Shown in pieces: positions 1 through 64,000 of a stretch of 64,000 bases of DNA. How positions within the stretch are numbered: the first letter of the stretch is position 1; each line of letters begins with the position of its first letter. The notes under the pieces were generated by a model that was given only the letters and a program-made list of their open reading frames with translations, had not been told where the DNA came from and made no database searches. The stretch is from an uncultured Halobacteriovorax sp. GTDB lineage: Bacteria > Bdellovibrionota > Bacteriovoracia > Bacteriovoracales > Bacteriovoracaceae. The stretch covers positions 124,001-188,000 of the forward strand of contig CAJXVS010000004.1 of the NCBI GenBank assembly GCA_913061265.1, in the 5' to 3' direction. Position numbers and translations under genes: made by a program.

Positions 1-1363
1 ACTTAGCGATATTCTTAAGGAGCTCACGGTTTTCACGCTCTCTCATCGCAGCGTCCATGGCCGCAAGATCTTCTTGAGCAAATTCCATGTTCTTAATCGT
101 TAACTGATCGCCTCTTTTAGCATTGATTCCAATTGTGCTTGAAATAATAGCTGAGAAGTTTGCAAGATCCTCATCTGACCATCTTTCATACTTTGTTTGA
201 GCTCTACCGTATTCATCTACTACAGCGACACCGTTTGCATCTAATACTGGAACTCTTTTGCCATCAACCATAACGGCGACACTGACACTTTTGATTCCTG
301 CAGTAGGCTGCTTTGAGCGGATAACTTTCTTAGGGACGTTGTAGTTCTTTGTAGAGAGAACTTTAGCGACATTATTTCTTGTCTCTGGGATTCCTGGTTG
401 AGGAGTCTCTCCTGGAAGGTTTGATCTCGCTCCTGGAATTCCCTGTGGGCTTGGTCTTGAGCCGTTTATCTTTTGTGAGTTGTTTACTTCTGATAGAACC
501 GCCGTATTTTCTTGGTCATATCTTGTTTCTTCAGCAATTGATTCAGTGAAGTCCATGTTCACAGCAACCTTTGCTATGATCTTCCCTTGGCCAACAACCT
601 TACCTAAGATTTCTTCGACCTGAGATTCATACTTACGGTTCATCTTACTTTCAAGTGCCATTCTATTAGCGGTGTTTGCTGTCATAGCGTCACCAATATT
701 CTCAGAAAGTTTCTTACCTCTAGCATCTAAGATGACCACAGACTCTGGTCTCATTCCATCAATTGAACTAGAAACAAGGCTTTGAATACCCTTGATTTCT
801 TGAGGTGTAATGGTCACTCCTCTTTCTAGCTCTAGAACAACCGAAGCTGCTGGTGGTTTTTTCTCAGAAACAAAAGGACTAGATTCAGGGATAGAAAGAT
901 GGACTCTCGATCTCTTAACTCCTCTTATATATTTGATCGTCTTAACAAGCTCGCCCTCTAGGGCCCTTTGCTTATTAACCTTTTGAACAAATGTCGTTGT
1001 TCCAAAGGACTGCTTATCAAAAACTTCGTAACCAACTGTTCCTGAGAAGTTTACGCCCATAGTGGCCAATTCTAAACGCCATTTTTGAACCATGTCTTCA
1101 GGAATCTTAATTGATTTTCCATCATTAGCAGTTTGATAAGGGATCTTCTTCTCTTCCAAAATAATAGCAATTTTCTTACTATCCTCTCGGTTTAAGTCTT
1201 TATAAAGAACTTGGAATCTTGTTTTTGATGCCCAGATAGACACGCCAACAAGAGAGACAAGAACGAAAGCACTAACGGCTACAAGTCCCATCTTCTTTCC
1301 AGGTTCAAGACCTATGAAGAACTCTTTAAAATTATTTACAACCTTTTCGATAAAATCCTGCAA
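1..1363 (-). CDS. fliF: Flagellar MS-ring protein FliF (3' end outside window)
   Basis: FliF builds the MS ring of the flagellar basal body in the inner membrane. The reading frame is open from a TTG start at 1363 to the window edge, giving about 454 codons; the family is usually 520-560, so the C-terminal FliG-binding tail is missing. The TTG is chosen because an AGGAGG ribosome site lies just upstream and no ATG fits. A membrane segment follows residue 25 (GLVAVSAFVLVSLVGVSIWA), then the secretin-like ring-building domains with text such as VQKVNKQRALEGELVKTI and RVHLSIPESSPF, typical of FliF. It is the last visible gene of the flgB-flgC-fliE-fliF series. Confidence 0.95.
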   Translation of the reverse strand, partial: MQDFIEKVVNNFKEFFIGLEPGKKMGLVAVSAFVLVSLVGVSIWASKTRFQVLYKDLNREDSKKIAIILEEKKIPYQTANDGKSIKIPEDMVQKWRLELATMGVNFSGTVGYEVFDKQSFGTTTFVQKVNKQRALEGELVKTIKYIRGVKRSRVHLSIPESSPFVSEKKPPAASVVLELERGVTITPQEIKGIQSLVSSSIDGMRPESVVILDARGKKLSENIGDAMTANTANRMALESKMNRKYESQVEEILGKVVGQGKIIAKVAVNMDFTESIAEETRYDQENTAVLSEVNNSQKINGSRPSPQGIPGARSNLPGETPQPGIPETRNNVAKVLSTKNYNVPKKVIRSKQPTAGIKSVSVAVMVDGKRVPVLDANGVAVVDEYGRAQTKYERWSDEDLANFSAIISSTIGINAKRGDQLTIKNMEFAQEDLAAMDAAMRERENRELLKNIAK

Positions 1364-1435
1364 GTGAATCCTCCTGATTCGCTAGGTGAGCTTTATGGCG
1401 TCCTGCCTACTCAACCCTGCAGTTAAAGCGTACTC

Positions 1436-1795
1436 TTATACTTGCATGCGCATGACTTCTTTATACGCATCTATTACTTTCATTCTTACTTGGTTCATGG
1501 CCTTAAAAGCAATTTCAGCTTTTTCAACTGCCAAGAGTGTTTCATGGAGGTTTTTAGACTCTCCCGTCACTAATTTTTGTACTGCCGTGTCGGCATCTTT
1601 TTGTAAGCCATTCACATCAGAGATACTGTCAGATAAAAGGTCTGAGAAAGATTTTCTAGACTCTCCAGACTTAAAGACGTTAGACTCCATTTCATTGAAG
1701 TTAGCTGATTCTAAGTCTGCACTTTTAGTCCATTTCTTAGCATCATAGTTTCCTAAGATCTGCTTGAGTGAACCTATTGTTTCAATACTCATCAT
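1436..1795 (-). CDS. fliE: Flagellar hook-basal body protein FliE
   Basis: FliE is the small adaptor between the MS ring and the proximal rod. The protein has 119 residues, close to the family's 100-115. The C-terminal half carries the family pattern: DVNGLQKDADTAVQKLVTGE, then LHETLLAVEKAEIAFKAMNQ and VRMKVIDAYKEVMRMQV. The gene begins with two consecutive ATG codons after an AGGAG site; either could be used. It lies 11 bases after flgC and about 70 bases before fliF, in the order found in many flagellar operons. Confidence 0.95.
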   Translation of the reverse strand: MMSIETIGSLKQILGNYDAKKWTKSADLESANFNEMESNVFKSGESRKSFSDLLSDSISDVNGLQKDADTAVQKLVTGESKNLHETLLAVEKAEIAFKAMNQVRMKVIDAYKEVMRMQV

Positions 1796-1806
1796 TTAAC
1801 TCCTGT

Positions 1807-2244
1807 CTATCGTCCGATCTCTAAGGCTTTAAGGGCCATACTTTTAGTCGTATTCATTGCATTAATATTGGCTTCGTATGATCTCGAGGCAGAGATCATA
1901 TTCGCCATTTCTTCCATTACATTAATATTCGGGTAAGCCACGTAACCTTGCTCATTTGCATCAGGATGGTGTGGTTCATACTTAAGGATAGGTGCTTTGT
2001 TCGTGGATATGACTTCCGTCGCATGAACTTCCTTAGCTTGAGCATCGAGCTCCCCTTCTAAAATATCACCGAACGATTCTCTAACTGGCTCTGCTCCAAA
2101 GACAACTTCTTTCTTACGGTAAGGACCACCCTCTGCCGTACGAGTTGTTTGAGCATTCGCTATATTCGAAGAAATTGCCCCCATTCTCTTGCGGTTTGCA
2201 GCAAGACCTGAAGCACTAATTTTCAAACTTGATAGTAAATCCAT
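1807..2244 (-). CDS. flgC: Flagellar proximal rod protein FlgC
   Basis: FlgC is a proximal rod component exported by the flagellar type III system. The 145-residue length is normal. The N-terminus has the rod-protein signature (LKISASGLAANRKRMGAISS, then NIANAQTT) and the C-terminus the matching coiled-coil half (VMEEMANMISASRSYEANIN). It is separated by 10 bases from flgB upstream and 11 from fliE downstream, so these genes are almost certainly one transcript. Confidence 0.97.
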   Translation of the reverse strand: MDLLSSLKISASGLAANRKRMGAISSNIANAQTTRTAEGGPYRKKEVVFGAEPVRESFGDILEGELDAQAKEVHATEVISTNKAPILKYEPHHPDANEQGYVAYPNINVMEEMANMISASRSYEANINAMNTTKSMALKALEIGR

Positions 2245-2254
2245 TCGTTACCTC

Positions 2255-2662
2255 TTATCTGTCCGAGTTGATAGCATATTTCATTAGTCCTAACTTCTTG
2301 TTCAGTAGCTGTACTGACGCATCATAAAGAATCTTGTTTTTCGCCATTTGCGACATTTCATGATCTCTATCAACCGTGTTTCCATCTGCTGAAACAACTC
2401 CATTAGGGTCTTCGTAAATTTCAGGCTCTAGATTTGCAAATCCACCTGATCCTACGTCGTAATGACCATCATTCGAAGTATTTAAGCTTTGCTCTCCATC
2501 TACATCGAGAGCTCTTGCTAAGGCCTCTTCAAAACCAAGGCGCTTAGACTTATAACCAGGAGTATCAGCGTTTGCGATATTAGACGTAATAACTTCTTGC
2601 CTCATCTCGCGCATTTTAATACTCGCAGATAGTGCCTTAATTGTAGCGTCATCAATTTGCAT
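2255..2662 (-). CDS. flgB: Flagellar proximal rod protein FlgB
   Basis: FlgB is a proximal rod protein. It has 135 residues, with the N-terminal rod motif (REMRQEVITSNIANADTPGY) and a C-terminal helix (EMSQMAKNKILYDASVQLLN) that pairs with it in this family. It follows the degenerate AAA regulator by 16 bases and precedes flgC by 10 bases, so it is co-transcribed with both. Confidence 0.97.
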   Translation of the reverse strand: MQIDDATIKALSASIKMREMRQEVITSNIANADTPGYKSKRLGFEEALARALDVDGEQSLNTSNDGHYDVGSGGFANLEPEIYEDPNGVVSADGNTVDRDHEMSQMAKNKILYDASVQLLNKKLGLMKYAINSDR

Positions 2663-2678
2663 TACTAACTCCTATTCC

Positions 2679-3611
2679 TTATCTCAAGTTTACGAAATAA
2701 GCGTTTCCAATACCTCTATACTCGTTGATCTTATTTCTAAGAGTACGAATTGAGACACCAAGAATCTTTGCCGCTTGTGTTCTGTTTTCACTTGTATGGA
2801 TAAGGGCCTTCTTGATAAGAAGTTTTTCAGCTTCTTTAAGAGACATAAGTCTAATCCCTTCATTATCTTCATCAGTAATAAGACTTACTGCTTTCTTCTC
2901 ACCGATTTCAAGATCAGCTTCTGAAAGAGTTGTTCCGTCACCGTTAGCTACTGAGTTTTCAAGAACAGCTTTTAGCTCTTGAACATTATGAGTCCAGTAA
3001 TGGCTAAGGATCTTCTGAAGTGCAGTTGGCTCTACTTGCACAGAGTTTCCACCTGAAAATTCAGTTAGGTAATGTCTTGTAAGCATCTCAAGATCACCTG
3101 CACGCTCTCTAAGAGGTGGAACAGTGATTGAGTTATTAGAGACTAGAGTATAAAGGCCTCTATAAAATCTTCCTGACCCTACAAGCTTTGATAGGTTCTT
3201 AGTTGTTGTAGCAACAATACGAACATCAATATCGTAGTCAGAAAGCTCATTTAAAATTTTGTGTAGCTTCTTTTGAAACTCATCTTCTAGTCCATCGACA
3301 TTTGAAAAGATAACTGTTCCACCGTTAGCAGCTTCTAGCACGCCTCTAGTAAAACGACCTGTCTCTTCGTCGCGAAAACCTAAAATCTGATTTTCAACAT
3401 CTTTTGCATCATTAGAACAATCAACAACCTCAATACCTTTTCCAGCTCTTGTAGAGCTATCATGGATAAATCTCGCTAATGACTTTTTACCAACTCCAAC
3501 TTCACCAATAATTAGAACTGGGGCTTTAGTCACAGAAACATTTCTTGCTACTGATACTGCTTTTTGAACTTTTGGATCCATTCCGAATAATTCAACTTGT
3601 ACTGTACTCAT
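2679..3611 (-). CDS. Atypical sigma-54-type AAA+ regulator lacking the GAFTGA loop
   Basis: This 310-residue protein has a single AAA+ domain followed by a Fis-type helix-turn-helix (NRTQAAKILGVSIRTLRNKI), the plan of sigma-54 activators, but with no receiver domain. The start at 3611 is preferred over one five codons earlier because AGGAGGTCAA precedes it directly. The Walker A is GEVGVGKKS (residues 36-44). The segment where GAFTGA should stand reads LGFRDEETGRFTRGVLEAAN, so the sigma-54 contact loop is missing, and the Walker B segment reads VIFSNVDG instead of LFLDEIG. It is therefore unlikely to activate sigma-54 polymerase by the usual mechanism. It sits directly before flgB, which suggests a flagellar regulatory or assembly role; that is inference. 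Confidence 0.8.
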   Translation of the reverse strand: MSTVQVELFGMDPKVQKAVSVARNVSVTKAPVLIIGEVGVGKKSLARFIHDSSTRAGKGIEVVDCSNDAKDVENQILGFRDEETGRFTRGVLEAANGGTVIFSNVDGLEDEFQKKLHKILNELSDYDIDVRIVATTTKNLSKLVGSGRFYRGLYTLVSNNSITVPPLRERAGDLEMLTRHYLTEFSGGNSVQVEPTALQKILSHYWTHNVQELKAVLENSVANGDGTTLSEADLEIGEKKAVSLITDEDNEGIRLMSLKEAEKLLIKKALIHTSENRTQAAKILGVSIRTLRNKINEYRGIGNAYFVNLR

Positions 3612-3653
3612 TTGACCTCCTGTCATATCCGTCTCTCATCCTGAGAGTTAAAC

Positions 3654-6359
3654 TTAAAGGGTTCTTTCTTTTATTTTAAGGAGAGATAATTCTGATCTCG
3701 CCATTTCTTTTACATAATCAGATACTGATTTATCATCCAAGATAGAACCAAGTATCTTTTTTCCTTCTTCAACTTTCTTATTTTCTAAAAGAGAGATCGC
3801 TAGTAAGTAGCTCAATCTTCCCTTGTAAGTAGACTTCTTAAACTCTTTCATAAACCTTTTGATTCTCGCTTCTAAGATTAACGATGATTTAGGAGTTCTT
3901 TTTCCAGCGATTAGTTCGATATTCAAATAAGCGATTCTCTCTCTTACTTCGAACATGTAACGGTTATTAGGATTATAGTATTCAGTATCATTTAAAACCG
4001 CTTCAGATACTTTCTTAAATTTTTCAATCTTCCCAGTCTGATAAAGAGAATCTGTATAGGCTCTCATCATCTCTGCTACTTCATAAGGGTCAAAGATAGA
4101 CTTCCCTACTTCACGAGTTAAGAAAGTCTCAATATGAATGGGAGCTTCAACATAGTCTTTTTGATAAAAGGCGATAATCCCATTGTAGTAATTAACTTTG
4201 TTATAACCCTTCATTAATTTAGAGAACTGATTAAGGTTCTTTTTAGCTAGAGCCCAGTTCTTTAAGTTGATGTTCTTAATAAGCTCCATCTCTTTAAGAA
4301 GAGCAACACCCCAAACTTTGATTTCACGGTCATACCAGATCGGAAAAGTCTTAACCGGAGTTCTGCTTAGCTTTTGATATTTCTTGAAATGTGAGTCGAA
4401 AGCTTCGTAAAGACCCATCTTGATATATGACTTTGCCACAATAAAGTTTAAGTAAGGATCTGCTGCAACCTTATTGATGTATCTAGTCTTATAGATTTCC
4501 CAAATTCTAACGAGGTTTGAGTAATCAGATACTTTAAAGTAGCTATCGATAAGCCCGTAAACAATCTCAGCACCATCAGCTTCGAAGACTCTCTTCTCAC
4601 TAGGTCTTAAGCTTGTTACCGGAATAGCATTTAAGTAACTAAGCGCCTTATTGTAGTTCTTATCAACAATAAAAGTTCTAAGTCTTACTAACCAAAGAAG
4701 CTTCTTAAGTTCTTTATCTATCTTACCTTTCTCTAAATCTTCAAGTTCCATGAAGATTCTAGTTTCAATATCAGATTCATTAGTCTTTCTTTTTCTAACT
4801 GAAGTTAAACCAACATATCTTAATCTTGCTTCATAACTAATCTTGAAGTCTTGAGAACGATCAATGGCATTCTTATAAAGCTCTTTAACCTTTGACTCTG
4901 ATTTTCCTAAGATGTCATAAGAAAGAGCAATTCTTAACCTAGCATCTGAACTTTTTGGGTGATAAGAATACTTAGAGATAAAGGCATCAAATAGTTTGAT
5001 CGCTTTAGGATACTTAGCTTCTCTAAAGTAAGCCTCTGCTGCATTGAACTGGATAACAGGATCTACAGTTCCCGTTAAACCTGGTTCGATGATCTCATAC
5101 TCTTTAAGAACTTCTTGAATCTTTCCTAACTTAAAAAGAGAGTAGATCTTGTAGGCTGCCATTGTCTGAGCAGGAAGTAACTTACGAATAGTCTTTTCTT
5201 TTAAGATCTCACGAATCTTCTCAATTTGATTAAGATTAGAGAGGTTATAAAGGATGGCCTCAGCTGCTTTATTACTCTCTTCGTAGTCAAAGTTTTGCTT
5301 AGACTCTACATAAAGCCTTTTAGATAACTCAAGAGCGCTAATATGATCTTTGGCATCAAGGTTATATTGAAGAAGGTACTTATAGATTCCTTTTTTAAGA
5401 TCATAGTTCTTTGTTCTTGCTGCAATTACGCTGAACATAGAAACGGCCATCTTTACTGGCTGCATATTATCTTTTCCAAAGTTTGTTCTAAGGATGGCGT
5501 TGGCTTTTAGGTACTCATTAAAGTCAACATTAGCCTCTTCACCATATTTTTCTTGAAAGAGCTTGATGGACTTATACATCAATCCCCATTTTTTCTTTCT
5601 ATAAAGATTAAGGTTTAACTGAAGGTGAGCTTCTTTTTCACCTTTCTCGAAGTTTCTATTCTTAATGGGATAGAAATACTCTGGCGTTTTACTCTTTAAT
5701 GTTACATAAGGCTTAATAGTCGGCTTAAGCGCTTCATAATCCCAAATAAAAGCAGCTCCGTATCTAAAGTCTCTATAAGGAGTAAGCTTCTTCTTGGCTT
5801 TCTTTGCAATCCTACTCTTAGATCTCTTTTTAGTTTTTGGCTTCTTAGTAAAACTAATCCCTTTAGTCTTTGATCCCACTGGAGCTATTACAGTACTTGC
5901 TTTCTTTTTCTCTTTATCTATATCACTGATCTTCTTTTGAACTGCAGCAGTAGACTCGCTAACAGCATCTGCATCTCTCCAGAAGTCGACAACATATTTC
6001 TTTTCTCTATCTCTATAGAAGTTAAAGAGTTCGATATTTGATGAAGCTAATTTAACTTCAATGCTTTCGATATTATTGTTTTTTGCCGATGGCTCATTAT
6101 AGACAATCTTCTTGAAGTACTTTGATACTGGGCTTAGAGAGAGAAGATCATTCTTAAGTGATTTTAAAGTTTCGGTATTTAATGACTTGATAAAAACAGA
6201 GTCGCCTTTCTTTTCAATAACGACCATATCTCTTTGTACGAAAACGTTCCAGCGAAGATGAGTCTTAGTTAAACGTTGTTCAACTAACTCAGCAAAACTT
6301 GCAGGGGCGGTAAAAAGAACCACGAGCAAAGTCAAAAATTTGAAAACTCTTTTCTTCAT
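3654..6359 (-). CDS. Large secreted tetratricopeptide-repeat protein of the flagellar operon
   Basis: The 901-residue protein begins with a clear signal peptide (KRVFKFLTLLVVLFTAPASF then AE). A lysine-rich stretch near residues 160-195 precedes a long alpha-helical part with repeated TPR-like units, for example IQFNAAEAYFREAKYPKAIK followed by LFDAFISKYSYHPKSSDARL. TPR arrays bind other proteins, so a periplasmic scaffold is likely. It precedes the AAA regulator and flgB by about 40 bases and probably shares their transcript, so it may support basal-body assembly. I recognise no named family and cannot assign a biochemical role. Confidence 0.8.
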   Translation of the reverse strand: MKKRVFKFLTLLVVLFTAPASFAELVEQRLTKTHLRWNVFVQRDMVVIEKKGDSVFIKSLNTETLKSLKNDLLSLSPVSKYFKKIVYNEPSAKNNNIESIEVKLASSNIELFNFYRDREKKYVVDFWRDADAVSESTAAVQKKISDIDKEKKKASTVIAPVGSKTKGISFTKKPKTKKRSKSRIAKKAKKKLTPYRDFRYGAAFIWDYEALKPTIKPYVTLKSKTPEYFYPIKNRNFEKGEKEAHLQLNLNLYRKKKWGLMYKSIKLFQEKYGEEANVDFNEYLKANAILRTNFGKDNMQPVKMAVSMFSVIAARTKNYDLKKGIYKYLLQYNLDAKDHISALELSKRLYVESKQNFDYEESNKAAEAILYNLSNLNQIEKIREILKEKTIRKLLPAQTMAAYKIYSLFKLGKIQEVLKEYEIIEPGLTGTVDPVIQFNAAEAYFREAKYPKAIKLFDAFISKYSYHPKSSDARLRIALSYDILGKSESKVKELYKNAIDRSQDFKISYEARLRYVGLTSVRKRKTNESDIETRIFMELEDLEKGKIDKELKKLLWLVRLRTFIVDKNYNKALSYLNAIPVTSLRPSEKRVFEADGAEIVYGLIDSYFKVSDYSNLVRIWEIYKTRYINKVAADPYLNFIVAKSYIKMGLYEAFDSHFKKYQKLSRTPVKTFPIWYDREIKVWGVALLKEMELIKNINLKNWALAKKNLNQFSKLMKGYNKVNYYNGIIAFYQKDYVEAPIHIETFLTREVGKSIFDPYEVAEMMRAYTDSLYQTGKIEKFKKVSEAVLNDTEYYNPNNRYMFEVRERIAYLNIELIAGKRTPKSSLILEARIKRFMKEFKKSTYKGRLSYLLAISLLENKKVEEGKKILGSILDDKSVSDYVKEMARSELSLLKIKERTL

Positions 6360-6617
6360 TTGGTGGAAACATCCTGTTTCATAATTTAGTTACTTTTAGG
6401 CAGAAAGGCTTCAAAGCATCGACAAATCTGTTCTTCCTGAACTGTCTGTCATGTTAAGTGTATCAATTTTTCAAAAAATTCACAGGAAAATTTTTCTCAG
6501 GGGACAATTTTTCCTAGTGAAATTTTGACACCATCTTGAGATCATCTGATTACACCGATTTAGGTGCGAGAAGTAAGGGTGTCCAAGAATTAGACACCCG
6601 AGCTAGCTTATAGAGTA
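6360..6617. other. Intergenic leader of the flagellar operon
   Basis: This 258-base gap separates the NtrC-type regulator from the TPR-flgB operon, so the operon's promoter should lie here on the minus strand. I could not identify a convincing -35/-10 pair or a -24/-12 sigma-54 element. It does contain an inverted repeat AGGAAAA (6484-6490) with TTTTCCT (6509-6515), 18 bases apart, and a separate hairpin just past the regulator's stop codon. Confidence 0.4.
6577..6599 (-). terminator. Possible weak terminator after the NtrC-type regulator
   Basis: A 7-base perfect stem GGGTGTC/GACACCC with a 9-base loop lies about 20 bases past the stop codon of the regulator gene. The bases after it on the minus strand are only moderately T-rich, so termination may be incomplete or the repeat may instead be a protein site. 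Confidence 0.4.
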
Positions 6618-8171
6618 TTAGTGAGTTGTGTAGAGTAAACCTTTTTTCTTCATCTTTTCGATGAGAGTGGTCCTATTCATTGTGAGAAGTTTCGAGGCCT
6701 GATTCTTGTTTCCACTGGTCATCTCTAGAGCTTGAGCAATAAGAGAATCTTCAATATCTGAAAGGGTCTTCTTTAGATCAATTCCCTCGTTAGATAACTG
6801 GATAACACTGTCGTATTTCTGCACATAGGTAGGGTTATTTTGAAGGATCTTAATAGGCAGATCATTAGGCTTAATGATCGAGCCACCTCTTAGGATAACT
6901 AACCTTTCAATGAGGTTTTCAAGCTCACGAACGTTTCCTGGCCAGTCATAGCCCATTAACATCTCAAGGCATTCATCATCAAACTCAATAGAGTTTCTGC
7001 CATCAGCACTTACAAATCGCTGCAAGAAGTAACTAATAAGGAGAGGTATATCCTCTCTTCTTTCACAAAGAGAAGGTATCTTGATGGGAATAACATTCAA
7101 CCTATAAAAGAGGTCTTCACGCATATCACCGTCTTTAACAGCTTTTTCGAGATCCCTGTGAGTTGCAGTAATGATCCTTACATTAACAGGTAGTGTTTTA
7201 CTCCCGCCAACAGGTTCAATCTCTCTATTTTGAAGAACTCTTAGAAGCTTAACTTGAAGAAGAAGAGGCATATCCCCAATCTCATCAAGGAAGATAGAGC
7301 CGTCGTTAGCCAGCTCAAAACGCCCTTTCCTATCACTAATAGCACCAGTGAAGGCACCCTTTAGGTGTCCAAAAAGCTCACTCTCTAGTAGCTCTGAAGG
7401 GATGGCCCCACAGTTAACAGAGATCATATCTTTTGATGAACGAGGAGATAGATTATGGAGGGCCCTAGAGACTAATTCCTTACCTGTTCCCGAAGGACCA
7501 TTAATAAGAACTGTAGAATCAGATAAAGCCACTTTTTGAATTCTTTCAAAGACCTGCTTCATCTGTGGACTTCTACCAATCATGCCACAGAACATATCTT
7601 CTTCTTTTGGTGGTTCAATCTTGAATTTCTTAAAGATAGGATTGTTCTTTCTAGCATCGTCGTTCTTAACAATATTCTTCATATGGATGTCTTCATATCC
7701 ATATCTAGTTAAGGCCTTGAGAACGAGGTCAGCTAATACATCCATTTCAAATGGTTTAGTCAGATAATGAAAAACGCCTTTCTTAGTAGCGTTAATGGCC
7801 GTTTCTATTGAGGCAAACCCGGTCATAACGATAGAGACAAAGGTATGACCTTTCTCTTTAAGAAGGTCTACTAAGAGAAGGCCATCGGCGCTTCCCTCGT
7901 CAAAAGAGATATCACTAACTAAGCAAAAAGGTTTTTGATTTTCAGCACCTTCAAGATCAAGCTTTAGATCTAAGGCGGTTATACATTCAGAAGGACTAGC
8001 GTAGTAATGAACAACAAGACCAAGTTTCTTTTGCAAATAAGTCCTAAGGGCCTTTGCAAAAACCTTATCATCTTCTACTAAGTAGATATCAGGAGGTGAA
8101 TCAACAACTGGTTTCTTAGTCGTTGGTTTATCTTGATCAAAAGCAGTATGCAGAAAGTGAAAGTCGTTCAT
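6618..8171 (-). CDS. Sigma-54-dependent response regulator (NtrC family)
   Basis: The protein has an N-terminal receiver domain (EDD acid pocket, phosphoacceptor Asp in CLVSDISF, VMTGF and YLTKPF motifs), a sigma-54 AAA+ domain and a C-terminal Fis-type helix-turn-helix (NKNQASKLLTMNRTTLIEKM). Walker A is GPSGTGKE, the sigma-54 contact loop GAFTGA is intact, and Walker B is IFLDEIGD. Start 8171 (517 residues) is chosen because TAGGAGCAAC precedes it; an upstream in-frame ATG lacks a ribosome site and would add 18 unrelated residues. No partner kinase is adjacent. Its place upstream of the flagellar operon suggests a FlrC/FlgR-like role in flagellar gene activation, but the target is inferred. 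Confidence 0.92.
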   Translation of the reverse strand: MNDFHFLHTAFDQDKPTTKKPVVDSPPDIYLVEDDKVFAKALRTYLQKKLGLVVHYYASPSECITALDLKLDLEGAENQKPFCLVSDISFDEGSADGLLLVDLLKEKGHTFVSIVMTGFASIETAINATKKGVFHYLTKPFEMDVLADLVLKALTRYGYEDIHMKNIVKNDDARKNNPIFKKFKIEPPKEEDMFCGMIGRSPQMKQVFERIQKVALSDSTVLINGPSGTGKELVSRALHNLSPRSSKDMISVNCGAIPSELLESELFGHLKGAFTGAISDRKGRFELANDGSIFLDEIGDMPLLLQVKLLRVLQNREIEPVGGSKTLPVNVRIITATHRDLEKAVKDGDMREDLFYRLNVIPIKIPSLCERREDIPLLISYFLQRFVSADGRNSIEFDDECLEMLMGYDWPGNVRELENLIERLVILRGGSIIKPNDLPIKILQNNPTYVQKYDSVIQLSNEGIDLKKTLSDIEDSLIAQALEMTSGNKNQASKLLTMNRTTLIEKMKKKGLLYTTH

Positions 8172-8205
8172 GTTGCTCCTAGAGCCTAAAAAGTAGGCTT
8201 GAAAA

Positions 8206-8235
8206 ATCCTACCCTTTGAAGGCAATCAGTGTCAA
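8206..8235 (-). promoter_or_regulatory. Candidate sigma-70 promoter of the NtrC-type regulator
   Basis: A perfect -35 TTGACA (8230-8235) is followed after 18 bases by TAGGAT (8206-8211), about 35 bases before the start codon chosen for the regulator. The -35 lies inside the palindrome at 8226-8249. Confidence 0.5.
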
Positions 8236-8249
8236 TTTATTGTCACTGA
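8226..8249. repeat. 24-base interrupted palindrome: operator or terminator
   Basis: Arms TCAGTGTCAA and TTGTCACTGA match at 9 of 10 positions around a 4-base TTTA centre. It lies about 40 bases past the stop codon of the small membrane protein gene and overlaps the -35 of the next gene. It could be the terminator of the metK transcript, although the following bases are not a clean T-run on the minus strand, or a binding site for a dimeric repressor. Confidence 0.6.
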
Positions 8250-8289
8250 CTTTTTCTTGCTTAGCATTAAAGACTTTAATTACATGGAG

Positions 8290-8529
8290 TTAGTTAGATA
8301 CTGCGTGGATCATTTCCCGGAAATAATAGACCGCTTGACTCGGTGAACCAGCCCAAATGTAGAAAATAAGCATGACTGAAGAAAAGGCCACAAGTCCTGC
8401 GCATATAAAGACCACCGGCCAATTTTCTTTTAGCCACCAAATATAAGCAAAGCTCACCGCCATCATTATAGTTGGTACGCCCCACCAGGGTGTATATCGA
8501 AGAAGAAAATAAAAGAAATCAAGAAACAT
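8290..8529 (-). CDS. Small hypothetical membrane protein
   Basis: A 79-residue protein dominated by hydrophobic segments: roughly residues 3-12, 17-32 (WGVPTIMMAVSFAYIWWL) and 37-60 (VVFICAGLVAFSSVMLIFYI). Two or three membrane passes are expected. It follows metK by about 45 bases on the same strand and probably shares its transcript. I recognise no family; coding status rests on length, composition and position. Confidence 0.6.
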   Translation of the reverse strand: MFLDFFYFLLRYTPWWGVPTIMMAVSFAYIWWLKENWPVVFICAGLVAFSSVMLIFYIWAGSPSQAVYYFREMIHAVSN

Positions 8530-8574
8530 GCAATAAGGATAACATAAAAAAGGGCTCTAAGAGCCCCTTGATAA

Positions 8575-9726
8575 TTAGAAATGTGATTTAAGCTCGTCCA
8601 TCTTATCGAGTCTTTCCCAATGAAAGTCTCTTCCAAAGTGTCCATAAGACGAAGTTGGAGTATAGATTGGCTTAAGAAGATCAAGTCTATCGATGAGAGC
8701 TTTTGGTCTCATGTCGAAGACTTCATTGATCGCTTTATTGATCTTAGTAACGTCTACAGTTTCAGTTCCAAAAGTATCAACAAGAAGTGACATAGGCTCT
8801 GCTACACCAATGGCGTAAGCAACTTGAACGAGAGCTCTCTCGGCAAGGCCAGCAGCAACGATATGCTTTGCAATATGTCTTGTAGCGTAGGCAGCCGAAC
8901 GATCAACTTTAGATGGATCCTTTCCAGAGAAAGCTCCACCACCATGTGCACCGTGACCGCCATAAGTATCAACGATGATCTTACGACCTGTAAGCCCACA
9001 GTCACCCATAGGTCCACCGATAACAAATTTACCAGTTGGGTTGATAAAGAATTTAGTATTATTATCAATAAGGTTTGCAGGGATAATTTGGTTAATGACT
9101 TCTTCCCTGATTCCTTCTTGAACTTGCTTAAGAGTCATCTCAGCTGCATGTTGTGTCGAAACAACAATGGCATCAAGTCTTGTAATCTTTCCATCTACAT
9201 ACTGAGCACTAACTTGTGTTTTACCGTCAGCTCTTAGAAGAGGAAGAGTTCCATTCTTTCTTACTTCACTTAATTTTGCAGCAAGCTTATGAGAAAGGTC
9301 TACTGTAAGAGGCATAAAGCTATCAGTCTCATTAACAGCGTAACCAAACATTAAGCCTTGATCCCCAGCTCCTTGATCTGAATAAGATCCTTCACCTTCG
9401 TTCACGCCTTGAGCGATATCAGGAGATTGCTTATCAAGAGCTACCATTACTGAACAAGTATTGCAGTCAAAGCCTTTGTCGCTATGATCGTAACCGATAT
9501 CTTTAATCTTATTTCTTACGATTTCTTGAAAATCGACTTGTGCGTTTGTTGTGATCTCACCTGCTAAAACAACAAGACCAGTTGTGATCATTGTTTCGCA
9601 AGCAACTCTAGACTTTGGGTCCTGTGCAAGCATGGCATCTAGGACAGAGTCTGAAATTCCATCGGCCATCTTATCAGGGTGACCTTCAGTAACTGACTCA
9701 GAGGTAAATACGTAATCTTTTAACAT
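8575..9726 (-). CDS. metK: S-adenosylmethionine synthetase
   Basis: MetK makes S-adenosylmethionine from methionine and ATP in the cytoplasm. The protein has 383 residues, as usual. It starts with [20 protein letters not shown] (methionine/ATP-binding signature) and carries [12 protein letters not shown] and the P-loop-like [30 protein letters not shown] precedes the ATG. A strong sigma-70-like promoter lies about 60 bases upstream. I see no SAM-sensing riboswitch in the roughly 90-base leader. Confidence 0.98.
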
Positions 9727-9786
9727 TTTGAAACTCCAATATTCGCTTAGCGTTAATTCTTATAGAAATAAATTTCGTGACGGGGA

Positions 9787-9815
9787 ACTATACCTAGATT
9801 TACCTAAGTAAACAA
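9787..9815 (-). promoter_or_regulatory. Sigma-70-like promoter of metK
   Basis: On the minus strand TTGTTT (9810-9815), a 17-base spacer and TATAGT (9787-9792) lie between the stop codon of the upstream gene and the metK start. Spacing and sequence fit a housekeeping promoter and imply that metK is transcribed on its own. Confidence 0.65.
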
Positions 9816-9819
9816 CGAT

Positions 9820-11529
9820 TTAGGGCTGCTTAGAGGAGTCCTTAAAATAGGTAAAATAATGGGGGTTTCGATACTTGTAGAATTTTTTAGATGTGTTATC
9901 GAAAACATAAGTTTTTTCTTTAATTTCCAAGACCTTATAACGATGACCGCTTTCATTCTGGAATTCGTAGAAAAGGTTGTACTGACCTCGCGCTAAGGCC
10001 CTCTTAAGTTCTAAACTCTTTCCTATAGGTTTACCTACTCTCTCAGGAAGAGGAATAAAGTCATCCCAAAGGTTTCTCATATCAATCCTGCCTAGCATCG
10101 CTGCTCGGCTAAAGTAGCGGACAGCATCAAAAGAGGGATTTGGATTACGCAGAAGCTTAAGCGCTAGATAAAGGTTTTGTTTTCTAAGAACTTTCCCGTA
10201 ACGAGTCTGCTCGGGGCAGAAGATGCGAAGACTTCCTCCAATAAAAAAATAGGTAAAACTGAATTCACCTTCTTTAAATAACAGATTCAACCATGGGTTT
10301 GATTCGATATTGGTTCCATCAGTCTTTAATTTAAGATGATCATAAAGAGGCTCTGTCGTCTCAATAGTATTATATTCTTTTAGATATCTTCTATTGATAA
10401 CCACTTGAGTGACATCTTTTCTCTCTAATGCGTCCACTCCATCAATAGCGCCAACCTCGTTATAAAGAATTGTCTCTATTGAAAAGAGCGCTCGGTTTAG
10501 TTCTGATTCGCTTAACCAATACTTATAAGACTCAGCCTCTTTTTCTAAAACAAAGTTCTTAAGAGCGTATCGTCCTGAAACTCTTTCCTTAACAAGCTCT
10601 TCAGCTGATTGCTTTCCGTTAATTTTCTTATTTTCCTGAAGGTCTTTATAGAATTTAATATTCCTACCAACTCTTCCGGTCCATTCGCCAAATCTTTTAA
10701 GCTGGTATCTCTTTCCTCTTTTTAAGATTCTTTTGAGTCCTGAAAAAGCTGAGTTTATATCGTAACGAAGATTCTCAGAGAGAAAATCGTCACTCGTCTT
10801 AAATTCTCTAATGATATTATCTAAGTTTGCTCTAAGGAATTTATCACTTTTAGAGCGATCAGGATTAAGCGCCCCATCCTGGACAATCTTTCTATAAAAG
10901 TAGATTTCATTGGAGCGCTTACGCTCCTCAGGAGTTCTTTTCTCTTTAACTAAATCATAGGTTTCTCTAAGCTCGACGTGATCAACTGGAAAACGGTAGG
11001 AGGTTAAAAAATCAATAGTATTTAAGAATTCTCTAAAGCGAATCTTGAACTTTATCAATGAGTACTTAGAAGCATTTCTTGCTTTCTTTTTCTCTGCACT
11101 ATTTTTCCCTTCCAGGCCGACTTGTTTTAACTTTAGAATTTTTTCATATTCTTCTTCTAGAGAATCTATCTCAACAAGAAATTTCTTAAAGTCTTTGATC
11201 TTTTCAATCTCTTTTTTCTTGGATTTAATCCAAGCGTGCTTTCTATCTAACTCTGGTAAGAACCTATTGATCGTCAATTTATCTAATTTATCGTCTTCTA
11301 GGACCGGGATATAGTGACCGTCCCCACGAAAGCGGTGGTACAGGTTCCAGTACTTTTGTTCAGTCCCAGGTTTACAGTTTTTCTTAAAAAAATCTTTATG
11401 CTTAACAAGGTAGTCAGCAACTATCTTATTATCTTTTGATTTGAATTTTAAAATAGGACCAGGTCTTGAATGAGAGACTTCAAGGAGCAGGCAAAAAAGA
11501 ATAAAGCTATTTCTTAAGGCTCTTAACAA
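9820..11529 (-). CDS. Secreted protein with a possible SleB/CwlJ-like cell-wall hydrolase region
   Basis: The 569-residue protein starts with a hydrophobic signal segment (NSFILFCLLLEVSHS). The first 330 residues are charged and helical without a recognised domain. Around residue 350 it reads IETILYNEVGAIDGVDALER then VTQVVINRRYL, which resembles the start of SleB/CwlJ-type hydrolases (acidic catalytic residue in YAEARGE, then VVLNR). Later FCPEQTRYGKVLRKQNLYLA and ALKLLRNPNPSFDAVRYFSR fit the end of that fold loosely. Its start overlaps the end of mpl by 23 bases, so the two genes are coupled, which supports a peptidoglycan role. Function is inferred. Confidence 0.6.
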   Translation of the reverse strand: MLRALRNSFILFCLLLEVSHSRPGPILKFKSKDNKIVADYLVKHKDFFKKNCKPGTEQKYWNLYHRFRGDGHYIPVLEDDKLDKLTINRFLPELDRKHAWIKSKKKEIEKIKDFKKFLVEIDSLEEEYEKILKLKQVGLEGKNSAEKKKARNASKYSLIKFKIRFREFLNTIDFLTSYRFPVDHVELRETYDLVKEKRTPEERKRSNEIYFYRKIVQDGALNPDRSKSDKFLRANLDNIIREFKTSDDFLSENLRYDINSAFSGLKRILKRGKRYQLKRFGEWTGRVGRNIKFYKDLQENKKINGKQSAEELVKERVSGRYALKNFVLEKEAESYKYWLSESELNRALFSIETILYNEVGAIDGVDALERKDVTQVVINRRYLKEYNTIETTEPLYDHLKLKTDGTNIESNPWLNLLFKEGEFSFTYFFIGGSLRIFCPEQTRYGKVLRKQNLYLALKLLRNPNPSFDAVRYFSRAAMLGRIDMRNLWDDFIPLPERVGKPIGKSLELKRALARGQYNLFYEFQNESGHRYKVLEIKEKTYVFDNTSKKFYKYRNPHYFTYFKDSSKQP

Positions 11530-12934
11530 AGTCTGATTCCCAAAATCCTAAACAAGTCCCATTACTTAGAACTAGTATAATACTTTTTTCAGAACAATGT
11601 TCTTCTACCCAACTAAGGATATCTGGGAGACCACTTAAAATCTGAGTCTTAACATCATGTTTATCTAAGAAGCCTGACATTGCATTTAAATCAAGATCAG
11701 AAGCATCCTTGACGGAAGTTGACCGGTTTAACTTGGTAATACCTAAACTATGCGCGGCTAGAAATGCCTGCTGGAATTCTTTTTGAAAGACATTACTCCT
11801 CGCAGTTGCGGAGTGCGGCTCAAAGAGAACATTCAATTCTTTGTCTGGGTATTTCTGAGAGATGGCCTGAAGAGTTGCCTCGACAGCCCGTGGGTGATGA
11901 GCGAAGTCATCAATAATGGCCGTCCCATTATGGAACCCTCTAATCTCTTGCCTTCTTTTAACTAAGGATAAATTCTTAATAGCCTTCTTTATTTTGGCGG
12001 TCTCAAACCCTTCTTTATGAGCAAAGAGAATAAGAGACGAAATATTCTTAATATTATGAATCCCTGTTACGTCTGTAACAAACTCTTCGCTTTTACCATC
12101 AAGAGTTAATTCAAAGTCTGTACCGTCTGCTCTAGCTTTCAATACTCTTGGACCCAGAGCGGACTTATCGCCATACTCTAGGTATTCATGCCCCATCTTA
12201 TCAAGCATCGAGATCGTTTCAGGGTAGTCAGAGCAAGCAATCACACATCCATCAAGTTCTGAAACAAGAGGACGAAACTGATCTTTAATATCTTCGACAG
12301 TTTCAAAGATATCCGCGTGATCAAATTCAATTGAAGTGATGATTAAGTTTTGTAATTCATATCTTCTAAATTTTGAGACTTTATCAAAGTAGGCACAGTC
12401 ATATTCGTCTGCTTCTAAGAAGAAGTAATCTGAAGTTCCAATTGCAGAACTATTCTTACCTTCTAAGACTCCTCCAATAAAGTAACCAGGAGTTTCACCT
12501 AGGTTTTCAAACATCTGCGTCGCAAAATAAGTCGTCGTCGTTTTTCCATGAGTACCAGAGAGACCCACAGTCTTTCTTCCTTTAAGGACAAGTCCGCCCA
12601 TGGCGGAAGGAAAGGAAGTTAAAGGTCTATCCACAGACTCTAAAAGCTTTGCATCATCTGATCCTTTAGGAACAACATTTCCTACAACGATCAGATCATA
12701 CTCTTTTAGTTTTTCAGCATTAATTTCATTTAAATGATAGAGGTCGATATTTAATTTTTCTAGATAAGTACTCATGGGAGGATTAAAAAGACTGTCTCCG
12801 CCTGAGACTTCAAAACCCGCTTCTTTAAGTAAACAGGCAGCAGCACCCATGCCGGTGCCGCAGACTCGGTAGAAGAAGATCTTTTTGATTTGATCTTTTC
12901 TTTCAATAAGGTCAGAGCTAGTTAAAATCATCAT
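11507..12934 (-). CDS. mpl: UDP-MurNAc:tripeptide ligase Mpl (murein recycling)
   Basis: Mpl attaches recycled L-Ala-D-Glu-meso-diaminopimelate to UDP-N-acetylmuramate. The 475-residue protein has the Mur-ligase plan: an N-terminal UMP-binding part (VCGTGMGAAACLLKEAG, where Mpl differs from MurC), the ATP loop SGTHGKTTTTYFATQMF, the central segment EADEYDCAYFDKVSKFRRY, and the C-terminal DDFAHHPRAVEATL. These favour Mpl over MurC. The gene follows the giant lipoprotein gene by 18 bases and overlaps the putative hydrolase gene. A murein-recycling enzyme would be useful to a predator that digests prey peptidoglycan; that link is inference. Confidence 0.92.
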   Translation of the reverse strand: MMILTSSDLIERKDQIKKIFFYRVCGTGMGAAACLLKEAGFEVSGGDSLFNPPMSTYLEKLNIDLYHLNEINAEKLKEYDLIVVGNVVPKGSDDAKLLESVDRPLTSFPSAMGGLVLKGRKTVGLSGTHGKTTTTYFATQMFENLGETPGYFIGGVLEGKNSSAIGTSDYFFLEADEYDCAYFDKVSKFRRYELQNLIITSIEFDHADIFETVEDIKDQFRPLVSELDGCVIACSDYPETISMLDKMGHEYLEYGDKSALGPRVLKARADGTDFELTLDGKSEEFVTDVTGIHNIKNISSLILFAHKEGFETAKIKKAIKNLSLVKRRQEIRGFHNGTAIIDDFAHHPRAVEATLQAISQKYPDKELNVLFEPHSATARSNVFQKEFQQAFLAAHSLGITKLNRSTSVKDASDLDLNAMSGFLDKHDVKTQILSGLPDILSWVEEHCSEKSIILVLSNGTCLGFWESDFVKSLKK

Positions 12935-12952
12935 TTAAGTCTAAGCCAAATA

Positions 12953-15900
12953 CTACAAATTGCCTAGGAACAGCTGGATAATCTTCTTACAAGAAGCCGG
13001 AGACTTGGCTGCCGTTACCCCTTTTGGATTGATCGAATCCCACCACTGTTGGGTTGGCTGAATCTTATCCCATCCTGAAGAGCTTTTCTCACCTGCTGTT
13101 ATATTTCTTCCTATCTTTTGTTTAACCTTTGCTAGAAAAGACTGATCATCAAAAAACCTATAGCCTGTATCATCTACAGTAGGCTTACCCATGACAACAA
13201 TCTCATCAGGAAAGACAATTAAAGGAATCATTCTTTCTTGCTCTCCATAAGTACTAATGGCATTTGTCATGAACCGATCTTTATCAATGAACATCGCCGC
13301 CATACTAAAATCTCCTGATGAATCAGAGAATGAACTAGCAGTATTAAAATTCGATGCTGATAAAAATGGTGAACCATTAGGCTCATGGCTATGGGCCTGC
13401 ATGATTGAAGCAATCGAGGGCACATCGGTAGGAACTTTTACATTCACTTTCTTAACCATCTTTGTTCTATGGGTTTTAAGAGATCTCAGTCTTCTTGTAT
13501 AATTCCCTTGATTCTTAGTTAGCATCTTCGCCATTAAGAAATGTTCCCCTTCTTTGGCCCCTTCTTTTACAAGATCTCCTTCAAGACCTCTAAAGAGCAA
13601 GACTTTATTCTTTTTAAGCTTGGTTGGTTTCTCCATCGCCTTAAGCCATTTCTGCCATGCTGCAATTTCAGTTGGCTCCATATCTTCCCATGGCATAAAG
13701 GTATTGATCATCTCAACAACTTTCTTTCTATTACCTTGGGCTATATAATCATCAAGCTTAAGATTGGCATTTTGCATTTGAGTCTGAAGAGTGTTCCATT
13801 GCTTTGCCATGGCATTACGACTCTTTTTTTCTATTTTTTCTAACTTCTTAAGTTCTGCTACTTGCTTTGTAGCGTGGGCCTTTCTTTTTGAAATATAAGA
13901 GTTCACATCATTATTATCACTTATTCCAAAGTCTTCTAAGAGATCATTGGTTACTACATCCATAGCGTCTATCTCTGCCTTCGCTAGAAACACCTGACTT
14001 TTTACAGAGCCAAACTCTGCGTTCTTAGACATTTCCGCCCATAATAATGGATTTTTAAAGTAAGCATCATAGCGAGCACAGATTTGTTTTAGATGGGCCA
14101 TTTCTTCTAAGACAACCATAGGATTATTTAATCCCTCTTGAGTGATCTTAAGATTAACGATAAGCCCTTTAGATTTACTAAACTCTGGAACAATTTGAGC
14201 AAGATCTCCACCAGGAAGGGAGCTTACAGAAGTCATCTTCACAGTTCCTTTAAAGTCACCATTATAAGACTTAATAGTGTTATCCATCTCAGTCACATAC
14301 TGCTTTAGTTTTTGTTTTGGATTGACCCCAGGAATAGAAGAGAGCCTATCAAGAAGCTCTCTTGTAGGACCATCTGGAGCAAAATAAGCTAAGGAGCAAA
14401 ACTTCTTAGCGGCATCACAAACCTTGGTTTGTTTTTCAGTTGGTAAGAAATGATACTTTATATTTCCATTATAAGTTATTTCGTAATCGAGTCCGGCCTG
14501 CCTAAAGCCAGCTTCTGCATAAACCTTTACTAAGAAATCTTGGTCAACAACCCCTTCAGGTTTAACTGTCACCATCCCTGTTGGGGGCGGCCCCCTTATC
14601 ACTTCAAAACTGCTATACGAACTTACATCATCAGTCATATCTGAAAATCGATTTAAGACTGCCTTAAACCTCTCTTCTTGAGCAGCGCTCGAAGCATAGA
14701 TCTGAACCTTGACTTGATCGTTCTTCGGATGCCAGCTGCCTTCAACGAATTCTTTATTAAGCCCAATCTTAGGCATAGCATCGTCTTCACTTATAACTCT
14801 CATAATATTTGATAAGGCTTCACTTGAAGAGACTAGTCTTTTAGTAAAGTAATTATCTGAGAAGTTTGAAAAGCTCTGCTCAAAAGCGATGAGAGCTTCT
14901 TTATCAGGCAGTTCCTGATTCTTAAAATGAGAAAAGATATAGTACCTAAGAGTCGCACCCTTAGTGCCAAAGAGCTCATCAATGGCGGCCCTTAGCTTTT
15001 CAACCTTAGTACCTGTCTTATCAGCAACGACTGTTGGAGCAGCTGCCTTATCTCGTTTAAATAATGTTCCTAATAAACTATTAAGGCTCTTCTTTCTCTT
15101 ACTACTACTAGCGTGAGCAAGAGTTTCGCCTTCTGCTCCTACAATATCGGAGACTAAAAGATAGGCCCTCATATGATCATTAGCACCATTAAAGATTCGC
15201 GCTAGATAATTGGTTTCTATCTCTACTAAATCAGCCTTTGTTCGTGTCTTTTGCAACCAGGCTTCTGTTTCATTAAAAGGACTCGCCACATGTTCAACAA
15301 CTCCTCCAATCTTTGCCCCAGGGACATTCATGGCAGTCCCTTTAAACTTAATCTTTCCTTTTAAGTCTCTAGCATGACTTGGGATGACAAGATCACCAAC
15401 TTCATAACCTTTACCTGCGAAGGCACCAGTGGTCCCCATATAAGTAATATTAGTATGACCCGTTTCTTTTAAGGCTTTTGCTAGAGGAACAATTTCATCT
15501 CCCCAAACATTTCCTACAATTCTCCAACGAACTTCTTTTCCCGCTTTGTTTTTAAAAACATAGTCGGCCATTTCAGTCGTTGTATTATCGGCGCTATACT
15601 TTCTAAATGATGCAGGCTTTAAACTTGGATCTTTTTCGATGATTACTTTCACTTTGTCATAAGAAGTTTCGACTTTCTTCTTGATAGCGACTATATCAAA
15701 ATCGGTGTCACTTCCTTTTAAGATCTCTTCAAGCTCAGAGAATTCTGCGGCTCCAATCTTAGTTTTTAAGGCAGACTTACTTTTTTTATAATAGGCCCTC
15801 ATCCCCTCTAGCTTTAGATGCAGGTTAAAGATGCCTTCGACGGCTCCCTTTTGACCAATAACAACTCTATCAGCTTTAGGTAAATGCTTCATTTGCCCTT

Positions 15901-16783
15901 TTAATTTCTTGAAAAGCCTTTCATGAAACTCCTCTAGACCACCATAGACCGTTACTTTATTCTTTAGTGTCTTAGCTGTTAATTTGCTAAGAGAGAGGTG
16001 ATGGACCATATGCTCTAAGCGATCAGCGCCACCAATATTAGTTATAGCAACACGGTAACTAGAGTCCCCAGGGTACTTAACCAGAAAGATCTTATTATAG
16101 TTTCTAGCGAGAGGCTTAATCTCATAAAGGATCTCCCCTTTATTGGCAGAAAGGTTCTTGAGAAACTCTCGACTATCCCCAAGGTGAAATTCAACCTTAC
16201 GGTCCTTTGCAACAGCATCCCAAAAGGCTGCTCTCGTCGTTCTATTGGAAATATAATGCCCACTCTCTAAAGTTTGGGTATCAGGATTTACATTTGTTAA
16301 AGTAAGTTTTTCAGCAGCTTCACCTGGGACAACAAAGTCATCATGGTAAAGAATTTCCTCAAGCTTTGTTTCTCTAAGTGAGAAGCCTTCGTTTAATTTA
16401 TTTTTTAAGAAATTGTATTCCCATTTAACCTTAGATTTAGGCGTATTGAGATCTGGGTAATACCGAGTCAGGTATTTATAGATCATAAGATCATAATTCT
16501 GCGCTTTCTTTAAACTCTGAAGTGAGTAGCCTTCTGCTATTAGGTCTTGCGGCTTAATCTTACGAAGGGCCTCGATAACTTCATCATCGAGCTTTCCTTC
16601 TTGGAAGCCAGCAAATTCATTAATATAATAATGAAAACGATCAATGCCTAAAAGGTGTTCGATGTCTCCGACAGGATTGGCCAGAGATCTAACTCTTTTT
16701 GAACCATCCCCAAAGCCAACCCAAGAACAGGAGGTCATAGAGAAACTAACAATAAGTAACAGAAGTACGCTAATATTTTTCAT
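12953..16783 (-). CDS. Giant lipoprotein with nucleosidase-like and ADP-ribosyltransferase-like regions
   Basis: The 1276-residue protein has a lipoprotein signal (hydrophobic run ending FSMTSC at about residue 19). Residues about 420-560 resemble the nucleoside phosphorylase/nucleosidase family: TYMGTTGAFAGKGYEVGDLV, then DLVEIETNYLARI and AYLLVSDIVGAEGETLA. The C-terminal region, about 1060-1215, matches the R-S-E plan of ADP-ribosyltransferases: Arg1065 in VLLFRGLEG, a Ser motif SPFLSASNF at about 1142, and the ExE motif Glu1181-Gln-Glu1183 in YGEQERMIPLIVFP. Between them VLEEMAHLKQI (about 890) recalls a metal-site helix but lacks HExxH. A toxin or prey-modifying surface protein is plausible; no immunity gene is evident. 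Confidence 0.7.
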   Translation of the reverse strand: MKNISVLLLLIVSFSMTSCSWVGFGDGSKRVRSLANPVGDIEHLLGIDRFHYYINEFAGFQEGKLDDEVIEALRKIKPQDLIAEGYSLQSLKKAQNYDLMIYKYLTRYYPDLNTPKSKVKWEYNFLKNKLNEGFSLRETKLEEILYHDDFVVPGEAAEKLTLTNVNPDTQTLESGHYISNRTTRAAFWDAVAKDRKVEFHLGDSREFLKNLSANKGEILYEIKPLARNYNKIFLVKYPGDSSYRVAITNIGGADRLEHMVHHLSLSKLTAKTLKNKVTVYGGLEEFHERLFKKLKGQMKHLPKADRVVIGQKGAVEGIFNLHLKLEGMRAYYKKSKSALKTKIGAAEFSELEEILKGSDTDFDIVAIKKKVETSYDKVKVIIEKDPSLKPASFRKYSADNTTTEMADYVFKNKAGKEVRWRIVGNVWGDEIVPLAKALKETGHTNITYMGTTGAFAGKGYEVGDLVIPSHARDLKGKIKFKGTAMNVPGAKIGGVVEHVASPFNETEAWLQKTRTKADLVEIETNYLARIFNGANDHMRAYLLVSDIVGAEGETLAHASSSKRKKSLNSLLGTLFKRDKAAAPTVVADKTGTKVEKLRAAIDELFGTKGATLRYYIFSHFKNQELPDKEALIAFEQSFSNFSDNYFTKRLVSSSEALSNIMRVISEDDAMPKIGLNKEFVEGSWHPKNDQVKVQIYASSAAQEERFKAVLNRFSDMTDDVSSYSSFEVIRGPPPTGMVTVKPEGVVDQDFLVKVYAEAGFRQAGLDYEITYNGNIKYHFLPTEKQTKVCDAAKKFCSLAYFAPDGPTRELLDRLSSIPGVNPKQKLKQYVTEMDNTIKSYNGDFKGTVKMTSVSSLPGGDLAQIVPEFSKSKGLIVNLKITQEGLNNPMVVLEEMAHLKQICARYDAYFKNPLLWAEMSKNAEFGSVKSQVFLAKAEIDAMDVVTNDLLEDFGISDNNDVNSYISKRKAHATKQVAELKKLEKIEKKSRNAMAKQWNTLQTQMQNANLKLDDYIAQGNRKKVVEMINTFMPWEDMEPTEIAAWQKWLKAMEKPTKLKKNKVLLFRGLEGDLVKEGAKEGEHFLMAKMLTKNQGNYTRRLRSLKTHRTKMVKKVNVKVPTDVPSIASIMQAHSHEPNGSPFLSASNFNTASSFSDSSGDFSMAAMFIDKDRFMTNAISTYGEQERMIPLIVFPDEIVVMGKPTVDDTGYRFFDDQSFLAKVKQKIGRNITAGEKSSSGWDKIQPTQQWWDSINPKGVTAAKSPASCKKIIQLFLGNL

Positions 16784-16800
16784 AATCTACCTTTATAGTA

Positions 16801-16827
16801 AAAAAACTCTCCGTTACTTTTCGGAGA
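16801..16827 (-). terminator. Intrinsic terminator after the serine hydrolase gene
   Basis: On the minus strand a stem TCTCCG/CGGAGA (16808-16827) with an 8-base loop is followed by GTTTTTTT. It ends the glyS-ppdK-hydrolase transcript about 45 bases past the last stop codon and lies only 18 bases before the lipoprotein start codon. Confidence 0.8.
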
Positions 16828-16873
16828 AAAAGGAAGAAAATTTTAGAGAAAAAAAGGCTGTATCAAGCTGAAA

Positions 16874-17764
16874 TTACTTGGATTTCCAAGCAATTTCTCC
16901 CAAAGTTCGACGGAGCTCGTTTAGCTTCATTCTGTGATACCAATAATGTTGAGTAGAGTTGGTTAAAAGCACCCAACCGATTCTTTTTTCAGCGTCCATC
17001 CAAAGTGATGTTCCGGTAAACCCGGTATGTCCAAAAGTGATGGGTGAACAGCCTTTTCCGGCCAAGGTTGTCTCAGGATCTTCCATTGTATCCCAGCCTC
17101 TTAAAAAACGACCACGCTTTTGATCTGTCTCATAGAGTTTCTTTATAGAATCAATACAACCCGTTTTAGCATCTAGATTGAGAAGAGTTTGTGAGACACC
17201 TTTAATCGTTCCAAACATTCCGGCATGAGATAAGAACTCTCCGATGACATAAGCATTATCATCATGAACTTGCCCGCGGATAATCCTTTTTCTTCTAAAA
17301 CCGGTTTCAGGACTATGATAATACTCTGGTAAATCTAACCAATGAAGGAGTTCTTCGTCCCAAATCGGTGAGCATAATTCTTTTAATTTCTTTCCGCTTT
17401 TTTTCTCAAGCTCAATCATCGTTCGAAGCGCCGAGAAGTCAGAATAAAGATGAGGAGTATCAACAATAGAATACTTTGTGACTGTCTCTCTCCAGCCATC
17501 TTTTGAGAGCCTTCCCCATGCAGGAAGACCAGCTCTATGTTCTATAAGAAGAATTTCATCTTCTCCAAATAAATTTTGATGCTGATGATAAGTACTCGCG
17601 AGAGTTAAAACCTTTGATAAGCTCGCTAGATCGAACCAAATATCCCCTTGATGACCTCTTTGAGTTGTTTTAGTTTCTTTTGTATCAAAATTGATGAAGG
17701 CAGCTGCTACATGATCAAAGGGACAGTCGGGAAATATCGAATCAATAGCATCGTCAAAAATCAT
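16874..17764 (-). CDS. Serine beta-lactamase-fold hydrolase
   Basis: The 296-residue protein belongs to the class C beta-lactamase/esterase/D-Ala-D-Ala peptidase fold. The catalytic SxxK motif is DLASLSKVLTLA (Ser in SLSK, about residue 50), the second motif is YSDFSAL (YxN-like) and the third is FGHTGFTGTSLW (HTG in place of KTG). HTG variants are common among esterases of this fold, so penicillin hydrolysis is not implied. There is no clear signal peptide, so it may be cytoplasmic. Its ATG overlaps the ppdK stop by 4 bases. Confidence 0.85.
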   Translation of the reverse strand: MIFDDAIDSIFPDCPFDHVAAAFINFDTKETKTTQRGHQGDIWFDLASLSKVLTLASTYHQHQNLFGEDEILLIEHRAGLPAWGRLSKDGWRETVTKYSIVDTPHLYSDFSALRTMIELEKKSGKKLKELCSPIWDEELLHWLDLPEYYHSPETGFRRKRIIRGQVHDDNAYVIGEFLSHAGMFGTIKGVSQTLLNLDAKTGCIDSIKKLYETDQKRGRFLRGWDTMEDPETTLAGKGCSPITFGHTGFTGTSLWMDAEKRIGWVLLTNSTQHYWYHRMKLNELRRTLGEIAWKSK

Positions 17765-20424
17765 TTAGCCTCTATATTCGCTTGAGCTGCAGCTAATCTT
17801 GCAACGGGAACTCTATAAGGAGAACAGCTAACATAATCCAATCCAATCTCATGACAAAAATGAATGGAGCTAGGATCTCCTCCATGCTCTCCACAAATGC
17901 CTAAATGAATCGAGCTGTTTTCTCTTGATGCCTCACTACAAGCGTGCTTTATTAGAAAGCCGACACCTTTTTGATCTAGAGAAACAAAGGGATCTATAGG
18001 AAGCATTCTTTTATCAATATACTGTCCTAAGAATTTTCCTGAATCATCTCTTGAAAGTCCAAAGGTCGTTTGAGTTAAATCATTTGTCCCAAAACTAAAG
18101 AAGTCAGCATGCTTAGAGATATCTCCGGCCGTAATAGCGGCCCTTGGAAGCTCTATCATCGTCCCTAATTTATATTCAACTTTGTCATTCTTCTCAATGA
18201 AAACTCTTTCAATTTCTTCAAGAGCCTTTTCTTTTAAGTATGAAAGCTCAAGATCAATCCCTACTAATGGAATCATGATCTCAGGCTTAGTCTCAATACC
18301 TTTTCCTTTACAGATAAGAGCAGCCTCAATGATGGCCCTTACTTGCATTTGATATATCTCAGGATAAGTAACTCCTAAGCGGCAACCTCTATGACCTAAC
18401 ATAGGGTTGAATTCGTGTAATTTTTCAATCCTCTCTTCAACCTCTTTTAGCTCTATATCTAAATGATCTGCTAATTGCTTCTTCTCATTCTCTTGATGAG
18501 GGAGAAACTCATGAAGTGGGGGATCTAATAATCTAATATTTGCAGGACGCCCCTCTAGAGCAGAGAAAATGCCAATAAAGTCTTCTCTTTGAAACGGGAG
18601 GATTGTTTTAAGGGCCTTTTTACGATCTGTCGTATTTTCAGCAAAGATCATCTCTCTTACAGCAATAATACGTTCTGGTTCAAAGAACATATGCTCTGTT
18701 CGGCAAAGACCGATTCCCTCAGCTCCGAAGGACAAAGCTATCTTTGTATCTTCAGGGTTATCTGCATTAGTTCTTATCTCTAATTTCTTTCTTTCATCAG
18801 CCCAGCTCATAAAGGTAGAAAAGTTCTCATCAATGCTAGCTGCAATTGTTGGAACTAAGCCATCTATAACTTCTCCGGTGGCCCCATCAATTGTAAGCGG
18901 GTCGCCTTCATTAAAAGTCTTACTTCCCACTACCATTGTTTTTGCTTTGGCATCTATCTTTAAATCTGAACATCCAGCAACACAGGGTTTTCCCATTCCT
19001 CTGGCCACAACAGCAGCGTGAGAAGTCATCCCACCTCTTGCCGTCAAGATTCCCTGACTTGCTACCATTCCTGAAATATCTTCAGGGCTAGTCTCTTGTC
19101 TTACAAGGAGAACTTTCTTACCAGCTTCTGCTTTAAGATGAGCGCTATCACTATCAAAACAAATCTCTCCACTGGCAGCTCCAGGAGATGCCGGAAGACC
19201 TTTTGTTAAGATATTTTTCTTAAAATTTGGATCAAGCCTTGGATGCAATAATTGATTTAAATCTTCCGGGGCGACTTTCATGATGGCCTCGTCAATTGAA
19301 AGAAGCCCTTCACTGACAAAATCTACAGCAATCTTTATTCCCGCAGCAGCTGTTCTTTTCCCATTTCTTGTTTGAAGAAGATAAAGCCTTCCCTTCTCAA
19401 TGGTAAATTCAATATCCTGCATATCTCGATAATGCATTTCTAGTTTTTTATAAACTTCAACGAGTTCATTATAAGCTTCAGGCATAACTGAACTTAAGGT
19501 TGATAGGCTTTCATTTGAATCATTTTTGGATTCGTCGTTGATAGGCTGCGGAGTTCTGGTTCCAGCAACAACATCTTCTCCTTGAGCGTTTATTAAAAAC
19601 TCTCCAAAGAATCTTTTATCCCCAGTGCTCGGGTCTCTGGTAAAACAGACACCTGTTGCTGAGTCGTCTCCCATATTTCCGTAGACCATGCTTTGAACAT
19701 TGACCGCGGTTCCCCACTCATGAGGGATTTGATTTATCTCTCTATACTTAATGGCACGTGAGTTATTCCAAGAGCCAAAGACAGCAGCGATCGCTAACCA
19801 TAATTGATCCATTGGTTCATCAGGAAAACTGATTCCACTTTCTTGTAGAATCATCTCTTTATAGACTTGGCACAGTTGCTCTAAATCTTTTGCCGATAAC
19901 TCAGTGTCCAGCTCAACGCCTCTAGCTTCTTTCAAATCTTCTAGCGTCGACTCAAGCATGGATAAGTTAAAATTAAGAACAACATTGGCGTACATTTGAA
20001 TAAAACGTCTATAAGAGTCCCAAGCAAACCGAGGATTCTCGGTTAGTTCGGCAAGCCCCGTAACTGTCGAAGCATTAAGACCTAAGTTTAAAACAGTATC
20101 CATCATCCCCGGCATTGAAACCCGGGCTCCTGATCTAACTGAGAATAAAAGAGGATTCTTTGGATCTCCAAAGCCTTTGCCCGTGTTTTTTTCGACTTCT
20201 ATAATGGCGGATTTGATTTGAGTTTTCATCTCTTCAGAAAAGCTGTTTTCTAATCTTTGATACTCAAGACAGGCCTCAGTAGTAAAAGTAAAACCGGGAG
20301 GAACTGCAATCCCTAAGGACGACATCTCACCGAGATTCGCACCTTTTCCACCTAAGAGGTTTTTTAATTCTTTACTGCCTTCTGTCTTTTCTGGACTAAA
20401 TCCGTAAACCCATTTAGTGGTCAT
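17761..20424 (-). CDS. ppdK: Pyruvate, phosphate dikinase
   Basis: PpdK interconverts pyruvate, ATP and phosphate with phosphoenolpyruvate, AMP and pyrophosphate. The 887-residue length is typical. The N-terminal nucleotide-binding domain has LLGGKGANLGEMSSLGIAVP and SVRSGARVSMPGMMDTVLNL; the phosphohistidine domain has GGMTSHAAVVARGMGKPCVA (swivelling His); the C-terminal PEP-binding barrel has FGTNDLTQTTFGLSRDD and SCSPYRVPVARLAAAQ. AAGGATAGAGCA precedes the ATG. It is transcribed with glyS (16 bases upstream). No kinase/phosphatase regulator of PpdK is adjacent. Confidence 0.97.
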   Translation of the reverse strand: MTTKWVYGFSPEKTEGSKELKNLLGGKGANLGEMSSLGIAVPPGFTFTTEACLEYQRLENSFSEEMKTQIKSAIIEVEKNTGKGFGDPKNPLLFSVRSGARVSMPGMMDTVLNLGLNASTVTGLAELTENPRFAWDSYRRFIQMYANVVLNFNLSMLESTLEDLKEARGVELDTELSAKDLEQLCQVYKEMILQESGISFPDEPMDQLWLAIAAVFGSWNNSRAIKYREINQIPHEWGTAVNVQSMVYGNMGDDSATGVCFTRDPSTGDKRFFGEFLINAQGEDVVAGTRTPQPINDESKNDSNESLSTLSSVMPEAYNELVEVYKKLEMHYRDMQDIEFTIEKGRLYLLQTRNGKRTAAAGIKIAVDFVSEGLLSIDEAIMKVAPEDLNQLLHPRLDPNFKKNILTKGLPASPGAASGEICFDSDSAHLKAEAGKKVLLVRQETSPEDISGMVASQGILTARGGMTSHAAVVARGMGKPCVAGCSDLKIDAKAKTMVVGSKTFNEGDPLTIDGATGEVIDGLVPTIAASIDENFSTFMSWADERKKLEIRTNADNPEDTKIALSFGAEGIGLCRTEHMFFEPERIIAVREMIFAENTTDRKKALKTILPFQREDFIGIFSALEGRPANIRLLDPPLHEFLPHQENEKKQLADHLDIELKEVEERIEKLHEFNPMLGHRGCRLGVTYPEIYQMQVRAIIEAALICKGKGIETKPEIMIPLVGIDLELSYLKEKALEEIERVFIEKNDKVEYKLGTMIELPRAAITAGDISKHADFFSFGTNDLTQTTFGLSRDDSGKFLGQYIDKRMLPIDPFVSLDQKGVGFLIKHACSEASRENSSIHLGICGEHGGDPSSIHFCHEIGLDYVSCSPYRVPVARLAAAQANIEAK

Positions 20425-20440
20425 TGCTCTATCCTTTAAA

Positions 20441-21760
20441 TTAAAACTTTAGTTTATCATTTAAATAATTGATCACATTATCCAGTGGAATTCTCTCTTG
20501 CTCCATTGAATCCCTATCACGAATAGTGACGGCATTATCTTCTAAGGTATCAAAATCCACAGTGATACAAAAAGGAGTTCCGATTTCATCTTGTCTTCTA
20601 TAACGCTTACCGATTGAACCAGCGAGATCATATTCACTACGGTAATGCTTTTGAACTTCCGAATATAATTTACGAGCAGGCTCTTCTAGTTTCTTCATAA
20701 GTGGTAAGACCGCTACTTTAATAGGTGCAAGTTTAGGATCAAACTTCATAACAGTTCTCTCCTTTTCTTTATCCCCTTCATTTTCGAGACGATAAGCATC
20801 AGCCATTACCGCTAATAAACAACGGTCACAACCAACAGAGGTCTCTACAACAAAAGGAAGGTATTTTTTATTATTATCGGCAGCATCAAGATACTCTAAC
20901 TTCTTTCCAGAGAATTCTTGATGTTGTCTTAAATCAAAATCCGTTCGGCTATGAATCCCTTCCATTTCATCGAATCCATGAGGGAACTCATATTCAATAT
21001 CTGAAGCTGCGTCTGCGTAATGAGCAAGCTCACTACCAACATGTGGATGCCATCTCAACTTTTCAGGACGGATACCATTGTCTATATGCCACTGAAGACG
21101 GGTTTCTTTCCAAGCTTCCATGGCGTCTTGCTGAGTCCCTGGCTTTAGAAAGTATTGCATTTCCATTTGTTCAAACTCTCTTGTTCTAAAAATAAAGTTT
21201 CCTGGAGAAATCTCATTCCTAAACGCTTTTCCAATTTGAGCAATTCCAAAAGGCAGCTTCTTTCTCATCGTTGTTTGAACATTGAGAAAGTTAACAAAGA
21301 TTCCTTGCGCCGTTTCTGGCCTTAAGTAAACTTTTGCACTCTCATCCTCAACAGGTCCCATTTGGGTGTTGAACATAAGGTTAAAGTCTCTAGCTTCTGT
21401 AAATGAATCCTTAGCACCACATTTTTGACAAGGCTTAGTGGCGTCGATCTTATCTTCTCTATAACGTTCCTTACATTGCTTACAGTCGATCATAGGATCG
21501 TTAAACCCATCAACGTGACCTGAGGCTTTCCAAACAGTAGGATGCATAAAGATCGAAGCATCAATCCCAACAACATCGTCTCTGTAAGTCATGGACTTCC
21601 ACCATCTTTCTTTAATATTATTTTTTAGCTCGACACCTAAAGGTCCATAGTCCCAACAAGACTGTAGCCCTCCATAGATTTCTGAGCTTTGAAAAATAAA
21701 ACCACGCCGCTTACTTAAGCTAACGAGGTCTGCCATAGACTTTAGATTTGATTCTGACAC
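20441..21760 (-). CDS. glyS: Glycyl-tRNA synthetase, single-subunit type
   Basis: This class II synthetase charges glycine on tRNA-Gly. At 439 residues it is the homodimeric (eukaryote/archaea-like) form, not the alpha2-beta2 form of many Proteobacteria. Seen are [20 protein letters not shown] near the start, the zinc-type cysteines CKQC and CQKCG, motif 2 around [20 protein letters not shown] and the C-terminal anticodon domain with [19 protein letters not shown]. The start is GTG, supported by TAGGAGAGGCGTA before it. Confidence 0.96.
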
Positions 21761-21818
21761 TACGCCTCTCCTACAATGAATTTTCGCAGTAAAAGTACCT
21801 TATAGTGAGGTTTTCTGG

Positions 21819-23534
21819 CTATGCTTTCTGAGATAGTTCGTAAAGTTTCGCGTACTCACCATTCTTGGCCATCAATTCATGATGAGAGCCGCTTTCAGCA
21901 AGGGATCCCTCTTTAAGAACATAGATACAATCGTATTCCTGCACAGTTGAAAGCCTATGGGCCACAGCAACAACGGTTTTTCCCCCTGCAGCATTTTCTA
22001 AGGCTTTTTGAACAACCTTCTCGGATTCATTATCAAGGGCCGAAGTTGCTTCATCAAAGAGCATGATGTCTTTATTTTGAAGGAATGCGCGGGCAATAGT
22101 TATTCTTTGCTGCTGCCCACCAGAGAGTCTTGTCCCTCGGTCACCGACTACTGTTTCTAGTCCTTCAGGAAGATCATTAACAAACTCATCAGCGTAAGAG
22201 ACCTTCAAGGCTTCTTTAATTTCTAAATCAGAATAATCTTGGCCGATGGTTAAGTTCTTTTTAATAGTATCGTTAAACAAAAAGATATCTTGAGAGACTA
22301 AGGCCGTTAAGCCTCTAACAGACTCAAGTTCATAATCGTTAATGTCTTTTCCATCAATAAAGATCGAACCTTTATCCACAGGATAGAGTCCAAGCAAAAG
22401 ATTAATAAGAGTGGATTTACCAGAACCTGAAAGTCCAACAAGAGCGACTTTCTTTCCTTTAGGAATCTCTAAGCTTAAGTTCTTAATAATGGCGCCTTCT
22501 CCATAATCAAAGCTCAAGTTCTTAACTTCAATGCCTTGCTTAAAACTAGAGATGACTTCGCCTGTTGAAAAATTCTCTTCTTCTTCATCAAGTAAAGCAA
22601 AGATTCTGTCCCCTGCAGCTTGTCCTTGAGAGAGCCTAACATTGGCCTGAGAAAACTTTCTAATGGGATCCATAAAGAGAGCTAAGGCCGCAACAAAAGA
22701 GATAAACTCCCCTATGGTAGTAGCCCCAGATTGAATCCTATGATGAGCAAAGACGATGACCGCACTGAAGGCCATTGTTCCTACAATTTCAACAAAGGGA
22801 TGGGCCATTTCTTCAACAAAGGTTGTTTTCATCTGTGCTTTAAAAAAGAGATTCTGCGCTGATTTAAACCTCTCCCCTACAAAATTTTGTAAGTTAAAGG
22901 CCTTAGTGATCTTTTGGGCTGCGATGCCTTCGGCCGTATTATGAGTCAGTTCTCCATGTTCTTTTTGAACAACAGACTGATTGTTTTTTACTTTTTTCCC
23001 GCTAATGGAAAAGATCACAATCAAAAATGGAGCGATAACAAAGATGACTGAAGTTAATTGCCAATCCGCCCAAAAGGCCATGCCCAAAAAGACGATGGCC
23101 TTTAACGGCTCTCTAATTAAATCAACAACGGCTCTAAAGCCAGTTGAGAAAACCTGAGTATCATTGACGACACTAGAGATGAGCTGACCTTGACGGGCCT
23201 TCGTAAAGAAGCCAACCGGAAGCCTTTGAAGTTTTCTAAAGATATCGTAGCGCACTTCGCAAGTGGCGTTGTCGACAATATAACGGATCCAATAAAAATG
23301 AATAAAGCGGCATGGAAAATGAAGAAGCCCTAAGCCTAAAAGCTTTGCCGCTAAAAGATAGACTTCTTCTTTTGATGAATTAGGGCTTAATCCACTATCG
23401 AAGATTGGCTTGACCAAGCTTACTTGTAGGCCGCCGATGGCAGCCAAGGCAAAGGAGAGAAGAATAGTTAAGAAAACTTTTCCTTTATGTGGTCTTATAT
23501 AAGGCATTAGCCTTTTCTTTAAAAACGATAGCAT
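21819..23534 (-). CDS. MsbA-type lipid/multidrug ABC exporter
   Basis: A 571-residue half-transporter: six membrane segments in residues about 15-300 and a C-terminal ATPase with Walker A LVGLSGSGKSTLINLL, signature LSGGQQQRITIARAFL, Walker B IMLFDEATSALD and the H-loop VAVAHRLSTV. It probably works as a homodimer in the inner membrane. The surroundings (polysaccharide and lipopolysaccharide genes within 10 kb) favour lipid A-core export like MsbA, but sequence alone does not exclude other substrates. It follows recO by 12 bases. Confidence 0.88.
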   Translation of the reverse strand: MLSFLKKRLMPYIRPHKGKVFLTILLSFALAAIGGLQVSLVKPIFDSGLSPNSSKEEVYLLAAKLLGLGLLHFPCRFIHFYWIRYIVDNATCEVRYDIFRKLQRLPVGFFTKARQGQLISSVVNDTQVFSTGFRAVVDLIREPLKAIVFLGMAFWADWQLTSVIFVIAPFLIVIFSISGKKVKNNQSVVQKEHGELTHNTAEGIAAQKITKAFNLQNFVGERFKSAQNLFFKAQMKTTFVEEMAHPFVEIVGTMAFSAVIVFAHHRIQSGATTIGEFISFVAALALFMDPIRKFSQANVRLSQGQAAGDRIFALLDEEEENFSTGEVISSFKQGIEVKNLSFDYGEGAIIKNLSLEIPKGKKVALVGLSGSGKSTLINLLLGLYPVDKGSIFIDGKDINDYELESVRGLTALVSQDIFLFNDTIKKNLTIGQDYSDLEIKEALKVSYADEFVNDLPEGLETVVGDRGTRLSGGQQQRITIARAFLQNKDIMLFDEATSALDNESEKVVQKALENAAGGKTVVAVAHRLSTVQEYDCIYVLKEGSLAESGSHHELMAKNGEYAKLYELSQKA

Positions 23535-23546
23535 GACTAGATACTA

Positions 23547-24335
23547 TCAAAGTTGAAAAACCATAGAAAGAGATTTGAAGCTACTCGCCTCAAAATGAAA
23601 CTGATAAAGGAAATAGTCCATCAAATGGCGGGAAACAGCCGTATTCTCTAATTTAAGTGGCATTAGCTCTGGGTATTTTTGCGACCCAATGGGTCCTAAG
23701 ATAAACCAAAGGTCATTTATAGAAGAAAAATCACCCCTTCGAGGGCTACAATCTGAACAAGTAAAGCCACCATGCTCTAAGTTTAAGGTAGAAATATTTT
23801 GTTCTGTTAATTCAAGATCACAATGACAGCAGTTCTCTCGCTGAGGAAAGACTCCTTGTTCGCCTAAAAGCTTCCCTAGAAAGATCGTAAATTCTTTATG
23901 CAAGCTAAACTGCTCCGTTTCAAGAGACTTCTCTAAATAAAAAAGAGCATTGCTTACAACTCTAAAGATTCCTTCATGTTCTTGGGTTAATTCATCATGA
24001 TGGAGGTCTTCTTCTCCAATTATTTTTGCCACTATTTCACAAATAGCGCAGAGAAGAATAAAGGCCTTATGATTGGTTCTGATATTTTTGGCCTTCCAAA
24101 GAGTCTTCCACTCACGGGCCCTATGGACATCAGCGTTCTTTTTAGAAACAGAGAGTTCAATCTCTAACATCGCTCCTATTTCTAGCTGAGTTGGCTTAAT
24201 CTTCTTGCCACCACCTTGCCCACCATAGAAAAGAACCGAAACTTTCTTTCCCGTACGCAAGAGAACCGAACATATAAGATGCCTCTCTTGAAATTCTGTT
24301 TTATTAAGGATGAGCCCCTCAATCTTAGTCTTCAT
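23547..24335 (-). CDS. recO: DNA repair protein RecO
   Basis: RecO helps load RecA at single-stranded gaps. The 262-residue protein has the N-terminal OB-fold (KIEGLILNKTEFQERHLICS, then VSVLFYGGQGGGKKIKPTQL) and a central zinc-type site CCHCDLELTEQN with CSDC. It starts 3 bases after the end of the small helicase gene and is followed by the exporter, so the three are probably one operon. Confidence 0.88.
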   Translation of the reverse strand: MKTKIEGLILNKTEFQERHLICSVLLRTGKKVSVLFYGGQGGGKKIKPTQLEIGAMLEIELSVSKKNADVHRAREWKTLWKAKNIRTNHKAFILLCAICEIVAKIIGEEDLHHDELTQEHEGIFRVVSNALFYLEKSLETEQFSLHKEFTIFLGKLLGEQGVFPQRENCCHCDLELTEQNISTLNLEHGGFTCSDCSPRRGDFSSINDLWFILGPIGSQKYPELMPLKLENTAVSRHLMDYFLYQFHFEASSFKSLSMVFQL

Positions 24336-24338
24336 GCC

Positions 24339-25277
24339 CTAAGCATAAAAGAGACTAAGGTATCTGTCTAAGAGCAATAATCTAATCTTCGTATAAAGTG
24401 AGCTTTTATCCTTTTGCCAGCCAATGACTTGAAAGGCTTCTCCACCTCTTCCCCCTCTGGCCTTCATTTGAAGGTAGATGTCCCAATCTAAAACTTCGTA
24501 GGTTAGAAAGACTCTTTCAATCTTCCCAAGGTTAACTCCATGACTAAGGGTTGAAGTAGAAATGATGACTTGTGGGGCAGGTCCATTCTCAAGCTCTTCA
24601 GAGAACTGAACTCCTCCTCCCCCTACACAAGTCAAAAGAGACAACTCAGCTGATTGACTTAGGAGAAACCTCTCTAGCTCAAAGACTTCTTCTCGGTACT
24701 GACAAAAGATCAAACAAGTTCTTTTGGCATCGACCTCATAAGAGATCCTTCTTTTCATCTGACTTTTCTTTAAACCAAAGTAACTCTCTTCAAGCTCTGG
24801 AAGATTGACCAACTCACCATTTCCAAAGTCTAAGAAATCAAAAAAGTACCCACCACTTTCAAAGAGGTCAATCCAACTTTGCTTATAAGATTCCCTCAAG
24901 GTTGCCGTTAGACCTAAGATATCAAAGTTATTTCCAGCAATATAATAAAAGCACTCCCAAAGCCTAGGTCTAAAGTCGTCTCCCCAAAAATTCCATAGAT
25001 GAACTTCATCGAGAACTATGAGTAAGTCCTTTCTTTTATCAATTTCTAAGCCCTCTATGAAATGGATGGCTTTTTCGGCAGTTACGGCCTCAAAGAAAAA
25101 GCCTTCTTTTGAATGCGCTTTCACCTTTGATCTCACTTCCCTCTCTAAGCATTTTAAGGGCAAGATCATAAGGATATTCCTCTCATTTCTTTGAAAGAAA
25201 TCAAAAACAAGGGTGGTTTTACCTGATCCAGCAGGAGCAAGTAGAAAGAGGGCATGAGAACTTATAGGATTAGACAT
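24339..25277 (-). CDS. Compact superfamily-2 helicase-like ATPase
   Basis: A short (about 312 residues) protein carrying a nearly complete helicase motif set: Walker A APAGSGKTT, motif II VLDEVHLW, motif III GLTATLRES, motif Ia-like text between, motif V STSTLSHGVNLGKIERVFLT and motif VI QMKARGGRGGE. Typical SF2 helicases need 400 or more residues. Start 25277 is preferred to one at 25343 because the longer form would abut the divergent rsmE start and contain its promoter; neither start has a strong ribosome site. It abuts recO, so a DNA repair or RNA role is possible. The exact family is not recognised. Confidence 0.75.
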   Translation of the reverse strand: MSNPISSHALFLLAPAGSGKTTLVFDFFQRNERNILMILPLKCLEREVRSKVKAHSKEGFFFEAVTAEKAIHFIEGLEIDKRKDLLIVLDEVHLWNFWGDDFRPRLWECFYYIAGNNFDILGLTATLRESYKQSWIDLFESGGYFFDFLDFGNGELVNLPELEESYFGLKKSQMKRRISYEVDAKRTCLIFCQYREEVFELERFLLSQSAELSLLTCVGGGGVQFSEELENGPAPQVIISTSTLSHGVNLGKIERVFLTYEVLDWDIYLQMKARGGRGGEAFQVIGWQKDKSSLYTKIRLLLLDRYLSLFYA

Positions 25278-25283
25278 ATTTAT

Positions 25284-25312
25284 TTGGCATAAAAGGCGCC
25301 TCGGGGTATTAA
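25284..25312 (+). promoter_or_regulatory. Sigma-70-like promoter of rsmE
   Basis: TTGGCA (25284-25289), a 17-base spacer and TATTAA (25307-25312) lie about 30 bases before the TTG start of rsmE, on the plus strand in the divergent gap. Confidence 0.55.
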
Positions 25313-25343
25313 TCATAAAAATAGTCAGAATTAAGGAATACAA

Positions 25344-26060
25344 TTGAATAACGTGCTTTTATTTCCCCATGAACTTCAAAAAGAGAACCTTTATTGCCTC
25401 AAGGATGCCAAAGTCCTAAAGCATATAAATGAAGTCTTAAAGAAAAAAACTGGGGAGAGACTATCTATTTGTTTGGTAAATTCTGGATTAGGTGAAGGAG
25501 TCATCACTTCAATAACTGATGAAAGCATAACTATTGAGGTCCTTGAAAAAAGACCTGGGATCTCTTATGACCTCAATCTTTTTGTGGCGGTTTCAAGACC
25601 TCCTACTATGAAAAAGATCTTGGAGCATGGCACTTCTCTTGGGGTATCTACCTTTCACTTTTACATCTCAAAGTTAACAGAGAAAAGTTTTCTTGATGCC
25701 AAACTCTTTAGAGAAAAACTTTACGAAGAGTACTTGGCCCTTGGACTTTCTCAATCAAAAGTATTCTTTGATCTTCCAAAAGTGATCTTGCATAGCAAGC
25801 TTCCCCTAGATGTTGATTTCTCAAATCACCAAAAGTACCTGCTTAAAATGCAGTCCGGCCGCAGCTTCTCTGAAGTAACGCCAGATCTCTCAAAGCCGAT
25901 TAGTTTAGTCCTAGGTCCAGAGCGCGGGCTTACGGAAAGTGAAAATGATAGCTTTATCTCTAAAGGTTTCACCCCCATTGAAATAACCCCCTCGACTTTA
26001 AGGGTTGAGATTGCCTGCTTTGCTGCCCTAGCCCAATTGCAACTCTTTACATCTAAGTGA
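25344..26060 (+). CDS. rsmE: 16S rRNA m3U1498 methyltransferase RsmE
   Basis: RsmE methylates N3 of U1498 in 16S rRNA. The 238-residue length is typical. The N-terminal PUA-like part is followed by a SPOUT methylase with HGTSLGVSTFHFYISKLTEK and the knot motifs LVLGPERGLTESENDSF and ITPSTLRVEIACFAALAQLQ. The start is TTG, with AAGGA eight bases upstream. The gene is divergent from the helicase and followed after 57 bases by the O-antigen ligase gene, which has its own candidate promoter. Confidence 0.92.
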   Translation: MNNVLLFPHELQKENLYCLKDAKVLKHINEVLKKKTGERLSICLVNSGLGEGVITSITDESITIEVLEKRPGISYDLNLFVAVSRPPTMKKILEHGTSLGVSTFHFYISKLTEKSFLDAKLFREKLYEEYLALGLSQSKVFFDLPKVILHSKLPLDVDFSNHQKYLLKMQSGRSFSEVTPDLSKPISLVLGPERGLTESENDSFISKGFTPIEITPSTLRVEIACFAALAQLQLFTSK

Positions 26061-26080
26061 ATGACGCATCCCAAATAATC

Positions 26081-26109
26081 TTAACAGCGGGTAAGCTTTT
26101 GCGTAGAAT
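26081..26109 (+). promoter_or_regulatory. Sigma-70-like promoter of the O-antigen ligase operon
   Basis: TTAACA (26081-26086), a 17-base spacer and TAGAAT (26104-26109) end 8 bases before the start codon of the ligase gene, so the leader would be very short. Confidence 0.5.
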
Positions 26110-26117
26110 AAAGCCCG

Positions 26118-27341
26118 ATGCAAAACTTACCTAAAAACTTAATCTTTATATCCTTGGTCCTGCTGGCCGGGTCTATCTTTACATCTATTTCAATAGCCGG
26201 CGTCTCGCATATCTTTCTGGCCCTTGGGACGATTGTTTATGCTTACCAAAATCCAAGTGAATACTTAATCGAACTTAAAATAAAAAAAGCAACCAGGCTC
26301 TCGCTCTTGCTTTTTATCATCGCCATCGTCATATCGGTCCTCTCTAACTGGACTGAGATCGAACATCCTTTAAAAAACATCTTTAAGATTAAATACTTTT
26401 TGATTCCTCTGTTAAGCCTTCCTGCCATCAAATCTTTTTTCACAAAGGAAGCTTCGAAGAAGCAATCACTCTTTCTGATCAGGCTCTTTTTGATAGCCAC
26501 AACTGTGGCCACAGTCTCAGGAATCATCGGTCTTTATACTGGGTTTAATCCCTTGAAGTTTAAGAATGCCTGTCATGAAACAAGGGCCTGTGGTCTTTAC
26601 GGCATGTACATGACTTATGGTTACGGCATGGCGTTTTTTACAATTCTTGCCTCGGGTCTAATTATTTACCGCGATCAATTGAAAGGATGGTTTTCCTTAA
26701 GGTTTTTATTACCTGTGGTTATAATTAACTTTGTAGGCCTCATCTTGTCTTACGCAAGAGGCGGAATGCTAGGTTTTATCCTAGGCCTTCCTTTTTTCTT
26801 TTTTAAGAAGTACCCAAAGAAGTTCTTAACAATCTTTATTGGAATCAACGCCCTCTTTGCAGTTCTTGTTATTTCTACCCCTAGCCTCAAAGAAACCTTT
26901 TTAAGTAAGAGCCGGTCAGTATCAAATATTCAACGAATTGCCTTTTACCATACATCAATTAAAGCTTTTCAAGAGAAGCCAATTCTTGGTTGGGGTTATA
27001 AGAATTACGAGCCTAATGTAACGAGATTAAAGGTTAAGTATAATATTCCCTATCCAAAGTTTGGAGCAGATGCCCACAATATCTTCTTAGAAGTTTTGGC
27101 ATCCATGGGTCTTTTAGGCATCTCCGCCTTTTTATTCTTTCTTATAAGCTGGGCCCGAGAAGCCTACTTAAATGAAGGCCTTATTCATAAGATAGGCTTT
27201 CCTTTTTTAGTAACACTGGTGGTCTCCGGGCAAGTTCAAAACACTTTTGGTGATGGTGAGAACCTCTTCTTCATCATGCTTATTTGGATTTTAATGGAAG
27301 TCTTACCAAAACCTACTCAAAAGGTTCAGACAGATGCTTGA
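26118..27341 (+). CDS. O-antigen ligase/polymerase family membrane protein
   Basis: The 407-residue protein has about ten hydrophobic segments and the Wzy_C/WaaL-type region: ILSYARGGMLGFILGLPFFF, then FQEKPILGWGYKNYE and ADAHNIFLEVLASMGLLGIS. The periplasmic loop Arg and His in such text are typical of enzymes that join polysaccharide to lipid A-core or polymerise repeats. The family cannot be split further by eye. It overlaps the next glycosyltransferase gene by 8 bases. Confidence 0.85.
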   Translation: MQNLPKNLIFISLVLLAGSIFTSISIAGVSHIFLALGTIVYAYQNPSEYLIELKIKKATRLSLLLFIIAIVISVLSNWTEIEHPLKNIFKIKYFLIPLLSLPAIKSFFTKEASKKQSLFLIRLFLIATTVATVSGIIGLYTGFNPLKFKNACHETRACGLYGMYMTYGYGMAFFTILASGLIIYRDQLKGWFSLRFLLPVVIINFVGLILSYARGGMLGFILGLPFFFFKKYPKKFLTIFIGINALFAVLVISTPSLKETFLSKSRSVSNIQRIAFYHTSIKAFQEKPILGWGYKNYEPNVTRLKVKYNIPYPKFGADAHNIFLEVLASMGLLGISAFLFFLISWAREAYLNEGLIHKIGFPFLVTLVVSGQVQNTFGDGENLFFIMLIWILMEVLPKPTQKVQTDA

Positions 27342-28215
27342 TGTATCAGGATTCACTTTTATTAAAAATGGATTCACCTTAGGCTATCCAGTCAAAGAGA
27401 GCATCCTTAGTATTGAACCACTTTGTGATGAGGTTATCATCAACGTAGGCTTTGAAGATGAAGCTTGCACCAAAGATGATGGCACCTATGAGTTCTTAAA
27501 AGATCATTTTACTCATAAGAAATTTAAGTTCTTAAAAAGTTACTGGGATCCTAAGCTCACAAGCCAAGGGTTGATCTTAAGCCAGCAAACAAATATTGCC
27601 TTAGATGCTTGCTCCGGAAAAGTCTGTCAGTATATTCAAGGTGATGAAGCCGTTCATGAAAATGACTTCCACCATATTCATGACGGCCATCTCGATATGT
27701 TAAGAGACCCAAAGATTGAAGGCCTCGTCTATAGGTATATTCATTTTTACGGAAATGTAGATATCGTTAAACACACGAGAAATATCTATCGAAGAGAAGT
27801 CCGCGCCATAAAGAATAATATTGGAGCAAAAAGTCATCTTGATGCACAAGGTTTTAAAGTGAACGGGACTCGAAAATTAAATTGTAAACAAATAGAGGCC
27901 TCCATCTATCATTACGGTTGGGCCAGACAAGAACAACTGATGGCGAAGAAGACAGAAGCCTTTGAAAAGCTCTATCACGGGGCGGACCACGAAGTTAAAG
28001 AATATAAGTACGATAGGATTTGGGGGCTCAAGAGATTCGATCAAACCCACCCTATGATCATGGATCAATGGATTCAAGACAATAAGAATGATATTGATTT
28101 TTGGTCACTACCTATGAGGTTTGAGTGGAAAAACATTGGACTGGCCATTTCTGACTTAGTCGAAAGTGCGTCAGGATATAGAATGGGTGAATATAAGAAT
28201 TACAAATTAATTTAA
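27334..28215 (+). CDS. Family 2-like glycosyltransferase
   Basis: A 293-residue soluble protein. The N-terminus reads VSGFTFIKNGFTLGYPVKES, then LCDEVIINVG, followed by CQYIQGDEAVHEND, which matches the nucleotide-sugar-binding and D-x-D-like (GDE) segments of GT-A family 2 enzymes. No membrane segment is seen. It overlaps the O-antigen ligase gene upstream and ends 19 bases before the bufferin-like gene. Donor and acceptor are unknown; a role in surface polysaccharide is likely. Confidence 0.75.
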   Translation: MLDVSGFTFIKNGFTLGYPVKESILSIEPLCDEVIINVGFEDEACTKDDGTYEFLKDHFTHKKFKFLKSYWDPKLTSQGLILSQQTNIALDACSGKVCQYIQGDEAVHENDFHHIHDGHLDMLRDPKIEGLVYRYIHFYGNVDIVKHTRNIYRREVRAIKNNIGAKSHLDAQGFKVNGTRKLNCKQIEASIYHYGWARQEQLMAKKTEAFEKLYHGADHEVKEYKYDRIWGLKRFDQTHPMIMDQWIQDNKNDIDFWSLPMRFEWKNIGLAISDLVESASGYRMGEYKNYKLI

Positions 28216-28234
28216 TAACTAATGAGGAGAACAG

Positions 28235-28555
28235 ATGAAAAAGAAAAACTTATTATTAAGTGCTGCTATTACAGGCCTAGTACTTGGGGCCAACGTTCAA
28301 ACAGCTACTGCTTCAGGAAGTGGAGATAAAGAAAAGTGTAAAGGTGTTGCTGCTAAAGGCGCTAACTCTTGTGGAGCAAATGGTCATGGTTGTGGCGGTT
28401 TTGCGACAAAAGACTTTGATGCCAATGAATGGGTTTATGTAAAAAAAGGAACTTGTGCAAAGGTCAAAGAAGCATTGAAAGATAGTACTGTTAAAGAGTT
28501 TATCAAGAACACGACAGAAAATGCTCGTAAGTACAAAGCAAACTTTAAAGGCTAA
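28235..28555 (+). CDS. Bufferin-like (DUF2282-type) secreted cysteine peptide
   Basis: A 106-residue protein with a signal peptide (NLLLSAAITGLVLGANVQTA) and four cysteines, Cys35, Cys46, Cys53 and Cys74, in the order EKCKGVAAKGANSC, GHGCGGFATKD, WVYVKKGTCAKV. This matches the DUF2282/BufA plan (EKCxG, NxC, HxC, PKGTC-like). Known bufferins are copper-binding RiPPs whose central cysteines are modified by a DUF692 (MNIO) enzyme with a partner protein; neither gene is adjacent here. GAGGAGAACAG precedes the ATG. Beyond residue 78 is a lysine-rich helix not typical of the family. It overlaps the convergent nitrilase gene by 4 bases. Confidence 0.75.
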   Translation: MKKKNLLLSAAITGLVLGANVQTATASGSGDKEKCKGVAAKGANSCGANGHGCGGFATKDFDANEWVYVKKGTCAKVKEALKDSTVKEFIKNTTENARKYKANFKG

Positions 28556-29352
28556 TTTCGTCCCATAATGACAGACTGTTCGACCTTTTCAATTTCGGAA
28601 AGGTCGATGGTTGCACATATAACCTTTTCCCCATCTTCAGCATTAGCAAGAACCTTACCCCACGGATCAATAACCATTGAGTGCCCATAAGTAGAAATGA
28701 TTTCGTTATTTCTTCCCCACTGAGCAGAAGCTATCACATAGCATTGATTCTCAATGGCACGGGCCCTAAGAAGGACTTCCCAATGAGCCTTCCCTGTAGG
28801 TACTGTAAAAGCAGAGGAAAAGGTCAGTATTTGAGCCCCCTCTTTTTTATAGGCGGCTGCCATTTCTGCAAACCTAAGATCAAAACAAACTCCAAGGCCA
28901 ACCTTGATACCATCTGCTTCAAGCATCTTAGGCTCGCTTCCAGGAATATAGATATCCCCTTCATCGATCTTCTTATGTTCACCCTTTGAATTCTTAATAT
29001 CACAGGAAAATAAATGAATCTTGTCGTAGTGACCTAGATCTTTCCCCGCAGGATCAAAGTTATAAGTTCTATTAATAGATCCTTTTTTATAGGAAGTCGC
29101 AGCTGTCCCACCTATGAGATAGATCTCATGCTTCTTTGCCAATGAGCGGATATTTTCATAGTGCTCATTATCTCGGTGAACTTGAAAAGGTGTAGGCTCT
29201 GATCCATTACTCATTGAGTAAAAACACTCTGGTAAAAAAGCAATCTCCGCTTTCTGAGCTTTCGCTTCTTTTAAGAAGATATTTAACTTCTCTAAGTTCT
29301 CAGAAAAATCTAAGGCTGAAGTCATTTGAATAACGGCTACTTTCTTTTTCAT
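28552..29352 (-). CDS. Carbon-nitrogen hydrolase (nitrilase superfamily)
   Basis: The 266-residue cytoplasmic protein has the Glu-Lys-Cys triad: Glu in FLPECFYSM, Lys in HYDKIHLFS and Cys in GLGVCFDLRFAEM. Overall it looks like the Nit1/omega-amidase branch, which repairs deaminated glutathione or hydrolyses alpha-ketoglutaramate; the substrate cannot be told by eye. The start overlaps the ugd stop codon (ATGA). Confidence 0.88.
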   Translation of the reverse strand: MKKKVAVIQMTSALDFSENLEKLNIFLKEAKAQKAEIAFLPECFYSMSNGSEPTPFQVHRDNEHYENIRSLAKKHEIYLIGGTAATSYKKGSINRTYNFDPAGKDLGHYDKIHLFSCDIKNSKGEHKKIDEGDIYIPGSEPKMLEADGIKVGLGVCFDLRFAEMAAAYKKEGAQILTFSSAFTVPTGKAHWEVLLRARAIENQCYVIASAQWGRNNEIISTYGHSMVIDPWGKVLANAEDGEKVICATIDLSEIEKVEQSVIMGRN

Positions 29353-30677
29353 GATTTAGGAACGAACTTTCCAATAGCATAATAATCAAACCCTTCACTT
29401 AGAACTTTTTCAGTGCTGTAAAGGTTTCGTCCATCAAAGATTACTGGTGTTTTAAGCTTCTCTTTTACTCTTTTTAAATCTGGGGCTTGGAACTCTCTCC
29501 ACTCGGTCATAGTGATAAGACCATCACAGTCATTTAGACATTCATACATGTCTTCAACAGCTTCTAGCTTTCCTTCAGCAACTGGATATTCAGTCATTAA
29601 CTCTAAAAAATTTTGAGAAGCTTCAGGATCGTAAAACTTTATCTTTGCTCCGGCTTGGATAAGGGCCTTACTCATATAGATAGCAGGCGCTTCTCTAACA
29701 TCATCAGTATTGGCCTTAAAAGCGACTCCCCAAAAGGCAAAAGTCTTACCGTTTAGATCGCCACCAAAATGCTTACTTACTTTGTTATACATATAGGTTT
29801 TTTGCTTATTGTTAACTTCTTCAGTTGCTTGAACAATCTTCAAGTCAGTTCCAAGAGACTTCGCGGTATGAACAAGGGCCTGAACATCTTTTGGAAAGCA
29901 TGAACCTCCATAACCGGGGCCTGGATAGAAAAAATGTTTTCCAATCCTAACATCAGAGCTTATCCCTTTTCGAACTTCGTTTATATCAGCTCCAACAAGA
30001 TCACAAAGCTGCGCGATCTCATTGATAAAAGAAATCTTAGTCGCCAAGAAACAATTCGCTGCGTACTTCGTCATCTCTGCCGATAAGTTGGACATTAAAA
30101 AGATAGGATTTCCTTGGCGAACTAAAGGAGCGTAAAGCTCTTCCATTGCCTCAGCTGATTCTTTCTCTTTATGACCTATTACAACTCGGTCTGGTCTCAT
30201 AAAGTCTTCTACAGCAGAACCTTCTTTTAAGAATTCAGGATTATTAACTAAGTAAAATTTCTTATTAGTATTTTTTGAAATATGCTCTTTTAACAAAGTC
30301 GAAGTGCCAACAGGAACAGTCGATTTGATAACAATAATACCACCGTCAACAATATTCTCGGCCACTGAATCTGCTGCTGCATAAAGATATTTAAGATCAG
30401 CCTGACCATTTTCCCCTGGAGGCGTTCCTACAGCGAGGAAAACCACATCAGCTTCTTTAACTGAGTCGTAACTTAAAGAGAATTTCAAACGACTTGAACT
30501 TATATTTCTTTTTAATAGATCAGATAAACCTGGCTCATAAATAGGAGACTCACCTAATTCTAATTTCGCGATCTTCTTTTCATCAATGTCGATACATGTA
30601 ACTTCATGGCCAATTTCAGCGAAACAAGTTCCACTTACCAATCCGACATAACCAGTGCCAATAACAACAACTTTCAT
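29349..30677 (-). CDS. ugd: UDP-glucose 6-dehydrogenase
   Basis: This enzyme oxidises UDP-glucose to UDP-glucuronate with two NAD+. It has 442 residues. Seen are the NAD-binding GTGYVGLVSGTCFAEIGHEV, the substrate segment NPEFLKEGSAVEDFMRPDRV, the catalytic cysteine in GYGGSCFPKDVQAL and the C-terminal UDP-binding WREFQAPDL region. It supplies uronic acids for surface polysaccharides made by neighbouring genes. Confidence 0.96.
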   Translation of the reverse strand: MKVVVIGTGYVGLVSGTCFAEIGHEVTCIDIDEKKIAKLELGESPIYEPGLSDLLKRNISSSRLKFSLSYDSVKEADVVFLAVGTPPGENGQADLKYLYAAADSVAENIVDGGIIVIKSTVPVGTSTLLKEHISKNTNKKFYLVNNPEFLKEGSAVEDFMRPDRVVIGHKEKESAEAMEELYAPLVRQGNPIFLMSNLSAEMTKYAANCFLATKISFINEIAQLCDLVGADINEVRKGISSDVRIGKHFFYPGPGYGGSCFPKDVQALVHTAKSLGTDLKIVQATEEVNNKQKTYMYNKVSKHFGGDLNGKTFAFWGVAFKANTDDVREAPAIYMSKALIQAGAKIKFYDPEASQNFLELMTEYPVAEGKLEAVEDMYECLNDCDGLITMTEWREFQAPDLKRVKEKLKTPVIFDGRNLYSTEKVLSEGFDYYAIGKFVPKS

Positions 30678-30704
30678 ACAGACTCCAAATGTAGGTTGTA
30701 GTAT

Positions 30705-30710
30705 ATTATA
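30705..30710 (-). promoter_or_regulatory. Possible -10 element upstream of ugd
   Basis: A perfect TATAAT on the minus strand lies 28 bases before the ugd start in the 77-base divergent gap. No good -35 is seen at the right distance, so this is a tentative call. Confidence 0.3.
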
Positions 30711-30754
30711 CTCTAGGCAAGAAAAGGAAAAACTTTACTCGAAGCGTTATTGGC

Positions 30755-31747
30755 ATGATTAAGACGATACTAAAATTTATTTTTGCAGCTGGAATTATCT
30801 ACTGGTTAACAAGTAGCGGAAAGCTCGATTTTAGTTTAATTACCAAGTCCTTAACCACTGGCTACGGCTGGCTTATTTGTATTCTCTGCATTATTTTACA
30901 AGATATTTTTTCTGCATTTCGTTGGAGGCTCATCTTAAAACCAGGCGTCAAATCTAAGCTACCTGCTTTAGAGATGATAAAGTTAACTTGGATCGGTCTC
31001 TTTTTTAATTCTGTTTTACCCGGTGCGGTTACAGGAGATTTAATTAAATTAGTATACGCAAAAGATTTAGATAAGGATGTTTCAAAGACCTTTCTTGTGA
31101 CGACAGTCTTTATGGATAGGATCCTAGGACTTATGGGTCTTCTTACTATTATGGGCTTCTTTAGCATGATCTTTTATTCAGAGGTGGTTCAACTATCTCC
31201 TCAGATGAAACCCCTTATTCAGATTAATTTCTTACTCTTTATTGGGGCCATCTTCTTTATGACCCTTCTTTTTCTTCCTAAGAGATTCCAAGAGTCCATC
31301 TTAAATTTAACCGATATGGTTCCCGTTCTTGGCAAGTATATTAGTAAGACCCTAAGCCAAGGCTGGCTTATTGGATCAGATCGTAAAGTCATTCTATACA
31401 GCTACTTGATTTCAATATGCCTTCAATTAATGAACATCTTTTCATTTTGGATTGTGACTTCTCCTTTTTACGGAAAAGAACTTTCTTTTCAACACCTCGT
31501 GACCCTTGTTCCCTTAGGCTATATAGCTGTTGCCGTACCTATTTCACCAAGTGGCTTAGGCGTTGGTCACTTTGCTTTTGATGAGCTTTTTTCTTTCGTC
31601 GGAATTAGTGGTGGAGCTGGCCTATTCAACCTTTATTTTCTTTGCTTAATCTTCGTCAATCTTTTAGGCTTCTTCCCTTATATCTTTAGCGGAAAACGTC
31701 ATAGCTTAAAAGAAACTGAGCAATTTGAGAACCAAGCAGAAAGCTAA
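30755..31747 (+). CDS. LPG-synthase/UPF0104-family integral membrane protein
   Basis: The 330-residue protein has about eight membrane segments and the motif of the lysylphosphatidylglycerol synthetase N-terminal (flippase-like) family: RWRLILKP, NSVLPGAVTGDLIKLVYA and the late VPISPSGLGVGHFAFDELF. Proteins of this family without a catalytic C-terminal domain are thought to move or modify lipids or to help glycolipid assembly. Its 3' end overlaps the convergent glycosyltransferase gene by 4 bases. Confidence 0.85.
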   Translation: MIKTILKFIFAAGIIYWLTSSGKLDFSLITKSLTTGYGWLICILCIILQDIFSAFRWRLILKPGVKSKLPALEMIKLTWIGLFFNSVLPGAVTGDLIKLVYAKDLDKDVSKTFLVTTVFMDRILGLMGLLTIMGFFSMIFYSEVVQLSPQMKPLIQINFLLFIGAIFFMTLLFLPKRFQESILNLTDMVPVLGKYISKTLSQGWLIGSDRKVILYSYLISICLQLMNIFSFWIVTSPFYGKELSFQHLVTLVPLGYIAVAVPISPSGLGVGHFAFDELFSFVGISGGAGLFNLYFLCLIFVNLLGFFPYIFSGKRHSLKETEQFENQAES

Positions 31748-32664
31748 GAGATTCCAATTCCTTTTTCAGATAATTTTAAAATAAGCATAAACTCTAAGTT
31801 CCATCTATGGGCCTTACTATCCCCCATCTTTGAGGGAACAACTGAACGCCTAAAGATCTTTTGAAAGGGAGTTGGTTTTAAGATGATGGCCTTTGGCCTA
31901 TCTTCAGGTGGAATATCAACAATACTTCCGGCCCAAACGATTTTTTTAGCTTTTATTCTCTTTATAAAGTCATCTTCGAAATCTCTGCGCTCACCTAGAA
32001 TATAAACCTTAGCCGTATCAATCCAGTTCCAAACTCCATTCCAATTTTCAACTCTTCTTTTCATTATGGGTGGATGACTACCTAAATACCTAAGTAGTCT
32101 ATTACTTGGAATACTCTCTATACCTTCTTTTTCTTTTCTAAGATTCTTATAATTGAAGATCTTTACTTCAGAATAATAAACCTTTGCTTCTATAACTTTT
32201 TCTTCAGAGCGATAAAAGTCACTGGAGCCTAGTCTAAAAAGTCTTATACTATGGGCCACAGCCTTTTTTGAGACATCTATATGATGAGGATCCTTGGTGA
32301 AGTTGAGGTTTCTGAAACTGATCGCCTCGCAGTGTAATTCAGAAGCACGCTTAAGGTCTTCTCTTAAGAGTTCACCATCTTCAGGGTGTAGAACTTCATC
32401 GGGCTCCAAGTAAATGGCCCAAGCATCGGGGATATTCTCACATTGCTCTCTTAGGCTTTGAAGAATATTTAACTGCTCGGTAGTTTCGTAATGATGAATA
32501 TGGAGATTTTCAGATTCTTCAAAGGCGTTTGAAGTTCCATCAATACTTTTTTTAATAAAGACGTGAACCATATCAGACATAGAAACCAGGGAAGCCACTG
32601 ACTCTCTAAAGCTCGTATTGTCTTTAATGGCATTATCTAAGTGTGAAAAAGCATACACTTTCAT
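31744..32664 (-). CDS. Glycosyltransferase-like protein, family 2 type
   Basis: A 306-residue protein with KVYAFSHLDNAIKDN at the start and AWAIYLEPDEVLHPEDGELL in the middle, resembling the acidic active-site segment of family 2 GT-A enzymes, followed by AISFRNLNF and RLFRL as in polysaccharide transferases. The plan is close to that of the 27.3-28.2 kb gene (GDEAVHEND there). No membrane segment. Donor and acceptor unknown. It follows the unknown gene upstream by 3 bases. Confidence 0.65.
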   Translation of the reverse strand: MKVYAFSHLDNAIKDNTSFRESVASLVSMSDMVHVFIKKSIDGTSNAFEESENLHIHHYETTEQLNILQSLREQCENIPDAWAIYLEPDEVLHPEDGELLREDLKRASELHCEAISFRNLNFTKDPHHIDVSKKAVAHSIRLFRLGSSDFYRSEEKVIEAKVYYSEVKIFNYKNLRKEKEGIESIPSNRLLRYLGSHPPIMKRRVENWNGVWNWIDTAKVYILGERRDFEDDFIKRIKAKKIVWAGSIVDIPPEDRPKAIILKPTPFQKIFRRSVVPSKMGDSKAHRWNLEFMLILKLSEKGIGIS

Positions 32665-32667
32665 TTT

Positions 32668-33297
32668 TTATAATTCTTCGAAAGTGAAGATTTTAGAAGG
32701 ATCTACGTGACCAAATCTCTTCCACTTGGTCTTTAGCTTCTCTACTTCTAAGAGAAAAGATTCTTCGATGATTGGATCAGCTAATTTACGAACCTTTTTG
32801 ATTTGTTTTTTTATCATCGACTTACCTTCTTTAGGAAGAAGGCAAATACCATTCATAAGAAGAAAGTCATTTTCATAACGTAAGATTCTTCCAATAAAAA
32901 AGTCTGCTTTAAATACTGGAATCTTAGAAGAGTTTTCCGTGAAGATTAACTTCTCATTTGAGAGTAAATCCTTAATCACCAGTTTTCCACTTAGATTTTT
33001 CCCCGTAAATTCAAAGATTGAATAGCGAACTCCTCTTAGGACTTCTTGAGACTCTTCAGTGATATCATTATTTTCTAGATAATCTTCTATGGCCGTTGAA
33101 CCATTCGTTAAGGGATAGCGAAGGATGAACCAGTCATTAAAACATCTCATCCTAGCTTCAAAGTCATCATCTTCTTCGTTAGCTAAGCCCGTAAGTTCAA
33201 AGTAACGTTTCTTTGCTTCAACGACTTTATCGTAGTGCTCACCTTCTGAGTAAGTACCTAAAATCTTATCTAAATGACTGAGGGCTTCTTCTAACAT
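32668..33297 (-). CDS. Hypothetical protein, 209 residues
   Basis: A soluble, charged protein with no signal peptide or membrane segment. The start reads LEEALSHLDKILGTYSEG and the middle RMRCFNDWFILRYPLTNG, then LSGKLVIKDLLSNEKLIF. I do not recognise the family. It lies 22 bases after lepA and 3 bases before the glycosyltransferase-like gene, so it is probably in the lepA transcript. Confidence 0.7.
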   Translation of the reverse strand: MLEEALSHLDKILGTYSEGEHYDKVVEAKKRYFELTGLANEEDDDFEARMRCFNDWFILRYPLTNGSTAIEDYLENNDITEESQEVLRGVRYSIFEFTGKNLSGKLVIKDLLSNEKLIFTENSSKIPVFKADFFIGRILRYENDFLLMNGICLLPKEGKSMIKKQIKKVRKLADPIIEESFLLEVEKLKTKWKRFGHVDPSKIFTFEEL

Positions 33298-33319
33298 GGA
33301 CTAGATTATAACCGATAAA

Positions 33320-35119
33320 TTATTCATCTACTTTAAGCACCGCAAGGAAAGCTTCTTGTGGAACTTCTACAGAACCAACCATTTTCATCCGCTTTTTACC
33401 TTTTTTCTGCTTCTCTAGTAGCTTACGTTTACGACTGATGTCACCACCGTAACACTTGGCTAAAACGTTCTTACGAAGGGCTTTCACGGTTTCACGGGCT
33501 AAGATCTTAGCTCCGATTGCAGCCTGAATAGCGATATCAAACTGCTGACGGCCGATCAATTTCCTCAACTTCTCTACCAATAACTTACCTTTAGAATAAG
33601 AATTAGATCGGTGACAAATAATACTTAACGCATCGACGTTATCACCATTTAAAAGAATATCGACCTTAACGAGGTCCGCAACTGCATAATCTTTAAACTC
33701 GTAATCCATAGAAGCATAACCTTTAGTCATACTTTTTAGCTTATCGTAGAAATCAAAAACCATCTCACTAAGAGGAAGGTCATACATAATAAGGACTCTA
33801 TCCTCAGTTATGTATCTAATTTCATTTTGAATCCCACGCTTCTCTTCACAAAGAGTAATAATCTTTCCAACAAATTCATTGGGAACGTGAATGGATATTC
33901 CTACAATGGGTTCTGTAATCGTTTCGATATCACCCGGCTCTGGCATTTCAGAAGGGTTATCAACAGAGATCTCTTCTCCGCCAATCTTTGTAACCGTATA
34001 GTTCACTGAAGGAGCGGTAGAGATTAGGTTTAAATCAAACTCTCTCTCTAGTCTTTCTTGAATAATGTCCATATGGAGCATTCCCAAGAATCCACAACGA
34101 TAACCAAATCCAAGGGCCTGAGATGTTTCAGCTTCGTAAGTAAAAGAAGAATCATTCAAGGCCAGTTTCTCAAGAGCATCTTTTAAAGGTACATAATCAA
34201 CCGAGTCCACAGGAAAGATCCCGCAAAAGACCATAGGCTTGATTTCTTCGTATCCAGCTAAAAGAGGTGTATCTTTTTTCTTAGCATTTACAATTGTGTC
34301 GCCAATCTTTACGTCACGAATAGTCTTGATACCACAAATAAGCATCCCAACTTCACCAGCTTCAAGCTGTGGGACTTCTTCGAAAAAAGGAGAATTGATT
34401 CCAAGTTTTAAGACTTCGTACTCTTCTTGGCAGTTCTTTAAGAAAATCTTTTCACGCTTCTTAAGCGTTCCTTCTACAAGTCTTACAAGAACAACAACAC
34501 CCTGATAGGGATCAAACCAACTATCAAAGATAAGCGCCTGCAAATCATTCTCAGGTTTTCCAAGAGGATGAGGCATCTTATGAACAATCGTCTCTAAAAG
34601 GCTTTCAATTCCAATTCCGCTTTTAGCCGAAACTTCTGGCGCCTCACTAGAATCGATTCCAATAATATCTTCTATTTCAGTTCTTACTTTCTCAATATCT
34701 GCATGAGGAAGATCAATCTTATTAAGAACTGGAATAATCTCTAAATCATTTTCTATGGCCATATAAACATTGGCCAAGGTTTGAGCCTCAACTCCCTGAG
34801 AAGCATCAACAACTAAAAGGGCTCCATCACATGAAGCTAGGGAACGACTTACTTCGTAAGTAAAATCCACATGGCCTGGAGTATCGATAAGATTAAAGTA
34901 ATAAGTCTCTCCATCGAGGGCCTTATACTTCAAACGAACCGTCTGAGCTTTAATAGTAATACCTTTTTCTTTCTCAAGGTCCATATTATCAAGAAGACGG
35001 TCTTTCTTCTCACGATCAGTAACTGTATGAGTGGCCTCAAGCATTCTATCTGCAAGTGTAGATTTCCCATGATCAATATGGGCAATAATTGAAAAATTGC
35101 GGATGTTCTTTTGGTCCAT
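33320..35119 (-). CDS. lepA: Elongation factor 4 (LepA)
   Basis: LepA is a ribosome-associated GTPase linked to initiation and back-translocation. The 599-residue length is exactly typical. The G motifs are [12 protein letters not shown] (G1), DTPGHVDF (G3) and NKIDLP (G4). The LepA-specific C-terminal domain follows, ending in [20 protein letters not shown] and [20 protein letters not shown]. It is preceded on the same strand by the PAS/HAMP sensor gene. Confidence 0.98.
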
Positions 35120-35132
35120 TTCTTTTTGCTTC

Positions 35133-36386
35133 TTAGCTGAAAGTGTCTTTGGACATTACCATAAGGTAATAATCAAGGGAACTGTCTTTCCCTCGGATAG
35201 GGATAACATTGGCAAAACCTTTGAAAATAAAGTCTTCCTCTAGTTTCTTTGGAATATCCTGCTCACCACTACGCGCGTTATCTGCAGCATGAATGGCCTC
35301 AGCTTCTTCCTGCTGGGCCTGTGCTTGGAGCCCAGCCTCAATATCTTCTTCGCTATTTACTTTCTTTTTAGGAATAACAACTTCCGCGTTTTCAATCTTA
35401 GATCTTCTCTTAATCGCTAGTTCGTAAGCATCAATAATAGTCTGAGGTATAACACTCTCAGTCATATCTTTACCAATAACATCTTCAGATTGAACTTGAA
35501 GCAGTGAGTACAATTGGTTGTTCATGTAAATAAGTTTACTTTCAGCATTAGCAACAAGAACTGGTCTTCTCACTAGGTTAGCAAGAGCATCAAATTTTCT
35601 ATTTTCAACACCAATCCTATCCGTACGCAATTCATCGAAGATCTTTATGGAATGGATCATCTTATTCATCTCTCGCGCAATCTCACCGATTTCATCATCT
35701 TGAGAATAATAGATGGAAACATCAAAGTTACAGTCTTGAAGTTCTCTAATGGCGTCTTTAATCTTCTTAAAGGGCAGGGCAATCTTACCTGGAACAACTA
35801 GGGCTAAAACGATAGTTCCTAAGAACCCGATGATTAATACAATCATCATATGTCTTTTGGTTTCATTGATGATCTTTTTAATCTTCTTATCACGCTCCAC
35901 ACTTTGAAAGTATTGAATGTCTTGAAAGTCTGAAAAAGCATCAAGGATCTTATCGGCCAAGTCACCAACAGAGCTCATGCCTAAAGTATCTCTATTACTA
36001 TAAATAGCAGCCTTACTTAAAATTAATTTTAGAGAGTCTACGTAGGAGAGCATTTGCGCCACAACCTTTTTGACTTCAGGGTCTTTATATAGAGAATCAA
36101 GCGTATGCAATTGAGACGTAAAAGACTCACAAAGATTAACAACCTTCTCAACTGTCTTTTGATCAGGCTTTGAAGTTAAGATTCTTCTTTGATACTTCAA
36201 GATAGAGACGGCACTAATTCTAATTTCATCTGTTAATAAAGAAACTCTGTTTGAACGCACAGTAATAGATTCGATATCTTTATTAAGAGCATTGAGAAAA
36301 TGAAATACAGTAAACGATAGAATTAACACCGCCATATTGGCGACGATAAAACTAACAGCAACTCTATTTCGTAGTGATAAATTCAA
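35133..36386 (-). CDS. Membrane sensor with HAMP and PAS domains, no kinase
   Basis: The 417-residue protein has a membrane helix at about 10-32, a four-helix periplasmic region to about 178 ([20 protein letters not shown]), a second helix at about 180-200 ([20 protein letters not shown]), a HAMP domain ([20 protein letters not shown]) and a PAS domain ([20 protein letters not shown]). No histidine-kinase, cyclase or methyl-acceptor output domain follows; an acidic insert ([20 protein letters not shown]) interrupts the end. The start is TTG after AGAGAAGAGA. It lies 12 bases after the TrkA-type gene and 13 before lepA, so it may sense a signal linked to potassium uptake; that is inference. 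Confidence 0.8.
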
Positions 36387-36398
36387 TTCTCTTCTCTC

Positions 36399-37094
36399 TT
36401 AACTTTCAGATATATCTGCAAACAGTTTATTAAAGTTTTTCTCTGAACCAACTAAAACGACAATATCATCCGCTTCAATAACATCCATCGGCATAGGACA
36501 ATCATTGATTTCAACTTTATAGGCAGACTTTCCATCTTCAGCAATATAAGGAACACGCTTTTGAAGGGCCACAATATTTAAGTTATAGTTTTGTCTAATC
36601 TTACTTTCTACTAGAGTTTTTCCTTCGAATTTCTTACCAAGCTTAATCTCAACAATAGAGTAACCGGCTGCGAAGTTATATCTTTGAAGAACGTGAGGAG
36701 CGACGATCTTTGAGGCGATAATCTCCCCCATCTGCTCTTCAACCTTAATGATCTCTGATGCTCCAATTTCATGAAGAATATGCTCATGCAAAGTAGAAAT
36801 AGCTCGAGCAATCACTCGGCCAACACCTAGCTTACGAAGCATAGTCACGGCCATAATACTTTGTTCTGAAGAATCCCCAATGGCCACAACAGCTACATCG
36901 ACATCAGAAATATTGACTCCTCTTAGAGACCGCTCTTCAGTCACGTCGAGGGCCGCCGCATGAGTTACACGGTCTTTAATTTTCTCTACAAGCTCTGGGT
37001 TTTTATCGATAGCAATAACTTCTGCACCCTTCTCAAAAAGACGAGTTGCTGTTTTTGAACCGAACGTTCCTAAGCCAATCACTGCTACCATCAT
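36399..37094 (-). CDS. Potassium-uptake regulatory subunit TrkA/KtrA type
   Basis: The 231-residue protein has an RCK N-terminal Rossmann fold (VAVIGLGTFGSKTATRLFEK, AIDKNPELVEKIKDRVTHAA) and a C-terminal RCK_C part (YSIVEIKLGKKFEGKTLVES). A single RCK copy of this size is KtrA-like; TrkA of E. coli has two copies. It binds NAD(H)/ATP-type nucleotides and gates its partner membrane protein, which is the next gene upstream (42 bases apart). Confidence 0.9.
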   Translation of the reverse strand: MMVAVIGLGTFGSKTATRLFEKGAEVIAIDKNPELVEKIKDRVTHAAALDVTEERSLRGVNISDVDVAVVAIGDSSEQSIMAVTMLRKLGVGRVIARAISTLHEHILHEIGASEIIKVEEQMGEIIASKIVAPHVLQRYNFAAGYSIVEIKLGKKFEGKTLVESKIRQNYNLNIVALQKRVPYIAEDGKSAYKVEINDCPMPMDVIEADDIVVLVGSEKNFNKLFADISES

Positions 37095-37136
37095 AAGATT
37101 TCTAACCTTTCGTTTTCACTCATTATACCCTATGCA

Positions 37137-38870
37137 TTAACCAATCATAATCCTACCCTCAGGGTAGTCAAATTTTCCGGTCGGATTCTGCCTTTGCGCA
37201 ATCGCTAATAATAGAGTTAGAGGCCCAATTCTTCCAATCAGCATTAAAGCCGCAATGGAGATTTTACCCATAACCGATAGCACCGGTGTGATGCCAAGTG
37301 AAAGACCGACTGTTCCAGATGCCGACATGACTTCAAAGAAGATTGCCAAGAATCCCTGATCACTCTCCAGCCTCATTAAAATAAGGATAAAGACTGATGT
37401 AATCAGAATTGAGATAAAGGTAATCGCCGTTGCCCGAACCACTAGAGGCCCAGGAATCTTTCTATCTAAGATACCAACTGATCTTTTCCCTTTCAGGGTC
37501 GATCTGATTGACTGATATAAAATCGCAAGAGTCGTCGTCTTAATTCCACCTGCTGTAGAACCAGGGCTCCCACCAATAAACATGAAGAGGGTCATGGCAT
37601 ACAACGTATAGGTATTGAGATTAGTTAAAGGTATTGAATTAAACCCAGCAGTCCTCAAAGTAATAGACTGAAATAGAGAAAGTTGAATTTTTTCCCAGAC
37701 TGTATAGCTATCTAAGGCATGCAAGAATTCTCCAAAGAAAATAAAGAGGGCTCCTGCTACGGTTAAAATAACAGAAGTAACGATTACAACCTTTGAGTGA
37801 AGTCCAAGCCTGACTATACTTTTACCTCCGACAACAACTTCTTTTAATTCTTTAAGAACAATAAACCCAAGCCCACCAAGGGTAATAAGAACCATTATCG
37901 TTCCATGAATAAGCGGCTTAGTTGCATATGATTCCATCGATGTATCAAAGAGGCTAAATCCAGCATTACAAAAAGCGGAGATCGAATGAAAGAAGCCGTA
38001 ATAAATGGCAGAGCCAAATTCATAACCTTCAAAGCTAAAACCAATGGTTAGGACGATAGCTCCCCATAGCTCTATGAAGAAAGTATATTTAACAATGCTG
38101 ACAATCATACTTAAGAGTTCCTCCAGACTAGCTACGTCTAAAAGATCCTGCATAATCATCCTCTCTTTCATCCCCATAGCATTTCCCATAAGAAGGGCCA
38201 TCGATGAATAAAGAGTCATGATAGAGAGTCCACCAATTTGTATAAGAATAAGGATAACGATTTGTCCAAAAAGAGAAAAGTCTGTCTCTAAACTCATGGT
38301 GGATAAACCAGTCACGCAAGTCGCCGACGTCGCCATAAAAAGGGCATCGATAAACTTCATGGCCTTCCCTGGATTTGTAGAAACCGGAAGCATGAGTAGG
38401 AAAGTTCCAACTAAGATCACTCCAGAAAAAGAAAGTAAAACCCACTGAGCAGAACCAAGCTTTAAACCTTTAAATATTCCTGATTGTTTAACCAAACCAC
38501 CGGAAGTCGCCTTAGTTTTCCCATTGTCATCATAAAGAGAAAGAACACTTGAGAGTAGATGAGCCGAGCCTAGCCAAAAAGAAAACTCCACATCGCCCCA
38601 AGTGATAAGCAGAGGAAAGAAAACAACAATTGAGAAGATATGTTTTCTAAAAAAGTCTTCCGTACTTTTGCTATTTATATAATTTACAAAAACACTTAAG
38701 AGCAAAACTAGCGGAACAATCAAGCCACCTGCTCTTATAAGGGCCCTAACCCACTCTCCGTTCCAAGACGTAGGAATTTTTCCCATAGACTGAGCAGAAT
38801 AGAGTAGGATGAAACAACCATTGAGGAACAGTTCAAGGATGAATGGAATTTTGTGCAGACCGCTGAGCAT
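37137..38870 (-). CDS. TrkH/KtrB-type potassium transporter
   Basis: The 577-residue membrane protein has the four pore-loop repeats of the SKT family: ATSATCVTGLSTMSLET, SISAFCNAGFSLFD, TLRTAGFNSIPLTNL and MSASGTVGLSLGITP. The extra N-terminal region (about 110 residues with three or four helices) makes it longer than KtrB (about 450). It and the RCK subunit should form a K+ uptake system in the inner membrane. The start ATG is at 38870 in the 66-base divergent gap with the RlmD-like gene. Confidence 0.93.
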   Translation of the reverse strand: MLSGLHKIPFILELFLNGCFILLYSAQSMGKIPTSWNGEWVRALIRAGGLIVPLVLLLSVFVNYINSKSTEDFFRKHIFSIVVFFPLLITWGDVEFSFWLGSAHLLSSVLSLYDDNGKTKATSGGLVKQSGIFKGLKLGSAQWVLLSFSGVILVGTFLLMLPVSTNPGKAMKFIDALFMATSATCVTGLSTMSLETDFSLFGQIVILILIQIGGLSIMTLYSSMALLMGNAMGMKERMIMQDLLDVASLEELLSMIVSIVKYTFFIELWGAIVLTIGFSFEGYEFGSAIYYGFFHSISAFCNAGFSLFDTSMESYATKPLIHGTIMVLITLGGLGFIVLKELKEVVVGGKSIVRLGLHSKVVIVTSVILTVAGALFIFFGEFLHALDSYTVWEKIQLSLFQSITLRTAGFNSIPLTNLNTYTLYAMTLFMFIGGSPGSTAGGIKTTTLAILYQSIRSTLKGKRSVGILDRKIPGPLVVRATAITFISILITSVFILILMRLESDQGFLAIFFEVMSASGTVGLSLGITPVLSVMGKISIAALMLIGRIGPLTLLLAIAQRQNPTGKFDYPEGRIMIG

Positions 38871-38936
38871 AACTCTATGATAATACTGATTAATTATTTA
38901 ACCATTAAGAGCATTATTTACCGAGCGCTATAGAGT

Positions 38937-40040
38937 ATGAAAACAGAAATCATTAATTTTAAAATCGAAAGTTTAGACTCACTAGGCCAAGGCGTTAGTA
39001 AGATAGACGACAAGATCACTTTTATTCCAAAGTCCCTGCCCGGTGAAGAGGGTCAGGCCCTTGTTGTAGGTAAAAAGAAAGGAATCCAGTTTGCAAAAGT
39101 AACTGCCCTCTCAAAGCCTTCAGATCACCGAGAAGAGCCGGCCTGCCAGCACTTTGATGAATGTTCCGGCTGTGACTTTCTTCATACCAATTACGAAATG
39201 GAGCTTAAGACCAAGCAAGCCTCGTTTGAAAGGCTTCTTAGTTATAGTCCGTTTAAAAACACTCCCGTCACTGTTCATGGTGCCCCTACCAGAATTGGCT
39301 ACCGCAATAGAATTCAACTGCACTATGACTTAAAAAGAAAGACTCTAGGTTTTCATAAGGCCAAATCAAATCATATTGCAGAAGTTCCAGGTTGCTTACT
39401 TCCAAGCCTAAAAATACAAGAGTCCTTAAAAGCTCTTTATGAAGACCAAGCGTGGATCAAGAACGCCCCGTCGGATGCCCCTCTCAATGGGCATCTAGAG
39501 CTTTATGAATTAAATAATGAAGTTCTCTGCGTCTGGAATGAGAACTATGCAGCTGCTGGTTTTAGCCAAGTAAATAAAGTTATGAATGATCTAGCGCTTC
39601 AAATTTGGAAAGAGTTTTATGATTCTTGCGAGTCAATAGGCAGCGTTTATGATGTGTTTGGCGGATCAGGAAACCTAACTAGAAACTTTACTGAATCTAA
39701 GATTTCTATCTTTGATAATTTTTGTGATAAATCAAAATTATCAGAGCATCAAAAATTTATTAAAACTGATCTCTATAAGAGTCCTAAAGTTCCAGATTCT
39801 CCAGCAGATCTTATTATCTTTGATCCTCCAAGAAGTGGTTTTAAAGAAACAGCTGAGTGGCTAAATGATCTAGAGCCCCGCTACGTCGGCTATCAAAGCT
39901 GCTTCTCTGATACCATGGTCCGTGACTTAAAAAAGATAGCTCCCCATTTTGAAGCCATATCTATTCACTTACTGGATTTCTTTCCAGGAACCCATCACTA
40001 TGAATCGATAATCTTCTTAAAAAATAACCGACTCAAATAG
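38937..40040 (+). CDS. 23S rRNA (uracil-5-)-methyltransferase, RlmD/RumA-like
   Basis: This family methylates C5 of a uridine in 23S rRNA or tRNA. The 367-residue protein is shorter than RlmD (about 430). It has an N-terminal TRAM-like part, the iron-sulfur cysteines PACQHFDECSGCDF with a fourth in VPGCLLP, the SAM-binding VYDVFGGSGNLTRNF, the DPPRSG motif and the catalytic cysteine in YQSCFSDTMVRDL. It is divergent from the potassium transporter. Exact target position is not decided by sequence. Confidence 0.9.
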   Translation: MKTEIINFKIESLDSLGQGVSKIDDKITFIPKSLPGEEGQALVVGKKKGIQFAKVTALSKPSDHREEPACQHFDECSGCDFLHTNYEMELKTKQASFERLLSYSPFKNTPVTVHGAPTRIGYRNRIQLHYDLKRKTLGFHKAKSNHIAEVPGCLLPSLKIQESLKALYEDQAWIKNAPSDAPLNGHLELYELNNEVLCVWNENYAAAGFSQVNKVMNDLALQIWKEFYDSCESIGSVYDVFGGSGNLTRNFTESKISIFDNFCDKSKLSEHQKFIKTDLYKSPKVPDSPADLIIFDPPRSGFKETAEWLNDLEPRYVGYQSCFSDTMVRDLKKIAPHFEAISIHLLDFFPGTHHYESIIFLKNNRLK

Positions 40041-40061
40041 TCGGCAAAGACCCTTTCAAGT

Positions 40062-40090
40062 TTGGCAAAGAAGCTTTAACTCAGTAAAAT
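40062..40090 (+). promoter_or_regulatory. Sigma-70-like promoter of the TPR lipoprotein-rodZ operon
   Basis: TTGGCA (40062-40067), a 17-base spacer and TAAAAT (40085-40090) lie 40 bases before the chosen start codon. Both elements are close to consensus and correctly spaced. Confidence 0.7.
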
Positions 40091-40130
40091 AAACTGTTTC
40101 AACGCTTTTAAATTGATCTACAGGATGGCC

Positions 40131-40946
40131 ATGAAAAATATTTTAAAACTTGTCTTAATAGCTCAACTTATCCTCGTAGGATGTGGGTCATCAAGTTTAG
40201 AAAAAGAATCTAATCTTAAAAAAGCTGATCTACACTACGCTCATGGAACTGATGCTCTTGTGAACAAAGATTATACAACAGCGCTAGATCATTTAATTAA
40301 GGCCAATAATCTTAAACCTAATCAATCCAATATTTTAAATAATTTGGGTATGGCCTTTTATTTTAAAAAAGAGATGCCACGGGCTTTAAAATATTTACTA
40401 CTAGCTCTAAAAAATGGTCCAAAGAACTCTGATGCTCGCACAAACTTAGCTTCACTTTATTTAGAGATCAACCAACTCGATAAAGCTGAAGAACATTATA
40501 GAATTGTTTTAAAAGACTTGGTTTATAAGCATCAGTACAGAGTGCATTACAATCTATCCATTGTTGAAAAAAAACGTGGTAACTACGATAAGTCTATCGT
40601 TCAACTTAAGAAAGCAATCGAAATCAAAGACGACTACTGTCCGGCTAACTTCAAGATGGGTAACTTAGCTTTTAGAAGATATGATTACCAGTCAGCTCTT
40701 AAGTATTACAGAGATGCAACAAAAGGTAGCTGTTACAGTTTAGCCGAGCCTCACTTAAGGCAAGCAGAGTCCATGATTCAACTTAAGAAATATACTGAAG
40801 CAAGACTTAAGCTTACTGATGTAAAGAATCAGTTTAAGGGAACTCGTTACGACACTCTCGCTAAAGTTAAACTGAACGACTTAGATAATTTAGAGAAACA
40901 AGAGTTTTACTCTAATCAAAATAACAACAACTTCTATAATAAATGA
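40131..40946 (+). CDS. PilF-like tetratricopeptide lipoprotein
   Basis: A 271-residue lipoprotein: signal NILKLVLIAQLILVGCGSSS with the lipobox cysteine in LVGC, then about five TPR units (LKPNQSNILNNLGMAFYFKK, GPKNSDARTNLASLYLEINQ, VHYNLSIVEKKRGNYDKSIV). Such proteins are outer-membrane pilotins for type IV pilus secretins (PilF/PilW). The start at 40131 is chosen over earlier TTG and ATG codons because an ACAGG site fits it and the signal peptide then starts normally. It overlaps rodZ by 4 bases. Confidence 0.85.
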   Translation: MKNILKLVLIAQLILVGCGSSSLEKESNLKKADLHYAHGTDALVNKDYTTALDHLIKANNLKPNQSNILNNLGMAFYFKKEMPRALKYLLLALKNGPKNSDARTNLASLYLEINQLDKAEEHYRIVLKDLVYKHQYRVHYNLSIVEKKRGNYDKSIVQLKKAIEIKDDYCPANFKMGNLAFRRYDYQSALKYYRDATKGSCYSLAEPHLRQAESMIQLKKYTEARLKLTDVKNQFKGTRYDTLAKVKLNDLDNLEKQEFYSNQNNNNFYNK

Positions 40947-42322
40947 CAAAAAAACAAGATCCTTTCGAGGAAGCCGAAATTGACCAAGACTCAGAGCCTC
41001 TCAAGTTTGAAGAAGCAACTTCCCTTTTTGAAGAAGAAAAATCTTCCGGAAAAAAAGATGAAGAGCTAGTAGAAGAAGTGGAAGTAGAGTCTGCCTCTGA
41101 ACCAGAAATCCAAGAACCTGTACAAGAAATAACCGAACCCTTTCCTGGTAATGAAGATATGGCTTCAACTATTGGAGCCTTCTTAGGCCAAATGAGAGAA
41201 GAGAAAGGTATAAATTTAAAGATCATCAGTCAGCATACTAAGATCTCAGTTAGCAATTTAGAAAAGCTTGAAGCGGATGATCTTGATGCCCTTCCTAACC
41301 GTGCTTATGTAATAGGTTATGTTAAGTCTTATGCAAAAGCTCTTCAGCTCAATCAAAATGATTGTCTTGAACTTTTAGACATGACTTACGGAATTGAAAA
41401 AGAAGAAGTTATTCAAGAGCCTTCATCTCCACAGATGACGGCCGGCCAGCAAGCGCCATCTAAAAAATCAGAAAATGGAGAAGGCCAAGGAATCAAGATA
41501 GGGATAGCCGTTGGAGCACTTGCTATCATCGCCTTTCTTTTGATCTTAAATAATACAGGTAAGAAAGATGAAGTAACATCTGAAGAAGTTGTCCAAGAAG
41601 AAGTTCAACCTGAAGTTGAAGAAAATAAAAAGGTCATTCCTCAAACTCTTGGCGCCACTACTCCCCTTAAAGAGACAAGCAATGCTAGTGAGGAAGTTTT
41701 GGAGACTAAAACTGATTCAGAGACACTTCCAAAACCATTAGCGACTCCAGTTCCTAAGAAGCAACTTGAAGAGATTAAAAAAGAAGCCAAAAAAGAAGAA
41801 GTAAAAGAAGAAGTTAAGGTAGTTGAAAAAAAGAAAGTAGAGAAAAAAGAAGAAGTTAAAGTAGAGCCTAAAAAGAAAGACGAAAAGATAGACTTTAAGC
41901 CATTAGCAAAAATTCTTTATCAACAAGATACAAGCCTCTCTCAGGAAGAATTTGATAGATTACTTCCAACTAAATACAGAGCTGCTATTGTTGAAGGCCA
42001 ACAGAATATTTTTATTAATGCTGTTAAAGCTGATTCATGGCTTACTTATAAGTCTGATGACGATCCGATAAAGAAGTTTGTCCTAAAAAAAGGAAGAACT
42101 ATTCTTATTCGTGGAAAGTTAATAAGAGTCTTTCTTGGTAACTTAGGGGCGGTTAAGGTCTTTAAGAACAATAAGCTATTGACCATGAGTAGTCCTTCTG
42201 GAGTTAAGTCTCTAGTTATCCCTCAGGAAAGAAGCTCTGAGTTTGTCATTCCACTATTTATCTTTAAGAAAAATGGTTCAGTACAAACAAGTGAAGACTA
42301 CTTAGAAGAAAGTCAGAACTAA
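40943..42322 (+). CDS. RodZ-like cytoskeletal/HTH membrane protein
   Basis: The 459-residue protein has an acidic N-terminal stretch, then a helix-turn-helix of the RodZ type at about 75-145 (FLGQMREEKGINLKIISQHT, KLEADDLDALPNRAYVIGYV), one membrane helix at about 185-205 (IGIAVGALAIIAFLLIL), a long Lys/Glu/Val-rich linker, and a C-terminal DUF4115-like beta domain (WLTYKSDDDPIKKFVLKKGR). RodZ couples MreB to the envelope in rod-shaped cells. The low-complexity N-terminal and linker parts make it longer than E. coli RodZ (about 340). It ends overlapping the convergent permease gene by 4 bases. Confidence 0.85.
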   Translation: MTKKQDPFEEAEIDQDSEPLKFEEATSLFEEEKSSGKKDEELVEEVEVESASEPEIQEPVQEITEPFPGNEDMASTIGAFLGQMREEKGINLKIISQHTKISVSNLEKLEADDLDALPNRAYVIGYVKSYAKALQLNQNDCLELLDMTYGIEKEEVIQEPSSPQMTAGQQAPSKKSENGEGQGIKIGIAVGALAIIAFLLILNNTGKKDEVTSEEVVQEEVQPEVEENKKVIPQTLGATTPLKETSNASEEVLETKTDSETLPKPLATPVPKKQLEEIKKEAKKEEVKEEVKVVEKKKVEKKEEVKVEPKKKDEKIDFKPLAKILYQQDTSLSQEEFDRLLPTKYRAAIVEGQQNIFINAVKADSWLTYKSDDDPIKKFVLKKGRTILIRGKLIRVFLGNLGAVKVFKNNKLLTMSSPSGVKSLVIPQERSSEFVIPLFIFKKNGSVQTSEDYLEESQN

Positions 42323-43497
42323 GACATCCAGTCTAATTTTCTATAATAGAGAGATCCTACTAATCCAGTGAAGATTGTTGGCATAAAGACAGTTAACACT
42401 GGTGGCATAATCCCCTTTCTTGAAAGACTAACCCCTATAAAGAAAAGAGCATAATAACCAATAAGAAAAAGTAAACCTACGGTACCAGAACTCTTGGTCC
42501 TACCTCTTCCTTTCTTTATTCCTAAACTAAAGCCTAGAAAAATAAAAAGAAAGATCTGAGCGGGGGCATTAAAGCGAGTCCAATACTCGAGCTCTGTCTT
42601 AGGTAACCTAGCCTTTATATGGTTTAGTTCAATATTCTCTTCATTAGTAAGGCTTTCTTTCTTAGTTAGTGACTCAAGAGTTTTCTTACTTTCATCAATA
42701 ATAGAGGAGAGCTCTTTGTTAGTTCTCATAGCATCTTTTGTAACAAACCCCGGAGTATAGCCACCTGTTAAAATGGGAAAGTCATACTCTTGAAAGAGGA
42801 TCTTCTCAACGTCACCATTTGATTTCTCTGTCTTTAGGATATTACCGTCGGTTAAGTTAAACCTTAAAGTAGGCATACTTGTTCCTGAGATGACTTGCTT
42901 GATCAAAACACCTTTCTTAGCAAAGATAACTCTATCGATTCCTTTTTTAACATTAGAAGTAGAAATAAAGACATTCTTTAAGATGACTGAATCTTCAGAG
43001 ACTTCTTCTGCAAACAAGGTCACACCAGGAATATCGGTAAAGAATTTTTCAGACTTTATATCTGTTAGAAAACCCTTACTGGTCAGTTTGATCACAGTGT
43101 TCTTAAACAGAGTTTTAGAATGAGGAATAAGATTGATATTCATACTAAACAAAGTGACAGCAATGACTGAGGCCACCATTAAAAAAGGTTTCAAGAGAGA
43201 CCATTTGGTAGTTCCAAACGAACGCATAGCAACAATCTCTGAATCTTCACTAAGTTTGTTTAAGGTATAAATAGTGGCGAAAAAAGCTGATAGAGGGATC
43301 GCCATTGGTAAAAAACTAATAGAGATATGGCCTACAAGCTCTAATACTTGAGCTAAGTCTACGCCCTTCTTAGTGATAATGCGCGTAAGCCTAAAGAGCT
43401 GAAAGGTTAAGAGGAAGGCCACGAAGAAGAACGCACTTAAGAAAAAGGGCGGAATAAAGTTATAAGCTAAGTAGCGCTGTTTGATATTAAGTAGCAA
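42319..43497 (-). CDS. LptF/LptG-type lipopolysaccharide-export permease
   Basis: A 392-residue YjgP/YjgQ-family protein with six membrane segments split by a large periplasmic jellyroll domain: LAYNFIPPFFLSAFFFVAFL, ALSAFFATIYTLNKLSEDSE with the conserved EIVAMRSFG coupling helix, and the C-terminal ISFLPMAIPL-like and FIFLGFSLGIKKGRGR segments. It forms part of the LptB2FG ABC extractor that moves LPS from the inner membrane. The start is TTG after AAGGA. Its partner permease is not adjacent, so F versus G cannot be decided. Confidence 0.9.
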   Translation of the reverse strand: MLLNIKQRYLAYNFIPPFFLSAFFFVAFLLTFQLFRLTRIITKKGVDLAQVLELVGHISISFLPMAIPLSAFFATIYTLNKLSEDSEIVAMRSFGTTKWSLLKPFLMVASVIAVTLFSMNINLIPHSKTLFKNTVIKLTSKGFLTDIKSEKFFTDIPGVTLFAEEVSEDSVILKNVFISTSNVKKGIDRVIFAKKGVLIKQVISGTSMPTLRFNLTDGNILKTEKSNGDVEKILFQEYDFPILTGGYTPGFVTKDAMRTNKELSSIIDESKKTLESLTKKESLTNEENIELNHIKARLPKTELEYWTRFNAPAQIFLFIFLGFSLGIKKGRGRTKSSGTVGLLFLIGYYALFFIGVSLSRKGIMPPVLTVFMPTIFTGLVGSLYYRKLDWMS

Positions 43498-43585
43498 TTT
43501 CGTCCTTCTTAGACATTAAGGGTGACTCTATGTTAGTTTAACGCGCTCAAAAGATAATGCAAACTCCCGAACAAGTGAGGCAAAT

Positions 43586-45103
43586 ATGGAATTTCAACTT
43601 AATTTTAACGCAAAAAATCATTCAGAGTCAGAAGTAGCAGTCTTTGCTGGATTTTCTAAAACAGAAGAGAAAGGAAAGAAAAAAGAAAACAAGCTGGTTA
43701 ATAGTCATTGGCCTAAAGAAGTTAAAGAAGCTTTCAATAGCTTTAAAGCTTCACAAACATTTAATGGATTAAGTGGTCAAAGCCTAGCTTTCCCACTTGC
43801 TAACGGTGATACAGCTTTAGCTTACGGTCTTGGTGAGAAATCAAAGCTTAACTTTGAGTCTCTTAGAAAGTCGGTCTCTGCTCTACATAAATTAGTAGCT
43901 GATACTCATAAAGAAATCTCAATTAACCTAGATTCATTTTTAGTTAAATCTAAATTAGAAGAAAGCCTAACAGCTATTGTTGAAGCTTTTCTCTTAACTG
44001 AATATCGTTATGAAGTTTTTATGTCTAAGAAATCTGAAATTAAATTAAAGTCAGTAATCTTTGATTCAAAACTACCAAAGTCAAAAGCTAAGAAAGCTAA
44101 TGAAGCTCTTGTTGCTGCCGTTCATGTTTCTGAATCAGTAAATCTTTGTCGTGACTATGTTAACTGTCCTCCAAACGATTTAAATTCTGAAACTTACGCC
44201 AAAAGAGTTGTTGAAGACGCTAAGAAAATCAAAGGTGTTAAAGTAAAAGTTTTAGGAAAAGCAGAATTAAAGAAAGAAAAAATGGGAATGTTCCTAGCTG
44301 TAAATCAAGGGTCAGACTTTGAACCACAATTAGTGCAACTAACTTATACTCCTCCAAAAGCGACTAAAAACACTAAGCATATTGCTCTTGTTGGAAAAGG
44401 ACTTACTTTTGATACTGGTGGACTTTCACTTAAGCCAGGCGCTTCCATGGTTAACATGAAAACTGACATGGCCGGATCATCAACTCTTTATGCTGCTTTT
44501 AGAGCGGCTGCCCTTACAGGTGCAAAGACTAAGATCACTTGCCTTCTTGGTATGACAGACAATGCAATTGGACCAAAAGCAATCTATCCAGATGCTATTG
44601 TTAAAGCTAAGAACGGAAAGACTGTTGAGATCTTAAATACAGATGCTGAAGGAAGACTCGTTCTTGGTGACGTTTTAACTTATGCTTCTGAAATGAAACC
44701 AGACGCGATCATCGATGCGGCTACTCTAACGGGTGCCTGTCTAATCGCTGTTGGTATTGAGACTTGTGCCGTTCTTGGTAATAATCAAAAACTAATCAAC
44801 GACCTTCTAAAGTCAGCTAAGAATACTGATGAATATGCATGGCAACTTCCTATCATTGAAGAGTTTCACAATGATATGAAATCACCTATCGCTGATCTAA
44901 AGAATATTGGTGGATCAAGATGGGGTGGAACTGCAAAAGCAGCAGCCTTCTTAGAAAACTTTGTCGATAAAGACATTGCTTGGGCCCACTTAGACATCGC
45001 TGGTATCAGTGGTGGACAAGGTGCTCATAAGCCTTATTGCCCAGCAAGTGGTGCATCTGGCTTAATCGTTAGAACAGTTTGTGATTACCTTCGCAATGCT
45101 TAA
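43586..45103 (+). CDS. pepA: Leucyl aminopeptidase (M17)
   Basis: PepA removes N-terminal residues from peptides using two metal ions. The 505-residue protein has the N-terminal domain and the catalytic core with KGLTFDTGGLSLKPGASMVN, the metal/active-site lysine in MKTDMAGSSTLYAAF and the family signature NTDAEGRLVLGDVLTYA. It is likely cytoplasmic, since no signal peptide is visible. GTGAGG precedes the ATG. The stop codon overlaps the trmL start by one base. Confidence 0.96.
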   Translation: MEFQLNFNAKNHSESEVAVFAGFSKTEEKGKKKENKLVNSHWPKEVKEAFNSFKASQTFNGLSGQSLAFPLANGDTALAYGLGEKSKLNFESLRKSVSALHKLVADTHKEISINLDSFLVKSKLEESLTAIVEAFLLTEYRYEVFMSKKSEIKLKSVIFDSKLPKSKAKKANEALVAAVHVSESVNLCRDYVNCPPNDLNSETYAKRVVEDAKKIKGVKVKVLGKAELKKEKMGMFLAVNQGSDFEPQLVQLTYTPPKATKNTKHIALVGKGLTFDTGGLSLKPGASMVNMKTDMAGSSTLYAAFRAAALTGAKTKITCLLGMTDNAIGPKAIYPDAIVKAKNGKTVEILNTDAEGRLVLGDVLTYASEMKPDAIIDAATLTGACLIAVGIETCAVLGNNQKLINDLLKSAKNTDEYAWQLPIIEEFHNDMKSPIADLKNIGGSRWGGTAKAAAFLENFVDKDIAWAHLDIAGISGGQGAHKPYCPASGASGLIVRTVCDYLRNA

Positions 45104-45570
45104 TGAATAAACAAAGATTTAATATCGTACTACATGCGCCCGATATTCCAGGAAACACTGGAAGTATCGGGCGTACTTGCGTTGCCCTTGGGCTTAGACT
45201 CATCTTAATTAAACCTTATGGATTCGACCTATCAGAAAAAGCAGTGAGAAGAGCTGGGCTAGATTATTGGAAACATATAGAACTCTCTGAGTATGAGACT
45301 TGGGAAGACTTTATTAAAACTGAATCCCCTCAGAATTTAATCTTTTACTCAAAAACTGGAGCAAAGAATTACTACGAAGCTCCCTATCAAGAGAATTGTT
45401 TCTTGGTTTTTGGTTCAGAGACTAAAGCACTTCCTGAATATATTATGGAACAATATAAAGACAGCCTATACTGTCTTCCCCAATACTCTGAACATATTAG
45501 AAGTTTAAACCTCTCTAACGTGGCAACTGCTGCTGCCTACGAAGCACTAAGACAGATTTCTTTTAGCTAA
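45103..45570 (+). CDS. trmL: tRNA (cytidine/uridine-34-2'-O)-methyltransferase TrmL
   Basis: TrmL methylates the ribose of the wobble base in tRNA-Leu. The 155-residue protein is the minimal SPOUT methylase: HAPDIPGNTGSIGRTCVALG, the middle DLSEKAVRRAGLDYW, then FLVFGSETKALPEYI and PQYSEHIRSLNLSNVATAAA forming the knot. It follows pepA with a one-base overlap and converges on hemB, sharing 24 bases at the 3' ends. Confidence 0.93.
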   Translation: MNKQRFNIVLHAPDIPGNTGSIGRTCVALGLRLILIKPYGFDLSEKAVRRAGLDYWKHIELSEYETWEDFIKTESPQNLIFYSKTGAKNYYEAPYQENCFLVFGSETKALPEYIMEQYKDSLYCLPQYSEHIRSLNLSNVATAAAYEALRQISFS

Positions 45571-46521
45571 TTCAATCGCCCCATAAGTAAAGATAACATC
45601 AGCTCCTGCTCTCTTAACAGAAAGAGTGGCTTCATAGAGAGCCTCTTCGGCATTAAGCCATCCCTTCTCGCCAGCTGCCATGATCATAGCGTATTCGCCA
45701 CTAACAAAATAAGCACAAACGGGAACAGTTGATTCTTTCTTAACGTCAGAGATTATATCAAGATAACTTAAGGCGGGTTTAATCATAACCATATCAGCGC
45801 CTTCTTCAAGATCAAGGCGAACTTCTCTAACGGCCTCAACTCTATTGGCTGGATCCATTTGATAAGTTTTCTTATCCCCAGCTTTTGGGGCTGACTCTAA
45901 GGCATCCCTAAAAGGTCCGTAAAATGAAGAGGCGTACTTTGCTGAATAGGCCATGATGCCTACATCTTTAAAGTTATTTTCATCAAGAATTGAGCGAAGG
46001 TAACCGACTCTTCCATCCATCATATCCGAAGGAGAAATAAAATCAGCTCCGGCCTTTGCCTGAGCAAGGGCCATCTTGCCTAAGACCTCAAGAGTCTCAT
46101 CATTTAAGATAACACCCTCTTTTACAATTCCATCATGCCCATCACTTGAGTATGGATCCATGGCCACATCTGTAAAAAGAATGAGCTTAGGTAGTTTTTC
46201 TTTTAGTTCTGTAATTGCTTTTAGGTAAAAGTTCTCTTCATCCCAGGAATAACTAGCGAGAGAGTCTTTCTTCTCTTCCTTAATTTTTGGAAAGAGGGCT
46301 ATCCCACGAATCCCAACTTCTAAAGCTTCCTCAGCTTTTATTAAGAGGTTTTCAATTGAGTATCTAAAACACCCAGGCATACTAGAGATCTCTTCTTTGA
46401 CCCCAACTCCTTCCGTTACAAAAAGAGGAAGCACCATATCTTCTGGTCTTAGGTGAGTTTCCCTCACCATGCTTCTCAAAGAGTCATTCAGTCTATTTCG
46501 TCTCGGTCTGTTCTTTATCAT
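45547..46521 (-). CDS. hemB: Porphobilinogen synthase (delta-aminolevulinate dehydratase)
   Basis: HemB joins two 5-aminolevulinates into porphobilinogen. The 324-residue protein has the Schiff-base lysines in MAYSAKYASSFYGPFRDALE and MIKPALSYLD. The metal segment reads LFTDVAMDPYSSDGHDGIVK, with Asp and Ala in place of the zinc cysteines, so it belongs to the Mg/K-activated, non-zinc branch. It is divergent from hemA across about 106 bases. Assignment follows the motif set and the heme operon next door. Confidence 0.97.
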   Translation of the reverse strand: MIKNRPRRNRLNDSLRSMVRETHLRPEDMVLPLFVTEGVGVKEEISSMPGCFRYSIENLLIKAEEALEVGIRGIALFPKIKEEKKDSLASYSWDEENFYLKAITELKEKLPKLILFTDVAMDPYSSDGHDGIVKEGVILNDETLEVLGKMALAQAKAGADFISPSDMMDGRVGYLRSILDENNFKDVGIMAYSAKYASSFYGPFRDALESAPKAGDKKTYQMDPANRVEAVREVRLDLEEGADMVMIKPALSYLDIISDVKKESTVPVCAYFVSGEYAMIMAAGEKGWLNAEEALYEATLSVKRAGADVIFTYGAIELAKRNLS

Positions 46522-46627
46522 AAACGCATCATAATCCTCCTCTTGATCAATTTAAAAACGCGGCGCACCACAATCTTTACGACATACTTGTGACAAACCA
46601 AGGGGTCATTTTTATTAAGATGCACAG
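46522..46627. promoter_or_regulatory. Divergent hemB/hemA promoter region
   Basis: This gap must hold the promoters of both hemB (minus) and the long hem operon (plus). On the plus strand TTGTGA (46588-46593) with TTTATT 17 bases later is possible but weak; it would give an almost leaderless hemA message. The text TTGTGACAA near 46588 is a short palindrome. A GAGGAGG lies 14 bases before the hemB ATG, a little farther than usual. No strong regulator site is identified. Confidence 0.35.
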
Positions 46628-47473
46628 GTGATAAATCAGCTGAAAATACATCATAGAAGCGCAGAAGAAGATCCCAAGACTTGGGACGCTGCTTACGTTG
46701 AATGGAAGACTTGCCTAAGATCAATAAGCTTTCATAAAGGAAATCTACCCTCAACCCATTCAGGTACTGAGGCTTATGAATTCTTATTACAGGTTATCTG
46801 CGGCCTAAAATCTCCTATGATTGGAGAGACAGAGATCCTGGCTCAGTTCAAAGGTTTTCTTAAAAAGAACCCTGAAGTCATCTCACGAAAGATCTCAGAG
46901 AAATTGATTCAAGATTCAAAGAAGATTAGAACAAAGTACTTAAAGAATTATGGATCTCAATCATATGGATCTTTTGCTCTTAAAGAATCAAAGTCGCTTG
47001 AAAGTATTGTCCTTCTTGGAGCTGGCGCTCTTACGCAAGATATAGTTCCCATCATTAAAGATCATCCTGGAGATATAATAGTCATGGCCAGGAATCTTGA
47101 AAAGGCCAAGGCAAGTTTTAAGAAATATCCTCAGGTGAAGATTAAGTCCTTCGAGGATGAGTTCTCTTATAAAAAATCCCTCGTAATCGTTGCAGCCCCT
47201 TTAGAGAGCATTGCCTTAGAAGAGTTAATCTCTAAGAATTTTTACCAATCATCTATCCTAGATATGCGCTCCACTCGTGATGGTCCTCAATTAAAATTAG
47301 GAACAGATTTTCTTTATAAAAGTCTTAATGAAATTTTTAGCGAAATAGAAAAGACACAAGAAAAATTAGAAAAAATATGTCATGAAATAGAAATCGAAAT
47401 CAAAGAGCTCTCTCATAAATGGAATAAGAAAGCCCAGAACAGACCCTTTGGGTGGGAGGATCTATGTTATTAA
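46628..47473 (+). CDS. hemA: Glutamyl-tRNA reductase, compact form
   Basis: HemA reduces glutamyl-tRNA to glutamate-1-semialdehyde, the first committed step of the C5 heme route. At 281 residues it is much shorter than usual (about 420). The N-terminal catalytic part is shortened but keeps LKIHHRSAEED (like INHKTAPV), the catalytic Cys29 in EWKTCLRSI, and GLKSPMIGETEILAQFKGFL (like GEdQILgQVK). A nucleotide-binding part follows (IVLLGAGALTQDIVPIIKDH, VIVAAPLESIALEEL), and the C-terminal dimerisation helices are trimmed. The GTG start is the first in frame after a stop. It overlaps hemC by 10 bases. Confidence 0.88.
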   Translation: MINQLKIHHRSAEEDPKTWDAAYVEWKTCLRSISFHKGNLPSTHSGTEAYEFLLQVICGLKSPMIGETEILAQFKGFLKKNPEVISRKISEKLIQDSKKIRTKYLKNYGSQSYGSFALKESKSLESIVLLGAGALTQDIVPIIKDHPGDIIVMARNLEKAKASFKKYPQVKIKSFEDEFSYKKSLVIVAAPLESIALEELISKNFYQSSILDMRSTRDGPQLKLGTDFLYKSLNEIFSEIEKTQEKLEKICHEIEIEIKELSHKWNKKAQNRPFGWEDLCY

Positions 47474-48918
47474 AGATAGCATCAAGAAAATCAGATCTAG
47501 CGCGGCTTCAAGCTCTTTTAGTTGCAGACGCTCTTAGAAAAGCAGACTCTTCAATAGAGATTGAACATCTCTTTAGCGCTTCTTTTGGTGATTTAAATCC
47601 CGAGATTTCACTAGATAAAATGCCTACGAAAGGTGCCTTCACCGAAGATTTTAAAGAAGGAATAAAGAACAATGAATTTGATATTGTTGTTCACTCTTGG
47701 AAAGACCTTCCCACCGACTTACCTGCACATAGCCAGCTCTTTACATTAAAGCGCGAAGACCCGAGAGATCTTCTGTTAGTTAGAAAATCTTCATCAAAGC
47801 AGCTTCATTTAAAAGTACTTACTTCATCCCCAAGAAGGATTCACCATATCATACCCTTCTTAAAAGACTTTTATCCCCTTAGACTTGAAGAGATTGAAAC
47901 AGCAGAAGTAAGAGGAAATATTCCAACAAGACTTAAGAAGCTAATTCAAGGTGATGGGGACGCTTTGATTATTGCGAAAGCTGCATTAGACAGACTTCTC
48001 TCAAGCGAAGTCGAAGAGTTCAATGACCTTAAGATTGAGTTAAGAAATTATTTAGATCAATGCCGCATGATGATCCTTCCTCTCTCTCATTTTCCTACGG
48101 CTGCAGCTCAAGGCGCCTTGGCCATAGAAGTAAACAAGAATAATAAGAAAGTCATCTCTGTTTTAGAAAAAATTCATTGCTCAGATACCTTTAAAAATGT
48201 GAGAAGAGAGAGAACACTCTTAAGTAATTTTGGAGGGGGATGCCATCAAAAGCTTGGCATGACTTCTTTAACTCATCAGCATGGTAACTACTTTTCTGTC
48301 AGCGGCCAAAAGCCTGATGGTGAAGAAATTAAAGAGCTTAACTTAGAGACGAACCTCAATGACTTAAAGCCAGAAGCTAAAGAAGAAGTCCTAGAGGCAA
48401 CTAGTTTCTTTGATAGAAAGAGATTAAGTACTGAAGTTCCAAAGGATTGTGACCTCTACTTAGCAAAAGATTACGCCCTTCCAGAAGAGTACAACAATCA
48501 AGATCAAATCATCTTCACTTCAGGAGTTCTCTCTTGGAAGAAGCTAGCGCAAAAGGGGCATTGGATTGTAGGTTCAAGCGAATCCCTTGGAGAACCATGG
48601 GGGACTAACCTCGAGGAACTCCTAGGCCGAGAACTCAAGTGGCTAAAACTCTCTCATACTAAAGCACCAGGAAAGAACCTTTCTACTTACGAGTTGAGTC
48701 CAAAGAAAGACATACCTGAATTAAAAAATAAAAGATTCTTTTATTGGATGAGCGCTAGTCAATTTAACTTGGCCTTAGAGAAGTCCCCTGAAATCATTGA
48801 TAAAAACCACGCTTGTGGGCCAGGATATACGCATAGCGAAATAAGTAAGAAAGTCCCAATAGATAGGCTAGAAATTTACTTAAGTTATGAGAAGTGGTAC
48901 CAGAGCAAAATAGGATAA
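47464..48918 (+). CDS. hemC: Porphobilinogen deaminase fused to a HemD-like domain
   Basis: The first 285 residues are HemC: IASRKSDLARLQALLVADAL, DIVVHSWKDLPTD, LLTSSPRR-like SSPRRIHHI, RGNIPTRLKKL and the cofactor cysteine in FGGGCHQKLGMTS. HemC is usually about 310 residues, but this protein has 484. The remaining 170 or so keep a two-lobed pattern of uroporphyrinogen III synthase: IIFTSGVLSWKKLA and HWIVGSSESLG in one lobe, FFYWMSASQFNLALEKSP and HACGPGYTHSEISKKV in the other. No separate hemD is present, so this part probably supplies that step. GGAGGATCT precedes the chosen ATG; an upstream GTG would add four residues. Confidence 0.9.
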   Translation: MLLKIASRKSDLARLQALLVADALRKADSSIEIEHLFSASFGDLNPEISLDKMPTKGAFTEDFKEGIKNNEFDIVVHSWKDLPTDLPAHSQLFTLKREDPRDLLLVRKSSSKQLHLKVLTSSPRRIHHIIPFLKDFYPLRLEEIETAEVRGNIPTRLKKLIQGDGDALIIAKAALDRLLSSEVEEFNDLKIELRNYLDQCRMMILPLSHFPTAAAQGALAIEVNKNNKKVISVLEKIHCSDTFKNVRRERTLLSNFGGGCHQKLGMTSLTHQHGNYFSVSGQKPDGEEIKELNLETNLNDLKPEAKEEVLEATSFFDRKRLSTEVPKDCDLYLAKDYALPEEYNNQDQIIFTSGVLSWKKLAQKGHWIVGSSESLGEPWGTNLEELLGRELKWLKLSHTKAPGKNLSTYELSPKKDIPELKNKRFFYWMSASQFNLALEKSPEIIDKNHACGPGYTHSEISKKVPIDRLEIYLSYEKWYQSKIG

Positions 48919-48921
48919 GAC

Positions 48922-50217
48922 ATGGAATTATTTGAACAACTCTTTGAAAGAAGTAAAAGCGTTACTCCAGGCGGAGTTCATTCTCCCGTTCGAGCTTTTA
49001 AAGGTCTCGATCAAGCCCCACTCTTTTTCAAAAGTGGTCAGGGCGCTCTTATGATTGATCAAAAAGATAAAACTTATATTGATCTTTGTTCTTCCTTTGG
49101 CCCTCTAATTCTAGGTCACCGAGATAGTGAAGTTCAGGCAAGTATTCAAGGGATCCTTGAAAATGCTTGGAGCTTTGGGGCTCCAGAAGCCTACTCACTA
49201 GATCTTGCTGAATGGATCATCAATGAGATTCCATGGATTGAAAAAATAAGATTTGTTAACTCAGGAACTGAAGCTGTAATGACGGCCTTAAGACTTGCTA
49301 AGGGTTATACCGGTAGAAACAAGATTTTAAAGTTTGATGGTTGCTACCATGGCCATGTTGATTCTATGTTAGTCGCCTCAGGTTCAGGACTCGCAGGAAC
49401 GGCCACTGCTTCAAGCGCTGGAATCTCTGAAGCAGTTGCATCTGAAACCCTAGTGGCGAAACTTGATAGTGAAAAAGAAGTCATCGAGATCTTTGAAAGA
49501 GAAGGCTCTGATATTGCCGCCATTATAGTAGAGCCGCTTCCAGCAAACTATGGGCTCCTTCCTCAACGAAAAGAATTCTTACAATTTCTAAGAAAGATAT
49601 CAAAAGAAAATGGCGCCCTCCTCATTTTCGATGAAGTCATCTCAGGCTTTAGAGTCTCAATGGGAGGTATGGCAGAAGTTTCTGACGTCGTTCCAGACCT
49701 TGTGACTTATGGAAAGATCATTGGTGGTGGGTTTCCAGTTGGTGCCTTTGCAGGAAATACTGAGATAATGGAAATGCTTGCTCCTACAGGCCCTGTTTAT
49801 CAGGCAGGAACTCTTAGCGCGAATCCAATCTGCATGGTTGCAGGTCTTAACACTCTTAAAAAGATTAAAAGAGATAATGTTATTGAAAAGACAAACCTTG
49901 CTTGCAGTACTTTTGCAAAGAACTTAAATAAAGCATTCTTCGACCTAGAACTTCCTCTTCAATGTATTCAGGCTGCCTCACTCTTCTTTATAACTGAGAA
50001 AACAGAGAAGCCTATTAGGGATATTGATTCTCTTCCGAAGAATCATGGGGAGTTTTTCAAAAAACTCTATCCATTACTTCTTGAAGAAGGAATCTATATC
50101 GCCCCGGCGGCCTATGAAGTGGGCTTTTTCTCTGCTGCGATTACAAATGATATGGTTCAAGAATTAAGCGACAAGTTCATAAAAGTAATTTGCAAAGTGA
50201 TGAATGAAGAAAGATAA
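48922..50217 (+). CDS. hemL: Glutamate-1-semialdehyde 2,1-aminomutase
   Basis: HemL converts glutamate-1-semialdehyde to 5-aminolevulinate using PLP. The 431-residue protein has the fold-type I aminotransferase motifs: NSGTEAVMTALRLAKGYTGR, KFDGCYHGHVDSMLVASGSG, FDEVISGFRVSMGG and the PLP lysine in LVTYGKIIGGGFPVGAFAG. It follows hemC by 3 bases and overlaps the kinase gene by 14 bases. Confidence 0.97.
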   Translation: MELFEQLFERSKSVTPGGVHSPVRAFKGLDQAPLFFKSGQGALMIDQKDKTYIDLCSSFGPLILGHRDSEVQASIQGILENAWSFGAPEAYSLDLAEWIINEIPWIEKIRFVNSGTEAVMTALRLAKGYTGRNKILKFDGCYHGHVDSMLVASGSGLAGTATASSAGISEAVASETLVAKLDSEKEVIEIFEREGSDIAAIIVEPLPANYGLLPQRKEFLQFLRKISKENGALLIFDEVISGFRVSMGGMAEVSDVVPDLVTYGKIIGGGFPVGAFAGNTEIMEMLAPTGPVYQAGTLSANPICMVAGLNTLKKIKRDNVIEKTNLACSTFAKNLNKAFFDLELPLQCIQAASLFFITEKTEKPIRDIDSLPKNHGEFFKKLYPLLLEEGIYIAPAAYEVGFFSAAITNDMVQELSDKFIKVICKVMNEER

Positions 50218-51031
50218 ACTTATAGACTGGAAAATTGTCTCGGCAATGATCTGGTTACTATTCACTGTTTCTTTAGCTAGCTGGTGGCTAGCTTTAGGCC
50301 TTCAATATAGCACGTCTAAGAAATCTATGATCATAGGCGAAGGACTAACTCTTATTGTTTTTATAGCTAGTGGTGGCATTGCCCTTATTTATTATATCTT
50401 AGAGGAAAGAAAACGAAATTTTCAATTGAATCAATTCTTCGCTTCGGCCAATCATGAATTAAAAACCTATATGGCCTCGCTTAGGATTAGAGCTGAAGGC
50501 TTAAGTGAAGACCTAGAAGGAAAAGATGAGGCGCGTGCTGCTTCAAAGATAGTTAGCGACACGATTAGATTAGAGCTTCAATTAGAGAACTCCCTTATCT
50601 TTTCAGAACCAAAGAACAGACAAATATTCATGGAGTCTATTAACTTACGAGAGTACTTACTAGGACTCTCTGAAGGGTGGATGAATATAAAGATTTCTAT
50701 TAAAGGCGATTCAATCATTCGAGCAGACCGTCGTATGATTGATGTTATTATCAAAAACCTTATTCAAAATGCCATCATCCATGCCAAAGCTAGCGAGATT
50801 ACCTTTGAGCTAGGATCTGCTGGACTTGTTATCGTGACTAATCTTGGAGAGCCCTTTAAAGGTGAGCTACCAAGACTAGGAGAACTCTTTTATAGGCATC
50901 AACATAAGAGTAGATCAGGCATTGGTCTCTATTTAGTAAAAACTCTTAGTGAATCTCTAGGCGGGAAGGTTGCCTTCTCTCTCTCTAATGATAAATCTTT
51001 GAAGATTGAATTGGAGTTTCTCAGTGAATAA
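50204..51031 (+). CDS. Membrane histidine kinase in the heme operon
   Basis: A short (275 residues) sensor kinase: two membrane helices at about 8-33 and 42-66 with under ten residues between them, so almost no periplasmic sensing domain. The HisKA motif has His84 in FASANHELKTYMA, then an HATPase domain with N-box NLIQNAIIHAKA and G-boxes HKSRSGIGLYLVKTLSESLG. Such kinases often sense a signal within the membrane or through a partner. It overlaps hemL by 14 bases and the response regulator gene by 8, so it is translated with them. Its signal could be a heme precursor or redox state; that is inference. Confidence 0.9.
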   Translation: MKKDKLIDWKIVSAMIWLLFTVSLASWWLALGLQYSTSKKSMIIGEGLTLIVFIASGGIALIYYILEERKRNFQLNQFFASANHELKTYMASLRIRAEGLSEDLEGKDEARAASKIVSDTIRLELQLENSLIFSEPKNRQIFMESINLREYLLGLSEGWMNIKISIKGDSIIRADRRMIDVIIKNLIQNAIIHAKASEITFELGSAGLVIVTNLGEPFKGELPRLGELFYRHQHKSRSGIGLYLVKTLSESLGGKVAFSLSNDKSLKIELEFLSE

Positions 51032-51704
51032 GATGAGACTCCTTTTACTAGAAGATGATCCCTCCCTTGGTGAAGCTATCCAGGAGAGGCTTATAAAAGA
51101 AGGCTTTCAAGTCGATTGGGCAGAAACTCTCTTTGCCGCTAAAGAACTAGTTAATTCCGTAGAGTTTGATCTTCTTATCCTAGATGTAGGACTGCCGGAC
51201 GGATCCGGCTTTGAACTCGCTGAAGAACTTCAGGGACGCTTTCCCGTAATATTCCTAACCGCCCTTAACAGCGCAGAGAATAGACTTCGAGGCTATGAAC
51301 TTGGGGCCAATGAATACATACCTAAGCCATTTCATTTTAAAGAGCTCATCATAAGAATTCAAAAAACGATTGGTGATAAGCCAAAGTTAGAAAAGAATGA
51401 ATATTATTTTGAAGATTTTAAGATCAACTTAGAGGCCATGACGATTGATCAAGATGGTCAATCCTTCTACCCATCCGTTAGAGATTTTTCAGTCTTAACC
51501 TTTCTCATCGCTTCGTATCCAAACGTCGTATCAAGAGAAGAACTTTTAGATAAATACTGGGGAAGCGATTCCTTTCCCACAAATAGAACAGTAGATAATT
51601 CAATCCTTAGAGTTAGACAATTCTTAGGAAAAAACGCCACCCTCTATATTAAATCAGTCAGAGGTGTCGGTTATCAATGGATTCAGGAGCCTATCAATGA
51701 GTAA
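51024..51704 (+). CDS. OmpR-type response regulator in the heme operon
   Basis: The protein (about 226 residues) has a receiver domain (acidic LLLEDDPSLG, phosphoacceptor Asp54 in LLILDVGLPDG, FLTALN and IPKPFHF) and a winged-helix DNA-binding domain (SVRDFSVLTFLIASYPNVVS, YIKSVRGVGYQW). It is clearly the partner of the adjacent kinase. The GTG at 51024 is preferred as start because GGAG lies 8 bases before it; an ATG three codons later and a TTG six codons earlier are alternatives. It overlaps hemE by 8 bases. Confidence 0.93.
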   Translation: MNKMRLLLLEDDPSLGEAIQERLIKEGFQVDWAETLFAAKELVNSVEFDLLILDVGLPDGSGFELAEELQGRFPVIFLTALNSAENRLRGYELGANEYIPKPFHFKELIIRIQKTIGDKPKLEKNEYYFEDFKINLEAMTIDQDGQSFYPSVRDFSVLTFLIASYPNVVSREELLDKYWGSDSFPTNRTVDNSILRVRQFLGKNATLYIKSVRGVGYQWIQEPINE

Positions 51705-52719
51705 TTTAAAATTTCAGAATGCTTTAAGCGGAGTTGAACAAAACTGCCCACCTATCTGGTTTATGCGCCAAGCAGGAAGGTATCACTCTCACTATCAAGA
51801 GCTAAAAAAGAAATATACCTTTGAGCAACTATGTAAGAATCCAGAGCTCGCAGCAGAAACGGCATTAGGACCCATCAGAGACTTTGATTTTGATGCTTCT
51901 ATTTATTTTAACGATATCCTCTACCCTCTAGAGGCCCTTGGGTTTGACCTAGAGTATTCCCCAGGTCCAATTCTCAGCCCAAGATTAGATGACGCTTTTC
52001 TCGGCAACCTAAAAAGCTTAGACGAAGCAAGTTCATTTCTTAGCTTTCAAAAAGATGCTGTTAAAGCAACGAGAGAACTTCTTCCTAAAGATAAGTCTCT
52101 TATTGGTTTTATTGGTGGTCCTTGGACTCTCTTTACCTACGCCGTTGAATGCTCTCATAAAGGTCATATGATTGATTCAAAAATGAACACAGATCTTTTT
52201 ATAAAATTCTCTGAAGTTCTTCTTCCTCTTCTTAACAATTGTATTAAAGAGCAGCTACTAAGTGGCGCTGAAGTTGTTATGATCTTTGATACTTCAGCTG
52301 GATCTTTATCAACTTCGCATTTTCAATCTTTCGTTGTTCCTGCCATTGAAAAATTAGCTAAGGCTAATCCAGGAAAAGTTGGCTACTACGCTAAAGAGAC
52401 AACTCATCATCAAGCCAACCTTCTTAAGCACTTACCACTCGCAGGTCTTGGGTATGACCACCGCTTTAGTATGAAAGAGCTTCTTCTTGAAGAGGATAGA
52501 TCTGGTTTTGTTCAAGGAAACTTTGATCAAACCCTTCTCTTTGCTGACGAATCAAACTTTAAGAAATACTTAGCCTCATATATAGAGCCTTTAAAAGAGC
52601 TAACTCCTTCAGAGAGAAAAGGCTGGATTAGTGGTCTTGGCCATGGCGTTCTACCAAAGACACCTGAATCAAATGTCAGGCTACTCATCAATACAATAAG
52701 AGAGGAATTCAATGCTTAG
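51697..52719 (+). CDS. hemE: Uroporphyrinogen decarboxylase
   Basis: HemE removes four carboxyl groups from uroporphyrinogen III to give coproporphyrinogen III. The 340-residue length is normal. It starts with the substrate loop PIWFMRQAGRYHSHYQELKK and has GFIGGPWTLFTYAVE and the late GLGHGVLPKTPESNVRLLI. The start at 51697 is chosen because CAGGAGCCTATCA precedes it and the extra upstream residues are unrelated. It overlaps the response regulator and hemN by 8 bases each. Confidence 0.97.
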   Translation: MSNLKFQNALSGVEQNCPPIWFMRQAGRYHSHYQELKKKYTFEQLCKNPELAAETALGPIRDFDFDASIYFNDILYPLEALGFDLEYSPGPILSPRLDDAFLGNLKSLDEASSFLSFQKDAVKATRELLPKDKSLIGFIGGPWTLFTYAVECSHKGHMIDSKMNTDLFIKFSEVLLPLLNNCIKEQLLSGAEVVMIFDTSAGSLSTSHFQSFVVPAIEKLAKANPGKVGYYAKETTHHQANLLKHLPLAGLGYDHRFSMKELLLEEDRSGFVQGNFDQTLLFADESNFKKYLASYIEPLKELTPSERKGWISGLGHGVLPKTPESNVRLLINTIREEFNA

Positions 52720-54058
52720 TTCAGAACTTCTGGCCAAATATGACATTCCGGCTCCTCGTTATACAAGTTACCCAACAGTTCCTTATTGGGATGAAACTCC
52801 AAGTAAGAGCAAGTGGATTCAAAGCCTAAGCTCTAGCCTAGAAGGTGATTCCTCTTGGTCTCTTTATATTCATGTTCCTTTTTGTGAAAGTCTTTGCACC
52901 TTTTGCGGCTGCAACACAACCATCACGAAGAACCATGATCTTGAAGGAGACTACGTCGATAGTGTTATCAAAGAATGGGAAACCTATATAGCATCGGTTC
53001 CAGAACTTTTAGAGAAGCCATTAAGGCAACTTCACTTAGGTGGAGGGACTCCTACTTTTCTTAGCGCTGAAAATCTTAAGAGAATGCTTGATCCTATTCT
53101 TTCAAAAGTTAATTATGATAAAGATAATTTTGAGGGCTCCCTTGAAGTTGACCCAAGAAAAACAAATAGAAGACAACTAGAAGTCCTCTCAGAACTTGGG
53201 TTCAACAGGATTTCTCTTGGAGTTCAAGACTTTACCTTAAAAGTTCAAGAGCTTGTTAATAGAGTACAAAGCTTTGAGCAAACAAAAGAGATCACTGACG
53301 CAGCAAGAGAGCTCTCTTACGACTCCGTTAATTTCGATCTCATCTATGGCCTTCCTTGTCAGGGAATAGAAGAGATGACTCAAACAACCAAACTGACTAT
53401 CGAGTTAAGACCAGACCGCATCGCTCTTTATAGCTTCGCTAGAGTTCCATGGATCAAGCCCGCTCAAAGAAAGTTCACAGATGAGCAACTTCCTGTCGGC
53501 GCTGAAAAACGCGCTCTCTATGAAGTGGCCCGAGAGATGTTATTAGGCGCTGGTTACCATGAGATTGGAATGGATCACTTTGCCCTTCCCTCTGATGAAC
53601 TCTCAGTAGGAGTCGATGAAAAGACTCTTCATAGAAACTTTATGGGATACACACCTTATCAAACCGATGTTCTTCTAGGTCTTGGAGTCAGTTCGATCTC
53701 TGAATCTAAAGATTGCTTCCATCAAAATGAGAAGGTTCTGAATCTCTATAAAGAGAAAGTAAGTAAAAACGAGATTCCTACCCTTAGAGGTCATATTCAC
53801 ACTGAAGAAGACCTCTATCATCGCAAGCTCATCTTAGAGCTTATGACTAATTTTGAATTAGATATTCCAGAGAAGATCCTAAGTCCGATGGCGCTTAAGT
53901 TAGAGCCCCTTATCGAAGATAAGTTATGCAGCCTAAAGGACGGAAAATTATCCGTCTCAGAACTAGGGCGTCCCTTTATTCGTAATATATGCATGACCTT
54001 AGATAAAAGAATGCTTACTAAGAAACCTGAAACAAAGATCTTTTCACAGTCCCTATGA
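52712..54058 (+). CDS. hemN: Oxygen-independent coproporphyrinogen III oxidase
   Basis: A radical-SAM enzyme that converts coproporphyrinogen III to protoporphyrinogen IX without oxygen. The 448-residue protein has the cluster motif YIHVPFCESLCTFCGCNTTI (CxxxCxxC), the GGGTPTFLS motif and RISLGVQDFTLKVQELVNRV. The cysteine after the cluster (FCGCN) and the C-terminal domain identify true HemN rather than the HemW homologue. It overlaps hemE by 8 bases and the oxidase gene by 4. Confidence 0.95.
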   Translation: MLSSELLAKYDIPAPRYTSYPTVPYWDETPSKSKWIQSLSSSLEGDSSWSLYIHVPFCESLCTFCGCNTTITKNHDLEGDYVDSVIKEWETYIASVPELLEKPLRQLHLGGGTPTFLSAENLKRMLDPILSKVNYDKDNFEGSLEVDPRKTNRRQLEVLSELGFNRISLGVQDFTLKVQELVNRVQSFEQTKEITDAARELSYDSVNFDLIYGLPCQGIEEMTQTTKLTIELRPDRIALYSFARVPWIKPAQRKFTDEQLPVGAEKRALYEVAREMLLGAGYHEIGMDHFALPSDELSVGVDEKTLHRNFMGYTPYQTDVLLGLGVSSISESKDCFHQNEKVLNLYKEKVSKNEIPTLRGHIHTEEDLYHRKLILELMTNFELDIPEKILSPMALKLEPLIEDKLCSLKDGKLSVSELGRPFIRNICMTLDKRMLTKKPETKIFSQSL

Positions 54059-55224
54059 AAGTAACCATCATCGGGGCTGGGTTCTCTGGACTTAGCTTGG
54101 CCTATTTTTTAATAAAGAAAGGCTTTCAAGTTGAAGTTTTTGAAACTAAATCAAGTCCCGGTGGACTGATTCAAACCATTGAGACCGATAGAGGTCTCGT
54201 TGAAACAGCAGCTACAAGTGTTCTTCTCACTTCTGATCTCGAAGAGATTATCAAAGATATCAATATCAACTGCTTCTTACCTAAGAAGAAGTCGCGAAAG
54301 AAATACATCTGTGTAAATCATTCTCCAAAAAGAATTCCTCTTAAACTTATTGATCTTCTCTCCTTATTTAAGGGCATCGTAAAACTATTGCTTAATAAGA
54401 AGAAAGTGGCACCGCTTAAGAACGAAAGCCTTAGTTCATGGTCTGATAGGGTCTTTAATAGCGAAGTAACGAAAAAATTAGTTTCTCCCGCGATGACAGG
54501 TATCTATGCAGATAGTGCAAATAATCTTTCAGCCTCTCTTGTCTTAAAGAAGGTTTTCACTAAAGAGAAAAAGAGTCGATCTAAGGGACCTGTTAACTTT
54601 AAAGGGGGAATGGGAAATTTTATCCAAGCTCTTGAGAAATTCTTAATTAAGAATCATGTTCAATTTCATTATGACTCTCAGGTAGATGATTTTAACACCA
54701 TCTCAAATCCAGTGGTTATTGCGACTTCTTATCAACAAGCAAGAGAGCTAAATATTGACCTCCCTATAATTCCTTTGAAAGATGTTAGCTCCGTCACTCT
54801 TTTCTTTGATGGTACTCCCCCTCTTGAAGGCTTTGGCACTCTCTTTCCGCTAGAAGAGAACCTAAGCTCGCAAGGCGTACTCTTTAACACAAGCATGTTT
54901 GAAGGAAGAACTAAGACAGGCTACTCTGAAACCTGGATCTTAAGTAATAAGACAGATCTTTCAAAAGATAAGCTGCTCGAATTGATCTTAGAAGATAGGG
55001 ATAAAGTCTTTAAAACCAATGAATCTCCGGTAGACTCCATGATCCATCACTGGCCAGAGGCCTTCCCTCTTTATGGTAAAGAACTAGAAGCGCTTCTCTA
55101 TAAAGAGCCCAACCTTCCAAAATCAGTCTTTCTCACTGGAAATTACTTAGGCAACCTTGGTCTTTCTGGAATAATTGAACAAAATAAATTACTTTCAATA
55201 AAAATGTCTCAGGAACTCATATGA
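54055..55224 (+). CDS. hemY: Protoporphyrinogen oxidase, flavin type
   Basis: This FAD-dependent oxidase makes protoporphyrin IX (or coproporphyrin III in other lineages). The 389-residue protein starts with the FAD motif TIIGAGFSGLSLAYFLIKKG and EVFETKSSPGGLIQTI, and ends with the second FAD segment SVFLTGNYLGNLGLSGIIEQ. It resembles the HemY/HemG-oxidase (PPOX) family, though it is shorter than usual (about 450-470). ATGA overlaps link it to hemN and hemH. Because hemN makes protoporphyrinogen here, the classic protoporphyrin route is implied. Confidence 0.88.
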   Translation: MKVTIIGAGFSGLSLAYFLIKKGFQVEVFETKSSPGGLIQTIETDRGLVETAATSVLLTSDLEEIIKDININCFLPKKKSRKKYICVNHSPKRIPLKLIDLLSLFKGIVKLLLNKKKVAPLKNESLSSWSDRVFNSEVTKKLVSPAMTGIYADSANNLSASLVLKKVFTKEKKSRSKGPVNFKGGMGNFIQALEKFLIKNHVQFHYDSQVDDFNTISNPVVIATSYQQARELNIDLPIIPLKDVSSVTLFFDGTPPLEGFGTLFPLEENLSSQGVLFNTSMFEGRTKTGYSETWILSNKTDLSKDKLLELILEDRDKVFKTNESPVDSMIHHWPEAFPLYGKELEALLYKEPNLPKSVFLTGNYLGNLGLSGIIEQNKLLSIKMSQELI

Positions 55225-56219
55225 AAAAAGCACTCTTGCTCATCAATTTAGGAACTCCAAGATCTACTGATCCTAACGATGTCGGTGATTATTTAACAGA
55301 GTTCTTAACAGATAAGTATGTCATTGATCTGCCCTATATCTTTAGGCAGTTCCTCGTTAGAGCGCTTATTGTTCCAAAAAGAAAGTTTGCTAGCGCTGAA
55401 AAGTATAAAAGAGTTTGGCTAAAAGAAGGATCCCCTCTCTTATTTCATACAGAGAATATTTCAGAAAAACTAAATAAGGCCTTAGATCAATACGATGTCT
55501 CTTATGCTATGAGGTATGGCGAACCCTCAATCTTATCTCAGCTTGAAAAAATTAAAGACTATGACAGAATCGAGGTCCTTCCTCTTTACCCCCACGACAC
55601 AAAGTCCAGTATTACAACGGCCCTTGAAGCAGTGGAAAAAGCTTCTAAGAAGTTAAAGATTGAATCAAAGATCAATATCATTAAGCCTTTTTACGATAAA
55701 GAATTCTTTATCAGCAGCCTTGCAGACAAGATCAAAAGCGAGATCAATATTGATGAAAAGGACTTTATCCTTTTTAGCTACCATGGAATCCCAGTTCATC
55801 ATCTACCCGCAAAATGCGCTGAATGTAATCTAGAGTCACCAAAGAATTGCAAAGACTCAGCCCTTATCAATGATTGCTACAGGGCCCAGTGCTACAAAAC
55901 AACAGAGCTCGTGGCAAAGTCTCTTGGTCTTCCAGAGAGTAAATACATGACTTCTTTTCAATCAAGACTTGGAAAGAGGCCTTGGATAAAGCCTTATACT
56001 GACTTAGTCATTGATGAGTTAAAAAAACGAGGCGTACGTAGCCTTGCTGTCCTTAGCCCGTCTTTTGTAGCCGATTGCCTGGAAACACTTGAAGAACTTG
56101 GAATGGAGCTTAAAGAAGATTTTGAAGCGGATAATAGCGACTATGACCTAAAGTTCATTCCTTGCCTGAATGATTCTGATGTTTTTATAAAAAACCTGAG
56201 CGGATTTTTAAATACTTAA
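55221..56219 (+). CDS. hemH: Ferrochelatase with an internal cysteine cluster
   Basis: HemH inserts ferrous iron into protoporphyrin IX. The 332-residue protein has LLINLGTPRSTDPNDVGDYL, the active-site histidine in FSYHGIPVHHLP and SPSFVADCLETLEELGME. After the histidine it reads KCAECNLESPKNC then NDCYRAQCYKTT: five cysteines within about 30 residues. A class of ferrochelatases with [2Fe-2S] clusters held by internal cysteines is known, and this pattern fits it. The gene is the last of the hem series; a 68-base gap follows. Confidence 0.94.
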   Translation: MKKALLLINLGTPRSTDPNDVGDYLTEFLTDKYVIDLPYIFRQFLVRALIVPKRKFASAEKYKRVWLKEGSPLLFHTENISEKLNKALDQYDVSYAMRYGEPSILSQLEKIKDYDRIEVLPLYPHDTKSSITTALEAVEKASKKLKIESKINIIKPFYDKEFFISSLADKIKSEINIDEKDFILFSYHGIPVHHLPAKCAECNLESPKNCKDSALINDCYRAQCYKTTELVAKSLGLPESKYMTSFQSRLGKRPWIKPYTDLVIDELKKRGVRSLAVLSPSFVADCLETLEELGMELKEDFEADNSDYDLKFIPCLNDSDVFIKNLSGFLNT

Positions 56220-56287
56220 ACATTTTTTGCGCCGAGCACAATAAGTCGATGGTTCCGAAAGCTTTGTGACCATGATACCCCTCCTCC

Positions 56288-58063
56288 ATGAAAAATCTTT
56301 GGCCTCTCGGCTTTCTTATAAGCCCCCTTATTTATAGCAGCAACTTCTCAACTCTTATCTATGGGAAGATTATCTTTATCCAGCTTTGGATCGTGATCGG
56401 CCTTATGGCATTGATTAAATCCAGTATAAAAACCAATCCCTTTCTTCTCTCTCTTTTAGGACTAATCCTTTGGGCAGCTGCCTCAAGCTTTTGGGCGACT
56501 GATGCAAACCTAGTTTGGACGGGAGCTTTATGGAGAGGAACTGGTCTCTATTTTTATATTTCTCTTTTCTGCGGCCTAATACTCCTCAACGGTACTCAAG
56601 GCTCAAAAGAAATTCTTCAAAAAACCTATGTCTACCTAGCCAGCATCATTGCACTAGCAACTTCGATAGAAACTCTTTTTTATACAAGATCAGGATCTAC
56701 CCTTTTTACTGGTAACCAAAATGCCACGGCCTTTCTTTTAACGACCTCTTTGTTCTTTCTCTTAAAGAACAAATTAAGCTCTTATAAGTTCTTCAATTTC
56801 TTTATAGGAATAGTGATCACAGTAGGAATCATAAGCTCTGGTTCAAGAGCAGCCCTCGGAGGCTTAATCCTCTGCCTTAGCATTTACTTTCTCTATCTAA
56901 AGAGACCAGCTCTTAAGACTCTTCTCATTTGGGGTCTTGGTTCTTTAGGAATGGGCGCCCTTTATCACTTGTTCATTGACTCAAATTTCTTAAACGGTCT
57001 CTTAAATAGATCAAATGCCTTTCATCGCCTTGATATTTGGAAAGGCTCGATTGAAGCCTTTATGGAAAAACCTATCTTGGGTTGGGGTTTTCAAGGCCTT
57101 TATGATGGTTTCTGGAGCCACTTTCCTGCTGGTCTCACTATGGATATTCAGTGGGTGGATAATGCTCACTCTCTTCCTTTTAATCTTTTAACGGAACTCG
57201 GAAGTATTGGATTTCTTTTAGGAGCATCTTCAGTGCTCTTTCTCTTGAAAGAGTTAAAGGATAAAAAAAGTGATGAGAGAATCTTCTGGGGACTCTACAT
57301 TTTCTTTTGTTTTCTCTACTTATTCTCACAGCCTGTTTACATCGACACCTTGGTCATCCTTTTTATAAGTTATTATCTTTTTAGCGACAGTTTAAAGAAC
57401 TTTGAGATGCCAAAAGCCCTTAATATCCCATTAAAAGTCAGTGCGATCGTGGTTATTTTGTTTATCTCAGTAAAACAAGTTCAGCAGAATTCATTGGTCA
57501 CTGAAGCTAGAGATTCATTGGACCTAAAACGGGATTTTCGACCTTATTGGAGAGCTTTCACCTCGCAAAAACCCTTTATTGATCCACAAGGTTCTCTCTA
57601 TCGCTTGAGCAATCGCTTTAAGGATTATTATTCAGATCCATTGACTCCTGAAGGAGATAAGAAGATCTTTAGCAACCTGATGCTAGCAGAGATAAGCAAG
57701 GCTTATTCTAGCTCGAGTCACCGTCCGCGCTTTTTAGACACCTATGGCGTTTGGAATATGAGGGCCAAGAACTTCAAGCTAGCTGATCAAAACTTTGATC
57801 TTATTCTTAAAAGATCCCCCGATAATATAAACATCATCTATCTGAAAGCTGAATCAGCCGCTCTTCAAAACAATAAGTCTGAAGCTCTTACACTCTTTGA
57901 AAAAGCTGAGTCATTAAATAAGACCAATACAAATATTAAGATGAACCTAGCTAAACTTTATATGTCACTAGGCTACCGAGATAAGGCCATCTCTAAGATC
58001 AAAGAAGCTAGTCAATTAGATCCAGAAAACCAAGACCTTAAGAAAATCCTTAATCAATTTTAG
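56288..58063 (+). CDS. O-antigen ligase-like protein with C-terminal TPR repeats
   Basis: The 591-residue protein has about ten membrane segments and the Wzy_C-type region (SGSRAALGGLILCLSIYFLY, FMEKPILGWGFQGLYDGFW, NAHSLPFNLLTELGSIGFLL), then a soluble part from about 410 ending in two TPR units (PDNINIIYLKAESAALQNNK, NIKMNLAKLYMSLGYRDKAI). O-antigen ligases and PglL-type oligosaccharyl transferases share this plan; TPRs at the end are seen in some. It repeats the EKPILGWG motif of the gene at 26.1-27.3 kb. No ribosome site is evident before the ATG. Confidence 0.82.
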   Translation: MKNLWPLGFLISPLIYSSNFSTLIYGKIIFIQLWIVIGLMALIKSSIKTNPFLLSLLGLILWAAASSFWATDANLVWTGALWRGTGLYFYISLFCGLILLNGTQGSKEILQKTYVYLASIIALATSIETLFYTRSGSTLFTGNQNATAFLLTTSLFFLLKNKLSSYKFFNFFIGIVITVGIISSGSRAALGGLILCLSIYFLYLKRPALKTLLIWGLGSLGMGALYHLFIDSNFLNGLLNRSNAFHRLDIWKGSIEAFMEKPILGWGFQGLYDGFWSHFPAGLTMDIQWVDNAHSLPFNLLTELGSIGFLLGASSVLFLLKELKDKKSDERIFWGLYIFFCFLYLFSQPVYIDTLVILFISYYLFSDSLKNFEMPKALNIPLKVSAIVVILFISVKQVQQNSLVTEARDSLDLKRDFRPYWRAFTSQKPFIDPQGSLYRLSNRFKDYYSDPLTPEGDKKIFSNLMLAEISKAYSSSSHRPRFLDTYGVWNMRAKNFKLADQNFDLILKRSPDNINIIYLKAESAALQNNKSEALTLFEKAESLNKTNTNIKMNLAKLYMSLGYRDKAISKIKEASQLDPENQDLKKILNQF

Positions 58064-58070
58064 GAAAAAA

Positions 58071-58098
58071 AAAGCCCCTCCGAAGAGGGGCCTTTTCT
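58071..58098. terminator. Strong bidirectional intrinsic terminator
   Basis: A perfect 7-base stem GCCCCTC/GAGGGGC with a CGAA loop (58074-58091) is flanked by a run of A on the left and CTTTTCTT on the right. It serves both convergent genes, the O-antigen ligase/TPR gene and the outer-membrane protein gene. Confidence 0.92.
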
Positions 58099-58128
58099 TA
58101 AATATGATTTAATCTTTAAATTAAGAGA

Positions 58129-59271
58129 TTAGAACCAGTAATGAACAGCAACTTCTGTAAGTAGAGCATCTGTTGAAAGATCCCCAACTGCACCAGCACC
58201 TGTACCTGTACCAATATTTCCGTCAACCTTTAGCTTACCAAAGTTAAGAGTTGCACCAGCGTTGTAGGCTGTTGAACTTCCGTTAACATCTGACTCTAAA
58301 GCAGCAGCTGTAGCAGCTTTTGTTTTAGTGCTATCGATAAGAACGTTCTGACGAACAGATCCTCTAAGAGTTAGCCAAGAGTTAGCATCAACTTCAAATC
58401 CTAAGTTAACCTTAAGGTTGTTAGTTTTAAGTTCTTGAGCAAGAGTTGCTCCAGCAAGCTTATCTTCCGACTTAGCCATGTTGTAAGTAACATCTGTGTA
58501 AATTCTAGCTGTAGAAGATACTTCATGAGTATGACCAGCACCAACCATAATAGTGTTTCTGCTAGTTTCTGACTTAGTAGCGCCAGAAGTGAAATCTACA
58601 CCCTTAGCTTCGTACATACCATAAAATGTCCAGTTACCCCAGTTGTATCCAAGGTTGATGTCCATGTTATCGGCTTCTACTTTTCCAGATTCTGTAGTTG
58701 AAGCATTTGTAGTATTTTCATACTTGTCTTTGATTACAAAGTTTACAGAACCTTCGATGTCACCAAATACGGCACCAGCTCCAAGACTCATTGAACCATG
58801 CTTTTGCTCTTGAGCACTAACAGTAGTTCCTTTGTTTTTTGAAGCAGAATAACCGATTCTAGCTCCCCACTGAAATCCCATATCTCCTGCGAAGAAAAGA
58901 TCTAGATTATCAGAACGATCAACTACACCAGCGTTACCAAAACCAGCAACTCCAGCATAACCGTTGCTAGTAGCATCAGCGATGTTGTTTTGAGAATCAC
59001 TTTGGTCGTTCATGTAAACACCATAATTAAATGATCCAGCTTCTTTAAAGAATCCACCTTCAGCAGTAGAACCAGCAGTTCCCCATTCAGTAGTTACATA
59101 GTTAGTCGTTGAACCTGCGTGAGCTGGGTTCATGAATACGTTACGAGTATCATCAATATAATGTGATCCACGAGCTGTATCCTGACCTAAAGAAGTCATT
59201 CTTGTTTTTGTTGCAAAGGCACTAGTAGAGAGAAGCACTAGTCCGGTTGCGATTAATAATGATTTTTTCAT
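58129..59271 (-). CDS. Outer-membrane beta-barrel (porin-like) protein
   Basis: The 380-residue protein has a signal peptide (KKSLLIATGLVLLSTSAFA, cut before TKTRM), alternating short beta strands such as NINLGYNWGNWTFYGMYEAK and WLTLRGSVRQNVLI, and a C-terminal phenylalanine after VAVHYW, the barrel-assembly signal. The start is at 59271 because AAGGAGAAGATTTA precedes it; the upstream ATG has no such site. A TTGACA promoter and a strong terminator suggest high expression, as for a major porin. Pore substrate is unknown. Confidence 0.8.
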   Translation of the reverse strand: MKKSLLIATGLVLLSTSAFATKTRMTSLGQDTARGSHYIDDTRNVFMNPAHAGSTTNYVTTEWGTAGSTAEGGFFKEAGSFNYGVYMNDQSDSQNNIADATSNGYAGVAGFGNAGVVDRSDNLDLFFAGDMGFQWGARIGYSASKNKGTTVSAQEQKHGSMSLGAGAVFGDIEGSVNFVIKDKYENTTNASTTESGKVEADNMDINLGYNWGNWTFYGMYEAKGVDFTSGATKSETSRNTIMVGAGHTHEVSSTARIYTDVTYNMAKSEDKLAGATLAQELKTNNLKVNLGFEVDANSWLTLRGSVRQNVLIDSTKTKAATAAALESDVNGSSTAYNAGATLNFGKLKVDGNIGTGTGAGAVGDLSTDALLTEVAVHYWF

Positions 59272-59371
59272 TAAATCTTCTCCTTGAAGTATGATTGGAA
59301 TTACATCCAACATTTGTAAAACCAAGTTTAGTTATTTCTAAAACTTTTTTTATACTTTTATTATTATTCTA

Positions 59372-59400
59372 ATTTTCAGAGCCTAGCCCATAAATGTCAA
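59372..59400 (-). promoter_or_regulatory. Promoter of the outer-membrane protein gene
   Basis: A perfect -35 TTGACA (59395-59400), a 17-base spacer and GAAAAT (59372-59377) lie about 100 bases before the start codon. The leader of roughly 95 bases is long for this window and could be regulated. Confidence 0.5.
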
Positions 59401-59427
59401 CACATTGGAGTAAAAAAATTCCCTCTG

Positions 59428-60570
59428 TTATTGAAGTTGCCCTTCGATTTCCTTCTGCCTTGCAAGCGCTCGCATCAAATGAGTCGGAGCGCATTCGGAA
59501 TCTTCGCATGTTATCTCCATAGGGGCAGTATTCTCGAATGGCCCATTAACACTCACTAAATGAAGATTCTTAACGCTCGTTTTCGATTCCTGATAAAGAC
59601 TGTCGTCAATTTTTGGACAGGGACTATTCTTGTCTAAAGTGATGAATTCTTCACATGAAACTTTTTTCGATTTTTTAAATATTTTTTCAATATGACGCTT
59701 TAAAAGGCGAATTTTCCTAGAAATATCCTCTTCATTTTGCTGATTTATATCAATATGAAGCACAAATTCAATCGATTGCTTGCCTTCTACTTCACCAAAC
59801 TCACCAATAAAGTGTCCCCATTCGTGGGTATAACTTAAAGGAACAAAGATAGTTTCTGTTTTATCAGCAATGTTCTCTTCAAAGATAAATTTAATATAAA
59901 GACTGGCCGGTGTTATCGTTGATTCACAGAACTCGATGAACTTATCACCAAGCTTATTCTTATCTTCATAGTGATTAAGAAAGCTCTGAGGACCAGCTCC
60001 CCAATAAAGCTTCTCACAGTTAAGCTCTTCACCATTAGAAGTCTTCAGCGACCAGCTAGAGTTCTCTATAAGGTCCGTGCTCTCAATTTGCGTTAAACCA
60101 ATTAAGGTATTCGTCCATTTCTTTTCGTTAAGGTTCTTAAAGAATTCAAGGTCATTTATAAAAGGATAGATCTGGCTTAAGTCTATCTCAGCTCGTGGTT
60201 CTTTAAAGTAAGCTTCTCCCCATAGCAGGGCTTCAGGCTTTCCTCTTCCGCTAAACTTTCTAAATTCTTGTTCTTTAAAGTATTCCGCTTCCCCTTCAAT
60301 TTCTTTAATTTCAATATTAGGAAAAAGCTTCTTAAAGGATTCAATATTTACTTGCCCTCTTAAAGAGGTAGGTCCCTTTGGGAGGATTTCTAAAGGTGTT
60401 AGCTGTGGGTGGCAAAGAAGTTGAACCTCTTCATTTCCAAACTTTTCAACCAGGGATTTATACAAAGCCACTGAGTAGAGGTCTTCCCCTACGACTAGGT
60501 GCCTTACAAATCTGGATACAGTTTCGATTGATTCTTCTTTTTTAAGTGCGCGGATGTCACTAAAGCTCAT
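59428..60570 (-). CDS. Hypothetical protein, 380 residues, oxidoreductase-like
   Basis: A soluble protein without a signal peptide. Near the start FVRHLVVGEDLYSVALYKSL could be a degenerate dinucleotide-binding beta-alpha-beta unit, and LNCEKLYWGAGPQSFLNHYE resembles a second flavin-binding segment, so an FAD-dependent oxidoreductase fold is possible but not shown. The middle TETIFVPLSYTHEWGHFIGE is unusual. It has its own promoter and ends 156 bases from the outer-membrane gene's start. I do not recognise the family. Confidence 0.65.
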   Translation of the reverse strand: MSFSDIRALKKEESIETVSRFVRHLVVGEDLYSVALYKSLVEKFGNEEVQLLCHPQLTPLEILPKGPTSLRGQVNIESFKKLFPNIEIKEIEGEAEYFKEQEFRKFSGRGKPEALLWGEAYFKEPRAEIDLSQIYPFINDLEFFKNLNEKKWTNTLIGLTQIESTDLIENSSWSLKTSNGEELNCEKLYWGAGPQSFLNHYEDKNKLGDKFIEFCESTITPASLYIKFIFEENIADKTETIFVPLSYTHEWGHFIGEFGEVEGKQSIEFVLHIDINQQNEEDISRKIRLLKRHIEKIFKKSKKVSCEEFITLDKNSPCPKIDDSLYQESKTSVKNLHLVSVNGPFENTAPMEITCEDSECAPTHLMRALARQKEIEGQLQ

Positions 60571-60600
60571 GGCTTTGCCCCTATTTCATTGTGTGACTCA

Positions 60601-60629
60601 ATACTACAAACAAGGACAAGGCCTATCAA
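60601..60629 (-). promoter_or_regulatory. Sigma-70-like promoter of the 380-residue hypothetical
   Basis: On the minus strand TTGATA (60624-60629), a 17-base spacer and TAGTAT (60601-60606) lie about 30 bases before the start codon. Confidence 0.6.
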
Positions 60630-60678
60630 GAATTCTTAGCTTTTATTTTCTCTTTATTGGTGGGATCTGGGTTTAGGC

Positions 60679-60710
60679 AAAAAAAAAGACGAAGCAGGCT
60701 TCGTCTTTTT
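60679..60710. terminator. Intrinsic terminator after the lytic transglycosylase
   Basis: A stem GACGAAG/CTTCGTC with a CAGG loop (60688-60705) is flanked by nine A on the left and TTTTT on the right. It follows the transglycosylase stop codon on the minus strand by about 25 bases; symmetry allows action in both directions. Confidence 0.88.
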
Positions 60711-60732
60711 ATATAGTTAGTTGATTATTTAA

Positions 60733-62247
60733 TTAACGCACAGCTAAGCGATCACCTGGTCTAATCATTCGGCGCTTTAACAACTTTAGGTTTGAAGCGA
60801 TAAGGTCATTCAACTGTAGCCCATTCTTTCTGGCCACAGTCCAAAGGGAATCACCTTTTTTAACCGTATAGTAAACCTGAGGGTTAGGGATCCTCTTCCC
60901 TCTTCTTTTAGCGATATTGATTCTTTTTCTATAGGCCCTATGTCTTCTCACGCTCTTTCTAGGTCTTTCATAAAGATCAGCATACATATTTGCTTTTAAG
61001 TTTTGAGCGTCTCTAAAAGGAAGAACAATAACCTGACCTGCTTTAAGCCTGGAGTTGCTCTTTAGACCAGGGTTCAACGCTTCAAGAACATAAGGCTTTT
61101 TAATCTTATACTTTCTAGCCACATGAGAGAGGCGTGCGTTTCTTCCTTTTACTTTATAAGTCCTATATTCAGTTGCAGCAAAAGACTTAACAATGTCTTG
61201 AGACTCACAACACCTGCTCCAAGCCACTTGATAGCCAACAGGAATTCTTAAACGATAGCTTTCAACATTTGGTGGAGTAAACCATCTTAAGATCTCTGGG
61301 TTTAATCTCTGGATCTCTTCAAACTCTACGTCGATGGCCTTAGCCACTTTCATTAAGTCTGTATTTCCTGGTAATTCAATTTCTTCAAAGTCTAAAGGCT
61401 CACTAAAGACGATATCTCCAAAACCAAAAGAGTTTAGATTCTTTCCGATAATAGCCAGGGCCATAATCTTAGGAACATAGTTTTTTGTTTCAGGCTTTAG
61501 ATATCTTCCTTTGGCAATCTTCCAAAAGTTCTCAGTCTTGTAACGGCGTATGGCACGGCCCATCTTACCTTCACCAGCATTATAACCAGCGGCGGCCAAT
61601 TCCCATGAACCAAAATCTTTAAAGAGTTTAGTTAGGTACTTTGAAGCCGCTATAGTGGCTTTAATAGGATCTCTTCTTTCATCAACATACCAATCAATCT
61701 TTAACTTGAAGCGCTTCCCCGTATAAGGCATGAACTGCCAAGGACCAACGGCACGGGCCCAACTCTTAGCCTTGTTTTGAAAACCACTTTCGGCCATGGC
61801 TAAGAAGATAAGGTCTCTAGGGAGACCGTGATCTTCTAAGATCTTTCCTAAAAGAGGAGCGTATCTTCCCGCTCTACCTGAGTATCTTTCAAAAAACCCC
61901 CGGCCTCTATTTGAAAAGTATTTTATCCACTTCTTAACACTCTTATTATAAACAACAGGTATATCAAAATAATAATTCTCTAAATTTAAATGTTCTGCCC
62001 CGTAAAGAAAGTAGGTTTTAGTTTTATGTTTATCTGGAGAAGTAATCTCTGCAGAACCTATAATCTGAGAATCATTCTTTTGAACAAGAGCTTGCCTTTG
62101 AGCATCAAGGGCGTTTTGCATGTTCTTTGAAATATTCTTTTCATAGGTTTCAGGATCTTGAACTTCTTTCTTTTGACTAGCACAACCCACCAATAGGGCC
62201 GGAACAATCATAAGAAGGGCAAAAGATTTGAAATTACGATTAAGCAT
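60733..62247 (-). CDS. MltD-like membrane-bound lytic transglycosylase with LysM domains
   Basis: The 504-residue lipoprotein (SFALLMIVPALLVGCAS, Cys in VGC) cleaves peptidoglycan glycan strands. The SLT domain has the catalytic Glu in FLAMAESGFQNKAKSWARAV, then GPWQFMPYTGKRF and AAGYNAGEGKMGRAI. LysM-like repeats follow: RLSHVARKYKIKKPYVLEAL and VYYTVKKGDSLWTVARKNGL. Start 62247 is chosen because AAGGACTTAT precedes it and the candidate promoter lies just upstream, covering any earlier start. It is transcribed alone. Confidence 0.92.
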   Translation of the reverse strand: MLNRNFKSFALLMIVPALLVGCASQKKEVQDPETYEKNISKNMQNALDAQRQALVQKNDSQIIGSAEITSPDKHKTKTYFLYGAEHLNLENYYFDIPVVYNKSVKKWIKYFSNRGRGFFERYSGRAGRYAPLLGKILEDHGLPRDLIFLAMAESGFQNKAKSWARAVGPWQFMPYTGKRFKLKIDWYVDERRDPIKATIAASKYLTKLFKDFGSWELAAAGYNAGEGKMGRAIRRYKTENFWKIAKGRYLKPETKNYVPKIMALAIIGKNLNSFGFGDIVFSEPLDFEEIELPGNTDLMKVAKAIDVEFEEIQRLNPEILRWFTPPNVESYRLRIPVGYQVAWSRCCESQDIVKSFAATEYRTYKVKGRNARLSHVARKYKIKKPYVLEALNPGLKSNSRLKAGQVIVLPFRDAQNLKANMYADLYERPRKSVRRHRAYRKRINIAKRRGKRIPNPQVYYTVKKGDSLWTVARKNGLQLNDLIASNLKLLKRRMIRPGDRLAVR

Positions 62248-62293
62248 ATAAGTCCTTATTTTGGTTCTAGAAGGTCCTTTTTCCAGATCTACT

Positions 62294-62322
62294 ATTGTCC
62301 CACCTCTGTAAATACCGGTCAA
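62294..62322 (-). promoter_or_regulatory. Promoter of the lytic transglycosylase
   Basis: TTGACC (62317-62322), a 17-base spacer and GACAAT (62294-62299) lie about 47 bases before the chosen start codon and thus argue against the longer upstream reading. Confidence 0.5.
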
Positions 62323-62411
62323 ACAATAGGCATTTTAGCCAAGTTCTACCCACTTAGAAAGCTCTAAGTCCTTAAAATCTGACAACTTTATTTGGTAGAG
62401 GCCCACAAGCC

Positions 62412-63659
62412 CTAGCCTTCGCGGTCTAGGTAACTATCCACCACAATTGTTCCAACTGCATCGCCAAAGACGTTAACAGTTGTTCTAAACATATCGAGTA
62501 ATCTATCAACAGCTAGGATTAGACCGATACCTTCAAGAGGTAGCCCTACTGCGCCAAGAACAATGGACATTGTAATAAGCCCTGCCCCCGGAATAGCTGC
62601 AGCACCAATGGCAGCTAGTGAAGCCGTCATAAAGATGATCATCTGCTGACCGATACTTAGATCAATACCATAGGCCTGAGCAATAAAGATGGCCGCAACT
62701 GATTCGTAAAGTGCTGTTCCATCCATGTTCACTGTGGCCCCAAGAGGAAGAACAAACTTAGCCGTTTCATTATGAACACCTAAGTTCTCTTCGACTGACT
62801 TCATTGTAACTGGCAGTGTCGCAGCGGAAGAAGAAGTAGAAAAAGCAGTCATAAGAGCAGGAAAGATTCCCCTTATGATAAACATAGGTGATTTCTTTAA
62901 GCGCCAGCTAGCGATAAACATTAAGAAACAAGCATGACAAAGAAGTCCCACTAGAACTGTTAAGATGTATTTAGATAAAGAGACCAAAGCTCCATAACCG
63001 GACTTGGCCATAACATCTAACATAAGTACAAAGATACCAATGGGAGCAAGCTTCATAATCCCATTAACCATGACTAATGATAAATGCTCTAAGGCACCCA
63101 TGAACTTAGTAATAGGCTCACTTTCTTTCATATGATAAAGAGTTGCCCAACCAAGCATGATCGAAAAGACGATCACTTGTAGGATTGTTGAATTCGCCAT
63201 GGCCCCAAAAGGGTTTGTAGGAATAGCATCAACAATAACACCGATAACTGTTTTCCAGAGACCTTCATTACTTTGAACTCTTTCTGACATAGAAGTTGAA
63301 AGACCTTCAAGACCTTGAGTTCCAAGATCAGCACCTACTCCAGGGTTGATCAAGTTAACAAAGATAAGACCAAACATAACCGCAATGGCCGTTGTCACAA
63401 AGTAGTAACCCATGGCTTTTCTTCCCATGGATCCTAATTGCTCAGGGGTTCCAAGGTTAACCATAGACATATAAATGGATGATAAGACGAGGGGAACAAT
63501 CATCATCTTCAATAAGCGAATAAAGACGGTACCAATTGGTTTTACATAGGATACAAGGTCACCTTGCCCTGTATTGTACAGGATCATACCTATAATAAGA
63601 CCGAGAACCATGGCGATGCCAATTCTCGTGGCGTCCTTCTTTGAAGATGCGGAAGACAT
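62412..63659 (-). CDS. Dicarboxylate/amino acid:cation symporter (SDF family)
   Basis: The 415-residue inner-membrane protein imports C4-dicarboxylates or glutamate with Na+ or H+. It has about eight membrane helices and the family's re-entrant loops: ALMTAFSTSSSAATLPVTMK (serine-rich) and PLGATVNMDGTALYESVAAI (NMDGT), then AAIPGAGLITMSIVLGAVGL. Substrate (glutamate/aspartate versus dicarboxylate) is not decided by eye. It is divergent from the last gene of the window. Confidence 0.95.
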   Translation of the reverse strand: MSSASSKKDATRIGIAMVLGLIIGMILYNTGQGDLVSYVKPIGTVFIRLLKMMIVPLVLSSIYMSMVNLGTPEQLGSMGRKAMGYYFVTTAIAVMFGLIFVNLINPGVGADLGTQGLEGLSTSMSERVQSNEGLWKTVIGVIVDAIPTNPFGAMANSTILQVIVFSIMLGWATLYHMKESEPITKFMGALEHLSLVMVNGIMKLAPIGIFVLMLDVMAKSGYGALVSLSKYILTVLVGLLCHACFLMFIASWRLKKSPMFIIRGIFPALMTAFSTSSSAATLPVTMKSVEENLGVHNETAKFVLPLGATVNMDGTALYESVAAIFIAQAYGIDLSIGQQMIIFMTASLAAIGAAAIPGAGLITMSIVLGAVGLPLEGIGLILAVDRLLDMFRTTVNVFGDAVGTIVVDSYLDREG

Positions 63660-63754
63660 TTCTTTCCCCTTTAATACGAATCACAAACTGATACGAATTT
63701 CTGATAAAATTTAATAACTGCTGATTATTATAGCAGCAAGGGACTAGTTACAGG

Positions 63755-64000
63755 ATGCGAAAGATTCTTTTATTTTTATTCTTATCAATCCCCTCCCTTT
63801 TATTAGCAGAGGTGACCCCTGCTAATTATAACTTCTCACTCGATTCATTGAAGGTCTTTAAACCTGGAACGCCACGTGCTGCCTTTGAGAAGACTTATGG
63901 CAAAGGTGAGGTTTGGAAGAAGAGTAATAAGACTATTATCCTCAAGTACTACGTCGCGCAGATTAGATATAAGTTTCCCGTCTTTGTTCAGTTATTTGAA
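63755..64000 (+). CDS. Secreted protein, N-terminal part (runs off the window)
   Basis: An open frame of 82 codons starts at ATG 63755 after CAGG and continues past the edge. It begins with a signal peptide (RKILLFLFLSIPSLLLAEVT) and goes on with VFKPGTPRAAFEKTYGKGEV. I do not recognise the family from this part. Confidence 0.7.
   Translation, partial: MRKILLFLFLSIPSLLLAEVTPANYNFSLDSLKVFKPGTPRAAFEKTYGKGEVWKKSNKTIILKYYVAQIRYKFPVFVQLFE

Follow-up and report, generated by a model that had tools for sequence, protein, structure and literature searches.

A stand-alone Buf1 bufferin precursor of Halobacteriovorax with a Buf2-type leader is a candidate for modification in trans

The buf1 locus

The stretch of DNA analysed here (the window) covers 64,000 nucleotides of the genome under study, C4:124001-188000 of G000, which belongs to an uncultured member of Halobacteriovorax, a genus of marine predators of bacteria. 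Positions 28235-28555 on its forward strand hold a gene of 106 amino acids, buf1, that encodes a bufferin precursor of the Buf1 (DUF2282) type, as supported by Pfam, by its position in congeners, and by dN far below dS. A ribosome-binding-site-like GAGGAG (28224-28229, forward strand) lies just 5' of the ATG. All parts of the precursor are likewise read from the forward strand. Residues 1-26 (28235-28312) form a Sec signal peptide and presumed leader, recognised with a simple rule and visual inspection from a positively charged start, a hydrophobic core, and A-T-A before S27, after which we placed the cleavage site by eye. Within it, positions 28244-28288 encode a 15-residue leader motif, KNLLLSAAITGLVLG, that leader scores indicate is common to Buf2 precursors. 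The mature four-cysteine Buf1 core (residues 27-74, 28313-28456), delimited by Pfam and alignment, is followed by a lysine-rich C-terminal tail (residues 75-106, 28457-28552).

The first-pass annotation had described a signal peptide with Cys35, Cys46, Cys53, and Cys74 in a DUF2282 arrangement, and all of these are present at those positions. It had staked the assignment on a DUF2282 profile match and on conservation of the cysteines, and both held: PF10048 matched residues 32-78 (E = 1e-14, 54.6 bits against a cut-off of 22.4), and the four cysteines, the only ones in the protein, were invariant in an alignment of 21 homologues. With four cysteines, the protein lies outside the Buf2 type, which has six (or twelve) conserved ones. 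By published cysteine roles (PMC12452194), Cys46 and Cys53 are the counterparts of the modified central pair and Cys35 and Cys74 those of the disulfide pair. An NCBIfam search returned a chance match only, a PDB fold search gave no match, and a sequence search for solved relatives of the precursor found none. Judged from its sequence, the product of 28235-28555 is a true exported Buf1 precursor, and it is an orphan.

The lysine-rich extension was also borne out: it comprises 32 residues (K+R = 9, D+E = 4), and tails of the same kind occur in the relatives G007, G053, and G052, while the alignment shows none in Buf1 proteins encoded in operons. AlphaFold2 with 21 homologues gave a mean pLDDT of 78 and a pTM of 0.58, with values of approximately 81-96 by ten-residue block over residues 31-106, residues 1-25 unstructured, and predicted helices at 73-81 and 84-103. 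Our guess is that the tail is a basic helix holding the peptide at the envelope.

Upstream of buf1 on the same strand are an O-antigen ligase (Wzy_C) gene (26118-27341) and a gene for 293 amino acids without a Pfam match (27334-28215), the latter ending 19 bp 5' of buf1. Downstream, a carbon-nitrogen hydrolase gene on the reverse strand (28552-29352) converges on buf1 with a 4-bp overlap of ends, and a UDP-glucose dehydrogenase gene lies beyond it. The ligase and hydrolase were assigned by Pfam and, like the 293-residue gene, are conserved neighbours in the genus; the ligase lies outside the bufferin system. Pfam assigned none of the neighbours to the bufferin pathway, and a PF05114 search detected no DUF692 (MNIO) gene within the 64-kb window. 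This agrees with the earlier claim that buf1 lacks a nearby MNIO enzyme, as does the whole genome, where PF05114 matched only at C10:52844-53629 and C4:289610-289981. The polysaccharide-type setting described earlier also stands, given the Pfam assignments of the O-antigen ligase and UDP-glucose dehydrogenase.

In the Halobacteriovorax congeners G007 and G053, gene order is the same on both sides of buf1. There, approximately 70 bp separate the upstream gene from buf1, compared with only 19 bp in the window, and this spacer contains ATGACAAT and TAATAT, which look promoter-like by eye. Because of this spacer, we read the association with polysaccharide genes as a conserved position and not as evidence of shared function: the link is positional only.

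Enzymes and precursors elsewhere in the genome

The only full-length MNIO gene of the whole genome lies at C10:52844-53629 (PF05114, E = 2e-95), and the only DUF2063 protein (PF09836, E = 2e-15) directly follows it. Thus, the genome does encode an MNIO-DUF2063 pair, with both genes on contig C10 rather than in a cluster with buf1. The pair is preceded by an 86-residue cysteine-rich precursor with a lipobox, which is Buf2-type by NxCKGxGxC, CKGxGW, and its number of cysteines, an assignment based on likeness to published descriptions and not on a profile. The DUF692 search proposed in the first-pass annotation therefore leads to one full enzyme with its partner at a distant Buf2-type locus. A second orphan Buf1 is encoded on contig C6. 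When we searched the genome with a Buf2-precursor profile, it matched in exactly three places: the Buf2 precursor and both orphan Buf1 genes. Hence, G000 has three bufferin precursors and one enzyme pair.

Next to the orphan on contig C6, on its 3' side, come a gene for an ECF-type sigma factor (Sigma70_r4_2, E = 1e-8) and one whose position would suit an anti-sigma factor. This locus (L060 9055-10375) looks like a Buf1 operon that has retained its regulator, with the MNIO gene absent.

The other PF05114 match, at C4:289610-289981 (L004 1162-1935), was rejected as a bufferin enzyme. It covers only profile positions 119-241 (54.6 bits), has no DUF2063 gene beside it, sits in a nucleotide-sugar gene setting, and also weakly matches a xylose-isomerase-like barrel. 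The protein is a stand-alone one of 257 residues flanked by nucleotidyltransferase-like and short-chain dehydrogenase-like genes, and G025 and G063 have hits of comparable size and score.

Three Halobacteriovorax genomes (L061, L062, and L063) have a conserved TGTAACA ... GTAACATA, noted by eye, 5' of their Buf2 operon, where it may be a promoter or regulator site. By eye, no promoter common to the Buf2 operon and the orphan buf1 genes was seen, and TGTAACA ... GTAACATA is absent 5' of the orphans.

Across the phylum, DUF2282 was present in 21 of 369 genomes, and in 16 of these 21 an MNIO gene lies directly 3' of the DUF2282 gene. Orphan Buf1 genes occur in five of the 21: G000 (with two), G007, G053, G052, and G045. 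All five have a Buf2-type MNIO elsewhere, so that an MNIO is present in each of the 21 genomes. In a tree of MNIO proteins (n = 35), the enzymes linked to Buf1, Buf2, and EGKC precursors formed three separate groups, with that of G000 in the Buf2 group (100/98). The orphans of G000 (that of the window), G007, G053, and G052 constitute a single tail-bearing lineage, and scanning contigs with the tail-bearing proteins returned three loci, again those of G053, G007, and G052. Since four of the six orphans belong to one lineage, we count three independent cases.

Leader similarity to the Buf2 precursor

The signal peptide is reported to act as the leader in bufferins (PMC12452194), and PMC13419390, citing Junger et al. 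2026, describes the Sec signal peptide as the leader for the enzyme complex in both bufferins and oxazolin. We built a leader model of 15 positions on Buf2 signal peptides of other genera and applied it to 172 signal-peptide-like ORFs from 500 kb of G000 (400 kb of stretches, the window, and two 18-kb loci). The genome's Buf2 precursor scored 24.1, the Buf1 of the window 24.0 (rank 2 of 172), and the second orphan 20.4. The runner-up after these three bufferin precursors scored 12.9, and the 172 ORFs had a mean of -3.8 (s.d. 5.8).

Among 22 Buf1 proteins, leaders of orphans scored 24.1, 27.8, 27.8, 25.8, 20.7, and 9.9, compared with -7.7 to 19.4 for operonic ones. Orphans exceeded operonic genes with p = 0.0009 over genes and 0.017 over the three lineages, and with plain alignment scores they were ahead in the signal peptide (p = 0.001) but showed no difference in the mature part (p = 0.69). 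These p-values assume independent genes, an assumption that related genes violate. The contrast is cleanest for the second orphan. In the mature part it is identical at 51 of 58 positions (88%) to an operonic Buf1 of another family (G241) and at 47 of 58 (81%) to that of G075, but its signal peptide scores 20.7 and theirs only 2.1 and -0.7, respectively. The low score of 9.9 belongs to the orphan of G045, and the Buf2 profile misses the orphans of G052 and G045.

We asked what this likeness says about the enzyme used. It could be uninformative, reflecting merely the common descent of Buf1 and Buf2 or a style of signal peptide found throughout the genome. A partial motif is present in several signal peptides of operonic Buf1 proteins from the same family, and Buf1 and Buf2 are homologous in their mature domains; because some operonic leaders score 14.8-19.4, part of the likeness may indeed be ancestral. 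Three observations speak against it: of the 172 signal-peptide-like ORFs, none but the three bufferin precursors scores conspicuously high; the second orphan differs from its close operonic relatives chiefly in the leader; and orphans surpass operonic genes in the likeness of the leader, whereas that of the mature part is no greater. We consider this explanation rather unlikely.

Probable modification in trans

The similarity between Buf1 and Buf2 extends beyond the leader. Without signal peptides, mature Buf1 and Buf2 aligned with an hhalign E-value of 1.6e-6, which none of 100 controls with shuffled non-cysteine columns reached. Leader included, the window protein aligns at 42% over 59 residues with the Buf2 precursor of its own genome. 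The central SCGANGHGC of the window protein aligns with DCGGKTHAC of Buf2, with CGxxxHxC common to both, so a central motif like that of Buf1 is probably nothing new to the Buf2-type enzyme. On the other hand, MNIO subgroups generally pair with particular precursor families (PMC12452194), and FonB, an EGKCG-type enzyme, did not process NACKG and other motifs with a charged residue after the cysteine (PMC13097082). Given this specificity, a Buf2-type enzyme may reject the Buf1 core.

On balance, we lean towards modification of the window Buf1 in trans by the Buf2-type MNIO-DUF2063 complex. We infer the following for the binding, modification, metal, and physiological role of the peptide. Buf1 would be made with a Sec signal peptide that doubles as the leader. 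The genome's sole MNIO-DUF2063 complex, encoded on another contig beside the Buf2 precursor, would bind this leader because its K-x-L-L-x-x-A-A-x-x-G-L pattern equals that of the Buf2 leader. The complex would then oxidise the central Cys46 and Cys53 to 5-thiooxazoles, with a loss of 4 Da each. After Sec export, a disulfide would form between Cys35 and Cys74, and the peptide would serve in the periplasm as a chelator of copper or similar metals present in excess. For the mature peptide S27-G106, the calculated mass is 8447.17 Da in reduced form and 8437.10 Da with two thiooxazoles and one disulfide; the thiooxazoles would absorb near 305 nm. Because the orphan signal peptide resembles that of the precursor adjoining the MNIO gene, one enzyme complex probably serves both precursors.

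Alternatively, the peptide may be exported unmodified and act through its cysteines, its helical lysine-rich tail, or both, for example as a thiol metal binder or an envelope-binding protein. No enzyme lies near buf1, and the tail, which operonic Buf1 proteins lack, has been conserved in G007, G053, and G052 and is predicted with high confidence to be helical; moreover, orphans may be unmodified according to PMC12452194. However, the protein retains both the Buf2-like leader and the central cysteines, in the sequence context seen in modified Buf1 proteins, and every DUF2282-bearing genome of the phylum has an MNIO. We therefore judge an unmodified peptide unlikely. The first-pass annotation had left the choice between enzymes acting in trans and an unmodified variant; the single distant MNIO-DUF2063 pair and the match between the orphan leader and that locus's precursor tip it towards the former. 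Our confidences in the rival readings overlap, because the ancestral explanation of the leader fits a modified or an unmodified outcome.

Extending modification in trans beyond one genome, the orphan Buf1s of Halobacteriovorax and its relatives would have kept or acquired Buf2-matching leaders, such that one Buf2-type complex serves two precursor families from unlinked loci. We give this broader proposal even chances. If true, leader matching would predict enzyme-substrate pairs for orphan bufferins.

Selection on buf1 and copies in relatives

We compared buf1 among three species (G000, G007, and G053). The core had a dN of 0.010-0.061 and a dS of 1.0-1.7, the signal peptide a dN of 0.05-0.12 and a dS of approximately 1, and the tail a dN of 0.11-0.28 with dS ranging from 0.6 to saturated. 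From dN relative to dS, purifying selection appears to act on each of the three parts, and most weakly on the tail. The ORF in the window has no frameshift or internal stop, and buf1 is functional by these sequence criteria. That it is a decaying relic of a lost Buf1 operon is very improbable: relatives in other genera carry Buf1 adjoining MNIO and the related gene of G052 is present in several truncated copies, but purifying selection on the core within the genus, the same location in three genomes, and the intact reading frame all argue against decay.

The copies in G052 lie on a 7-kb contig (L056, G052:C112), which has five copies of the 3' end of its orphan buf1 (51-234, 1176-1359, 2125-2308, 4296-4479, and 6629-6812), only one of which is a full gene. 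The others are 68-83% identical to the intact one, and the copies are interspersed with ORF6N, Fic/Doc, and NrfHA-type cytochrome genes; no more copies of this 3' end were found elsewhere in the G052 genome. A congener of G052, G006, has one decayed copy with a Fic gene on one side and an ORF6N-like gene on the other. An identical 23-mer lies a few bases past the stop of two copies on L056 (238-260 and 4483-4505). It resembles the T arm of a tRNA or tmRNA (TTTGTGGTGGGTTCGATTCCCAC), and one 23-mer is matched at both places without mismatch; ARAGORN detected no complete tRNA or tmRNA gene there. The 23-mers may have been left behind by integration at a tRNA-like site.

Comparison with known systems

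Stand-alone Buf1 genes and their possible modification in trans have already been published as a class, in which orphan precursors are numerous and their modification is called an open question (PMC12452194). Among the best 12 of 161 literature matches, there was no description of bufferins in Bdellovibrionota predators. Our analysis adds two points: the single enzyme pair available is of the Buf2-linked kind, and the leaders of the orphans match that of the pair's own precursor, a match across families that is the new part. With three precursors, one enzyme pair, and a leader signature, G000 makes the question of orphan modification testable.

Like the Buf1 bufferins (DUF2282; BufA of Caulobacter vibrioides), the window protein has a Sec signal peptide, the four-cysteine DUF2282 arrangement, and conserved surroundings of the central pair; unlike them, it lacks adjacent MNIO, DUF2063, and DoxX genes and has a 32-residue lysine-rich helical tail and a Buf2-type leader. 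It shares with the stand-alone Buf1 genes of Antoine et al. 2025 (PMC12452194) a location away from the MNIO in an MNIO-bearing genome, with the difference that here the sole enzyme pair belongs to the Buf2-linked type and is the one indicated by the leader match. Buf2 bufferins, with six or twelve cysteines, resemble it in the leader motif, the homologous mature domain, CGxxxHxC, and W-x7-C, whereas the Buf2 precursor of G000 has a lipobox and extra CKG cysteines and the window protein has four cysteines and no lipobox.
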